DNA from: Sclerodactyla briareus
Lineage: Eukaryota; Echinodermata; Holothuroidea; Dendrochirotida; Sclerodactylidae
Assembly: GCA_026419785.1 (NCBI GenBank)
Contig: JAODTK010005243.1
Span: forward strand, 124,001 to 188,000
Length of the DNA stretch: 64,000 bases
Reading direction: 5' to 3'
Part shown: in pieces, positions 1 through 64,000 of the stretch
Position numbering within the stretch: the stretch's first letter is position 1
Layout: each line of letters starts with the position of its first letter
Notes under the pieces: model-generated
Databases searched by the model: none
Told to the model about the DNA's origin: nothing
Seen by the model: only the letters and a program-made list of their open reading frames with translations
Made by a program: the position numbers and the translations under genes

Positions 1-678
1 AGTTTTCAAAAAAAGGGATTGTTACTTCAATTTTTTGTTGTTCAATGAACATTCTCCTATATCATGTAAGTGGACCATCATGACAGCGAATCCTCAATTT
101 TAAAATAGTCAAAATAAATAAAGCGATATAGGTTGGACTCAGAGGCCTATTAGGGACCCCTGTGTCCCTCCCTGGTTGTAACCAGGGAAGTCTGCTGATA
201 TAACATCCACATGGACCATCTCAGACCATCAGGGAAGCACTCTCCTCTATGTCACAGTCGACTTCATTGCATGTTTACCTATCATCGATGTGACTTCTGG
301 TTTTGCTTCCTCAAAATCAATCAATGATAACCGATCCCTACACGTCTCGAGACAGGCGAGGAAACCACCGTGCAGGACAGTGGTGTTAGGGACGTTATGT
401 GGCTATGAAGTTCACAGAGCACGGCAAAATGCAGTGTGACTCACTCAATCAATTTGTTACAACACATGTCACACTGAGTTAGGCTGGCAAGTTAGGTACA
501 GAGGGAAGTAGGTTTACGTTGGTACTATGGTATATCCAGGTGGTAAATGCACACTAGCCCCCCCCCCCCACACATCAACTTGCAGGCACCAGGGAGTAGA
601 TAAACACTGGGTTGAGAAGGCAGAGGTATAGGGCCAGCACACAAAGTCTTTGATCGACCAGCACTCACAACAAATATA
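1..678. other. Unique-looking sequence without recognised features
   Basis: No gene or repeat was recognised. A C10 run lies near 560-570. Confidence 0.4.
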
Positions 679-1268
679 AATCTGGCTAGCTACATCCTGG
701 CAGGATTTTTCCTTTTGGCTAGCTACATCATGGCAGGATCAATTTGCCTAGGCTACATCCATGGCAGGTCAATTTGGCTAGCTAATCCCTGGCAGGATCA
801 ATTTGGGTAGCTACATCCCGGAGGATCAATTGGCTAGATAAATCCCTGGACAGGATCAATTGGCTAGCTACTACCGGCAGGATCAATTTGGCTGCTACAT
901 CCCGGCAGGATCAATGTGGTAGCTACATCCCTGGCGGATCAATTTGGCTAGCAAATCCCTGGCAGGATCAATTGGGTAGCGACTCCCTGCCAGGATCAAT
1001 TTGGCTAGCGACATCCTGGCAGGATCAATTTGGCTAGCTAACAGCCATGGCATGAATCAATTTGGCAGCTATCATCCCGGCAGGATCAATTTGGCTAGCT
1101 ACTTCCCTGTCAGGATCAATTTGGCTACTACTTCCCTGGCAGGATCAATTTGGCTAGTTACATCCCTGGCAGGGGATCATTGGCTAGCTAATCCATGGCA
1201 GGATCATTGCTAGCTACATCCCTGGCAGGATCAATTTGGCTAGCTACATCCCTGGCAGGATCAATTTT
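679..1268. repeat. 30-bp minisatellite, about 20 copies
   Basis: The unit contains GGCTAGCTACATCCCTGG followed by CAGGATCAATTT; copies differ by single-base gaps. Because 30 is divisible by 3 and two frames lack stops, the array yields a spurious repetitive peptide (LAGSIWLA repeats). Confidence 0.95.
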
Positions 1269-2091
1269 TCCACCCAGAAATGCTCAATGAGTCTTTCTCA
1301 TCAGTAACTCCTTAATCATTCAATGTCATATACTCATCATCACACAGGACATTAACGCCCAGAGTTTGACTTGCAAGTACAAGCTTCGATTTGTTTTTGA
1401 GACATTGGCCTAGGAGTTCATAAGTTCATCCATGCATTGATTATAGGAACCATGTGATAGATCCGGTAACGATATCCTATTATCTCTGAATCACTATGTC
1501 ACTGCGTGACATCTCGCAGAACAATTTCAATTATTGTAATCAGTAGGTATCACTGTGCTGAGATGCCATGTCTTCCCTTTATTGATGTGTAGTAAGTTGG
1601 CACATAATTTGAGGCTTATTCATTTTGTGGTTTCACTGAAAACCACTAAGTTATTTGGCTGCCCTTGTCTTAGACATACTTCCATTGTTCACATTTCATT
1701 TGTAATGTTTATCTCCCCAGGTGTGTCAATCTAATGTGTGCCGATTCACAGCCAGTCACTACTGTCTTCTTATCTACATTTCTTTCACCTTTGCTATGAA
1801 TTGACAAGCATCCTGTTTTGCAATCTGTAATGGCACATAATGGAGAAACTCCATCAGGCAAAAATTACAACCTTTGCGTCAATGGGGACAAGATACAGGA
1901 TTCCAGGTTTTTTGTACTATTGGCAAAACATGGGTATATAGATCTATCAAGCTCAAAAATCGCAGCTTTGCACATGAGGGAACTAGGAAATGCATACAGT
2001 CTGAAATAGGAAGGAAGATAATATAAGGTGTTCATGACCAACGAACACCTCCGCTATATTAATGTTCTGGTATTGATGATACAGTAAGCAA
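1269..2091. other. Unannotated stretch downstream of the minisatellite
   Basis: No splice-supported exon or recognised repeat. A 63-codon plus-strand frame at 1818-2009 shows no domain. Confidence 0.4.
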
Positions 2092-2238
2092 GCCAATTTA
2101 TTCCTCTCCTCGGACAGATGAGGTAAACCCTCAGGATATTCTACCATATAAACCCACGACGTGGGGGGTCAGGGAAAAGAGTTTTGTTTACACGCACCTC
2201 AAGGTCATTAGTCGAAGATAATACCCCCCACCACTTAC
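2092..2238. repeat. Direct repeat, copy 1 of 2
   Basis: Shares CCTCTCC..ACAGATG, GTAAACCCTCAG and ACACGCACCTCA blocks and a terminal ATACCCCCC with 2664-2820. The copies flank a SINE-bearing segment. Confidence 0.65.
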
Positions 2239-2300
2239 ATCTACTTTCTATAGCCTCTAGCACTTGACACACCAACGGGGGCAGGCTGGGCGTCCCAGAC
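2239..2300 (-). CDS. PIK3R1: Exon opening a RhoGAP/BH-like domain
   Basis: The acceptor (GCTGATTCAATTTCCAG) and donor (AGAT|GTAAGTGG) are both good; 62 bp, phase 2 to phase 1. It encodes SGTPSLPPLVCQVLEAIESR. This matches the first helix of RhoGAP-family domains and closely the p85 BH domain start (PPLLIKLVEAIEKKG). The next codon begins with T, so a Cys-Leu-Glu continuation in place of p85 GLE is possible. The following exons (EG/STLYR motif onward, then SH2 domains) were not found between here and base 1. The exon abuts a short direct repeat (2092-2238) whose second copy lies at 2664-2820. Confidence 0.5.
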
Positions 2301-2384
2301 CTGGAAATTGAATCAGCCACGCGGGCTGACAGCATACACCAGCTGAGGGAAAGCCAATCAATAGCCAGTCAGTATGATAGTGAT

Positions 2385-2680
2385 AATGTCAATTTCTTAT
2401 ATAGCGCTTTTTCTACCGTAGTACCAAAGCGCTTCACAAACATTACCCAGATTATAATAACGCATCACAACGCACTCCGACAATCCCGGAGAGTACTGCG
2501 GCAGCTAAGCAGCGCCAGTTGTGTTCCTGAACCTCACGGTCCCCATTTGTACACCTGGTTGCCTAGAAGCAAGCGGGATAAGTACCTTGCTTGAAGGTAC
2601 CACGTGGCAGGCTTGAACCCCAATCTCTGGGTTACAAGCTTGACGCCTTAGCCAATTAGCCTAGCCACGCTCTACATTTT
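2385..2680 (-). mobile_element. tRNA-derived SINE
   Basis: Read on the minus strand, the 5' end has tRNA-like pol III boxes: an A box within GGCTAATTGGCTAAGGCG and a B box GGTTCAAGCC. The body includes the complement of CCATTTGTACACCTGG and AAGTACCTTGCTTGAAGG. The 3' tail reads GAAGCGCTTTGGTAC then AAAAAGCGCTATATAAGAAA, like LINE-derived tails of animal SINEs. Near full length with small gaps. Confidence 0.75.
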
Positions 2681-2820
2681 TATCCTCTCCTATGACAGAT
2701 GGTAAACCCTCAGATAGTTCCTACCAGCTAAACCCTCGAGTGGGGTGGGATGATTTTGTTAACACGCACCTCAGTGTCACTATAGTAAGAAATACCCCCC
2801 CCCCCCCACAGTAACCATCC
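2664..2820. repeat. Direct repeat, copy 2 of 2
   Basis: Second copy of 2092-2238, ending in a C13 run (near 2797-2809). Confidence 0.65.
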
Positions 2821-3154
2821 ATGAGGCAAATCATATAGAACATTATTACATTCTTTCCATTCACTTGGATGATATAGTTCAATAGTACCATTTAAGAGCA
2901 CCCTTTTCTCTTTACTTCCAACTTTTAACCAGAAGTGTACATCACAACTAAGACATCTCGTGCAATAGGCACTGGAACATGACGAATGGTTTGTATGCAA
3001 CATCGGTGTGAAGAAAAAAAATCCTAGCCTATTTTACTTTACCACTTTATTGTCCGCCTGGATGAAATTCAGGAAGAGACCCAGTGGTCACTTTGGTTGT
3101 GGTGTGTGGGTGTGTATGTGTCGGTGCTGCTGGGTGTGTTGTATGTCACACTTT

Positions 3155-3470
3155 TTTTGTTAGCAGATTTCTCACAAAACCCGTGAGGCGATATGACAAA
3201 AGTCGTGTGTAGACGGGGTTGGGTGTACACGATTGATTAGATTTTGGGCAGAAAATTCACTAATTAAGTGGGTAACGAGCTATTTTATGTATGTAATTGA
3301 TGTTTGCTCGTTAGCAAGATTACGCAAGAACCGTATGTGCGACGTGATGTAGTTTGGCATGTAGGACCTGGATGGCAGGTAGATTAGATTTTCAGCCTAA
3401 ATATGTGATTAAGTGGTCTAAGTTGCATTGATTTTGCAAATTTTCGCTCTGAAGCAAGTATATACATGAA
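3155..3470. repeat. Two-copy tandem repeat, about 146-bp unit
   Basis: Units start at GTTAGCAGATTTCTCAC (about 3165) and GTTAGCAAGATTACGCAAG (about 3311) and share GATTAGATTTT and the ATTAAGTGG blocks. A short stretch of satellite-like sequence preceded by a GT-rich tract. Confidence 0.6.
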
Positions 3471-3479
3471 GGATGACAG

Positions 3480-4080
3480 TACATAGTGCAGTGACTCATC
3501 GCTTCAATCTCCCAACTATGCAACAATACAACACACATTACTCAACTGTGTCTAGATCCCAGAGATGTGATACAATTTATTGAAAACGGGAAAACACTCG
3601 AAACACAGAAGCAATCTTACCTTTTTCCTCTGAGTCATTTTTGGAACGAGCGGTACTTGAGGTAAACCGGTGGCGGCACATGTCCGATGGTAAGCACAGT
3701 TACATACTGTTGTAGTAGAGGAAAACAAAACCAGTTCTGGTTAAAAAGGAAACACTGCAAAGAAGGACTTGGAAGGTTTCCCAAGACTACTCTACAAACA
3801 GCTTTATATTAGGGTCCATAATAGGAAAAGGATGGCAGACTGGATCCAAACCTTGCTTGATAAACATATTCCCATTGGAAGTTCTTGTATTTCAAGTTTT
3901 TATTAGGGGCTTCATGTGCATTGCACAATATCACGAAATCCTTATTGCACAGTAATTTTTGTTTTTCATCTTTATTTATGTTCTTATCTTCACAGTATTA
4001 TATGCTGGACATTCACATTGTAAATACCCAGAAAGCCAAAGGCTTAGTGATTCTTTCACTCATCAAAACCTATGACCAAC
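3480..4080. other. Intronic or intergenic stretch without recognised features
   Basis: No exon or repeat family was recognised. Confidence 0.35.
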
Positions 4081-4089
4081 AAAAGAAGG

Positions 4090-4450
4090 AAATGGCTCAA
4101 TTATGAGCCAGAGCTCTGTCAACGAGGTTTTTCAGACCGTAGACCGGCCCCAACAACAATGTTCTCATCATGAGGAATCCCAATACGAAGTATGGAGCTT
4201 GATCAGCCAGGTGGGCCCAGATTGTTGTCCACGAGCTAAAATTGGCAGAAAAAATATCAGTTTTTCACAATTTCAACCAAATATGACTCTGCGCTACACT
4301 TAAAATTCCACGAGGAAGCAGTACCACAAATTTCAGCATGATTGGACCAAGTGTTCTGGATTTATCGTGTCCACAAGATTTTTGAATTTCTTTCACACTC
4401 ATGCACACATGAATTTAGAGATTTCCTGGATGTCGTGATGAATAAAAAAA
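4090..4450 (+). repeat. Dispersed satellite-like repeat (CATGATTGGACCAAG family)
   Basis: Contains TTTCAGCATGATTGGACCAA, then ATTTATCGTGTCCACAAGAT. A second copy with TTCAACCTGATTGGACC and TATTGTGTCAACAAGAT lies at 41640-41960. A relative of the broad GGTCAAGGTCA repeat superfamily seen elsewhere in this window. Confidence 0.6.
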
Positions 4451-4589
4451 CTTATTGTAACAAGAGTAACATGAATTCTTACATAACTAGTCTTGCCTGT
4501 TTCATGATCAACAGTTTCAGTTTCGGCTGGTATTCAGTTTGTTTCAACCATCAAGCTCTGAGTGATCGGAAGAAGGGGATTCACTAGTT

Positions 4590-6400
4590 CCACTGGGACT
4601 GGATGTTGGCCATATCTACCAAGTTTTGTGGAAAAAATGCATTGGGCAAATCAAATATTCTGGCAATAACCTGTGTGGCAGCATTAGGAGGAAAGCCTGT
4701 CTGGGGGCTGAATGTGGGTAGTAAGCAGCTGCTTTATTTGGAGGAACAGCCATCTGCAAGTTTCATTGAGACCCAACAAATTGCATGAATCATGCAGATC
4801 AGGCACATTGGCCCGCTTCAATCTTTTTTTGGAAGAAGCGTGGTTTATAAATATCTGTATTGTCTTGTATTGAATGAACCTCTAAATTACCCTAACTCCG
4901 ATTTGGAGTATTAGCACTCACTAATAAGTTTCAAAGTTATGCAAATGAACCATTGATGAAATCTCGTACCCCAATCTATGTTTTTCAAGACCTCAAAGTA
5001 GATGTTAAAATGAACATATTCCATGTTAAAAATGTATCAGCTAGAGAACCCAACCACATCACCCTAGCTTCTTCCCGACAGTTATTCTGTGCCTTTGCTA
5101 ACAAGCTCAAAACAATGAAATACAAAATAGGCTAATCAAATTGTTTACCCAGCCTCGATTACTACATACAAGTCTCTTTGTGAACTTCGATCAGGCGAGA
5201 CAAATATACTCTCCACGTTACTGTGATTCTAAACAATGTTCCACTCAGAGCGATAGGAGTGACATTTCGAAAATCGTTTTTACATATTCTGTCCTTGGGA
5301 AGTTTTGATGATGCTTCAGATCCCTTTTCAAAAACACTGGGGCTCATCCTCAGGGATTGCTGGAAGCATCCCACACTTGATTGTAAAGAAAACCCCAGAG
5401 TTGCAATTCCAACAAAATATGCCTAATTGGCCTAAAGACCAGTTGTGCAACCCCTTACTTGACCATTGACTTGATTGAATAAGACTATCTTCCAAAGAAT
5501 TTCCATTTCTCTCTTCATGATAAAACCCTACGCTCCCTTCCTTTACCATAGAAGCCCGTTGTCACGAGGCCGTACATGAACTTCTTTCATTTGGTTGCAC
5601 CACTGCAATGTAGAGAAGGTGTACTCCATCAATCGTGATGACTGCCGGGTATTGCATGTCTATGGGAATGAAGAATTCCGGTAATCGGTTAACCCCAAGA
5701 CAAACTGAACACTCCATGCTTTGGGTTGGCCACGCCAATTCCAGGGTCCCTAGAAACTATCTAACACTTACCATCACCGTCGATGCCAACCTTGCATATT
5801 TGCCGATATACCATAACCGGTTTTAACATTAACAGGATTTTCGCACATTCAGTGGGTTGAAAACTCATGACAGCTTGCACTGAGCAGCAACATGTAATCA
5901 AATCTCGGTCCCTCAAAGGGAGCACATGCCGAGGAGGCACCTGCAGTCTCTGCTAAGTGTTGCAACAAAGCTGCAGGTATTGCTGTATTTGGAGCTAGGA
6001 CGGTCAACATTTTGTTGGAGTCTATGCAAAAGAGCCCTACACCCCATATCAATGTTGGAGAAATGTTCTTAGGACAGAATGACACTAATAGAATTCAACA
6101 TAAAATCAGGGGCAAACTACTTTTGGCAGAGCTACAAGGCAATCCCAACAGCCAGCCCCAACCCACCAATTCACATGACAACAGAACAAAGTGGGTATGA
6201 TTGTCTGCCAGATAGTGCGCCACATGGGCCAGAGAAGTACAAATCAGGCACCTGAAACTTGTCACCATGGCACCTGACATTAGTTCTCATCTCATCTCCA
6301 CAGTGAGCATCCATGCCTATCTAGAATATAGCAAGACTGAGAGCACAAAATTTTTTTCGAGCTGAATTCCTATCTCGGCTTCTCTTTCCTTCTCGCCCCT
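4590..6400. other. Stretch with two weak exon candidates only
   Basis: Minus-strand frames near 5945-6035 (SNKMLTVLAPNTAIPAALLQ) and 5215-5400 (SPSVFEKGSEASSKLPKDR) have possible acceptors but do not fit the intron phase chain well or lack a good second splice site. Treated as non-coding until transcripts say otherwise. Confidence 0.3.
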
Positions 6401-6505
6401 AATGAAACATGACGTACCAGATGCCACCACTCCCTGAGCTCAATTTTCCTGTGATATACTTGCAAAACAAAAATCTCCCATTCAAGGTCCAGCAAGGGTG
6501 CCTAC

Positions 6506-6647
6506 CTGGATACTGCACTGTTTTTTGTGGCTTGCAGCAATCTTCCATACCAGGTGAACCAAACTGAGGCGTACCTTTTTGGTGGGACCTCAATATGGTG
6601 GTGGAGATAATCATTGTACTTGTGACTTGCCCACCTCTCATTTGCCC
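6506..6647 (-). CDS. PIK3R1: Exon upstream of the BH-like exon
   Basis: The donor is good (GTATCCAG|GTAGGC). The acceptor GATTGAAGCAG is moderate, and an alternative 11 bases upstream keeps the same phase. With the first, the exon is 142 bp, phase 1 to phase 2. The peptide reads ANERWASHKYNDYLHHH, IEVPPKRYASVWFTWYGRLL, QATKNSAVS. It is rich in aromatic residues, including VWFTWYGR, and is not in the longest open frame here. Its exit bases AG plus the first base of the exon at 2239-2300 give an arginine codon. I do not recognise the fold. Confidence 0.55.
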
Positions 6648-6941
6648 CTGCTTCAATCCCTTTGTGGCCGAGAGTTCACACAGTAACAACAGGTAACCAA
6701 GTCTTTTGTTTTGACCCAACCAGCCCTGTTCCCACTGGGTGGGCATGCCTGAACAAGCTCTTCCATGGTGTCAACCACTTGGTTATTGAACATACATTAG
6801 TTATGCAATGACTCTGTAAGCCAGCCCGAGGCCGTCACTACCTCAGGCTTGCATAAACCATATAAGTCACTAGGATGCGGGGAAGAGAAGATGCAATACC
6901 ACACTGGGAACCAACTTTAATAAGGGCAGTATCCAAGATAC

Positions 6942-7064
6942 CTAGATAACAGACTGAACCCTGGTCCAAGACACCCAAAGGCTCAGCAGATCCACTCCTC
7001 TCCAACCCAGCCCCAAGATATTCACCAGAGAATTCCCAAACCCCACAATGATGGAGATCTGTTA
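6942..7064 (-). CDS. Possible optional exon after the SAM domain
   Basis: A strong acceptor (GGATTTCTGTCTCCTGCAG) precedes an open frame TDLHHCGVWEFSGEYLGA, with possible donors CTCTG|GTGAAT (short form) or CTAG|GTATCT (long form, 123 bp). Entry and exit phases are both 1, so the exon could be included or skipped without changing the downstream frame. No domain was recognised and coding character is weak. It may be a cassette exon or a chance acceptor. Confidence 0.3.
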
Positions 7065-7760
7065 CTGCAGGAGACAGAAATCCTGCCGGCCCCTTCACAT
7101 ACCCTTCTTGAAGGTGGGGTAATTATTATATGAGCCCCCCTACTCCCTACCCCTTTTTTTACCCTGGGAAAAGTTTCCAGTCTCTCGTAGTGAGTGACCA
7201 GTGGAAAGAATCAACAATAACCGCCTTTGGTGGAAACAGACAAAGAAATGAACCCCTGGGAAGCAGACACTACTGACTGTGCTGACCACCTGATAAGAGC
7301 TCAATGAAGCATTCTCATCACGCAACACCCAGTGAATGAAAGAAGTTGTCATTTGGCAGTGGGAGTTCAAACCCCCAATCAAGATTACAGCAGATTTCTT
7401 GCGAACTCACAGATTGGAAGAGCGGAACCAAAAATCTCAAGTTTCAAAACTCATCCCGTTTTCGCTATATTTAGAATGGACAGGCAGTATCATGTCACGA
7501 CACCCGGCGGAATAATGGACGTATTCGTTGCATTACAATATAGCGCAAAAAACGTCACACAGTAGAATCAGATTTTTGCATTGGCATAACATAACATGGT
7601 GACTATATACCGATATCGATGTCAAATTGTAATGGGACAGTTCTTTCGTTGCGATGTCATGCAAATGGCGTCATCACTTGTTCGCGAGTTGCTATCAGAT
7701 GTTAATGCTAAATGAGAAGCATTTCATTCCCTATCCGTGACTGCCTATGCTGTGACTTAC

Positions 7761-7874
7761 TTTGGTCCGTGCCGACATGGTTTCCTATACTGTCTCCAGC
7801 TCCACCTCCCGAGAGCAGATCGTCCTTGGTGTAGAGTATACACTTCCGGTGGAATTCGTCCAGTAAACCATGTG
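7761..7874 (-). CDS. PIK3R1: Exon encoding the end of the SAM domain and a glycine-rich linker
   Basis: The acceptor (CTTTTATAATTTGCTCACAG) and donor (CCAAA|GTAAGTCAC) are both strong; 114 bp, phase 1 to phase 1. Joined to the previous exon, the split codon becomes GCA and the peptide continues AHGLLDEFHRKCILYTKDDL. This matches the usual SAM ending (LGI..EFHRKKIL..IKDL), so the two exons complete one domain of about 62 residues. A glycine-rich linker follows (LSGGGAGDSIGNHVGTDQ). The phase match and the completed HRK motif make this the best-supported exon junction in the window. Confidence 0.75.
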
Positions 7875-8854
7875 CTGTGAGCAAATTATAAAAGGACGGC
7901 AATAAATGGCGTGAACCAAACAACCCATCAGTGATTCACAAATTAGCCCAGGATGGTACAAATCATCAGAGGTTAGAAGAAACTAATGTGGCTGGTATAC
8001 TTTCATCCTGAAGGAGTTATATTACCAAGGAGTACCTCATCTAACCTACTAATCTAATCACTGATATTTCATAGAGTGATGTAGTGTTAGCACACTTTCT
8101 ACCCTGATTAAATGAACTCAAGCAAAACATAACAGCAAAACATAACACACTAAGAGATCTGGAGTAAAAGCACACTGATTTGGCTCATTGCGCCAATAGG
8201 GCAAAATTCTACTTGCGATGACATGAACTCCCCAATTCCAAAGTAAATCAAATGAAGTATCACAAAATAAAAGTCAACAAGGAAACACGCCCAAACTTCC
8301 AAAATTTTGAGGGGGTGGGTTCCAGTAAGTTCTCTTTTCACATGTAACTTGAGAGAAATCTGTTACATAACTATTGGGCTTCAAAAGAATAACTCACTGG
8401 CCTGGAGGATAGGGTCTCTACTGGTCGTGAGAGAACTAAAGTTCTCTTTCAGACTACTTTGAGACTTTTCCCAGCCGTCTCTATGTTCTGGAACAACATG
8501 CGATCAGACGCAGGAACCAATCTTCTTTGCGAGACATCACTGAGAGCGGTACATACACCACACATTGACACACACACACATACACAAGTCTGCTTGACTG
8601 CAGAGACATCTTCGATTGTAACCTTCACCTCCTTATGACAGCTTCAGGCAGCAGGCTTATATATCTACATATGCAGGAACATATACAAAATTGTTTGCCT
8701 TTCCATAACATTCCCTGAGAACGTGCTCACAGGAGATAGGAGCAGGAGGATTGAGCAACATCACTGGTTTTTCTTTTTCCTAAACAATCCACTGCCATTA
8801 AAGAAACATGTAGGACCTTTATAGAGTGCTAGCTGGGCAGGAAATCAAATCAGG

Positions 8855-9010
8855 GGAGTCAGGTCAGGGGAGGGGAGTAGGTCAGGGGAGGGGAGTCAGG
8901 TCAGGGGAGGGGAGTCAGGTCAGGGGAGGGGAGTCAGGTCAGGGGAGGGGAAGTCAGGTCAGGGGAGGGGAGTCAGGTCAGGGGAGGGGTCAGGTCAGGG
9001 GAGGGGAATC
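8855..9010 (+). repeat. 19-bp G-rich minisatellite, about 8 copies
   Basis: Unit AGGTCAGGGGAGGGGAGTC, with runs of four Gs in every copy, so the strand could form G-quadruplexes. It lies in the intron between the two SAM exons. Confidence 0.95.
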
Positions 9011-9479
9011 AGTGAGGGGGCCAGGGTTATAGAACTTGACACAGTTTGTCGGCTGTGATATTACACATAAACAAGAATGGACAAGCCTCTTGGCAAGAGT
9101 CAAGAAGGTGAGGTCATTGCAGGTAGATGGCAATGAAGAGGATGGTGAGGTGGCTAGATTGCACATGGTAGAAATCGCCAGGAAGGCACCAGAAGGAGAC
9201 GTGAGAGCAAAAAACAATATATACATATAGTATATATAGTGAAGAATGCACCATTTTGCATCAAGGAAACCTTAAGATTTGACAAAAAGTCAGAAGGAAA
9301 GGGACCATCTCCAGCCCTGTTTTGGTGAATGCTGCCTGGGCGGGTCATCAAAAATTTGTTTTTTCTTCATCACAAGGGGAAGAAAAACAATTGAGAACCA
9401 AGGTTCTATTAGAACATAACTTGTTTTAGCAAGTAGTAATCAATGAATAAACAGATGTCATCTCTCACCTCAAGCTCAC

Positions 9480-9603
9480 CCTCGCTGAGTGTCTGCAGCT
9501 TGTTACCGTTGACGCATTTGGTCCTGAAGAGTTCAGCGTACCTGTACAGGTTAGTGACCGCCATCCAATTGAGTACATCATCTATATGCCAGTGCTGGAT
9601 AGG
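9480..9603 (-). CDS. PIK3R1: Exon encoding the first two thirds of a SAM domain
   Basis: The acceptor is strong (CCTCCTCCTTTCTGCCATTGCAG). The donor used is AGCGAGG|GTGAGC, giving 124 bp, phase 0 to phase 1. The peptide has the SAM pattern: HWHIDDVLNWMAVTNLYRYA, then ELFRTKCVNGNKLQTLSE, i.e. W..DVL.WM....L..Y...F....V.G..L..LSE. A second in-frame donor 11 bases downstream (CTTGAG|GTGAGA) would leave phase 0 and not fit the next exon. SAM domains are small five-helix protein interaction modules. The rest of the domain is supplied by the exon at 7761-7874. Confidence 0.8.
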
Positions 9604-9980
9604 CTGCAATGGCAGAAAGGAGGAGGGTGACGACACATAGGAAACAGAAAAAACATGGAGGGAAAACACTGGCCAAATACCCCTATCACAGTTGAGAAAG
9701 GTATCCAGGAATAATGGTTTAAATCTGGTATTACTGGCAGAGACGATGACTTTGTGATTCCTCGTCATTAGAATTTTGAATAAAATAACAAGGGACATAC
9801 ATGCTCAGGTAGAGAATTCCAGTCTTGGGTTATTCTTAGATTGAGTGTTGCGTGATATTCATAACCAAAAGCAGAGATTCCAGGAAAGATGGGAAAAATA
9901 TGTTTAAACAGTTCCACCCCTCAATGATAAACTTCTTTTGGGAAGCAATAAAGTGCCATTAGCCAATCTGACACACTTAC

Positions 9981-10075
9981 CTCAATACAAATTTGAACAA
10001 AATTGGTCATCCAGTTGCCCAGATGATTTAGCAATTGGAGGATTTGATTCAGGCTCTTTTGCCTCAGGACTAGTT
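9981..10075 (-). CDS. PIK3R1: Short helical exon just before the SAM domain
   Basis: The donor is near-consensus (ATTGAG|GTAAGTGTG). The acceptor (CCTCCTAATGAAG) is weak and chosen because it gives 95 bp that enter in phase 1 and leave in phase 0, fitting both neighbours. The peptide reads ELVLRQKSLNQILQLLNHL then GNWMTNFVQICIE, amphipathic and probably helical. An in-frame stop lies just upstream of the chosen acceptor, so the exon cannot extend much further. The 377-bp intron to the SAM exon is short and otherwise featureless. No family was recognised. Confidence 0.45.
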
Positions 10076-10852
10076 CTTCATTAGGAGGTTATTGTCCTCA
10101 TTGCGATGTGTCATGTACACAAATGTACACAAATCTAATACAGTAGTCGTCCCTCTTGATCCCTTCCGTAGGTCAGTAAGTTGCCCAGCAATATCGTCTT
10201 TTCATACAGTTCAAAATTTATCAGAAACCTCCATTATACGAGGGAGCCAATCACACCATGTGTTCAGATACTCCTATGAATATTCAGTATTGTAACTGGC
10301 AATTGTTATAACATCCCACAGACTCTCAGGGTTTGATTACATTTTGTCCCGTATTCACTGCGCAAAGTTTCCATAATGTACTCTCATTGGCGCAGCATGT
10401 AAAAGCCGCAGTTAATTACTCACACAAAAATTAACTGCCTGTGGTCCAAGTCCAATTGAATCTGGCTGTACATTGACCTTGTGCAGTCACGCTGTGGTGC
10501 AGTCATTTGGCACTCTTAATTAGATGTAAGAATATGCATATTCATAACCTGACCATCAGAAGGGTTCTATGAGACGTTTTGATCAACAAAGATCATGGTA
10601 GGCATAACTATGGGTGTAGCGTATAAGAACCGCTGTTCTGCCAAATGACCTTTGGCGACTGTTCAAAAGACTACTAAGTAGAATGGGATTTCCGAAGGGC
10701 AGTCCAAGTATTGATATGCGAATTAGTAGGGTAAAAGTGAGCCATTCAGCTAGCTAAATGAAGCAGCACAGAGAATCAGCGATCAAGCGCCTTGGATGCT
10801 TCGATTGTTGAGCTTGAGGCAAGAAGAGGAAAGAAGTACGAGAGTCCTTCAC

Positions 10853-10999
10853 CCGCTTCTCTTTGGCTGAATTCGTAGTTGGAGTCCACCTTCCTCCGTT
10901 GGTACTTGTTGGCATAGGGGGTGCACTGTTTGTGATAGAGGTCTCTGGGGTCCCTATACCTCCAGGCCACCATGCCAGTGCCCCAGATAAAGTCATCAC
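10853..10999 (-). CDS. PIK3R1: Exon of unassigned domain between SH3 and SAM exons
   Basis: The acceptor is excellent (GACTCCTTTCTTCTCTCCAG) and the donor moderate (GCGG|GTGAAG). The exon is 147 bp, entering and leaving in phase 1. The favoured frame encodes a tryptophan-rich then basic peptide: DDFIWGTGMVAWRYRDPRD, LYHKQCTPYANKYQRRK, VDSNYEFSQREA. Third codon positions are mostly G or C, as expected of coding sequence. A second frame is also open (serine/threonine/proline-rich) but has less natural composition. I do not recognise the domain. The phase fits the SH3 exon upstream and the helical exon downstream. A tRNA-derived SINE lies about 100 bp upstream in the intron, and the 10.9 kb hAT-like composite begins 288 bp upstream. 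Confidence 0.55.
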
Positions 11000-11089
11000 C
11001 TGGAGAGAAGAAAGGAGTCATAGTTGTTTTTTATTTTATTTTATGGTATACATGCCGAGCAGAGTATCAAACCTATTCAAGGTCCATCA

Positions 11090-11255
11090 AGACGGTCAAC
11101 TTGCCTACTCATCATTTTTTCCCTGCTCCAATCTCTTGTGCTGAACGCCAGCAAGAAGGGTACCATTTTTAAAGTCTTTGTAGGACCCGACCGGATATCG
11201 AACCCCGGTCTCCCGTGTGGAAGGCCGACGCTCTAAACCAACTTTGTCAACCACT
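11090..11255 (-). mobile_element. tRNA-derived SINE (5' part)
   Basis: On the minus strand: A box in TGGTTTAGAGCGTCGG and B box GGGGTTCGATATCC, then a body with the complement of GTGCTGAACGCCAGCAAGAA. Related copies, more decayed, lie at 50960-51020 and 56870-56990. It sits between the exon at 10853-10999 and the 10.9 kb hAT-like element. Confidence 0.75.
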
Positions 11256-11278
11256 CGTTAAATGAGTATGTAAATGGT

Positions 11279-11286
11279 ATGTAATA
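11279..11286. repeat. Target site duplication ATGTAATA (left)
   Basis: Identical to bases 22196-22203, flanking the element 11287-22195. Confidence 0.85.
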
Positions 11287-11654
11287 CAGTGCTCGAAATT
11301 TACGTAAGCCCGATAGCCCGGGGGCTACTCGAAGTTCAGTTCGGGCTACTAGAAACGTTGCTGCAGCTGCCCGTCGGGCTAGTGAGAAAATTCAGTTGAA
11401 GGTCTAGGGTCTAGGACACTAAAAATTAAAAATAAACTACAACTGATCCTGAACTCCTTTAATGATTTTTTCATAAGCGGCCACAACTGAGCGAACCAGC
11501 AGTATTCGCAACTAATATTCGCAGAAAATGAGCTTCTGCGAAGACCTCCAACATCGACCCGGACTACGACACTCGACCGTCACGAAAATGTAGGCCGATC
11601 AACGATCGTACGTCCCATAACAAAAAGTTGTATAATAAACGCCGGTGCTAGGGC

Positions 11655-12020
11655 GACTACCCCCCCCGGACAATAACCCCCCTCGGCCAACAACCCCGGA
11701 CAACAACCCCTGGACATATACCCTCGGACAGTTACCTTCTGGACAATTACCTCCGGACAATTACCTCCTGACAATTACCACCGAGGACAACTACCCCCCA
11801 GACAATCACCCCCCTGCCATTACCCCGAGGACAAATACCCCCGAGACAACTACCCCCGACAATCACCCCCCCCGGGCAATACCCCCGGGTCAACCCCCCC
11901 CGTGGACATCTACCAACCGACATTTACACCCCCCAGGACAAATACCTCCGAAGACAAATACACTGATAACTATCATTCCGAGACATTATCCGGACACTCC
12001 TCCGGAAGAATACCCACCCC
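11655..12020 (+). repeat. GGACAA/CCCCC short-unit array, left arm
   Basis: About two dozen degenerate 14-17 bp units of the form CCCCCGGACAACTAC. The inverted homologue is at 19290-19605; both contain a distinctive CTACCAACCGACATTTA sub-block. It produces a false Pro/Thr-rich frame. Confidence 0.85.
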
Positions 12021-12029
12021 CGTGGACAG

Positions 12030-13170
12030 CATGTCCACATATACGGTTAATAACGTTTTTGCACGGAAATTCAGATTATCTTCGACGACTCCGGAAATAT
12101 TCAGTCCAGAGTTGGGCTACATTCGACGCCGCGAGTCAACTGTGAACAGCCGGCGCCGTGCCGCGCGATTACCCCCACTATAATTACAACCATATTGCAT
12201 TATGATCAGTGATTTATTTATCTCTGAATTTTGCTGCTTTTGTTTCAAACCGAGGCGTGTCGTACCCTCTACAAGTCGAAATAATTTTCACATATTGTAA
12301 TTATTTTCATATTCAATTGGTGTTGAATTCGAACTTGCTTCCCTGTGAAAGAACATGTTGGAGATTAATGACTTTACGGACCTGTAATTTGAATGTGCCT
12401 GCCATTTGTATTTAACCAGTGGCATGTGTATAGTCAGCTGGGTGTATCGCCGGAAATGTGCCCCTCTGGGGGGGAATGAGATGAACCGTCATCCTCCCCA
12501 CTATCGACTAGAAACAAAGTGCCTGCTCGTGGTGGGAGTACACTTAAAACTAGAAATGATCTTCGCACTCATTACTGGAATCCATTGAATCTAAATGTGA
12601 GGGTTGGGTTTTACTTCTCCACATACAAATTCACGTATTAGCACCAACGCCAGACGATTGACAATCCTCTGCCCGCACCCATACAGTACAATGCCCGACA
12701 CTGAAACAAACTCACTTCATGTCCTGATCAGATACTGTGTCGTATAGTTATCAGCCAAAAAAACAAAAGGGAAAAGTGACAATCGGTTCATGTGGAATAA
12801 CTGATGTTTTTAATGTGTTGGCATGTCCCATTTTTCTCCTTCATAAACGTAACACATTCAATTACAGGCCTGAATCGAGATCTTGATGGCCTTTAATACT
12901 CCTTTCTCTCTGAGCTTTTGAACTGCGCTACCATGCATGAAGAAACACGAAACATCGCCTGAAACATTATGCATGATCTCCATTCCAGGAGCAGTGGCAC
13001 TTTTTTTGCAAACGCCCCCCCCCCCCCCAATGCAGTGATATATGAGGGGTTATACTTGGCAGCTTTCTGGGGGGCCCCTTTGCAGAAGGTTGAGACTGCG
13101 GTTATCCTTTTACTGTCTCTTACTGACAGGTTTTGGATGCACGACCAGGGACGATGTGGACTGCAATTCA
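12030..13170. other. Interior of hAT-like composite without recognised features
   Basis: No gene or repeat family recognised; a C12 run lies near 13015-13028. Confidence 0.35.
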
Positions 13171-13606
13171 GTATCTAAGCGGAGCGCCCACCATTGGTGG
13201 CGCGTAGCGCACCAGGAAAATTTTACAAGCTTTTTATACTCTTTAGATCGCCAAAATGGGCCACTTGCCGGGCCTATTTGCAAAAATCTGGATTTGCGAT
13301 TTTAGTAAGAGAAGTTGTTGAGAGTTGTCACTCTGCAGGTTACATATAACTATAGCACCCAGTATCATTATATCTTATTAGCGAGTGACAATATGTGGAT
13401 TAATGTGCACCACCGTTGTGAAATGTGGGAGAATATTTCGCCGGGTACCTAAGCGGAGCCCAATCATTGCTTGGCCACGAATCGTTGAGAAAGGTTTTCG
13501 ATAGGAAAAGGTCACTCAAATTGCAGGAATGAGTACTTTTGGTACTTTCTCCAGTAGCTTAGCTCTAGAGATTTTTCAGTGGGAGCGCTGGAAGAGGGGT
13601 GGGGGG

Positions 13607-14700
13607 CAGGGCGTCGTACAAAAGTGATTTTTTTGGGCCCATCAGCAAGTGATAACTTTTTTGAGCCGAGCGCCACCACGTATGTGCGCGCGCAACGAAT
13701 ATACACAAATGTTACATGAGATAGGCAGGAAAGGCACTTCCACTGTCCGTGGCTTTTGGGAAGTAAAGCAATAATACCACCCCTAACATGTACAATAACT
13801 TTTCTATTCCGGGAATTATTTCGAAAAATGTTCAGTTTGATATTCTCTGCTACAATCAACTGCTCCTTTTTTCACTACATAACACCTCAAATGTTCAATT
13901 GATAGGCTTCTGGATACGATAAACTGCTTCCCACACTTCTCTATTTTATGCATCACAGAGACATAACCCATTGGTTCCCAATGATGGGTTTCAGATGGCC
14001 AGATTGACGCCTCGAATTTTTGAAGTAAGTGTTCTCGCCGTTGTGCAAAATCATTCCATGAACCTGACATTTTTGAATGACAACCAAAATTAATATACCC
14101 AACCTTTGTTCCATACCACAAATATTTCTTATAAAGCAGAGCGGCACCACGTTTCCGTAAGCTTAGTGATACGTCAAGTCACGTCTTCTCTGATGCCTCG
14201 TGAGCCCCAGATGACATTCTTTCTGTAAATAAATTGAAAATAAACTTTAAAAATTGGAATTAAAATTAATTTCATCTTACAACTGTATGCTCAACGGCTT
14301 TATACTTCTCAGTGGCACATTATTTGCCGCACAGCGTAGCGAAATTTCGAAATTAGGTGCCTTTCCAAATGCCAAATGGTGATCTCCAGATAGCTATTTC
14401 GTAATATCCATTATAAACTTGACATTTTACCTTAGAGTCACACGATGTCTTTCTTTTGCTATTTTCGAGGCTATCGAACAGAGCGGCACCAGTGGTTGCC
14501 GCGCAGCGTATCAAAACAGATGGCCCTTCTCAATGAATGTAATCAAAAAATGCGCGAGCGCTTCGCCGCATGTGCGGTTTTAACTTTCTCTTACTTCTCT
14601 AGCTGCGCTATACCCATGAACCTCCCATGCACCTGTGGGACGCGAAGAGATGAATGGGCAGTAATATTTGAGTACAAATCTCGGTCTATCTAATGATAGG
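13607..14700. mobile_element. Truncated hAT-like element with ~160-bp internal tandem repeats
   Basis: The left end CAGGGCGTCGTAC and following sequence match the left end of the element at 57466 (CAGGGGCGTCGTGC). Internal modules containing GAGCGGCACCA and GCGCAGCGTA recur near 13660, 14135, 14310 and 14470. No matching right end was found. A related module also lies just outside, near 13175-13215. Confidence 0.6.
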
Positions 14701-15334
14701 TCAGAGGGGGTCAGTGCCATTCCATCGTCAAAGTGGGATCCCCTATCCCTATCAGCGTTTTTTAGAACGTCACAGCTCCAACCGTGAAATGGATCCGCTG
14801 GCGATGTTTTTCGGAACCTTCCCTAAAAACAACAATTTTTGTTACTCAATTTTAGGAATGCTGCTTACTGTCCAATAGGCACGGGAAGTGCCGTTTTTCC
14901 TGCTTCTACTAAAGGGATCTGCCAACGGAACATTTCCTGTGGCCTCCTGCTGTGGCGTCTCCGCTTATATAGTATTCATATTGTCCCCCTCCCCCCCCCC
15001 CTCAACCGCAACACAAATCGAATCAAGCCGAAACTTCAACCTGGCTGTCCGCTCTTCTGGCTATTCGAACAGGATCGACTCCCTGATTTACGCTATTATT
15101 TCTCGGGGACATTCGTACTAATTTATCTTCAGATCATTGATATAAAGTATTGTAAGATTATGCTTGATTTAGCTTACATACAATCGTTTGTCATATGTAT
15201 CACCTTATCCTGCTTAATGTTCCCGGGCCATTTATATTGTTATGGTAGCGTTTGTCGGCTGTTGTGCGTCGTGCGTTCATTTTTTATTCCTTGCCGAAGG
15301 CAACAGGAATCTAGCAGTCATCCCGTGGCGTATG

Positions 15335-15745
15335 TGTGGTTGTGTCTGTGTGTGTGTGTGTGCGTTGACTGTACTCATCCGTGCGATGACCATAACCGTT
15401 AACACACAGGCCGACTTGCGAGGACATTTTTTCTTCCGAGGACCCTGAAATCGGGTCCCTCGGACGAAAATGCGTTTAAACGAGTCTACATACCCCCCTC
15501 TACCCTCCAAAGGGCATTAGAGGCATGTCCTCGGATATACATTATAGTGTGATGCAGAATTTTTTAGTGTGTGTGATGAGAGTTAGTGTTACCATTCATC
15601 CGAGTACATGTTACCGTGCATGCGAGGACTTAAACACCCCTCGCAACACACTTTCGGACCTTAGTTTTTTTTCCAAAATTGGACGCTCGCAAATACTGTG
15701 AAGTCTGTATGTGTGTGTGGTGTGTTGTGTGTGTGGTTTGTGTGA
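15335..15745. repeat. GT-rich microsatellite tracts
   Basis: Two GT tracts (15335-15362 and 15703-15745) separated by ordinary sequence. Confidence 0.8.
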
Positions 15746-16850
15746 CAGCCCCTTGACCAGCCAACGATATCTAACGTACGCAACTGGTATCAACAGATTA
15801 GGTATGTGGGTTTGCACCTTGGGGAGGATGACCCCAATTGTTCTTGGGTGCCCGTTCAAGTCATTCAAGTCCCGAGAGGGCAAAGTTCAAAAGCTGTCAG
15901 CACGATATAGAACGAACGGAGGATCCTAGCAAGTTCCAAAGTGGGTATGTGGTTGCATGATGTGCGACGAACCCTATTGTGTTTTGGTGCAGGTCAAGGT
16001 CATTACAAAGGTCACCACAGGAAATCGTCATATATCTCTGTAACGAAACATTTTGGAGACTGTTGAATGGACAGTTTACGTCGTCCCTGGGTGAAATACA
16101 GCTTGGTGACCGACTTGAACTCATTTGACCTTTTGACCTCATTGACCACTTTTCCTGGTGATTTTGCCTCTGCTTTTTGTGTTGGCGGGAAGCGGCTTGT
16201 TAAGACAACAAAAAAGAAAATTCAATGACACTACCCTACTACGATACTCTTTGCACAAGCTGCTATTCCTCATGAAAATGTGGAAGGTCAAGACATCTCA
16301 AATGGTCATAGGAGAGAAATGGTGGAAAACTATAAAAAATATCTCGGCAACGAAAACTTTTGGAGGACTGTCGTAAGGGAAAGTTTCGTTCGGTCTGGTG
16401 AAATACTCATTTGACCGACTTTGACATCATTGACCTATTGGACCTTTTGACCTCATTGCCCGGTGGGGTTGTGACCTTGTGATGTCTTGGGTGCAACAAT
16501 GCTTTTTTTGTATTTGGCCGGAAGCGTCTTTTTAGGACAAACAAAAAAGTCAATGACAGTACCATACTGACCAGATACTCTATCACAAGCTATCCTCAAG
16601 ATGTGGAAGGTCAGGCCAGGCCGGGCTGGCGATCAACGCTAGGACGAGTGTGTTGGGTCGAAATTGGTGGTGCATTTTGAATCGCCGTCGCATGATATCA
16701 ATAAAAAATCAAGTTATATTAACTTTCACTTGAGTGTGTGGATTGTACACATGATTGAAGATTAACCATATTGTTGTTTGGTATCAGGTCAAGGTCAAGG
16801 TCACATATGGCAATCCTTATATCTCTGCAACTATTCATTGCCACAGAGGG
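15700..16850 (+). repeat. Degenerate array of GGTCAAGGTCATT satellite-like units
   Basis: Units carry CACGATATCT-like, GGTATGTGGTTGCA, GAACCCTATTGT and GGTCAAGGTCATT blocks, spaced about 145-250 bp. A single related copy is at 46640-46800. This sequence type is widespread in marine invertebrate genomes. Confidence 0.65.
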
Positions 16851-17424
16851 AACAACCTATAGGCCACCACACAAATTATTTCCCCCCCCCAGTGGACGGC
16901 AAGTACAAATTCTTCAATTGTCCGTGTTATTGTTATTCTGATATGCGTGTGTGAGTAGTGTGTGGACTGAGGGGCAACATTGGTTTCGCCCCGAGAAAGA
17001 CTTACCATTCTGAATGGGTTGTCACTTACTTAATTATTATTCCTGATATGTCCCTAATATTGGACTAGCACCAGTGACCAGCCTATATGTCCCCTGATCA
17101 GTAGTGGTGTTGCTACGGGTTGGGGTGGGAATTTTGGTAACATTGGCGGATGCACCCACCCCCCGCCCCCCAGGTTTCATAGCAGCTTATGAATTGAAAA
17201 ATGTAGCCCTGTTTGAAGCTTGCATCACTCCTGTAGGTGACCAATTCCTAATTGCTTATCTCCCCCTCTCATTTTAGTGTTATAAGTTTACATTTAATCC
17301 CAGTGGCATTTCCTCGGAGAGTACCGACTTGTGGGATAGTAACGCATGGATATCGTGGAGGGTGAAGAGGGGGGGGGGGAGACAAAGTTTTCCGGGGGGT
17401 CGTGCACGAGGTACAGGTTAGTGA

Positions 17425-17500
17425 GGTATGAGTATATATATATAGTAGTATTATATATATAGTGATATATATACTATATATAGTATATATATACACTAGA
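17425..17500. repeat. TA-rich imperfect microsatellite
   Basis: Alternating TATATA and TAGTAT runs; potentially cruciform-forming. Confidence 0.85.
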
Positions 17501-18675
17501 AACTTCAAAGATTTGTCTTTTCTATTATCTATGGTATATTTACCATGCATCCAGATGTATTTGCTGGAGGTGCTGCATGGGCTGGCCATATAGAGAGACA
17601 TTCCCCACCCCACCAATGTAGGAGAGAATATGTTATTGTAAAGCCTTGTGAAAATTGACCCTAAAAATGGCAATCAGACATTTGATGGACTGGTAAATGG
17701 CTTATTGTAACAAGTATTTTTTAAACGTTTGTGCATCTTGTCATTTCTTGACCCCACCCCTTGACCCCAGACAAGGTGATTCATTGCACTTAGGGGTGGT
17801 CCCAAAATTATGCACCCCTCAGTCCCTTTTGCGCCGGAAATTAATGGAAATTGATACCACACCACAATCACTTTGAAAGACCACAGACTACTCTGCTGCA
17901 CAAATTGAAACCATTGACTGCAATGCTACCCCTCAGTGCATTTAGTGATTAACACATGATGGTACATGAACGCAACATGAGAGAACACCTGCTATTGACA
18001 CTGAATGTACCACAATGACTCATATTGTCCAGGGTAGTGGAGGGATGTTCAATTGACAATATATAGGCCTGCATTCACTTCTCTTTCCCACCATAGACCC
18101 CCAAAAAGGAGATTCTTCACTTCCGTTGATGATGTTGGTCTTCCGATTCAAAGAACTGCCACTTCAGTCAGCTATCTGCTAACCACAACCAGTTCACTTA
18201 GAAGTGAATGAATTTCGCTCAATTGATCCTCACATTTAGCCGTGCTGCCGTCTGCTGTCAGTGTTAACTGTCGCTGGGGCTTACAACTGATGGAAACGTG
18301 GACCTCGCTGGTTAGACTCGTGACTTTACTTCACTCTTCAAGATACCTATACTTACCATGTTTATTTTTCAGTATTTCACTTCAATTGCCCCGTATGACT
18401 TTTTGACCTTGGTCAAAAGCAACAAGCATCTCTTGCAGTAAGTAAATATTGCAGGTGAGTGGGTCGTTTTGTGTCAAGCTGTGGTTTGAGCGTTGGCAAC
18501 ACCCATCTTTCCGGGTTTGATATAGCTGAGGAAGGTAACATGCGGAAAAAGGCAGGAATCACTACGCAAGTTGCGTTCTTGTATTACTAAGGTTCAGTAT
18601 TGTGTTATTGTGCATCATGTGGGATTTCCCGATGTGTGCGTGTGCGTGTTTTTTTAATTAATTAAGTTTATTTAA

Positions 18676-18832
18676 GGAATAAACTGCCCTGAGACTTTTC
18701 TTGTGAATAAACAGTCGAGACTCTGACTTTAGGTAATAACGAACGAGGCGCAGCCGAGTTCGTTATTATACTAAATTCAGAGTCGAGACGGGTTATGAAC
18801 CAGTAAAGTCGACCTGCTGTAGATTATTCCAA
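18676..18832. mobile_element. Palindromic MITE / long hairpin
   Basis: Outer ends GGAATAA and TTATTCC. An inner arm AGTCGAGACTCTGA pairs with TCAGAGTCGAGAC, and AATAACGAAC pairs with GTTCGTTATT around a GAGGCGCAGCCGAG core. Nearly the whole 157 bp can fold into one stem. Confidence 0.75.
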
Positions 18833-19289
18833 TTCTACAACCCGCAATATTACGAATTACCCAATGATTAGCTATATCTATTATCTCTATAGCTTTGATC
18901 TCAAACAGTAAATAAAATAGGCAGCTTAGGTAACTGTTGCGTTAATTCGATCGAAGTAAATTGGATTGCGCTTTTCGACCACAGAGAAGCTGAAATATAT
19001 TAAAATTATAGATCTTATATGCCATAACATACCCGTAAATACGCATGGTTATTGTCATTCCCGTCAATCAAGAACTAGTCGTTCAGTCCAGAATTTTCAT
19101 TGTCCTTCGCGCAACTCGTTAGTGGCGCTACCCTTGGCTAGTGTCAAAATTTCCTCATTGCCTATACCCCTGATCGATCGATTGTCGTTAGATGAGTAGG
19201 TTTCCCATGGGCCGACAGCCGCTTACCAGGATCTAGACCACTCCCCCCCCATTTGGTGCTAGTGTGGTAGTTTATACCCTTGGGTATTC

Positions 19290-19605
19290 GTCCACGGAGG
19301 TATAACCCGGGGGGGGGGGTTAAATGTCCGGTTGGTAGTTGTCCTCGGGGGTATTTGTCTTCGGGGGTGATTGTCTGGGGGTTGTTGTCCTTGGGGTATT
19401 TGTCTCTTCGGGGGTGATTGTCCGGGGCGTATTGTCTGGGAGGTTGTTGTCCTGGGGGGTATTTTCTGGGGGGTGAGTGTCCACGGTGTTACTGTCCGGG
19501 TGGATTTGTCCGGAGAAGGCTATGTCCGTGGGATTATCCGAGTATTTATCCAGATGGTAGATGTCCGGGGGGTAGTTGTCCGGGGTATTGCCCCGTCACG
19601 TAACG
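19290..19605 (-). repeat. GGACAA/CCCCC short-unit array, right (inverted) arm
   Basis: GGGGGTAGTTGTCC-type units, the inverted counterpart of 11655-12020, preceded by an 11-G run. Confidence 0.85.
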
Positions 19606-19609
19606 CCCC

Positions 19610-21855
19610 GCCCCACGTGTACACAGCCTCACCCCCGCTGAACTGTGCATCGATCATGTTCACGCTAATGTGTGGGGCCTTATTCACGATTGTATCATCC
19701 TCCTATATTGTGTGTCAGACATCGTAACCGCATGGGTCGCGTTTTTGCGCGTCTGCGCGTCCAGGACGCTTTTTTTACTTGTGGACGCATAAACCAACAA
19801 TAGCCCCTCAACAGTGCGTCCAGGTCTCCCGGCTCGGACGCACAACAATTTTTTGCTCAGTTTTTTTTACGGTAAGTTCGACTGCATGGTTTTCCAACCT
19901 ACTTGTAGTGAAAATAAAAAGTCATAAACCACAACGCCAGCCACAACAACGTTGCAACAGCTAGCTATACAGTGCTACTTACTGGCTTAGTGCTAGGCTT
20001 TATTGAGTTGCTGACTGTTTATTTCAACCGTATATTGTATTAGGCTGATTTTCTCTTACTTCGCTAACTTGACGATGGGAGGAATGATCATTTGCTGTGA
20101 CCTCTTTTTGATGGTCACAACACAGATTCTCAAACTAATTATAGTTGGAAGTCTTATGCAAAGTCTGTCACGATGTGTTTGGGACTGGTTAGGCTATGTT
20201 ACTATAAGCTTTTGTGTACTGAAGCTAACACTATGCCTAACATTGGTCTCTTAATCATCAGCTATCGACTGTTGAGGGCATTGCTACTTTGTAAGTTTAT
20301 ACAGCACTACTCGACTACTGTTAACCTGCAAGTGCCAAAATGTGCAAGGGATTTTCGGCTCATTTTACCAACTTCAAGATTGGCTTAAATTATGTGTATA
20401 TCTGTGAGCAGAGGCCTATGCAGTATCATATTGCTTGGTACTTAGCTTAAATATCAGTGTGTTGCCAGCTAGCTCCTCTACTAGTTTTGTTTTGTTACTG
20501 AAGCGTAGCCCGCGTACGATAGCTATAACATTAAACGTGAGGCTTAATACAAGGATTGGGGCATAACTTAAGCTACGTAGGGATCATAATGATTGCTATT
20601 CCCTGTACAGAGAACTTCCCTCTGACTCGCATAAACAGAACAACATCAAATACAGGGCAAGTACAGGGGGCACCTTATGTAGCTACAAGTGCTCCATATC
20701 ATTGCACACTCACCGATGTTTACAGAGACTTGGTTTCGAATTGGGTATTGATAGTGCAGTATATTGTGGGGTATATTCCCTTCAGCTCACTGCTTGTGCT
20801 ATCTTAAAATCCTCTAAAATCTCAGTGGATAATGGTTGAACTTTAGGATGTTGCTGCACTTCTGCTTAATTCTTGGTTTGATTTGGATACGTCCCATCTT
20901 GATTGTGGGCAGGCTTACTGGATTAAAATAATATAGGCCTAGGCTATTAAATGACAAGCAACCTCAGTTCCCTGGCTTCAAATAATGAATTAATGATTCC
21001 CGACTACGATGATTGGACCCCTTGAAAATTGAGCTGGACCCCTCAGATTCAGAGATGTGGATTTTTAAGGGGTCCGAAAGCCTATGCTCGGACCCACTAG
21101 ATTTTGGACTTGGCGCTACCCCTGATCGTAACACTGCAGAACATGGGAGAAAACAGTATTTTTCACCCTACACATCGATAACGTTCGATTGACATGATTT
21201 TGTAGAACTGGTTTATGTACACATTCTATGTTAACCATGTGGAATGGGACCAAGGTCACTGTAAAATAACGTTAAATCTGCAATCTGAAAACATTTAAAA
21301 ATCATCAAATAATGAAAAGGCATGTAGATGGGTTGATACAAAACACTTTTCACAAAAGATTGAATCATGTTATTTGCAAGGTGTCTTCAGATAACCACTT
21401 TTCTGATCTATGCTAGTGGTTCCCTGTACAAAAGCATAGCAAGTTCAGTAGCTTAGGTGTACTGCTGGCTACCTTGTGGGAATTTTTTTTAAAATTATCA
21501 TTTTCGTTTCCTTATATATTCACACAAAATCCAATTTTGCCTGGGAAGAACATTCACTATGGGCCAGAAGAATGTTGCCGTTGAAGGATTTGCCCTTTCG
21601 GGAACAGTCATGTGCTATGGGATGAAAGCAGGAATGGTATGGCATGGGTGATTATCCCCAGGTACCCATTGCCTATATACAGTTTAACTTGTGTAGTAAT
21701 AGTTTGCAATGTAATCAATTAGAGAGAGGAGTCGGGTAGACAAACTTGGGCCAAGAGGGAAGCTGTAACCCCTTAGCAACACATCCTATTGTTGGAAACT
21801 AGCAACGTGGCAATGTTCGGCGGTATGCATGGTACCAAAGAACTGTTGATCTATT
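19610..21855. other. Interior of hAT-like composite, no recognised gene
   Basis: No transposase, exon or clear repeat recognised. A possible element edge (GGCGCTACCCCTGATCG) lies near 21110. Confidence 0.35.
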
Positions 21856-21859
21856 TTCT

Positions 21860-21945
21860 GAGAACCCCCCCCTCCAGATTTCAAAATCCCCCTTTGAAAA
21901 ATTGTGAGGGGGGCAATTCCCCCACATTTCCAAACCTAGCGTTAA
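21860..21945 (-). mobile_element. Orphan hAT-like terminus
   Basis: Ends in CTAGCGTTAACACTG after C-rich and AATTCCCCC blocks, closely resembling the right end of the element at 49162-50529. No matching left end or target duplication was found. Confidence 0.45.
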
Positions 21946-22195
21946 CACTGATTACGATATGACTGATATCTTTGACCTACTTTCGGCCTTGTTCCCAGCT
22001 ATTGGCGCGACTTATCACATAACTCACTCCTCGAGCATCGTTGTTTGAAAGTTTCGCAGTGAAGAGCCGCGAGCGGTGGGGTCGGCCTAATAAATTTTAT
22101 TGGGCTAGTCAAATTTTTGTTCGGGCTAGTGGAAGCTATGAGTTAGAAGCCCGACATGGACAACTGCCTGCATCAGGTCGATAGTTCGAGCACTG

Positions 22196-22203
22196 ATGTA
22201 ATA
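22196..22203. repeat. Target site duplication ATGTAATA (right)
   Basis: Perfect copy of 11279-11286. Confidence 0.85.
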
Positions 22204-22379
22204 CACTTGTCATTACATGACACACCCCCTGTATCCTAGACAGGGTGAGTCATTGTCAAAGATTCACCCCTTGAGGCAAACAAGCATGTTAACATGCCTT
22301 CTCGAAAATAACTCTGGAAGGGGTAGAAGAAACTAGAGCCCCAATGGTGCTGTAGCTCAAACCGCATAAATGTCCAAAG

Positions 22380-25250
22380 ACGAATGTACAATTATGTGAC
22401 TAAATGCTCAACATTATTAGGCCAAAAAAGGCAATTTAAAAAATGGCCTATTTTGCTCCTGTAATGACCTTTGACATGATCTTATAGGGCCCAAAGAGTC
22501 TTAGCAGTAAATGAACTTTGTTACTCAGTTAGGTCGACATCCATCAAAAGAATGACCAATTGAGAGGAAAAAAGGCATTTCACACAATGGCCTATCATTG
22601 TGCCCCTTTAACCTTTTTGTGCAAGTGCAGTATACACCGCACATTTGTGCTCTCCTCAACTCAAAAAAAAAAACTTCCCAACCTCCCATAACCTTCAAAA
22701 TACCTTAATTTAAAGAGAAACGATGGATCTTTCAAATAAGCATAAAACATAAGGGGGTCTATGGGGAGCAAATTGAAAAAAAAAAAAAAAAAATCACAAA
22801 ATGTTTATTTACATTCAAAAAGTAGGTCAAAATTGACCCCTGGATGACCTACTTACGAAAAATAAAAAAAATTAGAAAAAGAAAACACCCAAGTGTGTCC
22901 TACCTTTTCAGACCTTATAACCCAATAATGAAGCCATTCCAGGAGCACTGGCCTCCAATCCTTATTGGTTACGAAGCTACGATCAAAAAGAGACCAAAAT
23001 CCCACCTTTTTCGGCCTAAAAAAACATCAATTTTTTGGGGGGGTATCTTTTATTTCGTCAAAATTCTGTCGTAACTCCAAACGGGGCCCGTTGACCCAGC
23101 AATTGGGGCGGCACACATACCTATAGGTTATAAGGCTGTAATAGTGATATAGCGCCAGCGGTTCTGGAATTATCAGCTGGAAACTCGCTGAACTCGGCTG
23201 AAGAAAAAACAAAAGTTCACATTTTCTGCAATCGGTCCCTACACTATCCATGGCAATCGCGAAGCTGTCAGACGAAGAAGCGGTAGCTGCCTACTGGAAG
23301 ATTGTGGAACAGGAGGAGAGCGGCGTAGGCCCACATCTCGGGCCTCGCATAGCAGTGATTCCAGCACTGTGATGAGGTGGGCCCAAGGGTTGGAAGAGCC
23401 ATGCTAACCCAAGAGGGTTGCATCATACTACATTAATAGGCCTGAGTTAGGCCTAGCCTACGTTTACATTGCGTTACCGTAGTGTAGGCTAGCGTACACT
23501 GCAGCTGCAGGTAATTATGCCAAAGTATGTCCAAATAATACATGGAAACACTAATTCAAGAATGATTTGCGATGGCTATCCAGTGTAACAGATTATCTTA
23601 GAAAAATTGCACCAAACTTGTAATTTGGTGAAATGTCACATGATTTATATTTTGCATATTTCATTTGGGGAATATTCAAATATTTGCAGCTGCAAGCCAT
23701 TTTTTTTATATTTTGGTTCATCTCTTTATATTCTTCCATAGATAAGGGGGTTACATGACAAATAGGCCCCCTAAATGAGTAAAAAATTGAAGATTACAAT
23801 CCATACACCATAGTACAAATGCACACAACAAACAACGGTACATAAAGGGTTGATGACCTTGACCTAACTTCCTATTGTCAAAGATGTCCCAGTTCATTGT
23901 GGATTGTTGTGATGATTTCAATTTGCAAAAGGATCGAAATGACCACTGGATGAACACCCTACATGTTTTCCAATTAGTCAAATGTTTGATACTGACCAAA
24001 ATGATCATCCAATTTATACTGAGGAGAATAGGCCGCTTGACAGAAGCCACATGCCTGGGGTTAAGGTAAAAAAAAAAAATTGAAAGGCCATGGACTGGCA
24101 ATGTAGTCAGTCTCTGTCATGTTTGTCACATTGCCATCACAAAAATTGGCGAAATGACCAATGGACTAATAGTGACAACCTGTCGAATAAAATATGTTGT
24201 CCCACGCTTGGAACAAAAAATAGGGCATGAGGTGCACCCTCACAATGAATGAAATCAGAAATAATTTATGACTCAGCTAACTTGGATGGAGAGCAGGGAT
24301 GTGTTTAATTATGAATAGTACAGATCACCACAGCTGCCAGGTATTTTTTTCCCATGCCCCTAGCCCAGCCTCGTCTAAACTGCCAGAAACTGTAGGTCAA
24401 TTGCCTACCGACCAGACTACAGACCTGAATGCACCTATCAAAATCAGTAACCTCTCAAAAACCACATTCCAATTCACTGTTGCATGAACCACATAGCCTC
24501 TTATGAGTACTCACATTTAACTCCTATTATAATACAGATTACCCTTGGCTCCGAGGTGAGAATAATTTTCTATGAGCAGTCCAGTCTGTCCCTCTCACCA
24601 ACTTCCCTATTCCAAGAAAATAAGACAATGGCAGCTATTCGTGTACACAGAGTAAACAAAAGGTCTTCTCTGCTCTAGAAGTTAATAGGCAATGGATGGA
24701 CAGAGAAGGGTGGCCCACTTGAGCTAAAATGGAATACAAGTAGTTGGGCTGGAATTGGGGGATTTCAGGGAATGGAATACAAGTCAATGAGTCAATATTC
24801 AATACTGGGTAATGAAAGTGTCACATGCAAATCAAATAAGTTTATAAATATGGGAACCAGCGACAGGCAACTGCATGTAAATTTAATTCCCTGTCCATCA
24901 ATGTCCGCTTATCACACCTGTTCTATTTTTAGTTGTAATAAAATGCTGCAGACAATAAACTTTCACCTCAATTTATTGTTATAAGTTACGAAAATATGCA
25001 CTATTTGGGGGCGCAAGATTAATGACACTTTAAAATAGCCTTTAATGACTTCTGACCATAATCCTGAACCATTAGTTACCATCATTCTGTGCTAACACTG
25101 ACAGAGTTACATGGTAATCTAACTAAATCTATAGAGGAAAAAGCATTTTGCATCTTTTTGCAGTTTTTTTTTCACATTAGTTCATTATGCCCCTGTAACA
25201 ACTTTTGACATAAAAGTCCGTAGGTGTGGCTATTCCAATCATTATTGATC
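22380..25250. repeat. Diverged monomers related to the 25-27 kb satellite, plus unassigned sequence
   Basis: Blocks near 22435-22490, 22565-22625 and 25130-25225 share GGCATTT..AATGGCC and GCCCCTGTAA.GACTTTTGACAT-type wording with the satellite to the right. The remainder (23.2-24.9 kb) shows no recognised feature. Confidence 0.4.
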
Positions 25251-27180
25251 AACATCAACATTATGCACTAAAAATTGGTCAGGATGAGAAGCATTTGCGT
25301 GATGCAACAAGATGGGCCCTGGGCTCAAACTGGGCTTTGAGTCCAAAATTCCTGAAAACTCTGGAGGTATTGCTATTAGACCGTCATATCGACTGAAAAT
25401 TAGCACCAAAACTTGGGGAGCAATCATTTTGCATGATTTCCAACATTATGGGCCTCTTGCGAATTTGAAAACACCACAATGGACCCACAACCCAAGGAGC
25501 CTTACAAGTAAAAATTGATTGGAAACTTGTTGGAGGTTTCATTTAAAGGTACCATTGGTGTGAATTTCATGAAATGGGACCCTCTGCAAAGTGGCTGGGA
25601 CCTCGGATGTCAAAATTCCTAAAACCCTCATGGTCAACAACCTCCTTTTTTCAACAGTATGTCAAGCAATGACACCAGACTTCATGAGATAAAGCATTTT
25701 GATAATTCCACATGATGTTACACAGGGCACACCCTGGCCTTGGTTCCCTAAACCCTTGGGCACCCTGCAGGTACGGCAATTGGACCATCATTTATGACCA
25801 AACGTCAACACTGTGCAACAAAATTTGCAGGAGATACAAGATTTTTGTGGTATTTCATTTAATGGCCCAGAATTACTGAACCCCCAATAGCCCTTTATCC
25901 AATAACCATTACAGTTAATTTGAAGAAAAAATTGAAGCTTTGGGAGGAGAATGTATTTCAAGTTACCATTGGGTTGAAAATCCCTAACAACAGGCCGGAT
26001 GGGACCTTGGCTCGAAATTCCGCACACCTCAAGGTACGGATGTTAAAACCCTCTTAGAACAATGTCAGCATGGCACCAAAAATTTGTAAGAGGAGGAAGC
26101 ATTTTGCTTCATTCCACATATGCCAGCCCCAGGGCCCACACTGGGCCTGGGTCTAAAGCCTGGTACGCTGAAGGGCCCAGCATTAGACAAACCTTAGGAT
26201 GAAATCAGCAATGTGCAAACCAACTTGTAGGAGACACATGATTTTGCGGTATTCCAATATATAATGGGCCCAGGGGCCTAGGGACCAACTTGGCCCTGGG
26301 GCCCATGGGGGACCTTGGACCAAATTCCTGAACAAGATACAGCTGTCAGACCAGCGTCATCACTAAACTTGTAAGAGGAGAAGAATTTTGATATTTCCAC
26401 ATGATGGGCCATCAGGCCCACACTAGGCCGTAGGGACTCCACCCCTGGGCACCCTGGAAGTAAGGCTATTTAGAACACAATTATGACTGAACATCAGCAC
26501 TGTTCAACAAAATTTGTAGGAGATACAGATTCTGCAGTATTCATATAGTGGGGCAAGAGGGCCAAACTGGGCCCTGGACCCATAATTAGGAACACCCGAG
26601 GCCTCTACCCAAGGACCATACATGTAACTTTAGAGAAAATCAATTGAAGTTGTGGGAAGAGATGCATTTCAAGTATCAGTGTGAAATTTCATGAAATGGG
26701 CGATGGCCCAGTGGGACCTTGGACGAAATTTCTGAACACCCCAAGCGTACAGCTGGCAGGACCATCAATTATGTAATGGAATGTCAGCACTGTGCACTAA
26801 AATTTGTAAAGAGAGAAGCAGTTGAAATTCCACTTGATGGGCCCAGGGCCCACATGGCTGGGACCTAATTGCTGCGGCACCTACAGTATGGCTATTAGAA
26901 CACCATCACGACTGAACATCAGCACTGTGCAACAAAATTGTCGGAGAGATACAAGATTTTACGATATTACATATGATGGGAACTAGAGCCCCAAAATTCC
27001 CAAAAACACCCCCGATGGCCCTCTACCCAAGGACCATTACATGTAACTTAGAGAACATCAAATGAATCGTGTGGTAGGAGATGCAGTTCAAGTACTGTTG
27101 TGTGAAATTTCATAAATGGGCCTTCGGGCCCAGGACCAAAAATTCCTGAACATTCCGAAGGTACGGCCGTAGACCATCAT
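25250..27180. repeat. Three-type higher-order satellite, ~140-bp monomers
   Basis: Three related monomer types alternate. Type A has AAGAGGAGAAGCATTTTG, type B GGAGATACAAGATTTTG, and type C GGAGATGCATTTCAAGTA after ACCATTACATGTAACTTT. The A-B-C trimer recurs about every 400-430 bp, with one trimer missing its C unit (A-to-A spacings about 420, 290, 436). A second set lies at 30521-32270 inside the duplicated segment. Confidence 0.75.
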
Positions 27181-30100
27181 ACGCACAAAAAAAAAAATGT
27201 TGTTGTCCTCCACGCCTGCTCCGAATTTTCCTTCCGCCCGAACATATTTTTACTTTGAATAATTTTTAATTCTTTTACGCCTTGCAAAATATTACATTCC
27301 GTCACAAAAAACTTTCTCTGTGATCGTTGTCTTAACACACATTATTAAACCCATCATACACATACCTGTGGGAGGTATGCTAGTCAGTGACGGCGTGGCT
27401 CACGATAAACTGTTCTGTATCATGAACCTGTTACCCTTTCTCTAATTTCCCCGAAATTCTCTTCCCGCACATACAGTTTAAAAAGTCTTTGTAGCCTAGA
27501 ACAAGGAACGTTGGAGCCGCGCGTTGCTGGTTGGGCTAGTAAAATGGCTGGAAACATTCATCACACAGATCAAATTACAGCTAGGCCTGGGCTGATGGTT
27601 CGCGGCGACAATGCCATTTATCAAAACTGCCAGACGGGGCCCTACCTTCCTAAAACTTGGGAGGACTAGCAGTGTTGCCACTTCGCACCTGAGATGTGTA
27701 AGAATAGTGAAAGTTGGGCAAGAAAATTCTGAATGAAAAACAAAATCATTGCAAGACATAGGAATTTGAGCATAATCCCTTCACGATCAGTGTGAACTTG
27801 CAAATTGCATTTCAAAGAAAATAAACCTTCAGCACTACAAATTTTAATAGTGTTCTCATACAAAATGTAGAACGCTGATGAGGAGCGACAACACCGTGTG
27901 GGGATGATGCACTTACTTCGTTGTATATTTCTTGCAACTCGGAGCGTGCGGCTCCCGCCGTTCACCACTCAAGTAGTATTTTTCATACCCAGTGCCATCA
28001 CTAGTACTAGCAGGGTCTAAACAGTGTTAGTCGAGACACGGCACATCGAGACCGAGACCAGAAGGGGGCCGAGACCGAGACCAGGACCACAACTTCGAGA
28101 CCGAGATCGATACCGAGACCAGCAAGGTCCGTGACCGAGATCGAGACCGACATGGATAAAGTGTATAGGGGCAACAATTGAAAGTCCGAACTGTATGGTA
28201 GGCCTATTAAACCCACATGCTCTATTTTGACATGATAGACCTCTGCTCATTGATAATGTGTTTTTCTAAGATCTGCAAAACAAGCAACACTTCCGATCAC
28301 TCTCCACAATCGACGAGGAACAGGTCTAAACTACTGAGCATAAATCAAGGGTGGTGCCATGTGAGCTGCACGCCCCCGCACATTCCGGTCAAGCCCCCCC
28401 CTGCCTCCTATTGTCCCAAATTTGTCGGTAAAGCCATGAACCAGAATACACACCCGTCATGGCCTCATCACATTTAATACAAATGTAAAAAATTGATTGT
28501 GAAGACCCCACCAGGATGCAGACGGGACCTCTATGCATTCACACTATGAATATTGCATCCAATGCACAGTAACATGCCCCACTGCGATCCCCTGGACGAG
28601 CCCCTCCCCCTCCCACCTTTCACTTGGGCTCCCACCTCTTCACTTGGTCTCCTCTTCCTTTGCCTGGGAGCAGTTTCCCTGCATCCATCATGCAATGCGT
28701 TCAGGAATTACTACAGTCTAAAACTTCAGGAGTATAGGATGATCATTTGCTCCATTCTCTGTATTCCAATTAGCTGATTATGTTAAAATGCAAGTACAGT
28801 TTAAGGTGGTCATTTCTCAACTAATCAAAAGCTGTAGCAAATACCCCCGGGACAACAATGCACCAGTGCACCACTGGGCTAGGCCTAGTACTACTAGTAC
28901 TTTGTAGGCCCCTGAATGCTATAAAGTCTTGAAAATTACTCCACTGATTGACATGGGCATGACTCTTCATGACAAAGTAGCCAATGAAGCATTCAATGTA
29001 CATGTGAATAAGTGTACTGAGAACAATTCCTCATTCAAGGACTGTGCAGCGGATGTCAGATCAACTTCGCGAAACTGGTACTCATGTCTAAAGGTCTAAC
29101 CCATCTGGAAAATTGAAACAAAGTCATGTTCACAGTCATAACATTGATAATTGATAGTCCTTTAGGCTCCGCAGTACCAATTCCTGCTCCCTCCTCCCAC
29201 TAAATTAGTAACTGAAATCACTAAAGATTCACCTCTCTCCTCTTCTGTCACAGTATCAGGTTCAGTGCCTGCTGGGTTTTGTTTCGGGGGTAGCATACGT
29301 AACGGGGATCCCATGTTCATAGGCCCGGGTTCTTTTCATTCAATCTTTTTCCTCATGATTAAGGTTCACATATTAGGGTTGGATAGAAACTAGGTTGAAT
29401 AGCACTAACAAAACGGTCCGAAAATCGTGGAAGAACATGATACTATCCAGTTTGAACAGAACATAACAATTTCGGAGCAATTTGATGGGCTAATGCCTAA
29501 TATATCCACTGTAAAATAACGGCATTCACAAGTGAGACACCATAGAGAAGGAAGCCAACCTGATATCCTCTCTATGAGCAACCCGAATGAACCATTACCA
29601 GGCATCTGACTCCTTGCCTACTGTACTGTGACTACTGTGTGTGACTGCCAACGAGTTGAAGCAAGCAACAATACTGGTCCCTGGGCAGTTTCCCACATTG
29701 ACCAACTTGAAGGCCCACTCCACTTGCTCAGTTCATATCAAAGCTCAACGCATGAATTGCAGGATATTTTTGGCTGACTCTGAATGTCTTCCGAAAAAAA
29801 AGACGACACCAAATTTTTGCTGGTCTCGAAGCGAGACCGAAAAAATTTCCGGGTGACAAAGCCATAAAGCGGTTCAAGACCGAGACCGAGACACAGTGTG
29901 TCGAGACTGGAAAGTGGTGGAAAATCTGTAGACCAGCACAAAGCTGGTCTCGAGACCGAACCGGTCTGCGAGACTCTACAACACTGGGTCTAAACATGGC
30001 GTCGTACACCTCTGGTGGGGGTGGATAGTTTCTGTGTAAACTCTGTAAACTGTTGTGATGACTTCTACCCTGAAGGAGATTTATCCCACTTAGGCAGTGT

Positions 30101-30520
30101 GGAACAAAATGATTCAGACCACTTCCTGAAATGTGGAAGTCGCGGAGTCACGAAATTGCCCATAGAGTGATATAGGCCCAAAGAATTGGTGTCCACCTTG
30201 CGTGGTTTTTGCATGCGAACTTCCCGTCACGGTTCCACTACTTAACTTTGTTACTTGTAGGGTTGCAGCGGAAACTGAAGCTCCTGATGCAGCTAGTACT
30301 AGTAATGCTGATGAACGGAACGCATTTTTTCTATTTTCACATTTTACTTATGTGCAAATCTGCGTTCCAGAAAGAAAAAAAAGAAAAAAAAGAAAAAAAA
30401 TATCCCCCGCCCCGCGATTTTTCAGAGGGTCTGGAGGACAACAAACATCTTTTTTTTTCGGCCTAATGACCGAACATCAGCACTGTGCCAATAATTTGTA
30501 GGAGGAGATACATTTTGAAA
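25468..30520. repeat. 5.1 kb tandem duplication, unit 1
   Basis: Begins in satellite sequence at TTGAAAACACCAC, and its end abuts unit 2 at the same TTGAAAACACCAC. The last 1,008 bases (from about 29513) are identical to unit 2 except two homopolymer-A lengths; the first 4 kb differ by many scattered indels. Confidence 0.85.
28014..29994. mobile_element. hAT-like non-autonomous element (copy in unit 1)
   Basis: Element 28022-29986 has CAGTGTT and AACACTG ends (extended match CAGTGTTGTAGAGTCTCG on the right) and an exact 8-bp target duplication GGTCTAAA at 28014-28021 and 29987-29994. Both subterminal regions carry tandem GAGACC motifs, a typical hAT transposase-binding layout. No transposase frame. 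Confidence 0.85.
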
Positions 30521-33500
30521 ACACCACCAATGGACCACACCCCAGGAGCATTTACAAGTAAAAAATTGATTGAACTTGTGTAGGAGTTTTGCATTTAAAG
30601 TACCATTGTGTGAAATTTCAGAAATGGACCCTCCTGCTCAAAGGTGCCAAAATGGGAACCCGGATGAAAAATTCCAGAAACCCCAGGTTACATCTGTTTT
30701 ACACAGTATGTCACAATGAGCACCAGAATTCATTAGGGCAAGCATTTTGCATATTCCACATGATGTCCACCAGGGCACAACTGGGCCTTTGGTCCCAAAT
30801 CCTTGGCACCCTGCAGGTACGAATTGGACCATCATTATGACAAACCTCAATCACTGTGCAACAAAATTTTGCAGGATATACAAGATTTTGTGGTATTTCA
30901 TTAAATGGGCCCAGAATTCCTGACAACCCCTAGCCCTTTATTTAATAATCCAGAAACCATTACAGTAACTTTGAAGAAAATCAATTGAAGCTTGTGGGAG
31001 GAGGATGTTTTCAAGTACCTTGTGTGAAAATTCCATAAAACAGGGGCCGGTATGGGACCTTGGCTCGAATTCTGACAACCTAAAGGTACGGCTGTTAAAC
31101 CATCATTTATGACCAATGTCAGCACTGGGGGGTGCACCAATAATTGGGTAAAGGGAATCCTTTTTGCTAATTCCAGCATGATTGGGCCAGCCCCAGGGCC
31201 CACACTGGGCCTTGTCCCTAAATCCCTGGTACCTCTGAAGGGCACAGAATTAGACAAACATTATGGACTGAACATCAGCACTGTGCAACAAACTTTGTAG
31301 GAGATACATGATTTTGCGTATTCCATATATAATGGCCTAGGGGCCTAGGACCAAACTTGGCCCTGGGCCCTGGGACCTTGGACCGAAAAATTCCTGAACA
31401 AGATACACTGTCCTACCATCGTCATCACTACCTTTGTAAAGGAAAAGCCTTTCTCATATTTCTCACATGATGGGCCCAAGGCCCACCTATGCCGTATACC
31501 TCAACCCCTGGGCACCCTGGGAAGTACAGCTATTTGAACACCATTATGACTGAACATACACTGTTCAACAAATTTTTGTAGGAGATACAGATTCTGTTCA
31601 TTATTTCATATATTGGGGCCCTAGGGCCCAAACTTGGCCTGGACCTAATCCTGAACACCCCGATGGCCCTCTACCCAAGGACATTACAATGTAACTTTAA
31701 AGAAATCAATTGAAGCTTGTGGGAAGAGAGTCATTTCAAGTAATCTTGTGTGAAATTTCATGTAAATGGGGGCCGAGGGCCCAGTGGGAACCTTGTACCG
31801 AATTTCTTGACAACCCCAAAGGTAACAGCTGTCAGAGGACCATCATCTTGACTGAATGTCAGCACTGTGCACTAATTTGTAAGAAAGAAGCAGTTTTGCA
31901 AAAAAAATTCCACATGATGGCCCCGTGGCCCTACACTGGGCTTGGGACCTAATTCCCTGGGCATCCCTACGATATGGCTATTAGCCCCCATCAATCACGA
32001 CTGAACATCACATGTTCAACAAAATTTGTAGAGATACAAGATTTTACAACGATATCAATATGATGGGCCCCTGATCCCCCCCAAATTCCCAAACACAACC
32101 GCCGATGGCCCTCTACCCAAGTACCATTACATGTAACTTAGAAGAACATCAATAATCGTGTGTAGGAGATGCATTCAGTACGATTGTGTGAAATTTTCAT
32201 AAATGGGGCCCTTGGCCCAATGACCCAAATTCCTGAACAACCAAAAGGTACGGCTGTTAGACCACATCATAAGGCCTAAAAAAAAAAAATTGCTTGGTTG
32301 TCCTCCACCGGCCTCTCAATTTTTCCTCCTGCGCACGAACATATTGTTACTTCAATAATTTTTTATTTCTTGTTCCGCTTGTCAATATTACATTTCCGTC
32401 ATCAAAAACTTTCCCTGTTCGATCGTTGTCTTAACACACATTATAAAAACCCAATCATAACATACCTGTGGGAGTATCTAGTCCTTGACGGCGTGCTCAT
32501 CGTTGAAACTGTTCTGTATCATGACTGTCCAACCCTTGTCTCATAATTTCCGCCTAAATACTATTCCCTCACATCCAGGTAAAATTTTTACGTAGCCTGA
32601 ACAGGACGTTGGAGACCCGCCGATGCACTGTGGGCTATGTAAATGGTTGGAAACATTCATCACACAAGAATCAAATTACAAGCCTAGGCCTGCTGCATGG
32701 TTCGCGGCGACAATGCATTTATCAAACATGCCAGACGGCACTGACCCTCCTAAACTTGAGCACTATCAGTGTTGCCACTTCGCCCTGAGTGTAGAATAGT
32801 GAATGTTTTGCAATAAAATTTCTTAATGAAAAACAACAATCATTGCAACGACATAGGAAATTTTAGCATATACCTTCACATCAGTGTGAACTGTCAAATT
32901 GCTGTCAAAGAAAATAAAACTTCAGCGAAAAAAGCACTACAAATTTTAATAGTGTTCTCATACAAATGTAGCAACGCGGATGATAGCGACAGCACAGTGT
33001 GGGGCTGATAAGCACTTCTTCGAGTTATATTTCTTGCAACTCCGCCGAGCGTGCGCTCCGGTCACCACTCAAGTAGTATTTTTCATACACAGTGCCGATC
33101 ACTATTACTAGCAGGGTCTAAACAGTGTTGGTAGTCTGCGACTTCGGCACATCGAGACCGAGACCAGAGGTGCCGAGACCGAGACCAGTAGCAGCAACTT
33201 CAAGTACTGAGCCGGACCAGCAAGGGCCGAGACCGCTCGAGACCGAAGTTATAAAGTGTATATGGCAAACAATTTGAAGTCCGAACTGTAGTGTAGTAGG
33301 CGCTATTACACCCACATGCTCTTTTTTGACATGATAGACACCCTCTGCTCATTATTACATTTGCTTTTTCTAAGATCTCAAACAGCCAACCTTCTGATCA
33401 TTTCCACATCGACGAGGAACCGGTCTAACCACTGAGCATAAATCAAGGTGTGCCATGTAGCATGCACGCCCCCCCCATTCCGGTCAGCCCCCCCCTCCTC

Positions 33501-35610
33501 TATTTTTGCCAAATTTATCGTGACGCCATGAACCAGAATACACACCCGTCATGGCCTCATCACATTTAAAATAAAATGTAAAAATTAGATGTAAGACCAC
33601 CAGGATGCAGACTGTACCGTCTTGTCATTCAACACTACTGAATATTGCACCAATACACAGTAACAATGCCACTGCGACGCCCTGGACGACCCCGTCCCCT
33701 TCCCCCTCTTCACTTGGTCCAGCCTCTTCCCTTGGTCTACCTCTTCCTTTGCCTGGAGCATTCTTTCCCTGCATCCATCATGCAAGCGTTCAGAATACTA
33801 CAGCTTCCTAACCCAGGAATTTATTGATCATTTCTCTCATTCTCTCTATTCAATTACTTCGTATGTCAATGCCAGTACGTTTTTAAGGTGGTCTTCTCAA
33901 CTAATCAACGCTACAAATACCCCCTTGTACAAAATTGCACAGGGGGGGGGGGGGGGGCACTCACTGGGGCTAGGCCTAGTACTACTAGTACTTTTAGGCC
34001 TGAATTGCTATAAGCTCTTGAAAATCTCCATTGATTGTACATGGGCATGACTCTTCATGACAAGTAGCATGAAGCATCCAGGGAATGTAAATAAGTGTAC
34101 TGAGAACAATTTCTCATTCAAGGACGTGCAGCGAATTTCAGAGCACTTTCGCGAAACTGGTACCAAGTCATGAAAGGTCTAACCCATCTGGAAAATTGAA
34201 ACAATTCATGTTCACAGTTTCAAACGTGATAATGATAGTCATTGGCTACAGCAGTTACCAATGTACTGCTCCTCCTCCCCACTAAATAGTAACTGAAATC
34301 ACTAAGTATTCACCTCTCCTTCTCTACTGTCACAGTATGCAGGTTAGTGCCTGCTGGATTTTGTTTGGGGGTAGCATACGTAACGGGGGGTTTCCCATGT
34401 TCATATGCCCGGTTTCTTTTTCAGTCAATCTTTTTTTCCTCATGAATTAGGTCACAATATGAGGTTTGGATAGAAATAGGTTGAAATAGCCCTAACAAAC
34501 GTTCCGAAATCGTGGAAGAACAGATACTATCCCAGGTTTGAACAGACACATAACAATTATCGGAGCAATTTGATTGGCTAATGCCTAATATATCCACTGT
34601 CAAATAACGGCATTCACAAGTGAGACACCATAGAGAAGGAAGCCAACCTGATATCCTCTCTATGAGCAACCCGAATGAACCATTACCAGGCATCTGACTC
34701 CTTGCCTACTGTACTGTGACTACTGTGTGTGACTGCCAACGAGTTGAAGCAAGCAACAATACTGGTCCCTGGGCAGTTTCCCACATTGACCAACTTGAAG
34801 GCCCACTCCACTTGCTCAGTTCATATCAAAGCTCAACGCATGAATTGCAGGATATTTTTGGCTGACTCTGAATGTCTTCCGAAAAAAAAGACGACACCAA
34901 ATTTTTGCTGGTCTCGAAGCGAGACCGAAAAAATTTCCGGGTGACAAAGCCATAAAGCGGTTCAAGACCGAGACCGAGACACAGTGTGTCGAGACTGGAA
35001 AGTGGTGGAAAATCTGTAGACCAGCACAAAGCTGGTCTCGAGACCGAACCGGTCTGCGAGACTCTACAACACTGGGTCTAAACATGGCGTCGTACACCTC
35101 TGGTGGGGGTGGATAGTTTCTGTGTAAACTCTGTAAACTGTTGTGATGACTTCTACCCTGAAGGAGATTTATCCCACTTAGGCAGTGTGGAACAAAATGA
35201 TTCAGACCACTTCCTGAAATGTGGAAGTCGCGGAGTCACGAAATTGCCCATAGAGTGATATAGGCCCAAAGAATTGGTGTCCACCTTGCGTGGTTTTTGC
35301 ATGCGAACTTCCCGTCACGGTTCCACTACTTAACTTTGTTACTTGTAGGGTTGCAGCGGAAACTGAAGCTCCTGATGCAGCTAGTACTAGTAATGCTGAT
35401 GAACGGAACGCATTTTTTCTATTTTCACATTTTACTTATGTGCAAATCTGCGTTCCAGAAAGAAAAAAAAAGAAAAAAAAAGAAAAAAAATATCCCCCGC
35501 CCCGCGATTTTTCAGAGGGTCTGGAGGACAACAAACATCTTTTTTTTTCGGCCTAATGACCGAACATCAGCACTGTGCCAATAATTTGTAGGAGGAGATA
35601 CATTTTGAAA
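30521..35610. repeat. 5.1 kb tandem duplication, unit 2
   Basis: Second copy of 25468-30520, offset 5088-5090 bases in the identical part. Carries its own satellite set (30521-32270) and hAT-like element. Confidence 0.85.
33115..35082. mobile_element. hAT-like non-autonomous element (copy in unit 2)
   Basis: Element 33123-35074 with the same GGTCTAAA target duplication as the copy in unit 1. The shared target site shows the copies arose by segmental duplication (or assembly), not by two insertions. A 17-G run near 33943-33958 is unique to this copy. Confidence 0.85.
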
Positions 35611-35624
35611 TTTTACACATAAGG

Positions 35625-36509
35625 CCTATATTTGGGCTCAGACAAATGCGCGATTTCGAGGAAAAAAAACGCATCGCACTTGAAAAAAACTCAAAAAAAA
35701 GCGTGATCCTAATCGCAAAAATGCAATCGTTATTTGTAAGACTTATCATGCAAAACTGGCCTGCCATCAGGCCCTTGTTTGCTGCTAAACATTTGATGGA
35801 AAACCTGAAGAGAAATCATACCTTTTAAGTTGTTCTATTTAGCAGACAATAAGACCAACAACAATTCTGCTTTGAATTGGCCTATCCTTTGACATATTCA
35901 ACACCAATTTCGAAATTTTGATTTCAGTTAGCAGAACGTCTAAGTTAGCAACTATCGTTGTTCCAAAGTTATTTATAAATTGCTCACGTTTACCTTTCCC
36001 CATCTCGTGTAATGATGGTTTTATTTACACCTGTGACAGACGTTTTCGTTATGGTTCCAAACATATCAATTATCCAGACCGCCAGGCATCAGCCCTATTT
36101 TTTGAGTGCCCAAAAAATTGACAGACCTACCTGCCAAACCAATGTTTGTAATACTAGAACTGCTTCACATGTGTTGCGCCTTTGCATCAGCACAAGCTAT
36201 CGAATGCTTCACATGGCTACGTAGCTGGGTCGACTAGGCCTAGGAATCGACGAGCACGGGGCTATGCTAGTAGAATGCTTTGTGAATTCGACGATATTTC
36301 ATATATTTGTATTGAAACAGAAGCAATTCTCTGAGATAATCGTATAACACAAATTGTGATTGTGTTTCCCAAAAGGAACAAGGTTAGTTTTTATTCCTTT
36401 TTTTTTTTTTTTGTGAAAAGAACCCACATGCCCAAAAACCATGATTCGCAAAAGTGCATTTTGCCTTCGCAACCGTGATCGTGCAATTTGTCCGAGCCCT
36501 ACCTATATT
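35625..36509. mobile_element. hAT MITE, 869 bp
   Basis: Element 35633-36501 has inverted ends TGGGCTCAGACAAATG.GCGAT and TAGGGCTCGGACAAATTG (right end read on the minus strand) with an exact 8-bp target duplication CCTATATT (35625-35632 and 36502-36509). Subterminal GCGAT/ATCGC motifs. No transposase. Confidence 0.85.
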
Positions 36510-38874
36510 GCCCCTTGAATGCCTTTGCCCCTTGACCTTCACAGGTCAACCATGTCCCATGGGTCCAATGAACACCTGTGGATACACCCCCCTTTCAACA
36601 CTTCAGTAGACAATGTCATGAAACGTATTATAGCCTATAAGAGCCGTCTTCATGAGATATTTAGCAGTGGTTCCGTATGCCACCCTTCCCACAATCCACT
36701 GCTGTGATATCATTTATGACCTGTTTAATCTCTTTCAGATTTCTATGTGATCTCTATGAAGTAGCTTTCATCACCTGCATGTGACGTTCCCTATGGGTGG
36801 TACTCACACTTCAAGCCTTTGGGAAACAGCCCCTATTTATATCATTAGTTACATTCGAAGACACAAAAAGAATAAATAACTATTGAAGAGGAAAAGGATG
36901 ACCACGTGGTACAGAGTGTGTTACATCCCAAGAGAAACATGGATTCTGTGAAGCAGACAAAGACAGGTATGGTGAATATTTCATTATATTGTATTCATGG
37001 TTCCGATAAGCAAGGACCAGTGGCTATTAGCTCCCTGAAATGCATCAATAACCCTCTGGTCCGCAATGAATATAGACATGTACAATTTTTTTGGGGAAAA
37101 ATAGCCCTCTATTTCGTCATTTGAGCAAATGAATAACAGATGAATACACGCATGCATACACTTAAGTGCTTGTAATACTACATGTGACCACGGTGTTATA
37201 GGCTCTAGGGTTTTATTGCGGCCCTGTCCTCAATGAACAGAAGATTACAAAGTTCTCTTTGTTCCCGGTCTCTATCAAATACCCTGGTCTCATGCCAATT
37301 TACAAGAACCAGGAGCCGTTTCTTTTGAAAAGTACCACTGGTCTCTGGCTCCTTTTTTCGACCCCTGATTGTATTCAATCTAATAGAAATCTCGTGCCCG
37401 TTTTATTAACACCTTCACGAGTTTCATGTCTTCTGGAAGCCGGTTGAGAATCGGTCTAGAGCAGAGTTTCGTTCAAATTTAGTTGCCTTTGCTTATCGAA
37501 ACATCCAACATAATAAGCTCTTATTAGATTTTGATGGGGATGTTCTTCCATATGTTTGTGTTTATGCAGTTATCCTACGAATCCTTTGTCAGTAGATTGC
37601 GCATCGCACATATGTGTGCAGTGTTTTGAACATTTGCTAGCGCCCCGAATCAAGTTCTGATGATTCCCACAGTGTTGCTTTGTATAGTACGCACGCCTCT
37701 CCATATTTATAATCCTTGCAATGGATAACGCAAGCAGAACTCCATGACTGAGTGACTAACGGACGCGGTGCAGCAGGATTAAACTCAGAGATGGCTTGTG
37801 TTGCTTCATGAGGCCATCCTCACGCTCAATGGTTACCAACAGCCCATGCATGAAGAGGAGTGGTAGTGGCTTTCCTTCTACAGTGATTGGGACAAATTAA
37901 ATTCCACAAGCCTCATTGATTTTTTTTTTGTTAATTAATGAAGACACTAGTCATCACTCATCAGAGATAATGTACTATGAAGAAGAACTAAATTGATGTA
38001 AGGTGGGAAAGGGTTTGTTTGCGTGGTGAATTGTGATTAGACTTATTTACAGAACCGGGGAGAGAGTTTGGAGCAGAAGCACCGGGTTGGAGGGGGAGGG
38101 GGAAGCTTTTATTCTTTTTTTCCATTTGGGTTAATATTCACCCCAGGCTGAGGTTTTGGATATCTTGGACCTCCTTTCCCGGGTGTTACCTCAACTGTCG
38201 CCCTCTGTTGATTTTTGTTTTTCAGCCAGGTCCTTCCTACTGATCCTTTCCTGGCCTGCCCTGTACTCAATGTTTATATGATGGTTCTGGGGTGTATATG
38301 CTTATTGTGCTGCCTTAAAAAAATCTCTGATAATTTAGGGAAGTGTACACAATCAGTTGTCAGTACCATTATAGAAGGGGAATATTATGGGGACACCTAG
38401 GAGGGTGCCTCTATGAACATTTTGAACACATTGTGCTCTCAACACGGCGGTCACATAACATCTCATGTACCTAGGTGTGTGACCCTGGGTAGCCTCCTCG
38501 CACACTCAGGTGAGAAAGACACATTCTCATTGCCTTTGAGTGTGGTGGGAGTCGCTGTGTAACCTTGGAGTGGCTTTGTTCTGCCTTCAGCTGGATATAC
38601 CTGTCTGCTAAGTTTGAGAGCTAAATTCTCTCAAAGGTTTGGGTCAAGCGCAAGAGTGAGATGCCTGCATGGAGGATACAGTGATTCACCAGATGGACTA
38701 GTCACAATGTATGGTGGCAACAGGCATTTCATTGTATGATTCATTCTGTGTTGAATTTGCTGCCATCCACGCTTCCTTCTAAGCAATAAGAGGTAGGGAC
38801 AATATCCCGTAGTCACAAATGGGGAAACTCGAGAAAGGTGGGTAGGGTGGTGATTACAGTATTGAAATTCCCAC
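36510..38874. other. Relatively unique intronic sequence next to the SH3 exon
   Basis: No exon or repeat family recognised; sequence looks cleaner than the duplicated region to its left. Confidence 0.4.
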
Positions 38875-39184
38875 CTGGCCCATCATCTGGCTTTGCTGGC
38901 GGTGTCGGGCGGGCCCTGGGTACGGGGACAGGCGGCATCCCTAGGTACCTCACATAGGTACCTGGGAAGTTACACTGCTCGTTGGTCCGTTCATGGCGCC
39001 CCAGCAGCCAGCCAACGGGGCTGTCAAGGTACCCCTAAAGAAGCTGCAACTGGAGGATGGTAGCATTCACGATCAGAAGGTACTGGCCTGGAGTTCAATG
39101 TCCCCTTGGTTGCTATTGGTGTAGGGGTGGAACTGCCCAGACTTTAGGAACTGCGGGCAGAAGTGCCGGGACATGGTGTCCTGC
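38875..39184 (-). CDS. PIK3R1: First coding exon: p85-type SH3 domain plus proline-rich tail
   Basis: The exon follows a strong acceptor (TTTTTCCTTCCAG) and ends at CCAG|GTGGGAA, leaving phase 1. An ATG in an ACCATG context lies 6 bases inside and starts [13 protein letters not shown], so this is probably the first coding exon behind a 5'UTR intron. The N-terminal part reads [10 protein letters not shown], matching the acidic DIDLHLGD region of p85 SH3. The middle reads [14 protein letters not shown], resembling p85 ILTVN. The C-terminal part reads [16 protein letters not shown] then [12 protein letters not shown], followed by [17 protein letters not shown], matching the p85 SH3 end and its proline-rich motif. 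As assembled, the frame shifts once after LQAS and there is one TAG before GYLDSPVG. An intron there would be only about 40 bp, so assembly indels are the likelier cause. Confidence 0.75.
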
Positions 39185-39388
39185 CTGGAAGGAAAAACAA
39201 AACAAATCCTTTTACATTTGCCATAGCTTGAGCCGAGAGGTTTAGAAAAACCACAGTGAAAAGTCTTTTTGGGGGAAAAAGGGAATGTATGGAGATTTAT
39301 CTTGGCCAGGGCATTAATCACTATTTGGCTGAGGTTGTTTCTCAGATTGGCGAAATGTTGCCCACAAATATGGGTCCACCCTACACTA

Positions 39389-39732
39389 CATCTACACAGG
39401 GCCTTAGCCAGAGGGGCGTCTCACCGTCATTGAGACGCCAAGACACTGACGGGGACGGCCGTTTTTGGAGACGGCCACCCAAAAAATTTTTTTTTTTTTT
39501 TTTTTCAGTCAGCATGACATAGTGCATTTTGACGTGCAGTGTGCATAATATGACATGCCAAGTTGGCTTTCTTGACTCCACCAAACCTGGGCGTCTTGCG
39601 AGTCTCGATCACGCGCTCCGCCACTGGTGATCGTTGATTTGCAAGTGGCATCTGTGCTATGCGGATTTTCATCAGTTCACAGTGAGGGCACCCTATTCGG
39701 GGGGGAATGCCTGGTAAGGCCCTGATTCTACA
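39389..39732. mobile_element. Short hAT-like MITE, 328 bp
   Basis: Element 39397-39724 has inverted ends CAGGGCCTTAGCCAG and CAGGGCCTTACCAG, flanked by CATCTACA and ATTCTACA (6 of 8 matching). It lies about 200 bp upstream of the SH3 exon. Confidence 0.7.
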
Positions 39733-39819
39733 GATAGTGGAAAGTCCCGAAAACCCCTGCCCCCTATGACAAGGGGGGCTGATAGCCCCCCACCCCCCAG
39801 CCCTCGCATAAAAGTACAT

Positions 39820-40385
39820 AGTGCGGTTCCATATGTCACTCTATGTGAAACTCTCTGTACATAGTCTGTTCCATATGTCAATCTATGTGAACTATCTGTA
39901 CATAGTCTGTTCCATATGTCCAATCGATGTGCACTATTGTTCTTTTTTTTTTCTATACATGTCTGTTCCATATGTCAATCTGTGGGGCACTATCTGTACC
40001 ATAGTCTGTCCAGTATGTTAATCTATGTGCACTATTTGTACATAGTCTGTTCCATATGTTAATCTATGTGCACTAGCTGTATCATAGTTCTGTCCTATGC
40101 AATCTATGTGAACTATCTGTACATATCTATGTGAACTATCTGTACATAGGTCTGTTCAATATTTCAATCTATGTGCACTATCTGTACATATTCTGTTCCA
40201 TAGCCACATCTATGTGCACCTATCGTACAAGGTCTGTCCCTATGTCAATCTATGTGCACTATCTGTACATATTCTATGTGAACTATCTGTACATGAGTCG
40301 TTCCATATGCCAATTCGATGTGCACTATATGTACAAGTCGGTTTCATATGTCAATCTAGGTGACTATCTGTACATAGTCTGTTCG
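39820..40385. repeat. 41-bp minisatellite, about 14 copies
   Basis: Unit contains CTGTTCCATATGTCAATCTA followed by TGTGCACTATCTGTACATAG; copies vary by small indels and one internal partial duplication near 40110-40135. Confidence 0.95.
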
Positions 40386-40389
40386 GGTT

Positions 40390-41640
40390 GGATTCAATTA
40401 CAATCATTATATTACATGAGAAATTTCTGACAATTGTCACCAAGGTTGATAATTAAACTGCGGGCATCATGGCAAACACTGCGGGACAGCAGAACACATG
40501 GGTTCATCATATATTCTTGCGTATTTTTTGTGTGGGGGCAGGTGGCAGGAGGTTCAAAGCAGTACAGTAATAACCACAGAGCAAGAAACAATATTATGGG
40601 GGAGGGCCTCCTAAAAGGTTATGGTCACAACCGCCCTCTCCCCTGGTAGTTTCCCTCTCCCTATGGCAGTTGTACCCTCAAGGACACGTCCATTGAGAAT
40701 CTGTGACACGAAGGTACACCCCCAGTGGTGTTGTCAGCCATCATTACTATATTGAGCTGACGAATTACTCAGACACGTCTGTGACGACAGGACCAGGACT
40801 TTAAACCAGGAAATAGTATGAGAGGTATCCAGGGACTGACTTGTTTACACGACTGGGAACTCGTTTGGATCCAGGGTTAATGAGAATGTGAGAGCATCAA
40901 TAGGAAATGGCTCTGCAGTATCAACAGGGTGTTCTCCTATCCATGACCAGCGCGCCCTGTTATCGTGATCAGACGACAGTGTCATTAAGAGCGTTTAGAT
41001 CAAGTGGTTCACAGTACAAACAACACTGCCAATCACCTTCTTGGATCATGACGTACAATTTACATAGTGTTCCTGGTATTCCAAATCATACAAGTGAAAA
41101 AAAAAACTACTACAAACAAGGGCGATTCTCAAAACCTGTCTAGCCTGTTGGTGATCAGTTGCTCATATGTTTCTATTCAAAGTACTTAGCTTGTTTCAAC
41201 CACCTGATCCACGGAGGTAATAAAGAGAAAGATTTAGGAATTGCAGCAAAAAATAACAAAACAGTAACTTTCATTGAATAAGACCAAAGTTATGCGTTCA
41301 GTAGTTGTGATTTGGGTCCCTTGCATTACCGCTCCGGGAAATTCAAATATGGCCCTGCTACGTTGTAGAAAAAGAGTTGTAGTACAGTAATTCTATTTAT
41401 TGTCAGTTCCTGCAGTACACTGGTGTTCACAAGAGGTGCATTTGCGGTTTTTGTCAGAGGTAGTTTGAGTCTTCTGAACACAGAGTCGGTTCATGGTGGC
41501 AGTTCTCTGGTTAGTGGAAACGTTCTGTATTTAGGCAATAGATCAGTGAGTGTGGGAGGTGCGGATGAAAGTTTGTTAGAACTAGGAAAACTTAGGATTA
41601 GGTGGAGTGAGTGGAAAAGTTCAGATAACTGTTGCCACTG
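40390..41640. other. Unannotated stretch
   Basis: No supported exon, RNA or repeat. Confidence 0.4.
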
Positions 41641-41963
41641 TTAAAAAGCTAAATTTTGCCAAATTATCAATTTTCACACTTTCCCAATTCTTTCTTTCTT
41701 GAATCTGTCCCCCGGTCAGCATAAAAACGATAGGGTCCTGTACTCCCCATAAGAAAGCTGCATACAAAATTTCAACCTGATTGGACCGGCATACTGGACT
41801 TATTGTGTCAACAAGATTTTCAGACTCGACCTCAGAGGACCCTTGACCTGACCCGAAAACGATATGGATCATGTACTCATTATGGGGAAACCCATATACG
41901 AGGTGGGGTCGAGTTACTGTATATCATGTTAACAAAGATACTAGGCGTCACACACACACACAC
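41640..41963 (+). repeat. Dispersed satellite-like repeat, second copy, ending in (CA)n
   Basis: Two tandem halves each mention an ACGATA.GG..C.TGTACTC block, followed by ACACACACAC. Homologous to 4090-4450. Confidence 0.6.
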
Positions 41964-42178
41964 TGGTTCATGACTGCATGTGCATAGATTCCTCTGACTT
42001 CGTCAAGGAATCAAAAACAGCATACCTGGTTTTGAACTAATATTCACATTTCATCACACATGATTTGTCAGCAGCCTCTCAACAATTACTGCTCTATGTG
42101 AACAACCCCACAGTAGTCAGAGTCAACCCAGGTTTAGCTAAAATGAACAAGAACAAGGAGCTGCATACTGCATCAACA

Positions 42179-42325
42179 ATTCAAATGGTTCCTGGACAAT
42201 TCCCACTCGGACAATTCCCACCCAAACGTGACCCTAACTTTAGTCCCTAACCCAAATTCTGACCACAAAAAAATTCCGTTGAGGGGGAATTGTCCGGGTG
42301 GGTATTGTCTGGTCAGGATTCAAAT
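42179..42325. mobile_element. 131-bp palindromic MITE
   Basis: Element 42187-42317 is flanked by an exact 8-bp duplication ATTCAAAT. Its arms each hold two GGACAATTCCCA units in inverted orientation, the same motif type as the large GGACAA arrays at 11.7 and 19.4 kb. Confidence 0.75.
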
Positions 42326-42744
42326 ACTGCCTCCCAAACAGTGATTTAGCCAGCCCCTATTTGTGTGCGACCCCAATGTCGCATGACCAGCGACAAATGT
42401 CGCATAAAAAAAATCTGACAAGCAATTCTATGCAGGTGTAAATTTTAATAAAATCTCTCCAAAAAAGTCTCACCAGAAAACTTATAGCAGTTTTTCCCTG
42501 GCACAATTCCTAATTGTCCTTTTTGCAATCGGACTTCCTTCATCACAATTCACAAACCTTTATTTTATTTTACTTTTGATCGCCGCTGTCTCCGCGCTGG
42601 TCACCCACAGCCTCGACTATAGCCTACTTTTCATGCATGAATACGGAGCAGACGTGTTAAATACTATTGCGGTGTTCCATAATTCCATTTAACTCGTAAT
42701 TCCCGTACTCCCTACTTTTCCCCACTCGTGAATTGGCGTAAATT

Positions 42745-43420
42745 GCGTGGCAATTTGGGCAATCAACAAAAAATGTGCACTCAGTAGGCTAAATATTGAG
42801 GTAATTCTTTCAAGTGCATCTGCTTTGTCTGAGCTCAATTTCATATTATCTCATTAGTACCTTGATGAAACAATTTTCATTTCCAGGAAGCTGTTTAGTT
42901 AATGCAGTTTGGTGCGATATAGCACACCGAAACCATCTAGGCCCCTATTCGGTTCCAAAAATTGTGTTTTCACCTAGTCTGAGTATAGACCATTCCGCTG
43001 AATTTTTTGGCATTTGCAGGCGAGCGTTGATGCAACTGGGTGCGATATAGCACACCTAAACAGTTCGCCTCGGGAATTATCTTGCGTTTCACAGGGTGCA
43101 TGATCTTAGTACAGTCTCTCTTTGAAATTTTTGCACTTTCAGGTGGTCATTGATGCAATCTGGTGCAAAATAGTACGTGAAACCAGGGACCGTGAAAAAG
43201 GAGGACCATGCTGGGGATGGGGTTACGGGGCTTAATAGCATATCACAATCCGCTTCCTCGGTCAAATTTGCACTATATCACTGTCAAAACGTATTCTGGG
43301 AGGTGGTAGTGTAGTGCTTTCACCTTCCAGCCTCCCAGTCCTTCCGGGCCTTCTTGTTTTTGCCTCCTTTCCCCTCTCTCAAATTTGTGAATATCATCCT
43401 GTTCTTGAGTTGGTTTCAAG
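42745..43420 (+). repeat. Left arm of long inverted repeat, with 124-bp tandem monomers
   Basis: Monomers marked by CAGG..GTTGATGCAACTGG and TGCGATATAGCACACC occur near 42890, 43013 and 43137. The inverted homologue is 45645-46285. A related plus-strand fragment lies at 61290-61620. Confidence 0.8.
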
Positions 43421-43936
43421 AAATATTCGAGACGTCTGTTTTTGATGCCATTTAACAATATACTGGAAGTCACGCCACCATATGTTACACCTATCATTAC
43501 GGAGACACATGTTATAGTAAGGTGGTTCATATTTTGCAGAAGTCTGAAAGATCATGCTCCTACCCCTCAACATGTTCGGTGGATGAAAAAAATAAGACTG
43601 TTAAATTTTCACTGATATTGGACAACGTTTGGAGGTAGGACTAGTAGAAACATGTAGTGGTCATTTTGGAGCAAACTTATAGGAGGCTATATTTTTTAAA
43701 TAGGGTTGTTGTATGATCGTATTCTCCCTGATTTCATTGAAAGCAACAAGTTTAATAGTATAACAAAAGATGCATTTTATTCACTTCCATTGTTATTTTA
43801 TTCCTGGCCGGAAATGGTAGTTTGTGCAGTGAAGAGACCAGAATAAGTCTCCTGACACACTCGAGCAACTTCGAAGGATCATACAGTGTATTGTTTTGAA
43901 ACTAGTTATCTTACAGTATTCAATCTTTGAATCCAG

Positions 43937-44032
43937 GGATGTAGCTACGCCGGGCGGCGCCGAGCGGGGGTACCCGGCACTCAGGTAGTGCCCCCCGGCA
44001 CTCGAGCAGAATAGGGGCCATGCCGCCCGGAC

Positions 44033-44063
<31 letters not shown>

Positions 44064-44280
44064 TTTTTTTTTTTCCCCCCTTTAGTCATGGATATACTGT
44101 CTAATGCACAAATATAGGGTCCATGATGTGAAGGCCCATTATTATGTTACAAAATAGTCAATATGGCCCCTCTGTTTGGACCTGGGCTCCGGCCATGACC
44201 CGCTGCGCGTCCGGCGCTACAGTATCCGTGACCAATCTCTACAGAATTCAGATGCAGAATGTCCGGCACTCAGATTTCTC
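43937..44280. mobile_element. Probable hAT-like terminus with long poly-A tract
   Basis: Begins CAGGGATGTAGCTACGCCGG, like other CAG(T/G)GGCGTAGC ends, and includes a 27-A run (44034-44060). The right boundary is not clear. Confidence 0.4.
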
Positions 44281-44380
44281 TAACTTACACTCCTGTTGAG
44301 CTAAGAACAGAATAAAAGCAACTCGTTTAACAAATAACAGCCACTGCCTTATATTTACTTCTATGTTGTTTTACTGTCAG

Positions 44381-44420
44381 TGGCGTAGCTACGGGAGGGG
44401 GGCATTGGAAGTCTGTCGCA
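44381..44420. mobile_element. Orphan hAT-like left end
   Basis: CAGTGGCGTAGCTACGGGAG followed by a G run; no matching right end nearby. Confidence 0.4.
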
Positions 44421-45022
44421 CCCCACTAAGAATATCAGTGTCCGGTTTTTTCATATTAGAAAAGATATTTAAAAAAAGTCATGAAGAGGGCAACCTTGAT
44501 TACAGAGACTGTGGTTAAATGAGACCTCCACTCCATGATTTATATTTGGGTTGTTAAGTATAGGTAGGCAGAGGGTATATCTGTTCAGTGAAAATGAACC
44601 GGTAGACTGAAAATTGAGCAAAATATCGACCAACGAATGGGTGAAAACTGGTCTAGTTGAATACTGTAGGTTAAAAGACCGGAAATTGTGCCCGAAAACT
44701 TAAATTGAAACCCAGCAGCCTAAATTTTCAGCACGCTCCGCGCGCAGTCGCTCCCTTTTGTAGGCCTACGGCGTACGCATCAACTGCGGGCAAATCTCCA
44801 AGATTGAGGGTAATTATGGACTGTCCCCATACGCTTTATGTATACAATATGAACATGGCTCCAGCACAACTAACTTTAACAACATGTTGAAGAACAAGTT
44901 CTTCCCATACAGTGGCGAATCCAGCGAAAGCACATCAAATGCACATGAAATTAACGCCCACCAAATATGTGGGCCCGCTTCATGGTATATAAAGAAATTG
45001 GTTTGATTAGATCATGTCAATT

Positions 45023-45510
45023 AAGGGTGGCGCCAGCAGGGGGGACAGGAGGGGGACACCCCACCTCCGTCGGGGAAGCCGGGCCTCCCCCCGTCGGGAA
45101 TTTTCCCATCTCGAGGGCCTATTCCCCCAACAGTATTAATATTTCCAACCTTCTTATAGCGAAAATTCGGAAATTCAAATTTCTACATTATAGCTGAAAA
45201 TTTCGCGTGCCTCATATCTTTTATTGCCAGGTTCCTCGCTCAAGTTTGAGATCAGCATATCCATTCTCCTATCTTCCTACAGGTAGATATACAAAACCGT
45301 CGCATAAATGGATAGGATACACAATAACACAAGCCTTATGAAATTTTCGGAATGTCCCTGCAAGAGATTATGTCATAATTCTGTTGGGGAGGATGATCGT
45401 TTTGCTGTCTACCACTGTTTTGCCTTTGTGTTAAGTGGTCGGTGGTCCACACACGACTCATTTTTGACCGCACAATTAATAACAAAACTCAATTTAAACC
45501 GAGTAGAGCT
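45023..45510. mobile_element. Truncated copy of the GGTGGCGCCAGC element
   Basis: Left end AGGGTGGCGCCAGC, CCGTCGGGGAA repeats, and an internal block matching 58872-59330 (for example GCAAGAGATTA and CACTGTTTTGCCT). The right end is missing. Confidence 0.65.
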
Positions 45511-45644
45511 CTAAATGGGTTTTGCTATGGGACCATACCAATCGCGCTGTGTTTATAGATTATTACATGTGTCTCGTAACGATAGGCGTAGCGTATTGGG
45601 CGCCATCTACAGTACATTGTAAAATCGCATGAAAAAAGGATTGT

Positions 45645-46285
45645 TCTCGACTCTCAACTCACGAAAAGGATGATATTCACAAATTTGAGGAGAGAAAGGA
45701 GGCAAAGACTTAGAAGGCCCGGAAAGCCTGGAATGTGAAAACAGCCTACGCCTCCCAGAACACGTTTGACAAAGTGACATCGCAAATCTGACTGAGCAAG
45801 CGGATCATGATATGCTAATCAGCCCCATAACCCAACCCCCAGAATGGTCTTTTTTTCTGCGTGATCCCCAGTTTCAGCGTTCTATTTTGCACACCAAATG
45901 CATCAACGACCACCTGAAAGTGCCAAAATTTCCCGGGGTTACCATAAGATCAGGCAGGTGAAACGCAAAATAGTTCCCGAAGCGGAACTGGATGTTTAGG
46001 TGTGCTATATTGCACCCAGTTGCATCAACGCCTGCCTGCAAATGCCAAAATTTCAGAGGAATGGCATATACTCAGGCTAGGTGAGACACAGAATAATTTT
46101 TGGAACGGAATATGGTGTTTTGGTGTGCTATACGCACCAATACATTAAACGATGCCTAGAAATGGAAAATAGTTCCACAGGATGCTATGAGATAAGATGA
46201 AGTTGAGCTTGGACAAGTAAAAGTGAAAGAATTACCTCAAATATTTAGCGATACTGAGTGCCCATTCTTCTCTTTGATTGCCCCA
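45645..46285 (-). repeat. Right arm of long inverted repeat
   Basis: Contains CATCAACGACCACCTGAAAG and GTGTGCTATATTGCACCCAG, the reverse complement of the left-arm monomers, and ends with a shared GAATTACCTCAA.TATTTAG block. Confidence 0.8.
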
Positions 46286-46639
46286 AAAACGTGGCAGATC
46301 TTACGTGCTCTGCGCGAAATAGTATAGTGCCATCCTTTGTCATGGGCCTACGAATGGAATGCAAGGAAATGTATTCTGGCAACTTTTTTGAGATCGGGAC
46401 AATTCCATGCCCACCATTTTAATGTCAAAAACCTGTGGTGATGCCACTGCATAAGCTTCCTTGAAACAGGTCAGGCAAGTGCCATTATTAACCTGCCAGT
46501 TGGGAGGGGTCTAATTTGCTGAAATTGTTGTGTACGAGCCTTGGAGGACACCAACACTTCATTACTAGTGGGGTCGATAGCTCATTCTTGATTCATGCCG
46601 AAGGCCCAAAAATGGATCTATGCAGTCAGCACTGTGCGT

Positions 46640-46860
46640 AGTGTTGTGTCTCTGTGTCTGTGTGACACCTCTTGTCAGCACGATATCTAAAGAAGAAGCA
46701 GCATGTGTAAGTTCAAATAGGCACATGGTTGCTATGTGGAGAGGATGAACCCTATTGTTGTTAGTGCCAGTCAAGGTCATTCAAGAAAAAGATCATGACA
46801 GGGCACAACGTCCAAAAGTTTCTTTCAAGTCATGCTACAGTAGCACATGTCCAATCAAGA
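46640..46860 (+). repeat. Single copy of the GGTCAAGGTCATT satellite-like unit
   Basis: GCACGATATCTAAAGAAG, CACATGGTTGC, GATGAACCCTATTGTTGTT and AGTCAAGGTCATTCAAG match the 15.7-16.8 kb array. Confidence 0.65.
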
Positions 46861-47194
46861 AACCGGAAAGATGGCCACAACAGGAGAAAGCAAAAGGGGA
46901 GAAGTCTCTCTTGTGGCCAAGGGGGCAAGGAAGAGTTAGGGGCTCATCCTGAGAGAATGCCAGAGGGGAGCAAGACAGTTTTTGATGCAAGCTTAGTAAT
47001 TTTCCCAACTCCATTATAGACATGAAATATTTTGTACAGAATAAACAGACTCAGTTTTGATCTTATAATTCACAATTCGCAAGTGGGAATACAATGGAAT
47101 TGGAACACTGATATGAATAACTATAGAGAGAATCAGCAAAAAGGCAATGGGGGATATCCCCACCTCATTTCAAACGGCAGGAAAAAACGCCCTC

Positions 47195-47580
47195 AAACCC
47201 CCCCCCCCCTCCGAAACACAGTGACTCCCTTCTGTCCCCCATTCTCATCCCTGTCCCCCTCTCCCCCTTCTTCCTGGACCTCTTCCTCCCATCCTCCTGT
47301 CCCCTATGTTCTTTCCCCTGTCTCTTCCTATCCCCTGATCCACTTCCTCCCTTCCCCCTACTTCTCTCCTCCCTCAGCCACTGTCCCCTCCCTACTTGCC
47401 CTCCCCCCTATCCGTCTCTCTCGTTCCGGTATCTCTCTTCCCCAGACCACTCCTTTACCACTTTCTCTCAGTTGCCTACAACTGACCTTTATCCCTCCTC
47501 CATGACCCCTACCTCCCACCTGCCCCTACCTCTATGCTCATTGCTCTGGTATCCTCTCCCTCACTTCCCCATATCCCCAT
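47195..47580. repeat. C/T-rich low-complexity tract
   Basis: Nearly pure pyrimidine with CCTCC and TCCCC runs; produces a spurious 157-codon Pro/Ser-rich frame. Confidence 0.85.
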
Positions 47581-47649
47581 ATAAGTTTGGGGTGAAGCAG
47601 CCAGTGGGCAATTGACTGTCCATGTTAAATTTGGATGATGAATTGTGCG

Positions 47650-48848
47650 GTTTACCTTAGGGGTTGCGCGGTATACCGGTATCGTTATTAGTACCGGTAC
47701 TCACAGCACGGTAACTGGCAGTACCGACAGTCAAATGCACAGTTACTATTACCAATACTGGCGGAAATTACCGTTATTGGCTACCAAATGCCGGGGGGGG
47801 ACTAGTTGAAATACTAAATACCAGGGCTGTCATACTTGTATTTTTGCCCATCCCAGCCGCCTCGTACATCGCAACTTTATATGCGATCTGTTAAAATTGA
47901 TAAAAACTGCCCCACGTGTGTTGCGAGCTGTGTATTTGCATTATTGCCGAATATCACAGGCGCTGCGGACATCGCAGCTTCACCGTAACGTAACATGCAA
48001 AGCTGTATGTTGCTTACTCGCCCAATGCCGTTGCACTAGTTTCAATACATAGCCCTGTTTGGAACTCGTGGTCATCACCACCTTACTCTTCTTGAGCGTC
48101 CAGGTGCTCCCAATTCCCACAGCGCGCTGCACAACGATACCAAGTCTATGGACCGAGAGCAACGATCCTCCCACACACACTTTACTTCAGTAGGATTTTC
48201 CCATTGACTATGTGGTTAAGGAGTGGATATTACGATCGTCGATCAGTGATATTGCAATATTGGCCTACAAGTCTATGAATGAACGTGATTAATTAGACAA
48301 TTGGTGGATGAAACAATCATACATACAGGTTTAGCATTGATTTGGTGGTTTCTATGACTAATTTTAGATCGTGCCTTGCTTAGGTTTTCTTGCTAAATAA
48401 TCACAGTTACGTTAGGGCTTACTCAGCTGGTAATTGCGCTAGCGAGTAGCGATCTGTTTCGGCGGGCCTGAGCTTACGTACGTATGGAAGAATGAGAGTT
48501 GTACATGTATTCCTGCCTGAGTAACATAGTACTACCCGCAAAACAGTGGTCAAAGCATGTGAGTTTGCCATACGTACGGTTGTCATGAATTCTTTCCAGA
48601 AACATGAAACATTCATTTGATTATACGAAATAATCTTTTTGGGGGGCAATCTTTTTACATGAAAAAAAAAGGTGTATGAAAGAAGAACATTGTAAAAATA
48701 GATGCCCCATACAGTGTGCTGCAAGTATGCAGTAGTATAACGATAGCTGGCAGTATTTAGGCAAGCATGAATACCGGTACCAAGGCCAGGGCATCGGACC
48801 CGGTACGGTTTCTAAAAAGATATAGGTACCGCGCAACCTAGTTTACAT
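47650..48848. mobile_element. hAT-like element, 1.18 kb
   Basis: Element 47658-48840 has ends TAGGGGTTGCGCGG and CCGCGCAACCTA, flanked by GTTTACCT and GTTTACAT (7 of 8). Subterminal regions are dense in ACCGGTA motifs on both sides. No transposase. Confidence 0.75.
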
Positions 48849-49153
48849 TTTGTCAAAGTTCCGCAAAACTGAAATGATACCTCACATTTCTCGCTGATAT
48901 GACAAAGGCAAATCAACTCATCACAGTTCATTTTTCTGCCTTTCACACGGAGGAAAGTTGGCTTGAGGAAGGAGGACACAGCAAATCGAAGTGAGATGCG
49001 AGGAGATGGCGTGAGGGCGGTTGCTGTCAAAGTAAGGTGAATCTGGCCACCTTCGCGTTCAGGGACAACACCGGATTAAAATTGGACGATGATGAATGAA
49101 CATTTTAAGGAAATTTTCATGAATTCTCAAATTTTCCTCTTTGCATAATTGAT

Positions 49154-50537
49154 GTGTGCTCCAGGTGTAGCGCTAAGGTGCGCAATTGCGGGATTCCCGC
49201 ACTCCTCTCATGATTCCCGCAGAAAAATTGGTCATATGCGGGAAACATAATAACACACATGAAGCCCAGTACTTATTTATGACACATAAAAAATACATCC
49301 AATATCATAAGATCACGAAGTCCTATGCTTTTTAAAGTCAGAAGAGCCTCGTATAACATGGATGACGACTCAGTTCCTCAGAGCACTACACAACATCTAT
49401 GCCCAATACTCAGTACCCAAGCACCCCACGCAACCCATTTGCTGCAAGTGAACAACTCTTAGCTGCTTCTAGTTCTACGTGTATGATTTCTATGGGCAAG
49501 ATATGTACAGTGCATATCACACACAGTAGTAGTAGGAGCTAGCTGAGGCTAGATTAAGCTCTAATCCCTAATAATATACGGCTGTATTAGATTAGGCTAA
49601 CGATACTTCCTGCAAAGTTCTGCGTAATCGCAGACAGATTGATCGAAATACAATAGAAATACTTCAGCACATTCCGATTTTAACTAGCTCTACCTCAAAA
49701 CTAAGTGTTTAAGACTTACATCTATTTACCTAATGTTTGTCATTCACGATTTCAGCCATCCAATAGGCCCTACACAATCATGTGCATCTAGGTTATACTA
49801 TATGGTGTTGATTGAGTACACTGAAGGGCACTAGCCAAGGCTAGGCCACGTGTGTGGTTGTGGTGGATTGTTACGATTTTGCACCAGGCACAGCTAAATC
49901 TAAAGGATTCAAATAATTCTTAAGTGAGGGGTTTCATGCTAGACTTGGTGGGGGGGGGGGGGGGAGATAACAGATTCAGGGGTGGGGACAGGTTTGGCTG
50001 GCTTTGGGAGATTGGCTCATCGTTCGAGATGAGTGATGATACGGCTATGGCAAATTGAACTAATTTGGAGCTGAGGGGAAAACTAGAATCCTCGACAGAA
50101 TTTTTCACGGATCCAGCACTGACCATAGGCTTAATCTGTTTGGGTCAATGGAAATGATCGCCATCACAGAGGGTGCATAGAGTGGGACGGGGTGGGGGGT
50201 GAATAGCGGGCAGATTTCTGGGGGGAAAGGTCCTAGGCCCAATGACTTTTTTAATCATTTCTGCATTTCTGCTGTAGTGCTGTTGTTTAATCATACTGAA
50301 AAAACAGACCCTGCATACAATTGTTCATCAAAACTAGGCGCATGTTGACTGACATATACCCTGCTGAAGAATATCAATTGCAAAATACGATGGCACTGCA
50401 TTATGGGTAGCTGACAGCAATCAACACATTCTAGAAATCCCCCCCAACTTTTGTCAGATCCCCCTAAATTTTTCCTGAAGGGGGAAATTCCCCCCCCCCC
50501 CAAAATATTAAATCCTTGCGTCAACACTGTTGTGCTC
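49154..50537. mobile_element. Probable hAT-like element, 1.37 kb
   Basis: Element 49162-50529 starts CAGGTGTAGCGCTAAGG and ends CTTGCGTCAACACTG; flanks GTGTGCTC and TTGTGCTC match in 7 of 8 bases. Terminal identity is modest. G13 and C12 runs occur inside. Confidence 0.55.
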
Positions 50538-50879
50538 TTATCCAAAATGTTTCAAATTTGGGTGGGTGGCCTCCGTAAAAATGGCGTTTGAGTTAAAAAT
50601 CTACTGCTGCTCAGTCTGATGAGGTTTCCCTGTAAAGTTTGTAGCCCTGCCAATTGCCACATCATACATCATTAGAAAGAATAATTCTCTAACAAATCTT
50701 GAGAATGGAATTTAAGATGTTTGTTTTGAAATTTAGCTATTTTTAAATGATGGTATCCATAATTTTTCGAAAGAGCCGTTTTGACGAGCTATAGATTTGA
50801 TTGAGTTCCGTAAGATAAAAGAAAGGAATAAAGAAAGTTTGGAGCACACGCTTAGAACAGCGCCTAGCTGTGCTGCGGT

Positions 50880-51020
50880 GAGCCAATGATCCTGACACCT
50901 CGGCCGAGCCCACCTGCTGTGAATGTCAGACGACAGGGTCAGTGCTGCCTGAACAGCAGTTTCCTTCCAGCTCCAATCTTTCGTACTGAGCGCCCAGCGA
51001 GAAGGCCATTCATACACTGG
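50880..51020 (-). mobile_element. Decayed SINE fragment
   Basis: CTCCAATCTTTCGTACTGAG followed by CGCCCAGCGAGAAGG matches the body of the SINE at 11090-11255; pol III boxes are missing. Confidence 0.5.
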
Positions 51021-51539
51021 GTATTGGGTACATTATGCAATCATGTCATGCTGATCTCTACAGGGATCTTTCCCAATATTATTAGATCAATCATCAAAAT
51101 GATCCAGTAGATTCAGAGCCATGCTGGAATATCTCCTTGCTCAAGGCTCAAGTGGGCCCGCCGCCCACACTAAATTAACAACTTACTGTACGCAGCCAGC
51201 TGATCAAAAACCAGAATACCAAATTTTGTGCAGATAGCCTAAATATTGATCCATGACAGTTTGAGCTAAGGTTCTAGCATCAGCCACATTTCTATAAAAA
51301 TGTCACGCACACCAGTGCTGGAAGGCGAATCCACTCCTGACTGCCATGCTTCTCCAGTTAGCTACACGCCAGCACTAGCATACTGCATAGCCTAAGAGAT
51401 AGGCCTAGCCTATTGCATGGTAACATTACACGACAACAGGCAAACATTGCATGCAGATTCTCCCAAACTAGCCAGGTAGGTCTATAGCGCTAACCAATGC
51501 TAACCCGAAACTTTACACAGTCCATGCAGCGGCTAGTTT

Positions 51540-52450
51540 TGACTTTGTGTAGGAAAAATCCCATTACTTTAGGGTGGTGGAATTTGATGTTTTACCTGTT
51601 GGAGGTGCTTTTTATTTTGGGGGCCCTCCGGTGGAGAACTGCTTAGCCTCAAAATTTTGAGGGAGGGGGGGAGAACACCTTAGCTCTATACATATAACCC
51701 CATTACGACCCCTTGTACATCGATGGCCAAGTCATGGCACAGGAGGGTGCTCCGAAAAGTGCCTGTTGTGCAAAAATTTCCTCCCATTGACTTAGTGTAG
51801 TAAGTTACCTGTGAGGTGCTTTTCCTTTTTTTTTTGCCCCCTCCCCATCAACAAAAGGCCCCAGCCCACGATTCTTCCTAGACGGAATCCCGCTCACTTA
51901 CTGTTTTATAACCATGTACACCCACGTCCTGGAATGCCCGGTGGCCCGGAGAGGCCCACAAGTGTTTTTGTGTCAAAGATACTCTCAATTGACTTTGTGT
52001 AGGAAAAATCCCAGTGCCTTAGTGCGTGGAATTTGGCATTTTACCCGTGTGAGGTGCTTTTTGTTTTGGGTCCCCCTCTTCGTGACAGAAGGGAAGGGCT
52101 CAGCCCGCCTCAATTTTTTAGGGGGAGGGGGAAGACACCGTGCCTCTATACCCCGTACCATCCACTCGTGCACCGACACCAAGATATCGAAAGAAGGCGA
52201 TCTGAAAAGTGCCTGTTATTCAATAATTCTTCCTATTGACTTTGTGTGTAAATTACCTTGAGGTGCTTTTCGTTTTTTGCCCCCTCCCCGTCACACCACC
52301 CCCAAGCCCCCAGCCCACTGATTCTCCCAAGGACCAAAGACCTACTTGGCTTCATACCATGGTACCAACCCCACGTCCTTGGATGCCACCTGGCACCGGA
52401 GGAGTGCCCTAAAAAGTGTCATTTGTGCAATGAATTCGTCTTATGACTTA
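51540..52450 (+). repeat. Satellite array, plus-oriented half of a head-to-head palindrome
   Basis: ATTGACTTTGTGTAGGAAAA-type and TTACCTGTGAGGTGCTTTT blocks recur at about 51541, 51787, 51988, 52235 and 52442. Spacings alternate about 246 and 204 bp, i.e. a dimeric repeat. Confidence 0.85.
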
Positions 52451-52454
52451 GGTG

Positions 52455-53365
52455 TGGTAATTTCGTAGAGCATTTTTGCACAAATGGCACTTTTGCGGCA
52501 TTCTCCTGGCGCCATCATCCTTTGCACTGGAAACAATGTGAGGAGCCGGGACCATGCATATAAAGCTACTGCGCTTCATTCGACCTCTGAGAGAATCAGT
52601 GGCTGAGCCAGTCCGTGACGGAGGAGGCAAAAAAGAGGAGCCAAAAAAAAAAGCACCTCACAGGTACTTACACACTAAGTCCAATGAGATATTTTTGCAC
52701 AAATGGCACTTTTTTAGGGCTCGCTCCCTCCTCGGTGCCATTGTGGCGTCCAATCATGTGGATGTCCCAATGGTATGCAAGCTAATTAGCGTCTTTTGTC
52801 CCGAAAGAGTCAGTGGGCTGGAGTGTTTTTTGACGGGAAGGGGGCAAAACACGAAAAGCACCCCACAGGTAATTTACCCACAAAGTCAATGGGATGAATT
52901 TTGCACAACCACACTTTTCGGAGCGCCCTCCTCCTCCTCCCTCGCGCCTTTTGGCGTGTGTGCCAAGTGGATGGTACTTACTGGGGTATAAAGCTAAGGT
53001 GTCTTCCCCTCTCCTATAAAATCTTTATTCCGAGCCCTTCCTTCAACCGAGAGGGGCCCAGAAAACAAAAAGCACCTCAACAGGTAAAAAAAAAGGAAGG
53101 CTGCCGAATTCCCCACACACAAAGCCAATGGGATTTTTCCTAACAAGTCATTGGAAGCATTTTTGCACAAATATCCCTATTTAGGGCAATCTCCCGGCGC
53201 CATCTTGGCGTCAAAGCACGATCGGGATGGTACAATGATTTAAAGCTAAGTAGCCTCTTTCGGCTCTGAGAGATCAGGGGATGAGCCATCATGTGCAGGG
53301 AGGGAGCCAAAAACACACAAAGGCACCCTCACGTAATCTACACACAAAGTCCAATGGAGAAAATT
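52455..53365 (-). repeat. Satellite array, minus-oriented half of the palindrome
   Basis: The same units in reverse complement (AAAAGCACCTCACAGGTA, CACACAAAGTCCAATGGGA), spaced about 209-235 bp, starting directly at the centre near 52452. Confidence 0.85.
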
Positions 53366-54600
53366 TCACAACACAAAGTTTCATGGCAATTTTGGACTTC
53401 GGGTTTGACCTCAGTAGCGCTATAGGAACCCTTTCTCAACTAGCGAGTAGGCATAGGCTGCTACATTAGTCATAGTACATACAGTGTCCACACATCGAAT
53501 CGTTGACCAGTCTGGACTTTTTAATTTACCTTACCGATATCGATCAGATATGGTTAGAAGCGAATGGGTCACATACTGCTCAACATTCTCATGATGCGAA
53601 AAGTCAGAAGATATTTCAAAGAATAGATTCACGAAGGAGCAATTATTTTGGGAAAGCGCTCATCCACCACCAAAACGAAGACAGGAAGCAAAAGCTCATA
53701 TCCCCGGCCCCATTTACGTCCCGGGTTGCCGTTGTTGTGGACAAGGAATTTCAGATGACTTTTACTGTGATTTACTCGTTGGGGACAATTTAGGGCACCC
53801 ACCGCAAATAGCCGGCCCATTGACTTACACAACTTAAATTGACTCCCTTCGAGGTGCTGCCGTGGACAGTAGTACGAAGTTTTCGCCAGGGATCTGTCCC
53901 ACCCACCCATTTTGAAGCTTACATTCACACCTGTCATGGGCCATATCCAATTCACTGTACCTTGACCGTTTAGATTTTCCGCTAGGGTTGCCGTGTTTCT
54001 TTTGCTTTTTTTCCGACCGGTGGCGCAAGCCGGGAAAAATCAATTTTACCAACATCAATTCACTATCTAGAAAATGGCCCAAAATTCGCGCAGACATCCC
54101 AAAACCATCCTCTCAGGTGATTTTTTCGGACATGGTCTGTCTAACACAGGTAACATTAGAGCCGACAGGGGTCCAGAAATCGCTGAGAATTGGGTTTCAA
54201 TGTGATTTTTAGGGACTCTTTTTTGGACAGGGTACTATCCGGCGGCGAACATCAGCTATAGTGGCGTGAGACCTTTCGTCTTTTTTATTTGTTTCTCATT
54301 ATTATTAAACTTGTTTTAATTAGAGAGTAACTCATTTAGCAGGAGCTAATCTCAACCGAGGCCCTCTAGAACACATATATACACGTGAATAAAATGATGT
54401 ACAATATGGAAATGTTACTAAAATAACAGCTTCAAATAATAGTATAGAAATAAGAGGGACAACCAGGAACATTACTACCATACGGTGTGTGTGATTACAA
54501 AGTAAAGATAAAATAGGCATTTTTCCTTGCTTTTTTTATAGTCTGCTGTGTCTGTGTGTGTGACACTTCTTCCAAAAAACATGATCCAAAGAAGCAAATA
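53366..54600. other. Unannotated stretch
   Basis: Two opposite-strand frames of about 90-108 codons overlap at 53503-53955 without a recognisable domain or convincing splice sites. Confidence 0.35.
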
Positions 54601-54639
54601 TAATTGAGTTAAAGTAGACCTGTGTTGGTTACAGTTATA

Positions 54640-55600
54640 TAGAGGAGGACCAATGTTATGGACTCAGGTCTGAGGTTACCTAAGGTCAGCATGCATGGTC
54701 GAAGTCTGAAAAAGCTTGATAACTGTGCAACGAAAGGATGTGGTAGAGCTCATACTTGACATGAGGGGTTCCTCTATAGAGTAGATGTGGCTATTGTTTT
54801 TGGGATCAGGTCAGGCACAAAGGTCAAGATTAGAGTCCAAAGTCTGAAAACTTTGAGAGCACAATAACTGTGCAACGAGATGATGTAGAGAGTTCATGCA
54901 CGATCCCCGATCGTTGGCACATGGAGCATATGGAGTAGATTATCCTTACTGGGTCTAAGGTAAACTGAGGTAACAAGAAGTCAAAGTCTGAAAACCATGC
55001 GAGCATGACGAATGTGCAACCAAATGATGTAGAGAGCTCATTCTTGGCATTAAGGTTGCCATGTAGAGTAGATAATCTCCACGGTATTGTTTGGGTGTGG
55101 CCCAAGGTCACCGAAGGTCAAGAGAGGTCAAAGTCTGATAAGCTTGTGAGCACAAATTAATGTGTAACGAAATGAAGTGGAGAGCTTTAACTTGGCACGA
55201 GGGGTTGCCTCCGTAGTTAGATGATCCCTACTGGTTGGAGGTCAGGTCCCAGGCCACCTGGGGTCAACAGAGGTCAAAGTCTAAAATCCATGTGAGCTTG
55301 AGAACTGTGCATACGAAATGGTGTTGTAGAGAGCTTTTCATTTCTTGGCACGGGAAGACTTCATATCGTGGTGTGGATGATCCCTCTTGTTTTTGGGGTG
55401 AGTTCCAAAGTCACCGAAGGTCAACAAAGTTCAAAGTCTAAAAAGTTGGTGAACAGATCCTGTGCCCAATGAAATGATGTACAAAATTCATTACTGGGCC
55501 ACGAAAAGTTACCATTTGGAGTAGATCTAATCGTTTTAAGTTCAGGTCGAAGGTATGCGCAAATGTACAGTCCCATTATGAAGGCATGAAACCTTGTACG
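54640..55600 (+). repeat. 145-bp satellite, about 6-7 copies
   Basis: AAAGTCTGAAAA, ACTGTGCAACGAAATGATGT, AGAGAGCTCAT and GGTCA.CGAAGGTCAA blocks recur near 54703, 54841, 54982, 55133, 55278 and 55436. Confidence 0.85.
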
Positions 55601-55639
55601 TGCAGAGTGGTCAATGTACCCTTCTGACCATTTGACACA

Positions 55640-56755
55640 CAGCAATATATCATCTCATGAACTGTAACCTAGAACAAGCTCATGGCATGTACTTTAGTTA
55701 GAAGAAAAAATGATTCCTTGCCGTATTCGTAACATATCAAACCTTCGGATGGAGAGTCACAGCTGGCACAGCAACGCAGTATGAGGATTCTTGTTTCAAT
55801 TAATTCACATCAACGTCGCCCACACACAATCAATATTATCGTCAATATCAATTAATTGACATCAATCAATTGATGAAAAAAAAAATCATCGTGCAATGAA
55901 GTATATTGATGGATAACTTTTCAACCGCAAAATGTGCAATCTTGTACAAGTAGTGCAATAGCTTCCTCCCACTCCCATGAAACTTGAGCAGGACCTACCT
56001 GCCCCCGCACACGAAACTGCGTCATTATATCCCCGCAACACTTTCAAATGTTCGTGGATAGGGTTTCTAGGGTGTAGCCGCCTTCTCCGCCACCACCGCC
56101 GCTGCCGGAAACGTCGAGCAGTGAATCTTTGACGCGTTATCCGATTGATCTGAAACTTGGTACACATGTCCGCCCTTGTGAAATCTCGGATAGGTTCGAA
56201 AGTGGGCATCCTGCATGTTTGGCCCTCTAAGTTGGAAGGTTTCAAAGATACAATGCAATTAGTCCGATTTACACGGAACTTGGTGTGTGGGGACAAAATT
56301 GCTGGTCCCGAAAAACATGACTGTGATTTCACGGTCACCGAAAGTCAAATTTGTGGGATTTTTGCGAAAATACAGAGTTACCCGTTTACAGAGTTAAAAC
56401 GCTTATGTTTCGTCTAATGTTTTGAGAACATTATTTTGTGGTGTGAAAATGATGTAATAAAAACATTTCGCAACATTGCTCGGTTAAAATAATAATGTAA
56501 CATCATTAGAACGTTGAAAACATGATACGCCCATTCATACGTCATAAAAAAGTTTTAATAACGCCACATCCAACGTTAGGTTACGAAACATTTTTGCAAG
56601 CTCTCCTTGAATGTTATGAACGTTTTTGTGTTTGCTGGGTAGTCCGATTAACACGAAACTAATTAGTGGGTGGGTTGGTCCTAAAAAAAAACATGACGGT
56701 GATTTCAAGGTCACCGGAGGTCAAAATTGTGTAAATATTATTTTTAACTTTGTCT
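55640..56755. other. Unannotated stretch
   Basis: Contains ATCAATTAATTGA-type short palindromes near 55850-55875; nothing else recognised. Confidence 0.35.
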
Positions 56756-56756
56756 A

Positions 56757-56995
56757 TCAATAACCAGGTACACGGAAAAAGGCAATGCCTCTTTCGCGGT
56801 ACATTGATGTTGTGAGAGGGGGGAACACACGAACGCAGACAGCATCATGCAATTGCCCACCCTTTGTTTCTCCTCGTTCCAGTATCTGATGCTGAAGGCA
56901 ACTGGTACTATACATGTCTTGAGGGACCTGGATTCGGACCCCACCCATAGGGGTGTTGTGTAGTTGACGCTCTATCAAAGGTGCTCTAATCAGGG
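56757..56995 (-). mobile_element. Decayed tRNA-derived SINE
   Basis: On the minus strand: a tRNA-like head (TGATAGAGCGTCAAC, degenerate B box GGGTCCGAATCC) followed by a body related to 11090-11255. Confidence 0.55.
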
Positions 56996-57519
56996 AAATG
57001 CTACTCTAACATTTCCCTGCTTTAATTACCACTCGGATGTGTTCTCATTTCTGTATGATCACGTCTGATTGTTTGACCTCTAGAATGGAATAGAATGAAA
57101 TTTCTGTATCCCTATCCTGATCGAGACCAAGAGGTTCGCCTTTGTCAAAAGGAAGACAGGCCAGGGCTACCTAGCAAAGCCTGGATGACAGTTAAGACCC
57201 TTGTAATTCTTGAGAAAATGGACTGTAATAGGGGATTTGGGTGTGATCGATAGGCCTAATATACTAGAGGTCTTGTAGACCCCTTCTGTAAGGTTGTATA
57301 TCTTCTGTAGTGCTGCACAGGCGCGTACTGAGAGATTTGTCTTGGTGGAAGGGGGGGGGGGGGGGGTGAGGTTGGACTCCAAGGGAAGTGCGCCCTCATA
57401 AATAGCCTCACCTCCCTATCGGCAAATGAGTACAATTTATGGGCCCTTATAGACCACATGTTGATCAGGGGCGTCGTGCAAAAATAAATTCTAGGGGGGC
57501 AACAACATGTGATGACTAA

Positions 57520-58480
57520 TTAATCCGAGCGCCACCACGGGTTGGCGCGCAGCATACATACAAATGTCGTAAGGTAGCAGGAAGGACACTTCCCGCTTTT
57601 CGTGCCTCAGGGAAGGAAAATAAAGTGTCCTCTGTTGCCATAAATGGGGAGCTCCAGTTGGTCATTTGCATTCAAAAAGTTCAAATTAACTAAAATTTGG
57701 AAATGGAAAAAGTGGAATTTCGCTTTGGCCAACAGTATGTTGATTCGAATATACCTTATGAAAGCAGAGCGACATCATCGGAAAACAAATTATGGTTTTT
57801 ACAAATGCACCACGGTGAGCCCCAGATGGCCATTTTTCATTGTATATCGAAAATAAAATTAGCGAATTAAAATGAATTTTCATTTAGCCACCGTATATGT
57901 TCAAGCGGCTTTATACTATCTAATCGAACCATTAGTTGCCGCGCAGCGTGGCGAAATTTTCCGAAATTAGGTCTTTTCAAATGCCAATGGTGATCATCAG
58001 ATGGCTATTTTCATGTGATAATTCAAAAAGAAACTTGGAAGCATTCGATAATTTTCACCTTAGCCACTGTGTGTGATTTCAAGGCTATACAAGCGCAGCG
58101 GCACCATTAGTGCCGCGCAGCGTAGCAAAATTTTCGAGGTTAGGTCTTCTCGATTGCCAAATGGTGATCTCCAGATGGCCTTTTTCAATGAATAAATTTA
58201 AGTTACTTACGTAAGTAGAATGAATTTCACCTTAACCTCTCTATTATGTTCATGCGAATTTGCGAAGCAGCATAATGCGAAGCAGCATAATTGGTTTTCG
58301 TGCAGCGTAGTGAATCTAGTAAAGTACGGTTTTACAGATGTCAAATGGTGAGTGCCCAGATAGCCATTTTATCTGAATTTTTTTTTTTTTTAGATTAAGT
58401 GAAGTGGACAAATGGCACCATGATTTGTCAAGCAGCGTAGCACAAATTTGTCGAAGAAAGGTATCTGTGGGTGGCAAATG
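57520..58480. repeat. ~165-bp tandem repeat inside the hAT-like element
   Basis: Modules with GCGGCACCATTAGTGCCG, CGCAGCGTAGC and CAAATGGTGATCTCCAGATG occur near 57925, 58095, 58262 and 58415 (spacings 170, 167, 153). The same array type is in 13607-14700. Confidence 0.8.
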
Positions 58481-58863
58481 TTAATTCTAGATGAGTGGTT
58501 AAGATCACACACAAAAACAATCCTATAGCCCAGAAAATGTATATTGATCACAATATGATTGACTAAAGATATTTGTGAATTTTCATTGATATGGGCATTT
58601 TAATACATGCATCGACGTTTTCCAGCGTTCATCATGAACGTTCGTTATTATTCCTACCTTTTCTTGTCTGAAAAACCTTCACATATTTTTGGCCTCACTT
58701 GGTATTTATGGTGTGCCGGATTGCATCATCTGGCGGGTCGAGTTTGGCCCGCGGACCGCCATTTGGGAACCCCCGATGCATTAGCTCGCATTTTCTCGGC
58801 CAGCAGAAGTCTTGAGCTGTAAATGACCTCAGGTTGGTCAGTTCGTGGCGCCATGTAGATTAT

Positions 58864-59598
58864 ATCAATATCAGGGTGGCGCCAGCGGGAGGCCATGCCC
58901 CCCCCCCCCCCGTCGGGGAAGCCTCCCCCCCCCCGTCGGGGAATTTTTCCCATCTCATCAGGGAGCCCGAGTGGGTACGCAAAAGGTACCACCCCCGACG
59001 AGGGCTTTTGCCCCGACAGTATAGATTTCCAAACTTCTTTATAGTGAAAATTCCTATAATGAAGCTGAAAATTTTCGGCGCGCTTCGCGCGCCTCATATC
59101 TGTATATAGTAATGCCAAGTTCCTCGCTCTAGTTTGAAATCAGCGTAATCATCTTCCTACAGACTATACACTCGGGGAAAGATATAGATAGGATATACAA
59201 GCCTTATGGATATCTTCGAAATGTCTCTGCAAGAGATTAAGGTTACAATTCGTTTGGGGAGGATGTCGTTCTGCCATCTATCACTGTTTTGCCTCTGTGT
59301 AGAGTGGTGTGCTTTCACGACGCAGTGCCCAAGCATTTCCTGTGCAGTTATTGGAATACCTGACCTTATCTCTAATCCGGGCGTCTGATTTGAGTGGGAA
59401 TTATTTATCAGCAACATTGCTTCTCCACAATGTTATTTCCTTTTTTTTTTCTTCTTCAAGGAAAAGTTCAAAAATGAAACATAAAAAATGCAGGTTTTGA
59501 CTTAGGGGGTAGGGTGAGCCTCGTCAGGGAATTTGGCCCCCCGTCGGGGAACTCGGACCCCCCGTCGGGGAAATCCTGGCGCCACCACTGTCAAATAT
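58864..59598. mobile_element. Nested TIR element, 719 bp
   Basis: Element 58872-59590 has ends CAGGGTGGCGCCAG and CTGGCGCCACCACTG, flanked by ATCAATAT and TCAAATAT, which align as TCAA(A)TAT with one gap. Multiple CCCCGTCGGGGA palindromes sit at both subterminal regions. It interrupts the element 57466-59841 and is therefore younger. Confidence 0.75.
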
Positions 59599-59929
59599 CA
59601 AAAGCCCCGAGCTTAGGACAGACATAGTCTAAGGGTAAGGCAATGGCACTACTAACTATTTGAGTTGTGTGGGGGGAGCAATTCCGTAACAATTATCAAA
59701 AAACAATTGACTATATAGTTTACTTTTCGATCTCGGGAATCCCTTTTTAATATAATTATGACAAAATTTTATGACACCCCTGACAAAAAAATTGGGGGGG
59801 GGGGGGCGGGACCCCGGGCCCCAACGGGCACGACGCCACTGATGCTGATGCAATATTTGCTAAATAACAGCTGCAAAACCTCTACTGAACTGCAAAAAAT
59901 AAAGTTTTGTGTTAACAATTGTATTAGTC

Positions 59930-59990
59930 AATGGGGTCATGGGGGGAAGGTTCGGGGTTCGGACCCCCCTCCGTGGGTACGCCACTGGTG
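59930..59990. mobile_element. Orphan hAT-like right end
   Basis: GGTTCGGACCCCCCTCCGTG then GGTACGCCACTG; no left mate found. Confidence 0.4.
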
Positions 59991-60017
59991 TCGCGAATCG
60001 TAGCTCTGTTGCAGAAG

Positions 60018-63000
60018 CTCATCCACAGTGGCGTCGCCAGGGTTTTTGAAGTGGGGGGGGGGATGGGGGGGGCACTTGATTTTGTTGGGGGGGGCACACC
60101 ATATTTGGTCACCATCTAAGCGGAGCGCCGCCATAGGTTGGCGCGAAGCGAACAGGAAAATTTTTGGATTCAAGAAACCCTCCAGATGGCCTGAGAACGC
60201 CCTAATTTAGTGTTTTTATGCAGTTTCACAGAGGCCTAAAATCCCAAATTTGTGACAAGCATTTATTCTTATTGAAAAATGGAAAAACGGTTTAGCCATT
60301 GGCGACATTTTTCGGCTAGACAGCTTTTGTGTCGCCTTGTCCATTCCCCCAGACGCCTCGCTGTCTCAGTTGCTTCTCAGAAATGAACGTAGGTTTTGGA
60401 TGGAGGTTTTTCAAAATACATATACACAGCCATTTAAGGGTCAGTCCAAACAGATGGCATGATAGTGTCTATTGGTTAATGAAATAGTCACTGCTTTGGA
60501 TTGTGATGTGTTACAGCACCTCTGCCATCCGCACCCCATTTTGTGCATTCACGGTAAGGAACATTCATTCATCTCTATTAGAATATTATAAATGCACCAT
60601 GTCAACCCGCAAACAAACAAAAAAAACAACCAAACTTGGGTCTCATGCTGAGGACATATCTGTAAAAATGCCTTGGCATATAACAGTAAACATCATAGAA
60701 TGTGATATATAATTAAATGCAAGAAACAAATTCACTATCACTATTCCTTTTTATCATTTATTTTAAGAATATTCAAACTAATTAATGTATGCTTCACATA
60801 AGCATTACCATATAACATGAAAATTAGGAGTATTGCCCTATCAACATCCCATCCGTTACCTACCCCATAACTCCCTACAGTCCCACATCCACACATTCCA
60901 CCGAAATAAGTTTCAGCCAAGTTACTGAACATGTTTCTAACGGTCAAATTGTCATAGATTAACAGGGTGGCAAGTACACCCATCGATTATTACAAAAATC
61001 GAGTCTTGCGCTTGTTTTAGGTTCATACATTACATGAATACTGATTAATTGCCAATTCATATTTATCGCCAATTTAGTGGATATTTAACATTAATTATCC
61101 AGTTATTTGGAAGAGTAGTGGCCGACTGGTCGCCACAAGCTCACGGCTGACACACGCATGACAGCATGCCGAATCTTTAAGTAACAATCAGTGGCGTAAG
61201 AACGTAACTTTGAGCGGGTCTGAAGTTTTGATAAGGATCTGGGAGGGTCTAAAAAAGGGAGGTGTCACCCTCCCCTCTGCAAATTTTTTGCATTTCCAGG
61301 TGACCGTAGATGCAATTTGGTCCAATACAGCACTCCAAAAAGCTCACTTCATTCCAGAAATAATTTCGCCTTTCATTCCACATGTCCTAGATGCGATTTG
61401 TTTTCTCTGCCAAATCGAATCGAGGGCAGCACCTAGGATTAAGTAAATTTTGATCTCACTTTTCAGAGACCGCCGATGCCCCTCTCTCCCACTCTACGAT
61501 TTTTGCATTTCAGGTGGCCACAGATGCAATCTATGCTGTGATGCATTAATGACCACTCCTCATTCACATCGTTCAGATAATTTTTGCAATTTCACATTCT
61601 TAGATGCGACTTGCTACTCAGGTTTTTGTGATTTTTTTCTGCCAAATTGTACTGAGTCTCCATGTGTACTGAGCTCCATGGGGCCAGTAAGTAGTCTCTT
61701 CTTTGTGGGTTGGTGTAATTCTTTACCTGACAGCGGAGCCGTCAACTAGCCAATATACTTGTAGTACCGTACCGTGCGCCCCATTTTTTGTCATACTGGG
61801 GGGCACAAGGAGGCAACTCATTCCCCTCGTGGGGCAAAACATGACCATCTAAAATAGCGCCGCCATTGTGTGGCGCGGAGCTCACCGCATTTTTGGTTGC
61901 CCCATCACCCCAATGTTCGGGAAATTAACTCTTCACCAGGCGTTTTTGGGCTGCCAACCTCGCGCATTTTGTGATCAAACTTTTTTGTAATTGGTGGAAA
62001 ATTTGAACATTTTTGTCAGAGACCTCGATCTAATCGCTGCTCCGACTTTAACTTAATGTTAAACAGTTTGTGCTCCTTACTACTGCTTTCCACCGTGCAC
62101 GCCTAAGCGCGCAATTTAATTTTGGGGGGGGGGGTCCCCCGCACTCTGAAAAAACAGGATATATCGTTGTCCACACCTTCCGCTGGACTATCCAGGACGC
62201 TACTTGTATATTGAATCCCATGCGGAATTACAACATTACCCTACGCCTAATGTAAAATAATGCTTGATGGTCATTCCAGATTTTTACAAGCTTTTTTCTC
62301 CGAATTGGTTGCACGCGAATCTAATCCCTGCCCTAATCTATAATCATAGCAATAGACATAATTGATTTGTCATACAATACCGACAGCCAATCAGGCGGTC
62401 GTTTGTACACCTGCGTGTTAATTGAAAGAAAAGTACGTAAAAATGCGCGCGACGCGCGCAAATTTTTTTCCACATTATCTGTAAAATCTTACATTCTTTG
62501 TGTACTTGTATTTCACCGTTTTTACTTGAATGGAAATATTCTTTTAGTCAGTCGGAAAATTTACCAAGTTGATGGGCCTCCGGACCTCAGTCGTAAAATA
62601 TACGATCTGGCGATCTGTCAGTAATTCCAACTGGATTTCGGAACTTCAACTGCAGGTCGCTCTGAACCAGTTTTTTTGGGGGGGGTGAGACCAACCCCCC
62701 CCCCCCCCCCCCCCCCGCTCGCGACTTCCCTGTGTGCAATATTTTTTTAAAGACTGCGAAGCTGTCGTAGTAAATCAACACGGGTTGTGTATATTGTATA
62801 TCACAACGAGAGATTTGCGTGAGCCACGATGGTGTCCAGTGATCCGAAACCATTCTTCAGAATCAAATTTGATAATGTCAGTTAGATCTGGCTGACGATT
62901 TTCATATTTCTTTTTTCTATAAAACAGACATCAATGACATGATGTCAGCCACTCAGTCACAGTTGCCACTTTTTTATTTTTGTTGCCATAATTTTTTTTC

Positions 63001-63136
63001 TTTTTTTTCTACCACCCCCAAATCTATCTCAATTGTGGGGGGTGTGCACACGGGGGGCACAATATTTCCGTGGGGGGGGGGGGGGGCCGTGCCCCCCAGC
63101 CCCCCCCCCCGGCTTGGTGACGCCACTGCTCATGCC
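60018..63136. mobile_element. Probable hAT-like element, 3.1 kb
   Basis: Element 60026-63128 has ends CAGTGGCGTCGCCAGG and CTTGGTGACGCCACTG (14 of 16 matching), flanked by CTCATCCA and CTCATGCC (6 of 8). Both subterminal regions have GGGGGGCAC-type runs. An orphan end CAGTGGCGTAAGAACG at 61192 suggests a further insertion inside. Confidence 0.5.
61290..61620 (+). repeat. Fragment of the 124-bp satellite
   Basis: CATTTCCAGGTGACCGTAGA then TGCAATTTGGTCCAATACAG, and CATTTCAGGTGGCCACAGAT, match the inverted-repeat arms at 42.8 and 45.9 kb. Confidence 0.65.
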
Positions 63137-63379
63137 AGGCCCGTTTCGCAAAGCCCAAAATTCCTCTTCTCATCGCCGACCCCAATGGGGGAGGGGGTGT
63201 AAATACTTATGACTACAGCTCAAACTGCCTATTGGTGTAGTTTGCGGCCGCTCAAGTCGCTAATCATTGCGCATGCCTTGGTTGCACAACCGTGGGTTGA
63301 ACATTTTACGGTTAAAGAGCAATCCGGTCAATATAAGAAATGTGTGAAGTAGTAGCTTTTAATTTGTGTATCATCCTCT

Positions 63380-63900
63380 TTTGCAGGCTTGTGGAATGTA
63401 GTCATAGGACCGCATTAATGTTGGATCTTGACAGGCATCAACGAGACACGACTCTTGGGGTATATATATGATGGTAGTCCTGTCCGTATTAAGGACTGTG
63501 ATTTGATCGAATGAACCATATACATATCTGGGTGTAGTGCTGGATAACTGCTTGTCTTGGCATAGCCATGTTTGGCCCTACACTAAGAATAAACTCTTAG
63601 AATGCACTGGGTGGTACATGAATAAGATTTCAAAATTGATGAAGTTATTATTCTGACTATGTTCTATACTTCTACACTCGGTGGGTATGGAGATACAATT
63701 TGATTTCTTGGGGGGGATGTGAGAAGGAAGAGAAGATAGAACCGATTGATTCATAATCGACAGGCTGTCGCATAATTGGCCACATACAGTCAACCCTCAC
63801 ACTCTGCCAGGGTTATAATCGTCTATACTCCAACAGATTAGACGCGATTTTGGATGATGCTGACACTCACTTCATGAACCAATTTTCAAATGCATGATCA
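63380..63900 (+). mobile_element. LINE relic: end of reverse transcriptase
   Basis: A frame at 63511-63654 reads EPYTYLGVVLDNCLSWHSHV then WPYTKNKLLECTGWYMNKIS. This is the YLGV.LD..LSW..HV motif after the palm domain of non-LTR retrotransposon reverse transcriptases. Upstream fragments (TALMLDLDRHQRD) fit the preceding segment in another frame. The relic has stops and frameshifts, lacks its 5' and endonuclease parts, and resembles CR1/jockey-type LINEs. Confidence 0.65.
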
Positions 63901-64000
63901 TCGGGGGAAAGGATGAAGGCTACCGACACCCCAAAAAAACAACGTCATCCCTCTCACTCATTCGTCCCACAGTGAATCAGAATCTATATAATAATCAGGG

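Follow-up and report, generated by a model that had tools for sequence, protein, structure and literature searches.

A sea cucumber PI3K regulatory-subunit gene of the p85 type that very probably has both an SH3 and a SAM domain

Does the p85-like gene at this sea cucumber locus encode a SAM domain between its SH3 and BH pieces? The human p85 proteins, PIK3R1 and PIK3R2, are without a SAM domain according to the available part of one source (PMC12817958), and the Figure 1 legend in the accessible portion of another (PMC7458397) names no such domain. The candidate SAM exons lie in a window of 64,000 nucleotides (contig 124001-188000). We analysed contig 24,001-205,312 (the contig has 205,312 bases), and the genome searched was the assembly of 319.5 Mb in 3171 contigs. 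Gene content points to an animal as the source.

The contig was scanned by tblastn with human p85alpha as the query. We found p85-like pieces on the minus strand in the order of the human PIK3R1 and PIK3R2 proteins (SH3, BH, nSH2, iSH2, cSH2), over a colinear span of ~76 kb, contig 163.0 to 87.3 kb, that extends far past the window (Table 1). The tblastn rows kept are those that are colinear and on the minus strand; many others are proline-rich or chance matches that, by E-value, are as strong as the weak pieces. The exons are short, which keeps the single E-values of the p85 pieces modest, and the identity of the locus is therefore argued from order, strand and independent profiles, not from single E-values.

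Table 1. Pieces of the p85 gene and the SAM exons, in gene order. Positions are those of the window unless marked as contig; a slash marks a splice site.
Feature	Position	Strand	Splice sites and phase	tblastn E
SH3	contig 163.0 kb, within the exon of the next row	-		3e-8
SH3 exon, proline-rich tail	38875..39184	-	donor CAG/GTGGGA, phase 1 as read	
SAM exon 1, 45 codons	9469..9603	-	acceptor TTGCAG/CCT, donor GAG/GTGAGA	
SAM exon 1, alternative donor	after 9480	-	GAGG/GTGAGC	
SAM exon 2 (probable), C-terminal third, HGLLDEFHRKCILYTKDDLL...	7761..7874	-	acceptor CTCACAG/CA, donor AAA/GTAAGT	
First BH (RhoGAP-homology) piece, ...SLPPLVCQVLEAIESR	2239..2325	-	donor GAT/GTAAGT	
The same BH piece, weak tblastn match	contig 126.28 kb	-		33
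BH	contig 105.5 kb and 104.2 kb	-		3.8 and 8.4
nSH2	contig 102.2 and 100.7 kb	-		0.008 and 0.01
nSH2 end	contig near 99.2 kb	-		0.11
iSH2	contig 96.8 and 95.8 kb	-		0.065 and 1.2e-5
cSH2	contig 91.1 kb	-		0.022
Last cSH2 exon, two copies	contig 88.6 and 87.4 kb	-		0.002 and 2.3e-8

The inter-SH2 profile PF16454 (cut-off 31.5 bits) matched the genome three times at E up to 1, with 37.3, 19.9 and 16.8 bits. The first is the only one above the cut-off and lies, together with the second, on the contig and strand of the p85 pieces; the third is on another contig. Human p85alpha or p85beta was the top PDB match of the SH3, nSH2 and iSH2 pieces alike. For the iSH2 piece it was p85beta (phmmer, E 8.9e-6), and for the nSH2 pieces, joined with one frame skip, p85alpha (E 4e-18), the same joined query scoring 38 bits with PF00017. 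The SH2 piece at contig 100.7 kb reached, as a single piece, 20 bits, just below the cut-off of 21, and the first cSH2 piece 17.9 bits, under the same cut-off. Of the two copies of the last cSH2 exon, the second had no Pfam SH2 match and nonetheless matched p85 by tblastn at E 2.3e-8. The locus thus has two SH2 domains flanking an inter-SH2 region, the nSH2 by profile and PDB match and the cSH2 by tblastn, and it carries the predicted inter-SH2 coiled coil of a class IA regulatory subunit, with putative p110 binding. A search for the p85-binding domain of p110 itself gave no match, in a search where no control gave one either, so that absence is not implied.

The N-terminal half of the long p85 isoforms, SH3 followed by BH/RhoGAP, was likewise recovered, the former by PDB match and the latter by profile. 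The SH3 exon matched human p85alpha at 42% over 50 aa by tblastn, and the best PDB matches of its 48-residue piece were p85alpha (phmmer, E 3.5e-6); Pfam recognised no SH3 domain in this piece. The RhoGAP profile (cut-off 24.5 bits) scored 28.9 bits at contig 105.5 kb, or 31.7 with a stop read as X. The first BH piece is weaker: at 2239-2300 it has a 14-residue p85 match that at E 33 is by itself at chance level, and it has no Pfam match. In a slot test of the interval from the SAM exons to the next BH exon, this piece scored 41, and the highest score in any of 10 control intervals (4 minus-strand, 6 plus-strand) was 32; we accept it because it beats all ten.

The locus is identified from its sequence as a class IA PI3K regulatory-subunit (p85) gene, and no second such gene was detected in the assembly. 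Much of what the first-pass annotation had proposed for the gene as a whole is upheld. The gene is p85-like, with the remaining pieces, BH to cSH2, following colinearly on that strand outside the window; its SH3 exon is of the p85 type by PDB and tblastn matches, though Pfam is silent; and exon order and strand bear out the location of the SAM exons, between SH3 and BH. Its claim that the BH exon in the window looks like p85 stands in the slot test and fails by tblastn alone and by Pfam.

We then consider the SAM exons themselves. SAM exon 1 encodes the N-terminal two thirds of the domain and scores 25.8 bits with Pfam SAM_1 (E 1.3e-5; cut-off 23 bits), and this match establishes it as a predicted SAM exon. 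SAM exon 2 contributes HGLLDEFHRKCIL, and with it, the exons joined and the frame skipped, the SAM_1 score rises to 35.8 bits. Searched on its own, exon 2 had no Pfam match, and the profile alone was rejected as proof of it, since 13 of the 21 control intervals of equal length scored as high. With splice-site filters (a pyrimidine tract and a donor matching at 7 of 9 positions) exon 2 is the top candidate of its interval and none of the 21 controls reaches its score; these filters were picked post hoc, with the exon's own splice sites known. SAM exon 2 is, thus, probable. A whole-genome search with the joined SAM (E up to 10) returned nothing but the two exons from which it was built.

Two SAM exons between p85 exons might also come from another gene that lies within a p85 intron in the same orientation. 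Across window 1-39.4 kb we scanned 150 open frames of the minus strand for Pfam domains, and SAM_1 was the sole credible match (E 1.4e-4); 13 other families at E 0.011 to 0.098, the best of them unrelated, were taken as chance. No credible domain of another gene was therefore seen on that strand in that interval, which argues against nesting, as does the donor of SAM exon 2 (AAA/GTAAGT), through which the SAM exons run on into a downstream exon. Same-strand nesting of genes is, moreover, uncommon. The scan had low power, however: it overlooked the SH3 and BH pieces of p85 that lie in the window and could have overlooked another gene as well. Long unannotated stretches also flank the SAM exons, with no recognised exons across the ~29 kb between SH3 and SAM, and the phases as read fail to join cleanly. 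Against this stands the SAM domain of a shrimp p85 (PMC12817958, available part), and on balance we judge a nested gene quite unlikely. The SAM exons are better read as part of the p85 gene.

The phases need closer attention. As read, the SH3 exon closes in phase 1 and SAM exon 1 opens in phase 0. With the donor needed for the complete domain (GAG/GTGAGA), SAM exon 1 also closes in phase 0, while SAM exon 2 both opens and closes in phase 1 and so has to be entered in that phase. A donor 11 bases earlier (GAGG/GTGAGC) is in phase 1 and in frame and loses four residues (GELE) and ~10 bits, the join at this phase-true donor scoring 25.9 bits. In this indel-rich assembly, then, one open and spliceable SAM frame comes from the in-frame join without the four residues, and the full domain from a frame skip. 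Of the acceptor candidates for the first BH piece (2300, 2325 and 2342), only 2325 can follow SAM exon 2 in its phase as read. A three-frame print and a frame-aware alignment show one or more frameshifts and an in-frame TAG in the SH3 exon. The SAM exons had been described as clean, of compatible phase and forming a complete domain. Neither cleanness nor compatible phase was borne out, given the mismatches between SH3 and SAM exon 1 and between the two SAM exons and the frameshift and stop in SH3. As to completeness, the part in exon 1 stands on its profile, exon 2 is only probable, and the full domain requires the frame skip.

Are such frame breaks peculiar to this gene? By frame-aware alignment we counted 22 frameshifts over 11 stretches of p85 (1514 nt), an upper bound because similarity is weaker there. 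A CCT4 exon, picked as the plainest case of frame change among three inspected of four CCT loci, had 6 in 235 nt. Alpha-tubulin had 9 in 4 stretches totalling 1532 nt (0 in 486 nt, 0 in 222 nt, 3 in 395 nt and 6 in 429 nt), and in its best copy, the larger pieces of which are 88-98% identical to human, tblastn changed frame several times past a clean stretch. Profile matches with internal stops made up 6 of 14 for HSP70, 1 of 7 for tubulin and 3 of 4 for CCT; in some of them the stop may come from read-through into an intron. Frameshifts are thus common but uneven, and more frequent in p85 than in tubulin. Because CCT4 and alpha-tubulin exons are broken too, we read the frame breaks in the p85 exons as assembly error, the assembly having many small indels. 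With this indel load, phase neither proves nor refutes an exon join, and phase compatibility was rejected as proof of one. Other gene findings from the same assembly will need polished reads.

The same counts bear on two further explanations. One is that the SAM exons form a cassette, used alternatively or decayed, which is missing from most p85 transcripts, as might be suggested by the frameshift or four-residue loss that the passage from SAM exon 1 to exon 2 needs as read, and by the stop in the SH3 exon. Similar indels in core p85, CCT4 and alpha-tubulin, however, point to the assembly, the SAM exons have good splice sites and the first of them is well conserved, and we regard a skipped cassette as very unlikely. 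The other is that the entire p85 locus is a pseudogene, the working gene being absent from an assembly that may be incomplete (few CCT matches and no COX1). The frameshifts are many, with some stops, and their rate exceeds that of alpha-tubulin. Yet the locus has kept introns, good splice sites and long conserved stretches, for example DRKMNSIKP and EDAEWYWGNISR, and the highly conserved alpha-tubulin copy and CCT4 are frame-broken as well. A pseudogene is the least probable of the explanations, and we consider it highly improbable. We put at about 0.83 the probability that the gene encodes SH3 - SAM - BH/RhoGAP - nSH2 - iSH2 - cSH2, and infer that all the p85 and SAM exons are spliced into one mRNA; put more simply, this is very probably a p85 gene with an SH3 and a SAM domain, as predicted from the DNA.

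Had such a protein been seen before? The PI3Kp85alpha of the shrimp Penaeus vannamei (GenBank MH397365.1) is reported to have an N-terminal SAM domain together with a pair of C1 domains, all of them missing from the human protein (PMC12817958, available part). The sea cucumber gene resembles it in having SAM in the N-terminal part, where human p85 has none, and differs in two respects: no C1 domain was found in it, and it has an SH3 domain, on which the shrimp account is silent in its available part (PMC12817958). For C1, neither the C1_1 profile nor a pattern matched in the p85 interval and tblastn gave no convincing match, searches whose power is limited by indels and short exons; one weak C1_1 match lies elsewhere on the contig, on the opposite strand. 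The suggestion that this was an undescribed protein architecture is thus overtaken by the shrimp report (PMC12817958, as far as its available text goes). As an independent case, the shrimp protein makes the gene model more credible and its novelty lower. Among open-licence papers in PMC, the only one seen to describe a SAM-bearing p85 was PMC12817958, in its available part, and a p85 with both SH3 and SAM may be in print elsewhere. The gene is, very probably, a further case of a kind of p85, one with a SAM domain, that is reported but, in the papers searched, seldom mentioned.

The joined SAM matched 33 PDB sequences at E up to 1. It is weakly like the SAM domains of liprin-beta-1, CNK2, neurabin-1, SHANK2 and DGK-delta (best E 0.018), scores too low for assignment to a subfamily or binding mode, and no PI3K subunit is listed among these proteins. 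The matched SAM proteins include polymer-forming and partner-binding kinds, so that either mode may apply here.

In mammals, p85alpha dimerises through its N-terminal half by SH3-proline and BH-BH contacts, and this dimerisation is tied to the control of PTEN and PI3K (PMC7458397, accessible portion). A SAM domain between SH3 and BH would adjoin both contact regions and would add a further protein-protein contact to this half of p85. It would aid self-association of the regulatory subunit or tether PI3K to a SAM-bearing scaffold. We lean to the idea that the SAM contact tunes p85 dimerisation or clustering.

An evolutionary extension, which we regard as possible rather than probable, is that SH3-SAM-BH-nSH2-iSH2-cSH2 was the ancestral bilaterian layout of p85, retained with SH3 as well as SAM in this animal and trimmed differently in shrimp and vertebrates. 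Vertebrate p85 would then have lost a self-association or tethering surface used elsewhere for control of PI3K. A SAM module in the animal's only detected p85 would mean that regulation in human cells may be a reduced form of an older system, and deletion or mutation of the SAM would offer a direct handle on that idea.

Some minor features of the gene and its surroundings were also noted. The BH piece at contig about 105.5-105.7 kb reads LYRTS...LKRYLRELPNP and keeps the arginine of the RhoGAP finger motif. With its LREL it presumably resembles ordinary RhoGAP domains more than human p85 does, and the GAP activity of this piece might be stronger than that of human p85. The last cSH2-encoding exon is duplicated in tandem, and its copies have diverged (contig 88495-88662, NEKLDTALLNPFYAPQ, and 87253-87414, NEKIDTALLYPFYGTQ); the two are possibly alternative last exons.

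Between the SH3 and SAM exons we noted a head-to-tail direct repeat of 5.05 kb (window 25464-30520 and 30514-35610; 85.5% identical, 456 gap columns), which may be a true tandem duplication or else have arisen as an artefact of assembling sequence rich in indels. Proline-rich open frames in tandem repeats occur at window 11639-12183 on the plus strand and 19162-19595 on the minus strand, and are probably repeat DNA, not genes. A further tandem array, at window about 683-1267, has 83.6% identity at a shift of ~33 bases, with translated units such as GSIWLATSWQDQ.
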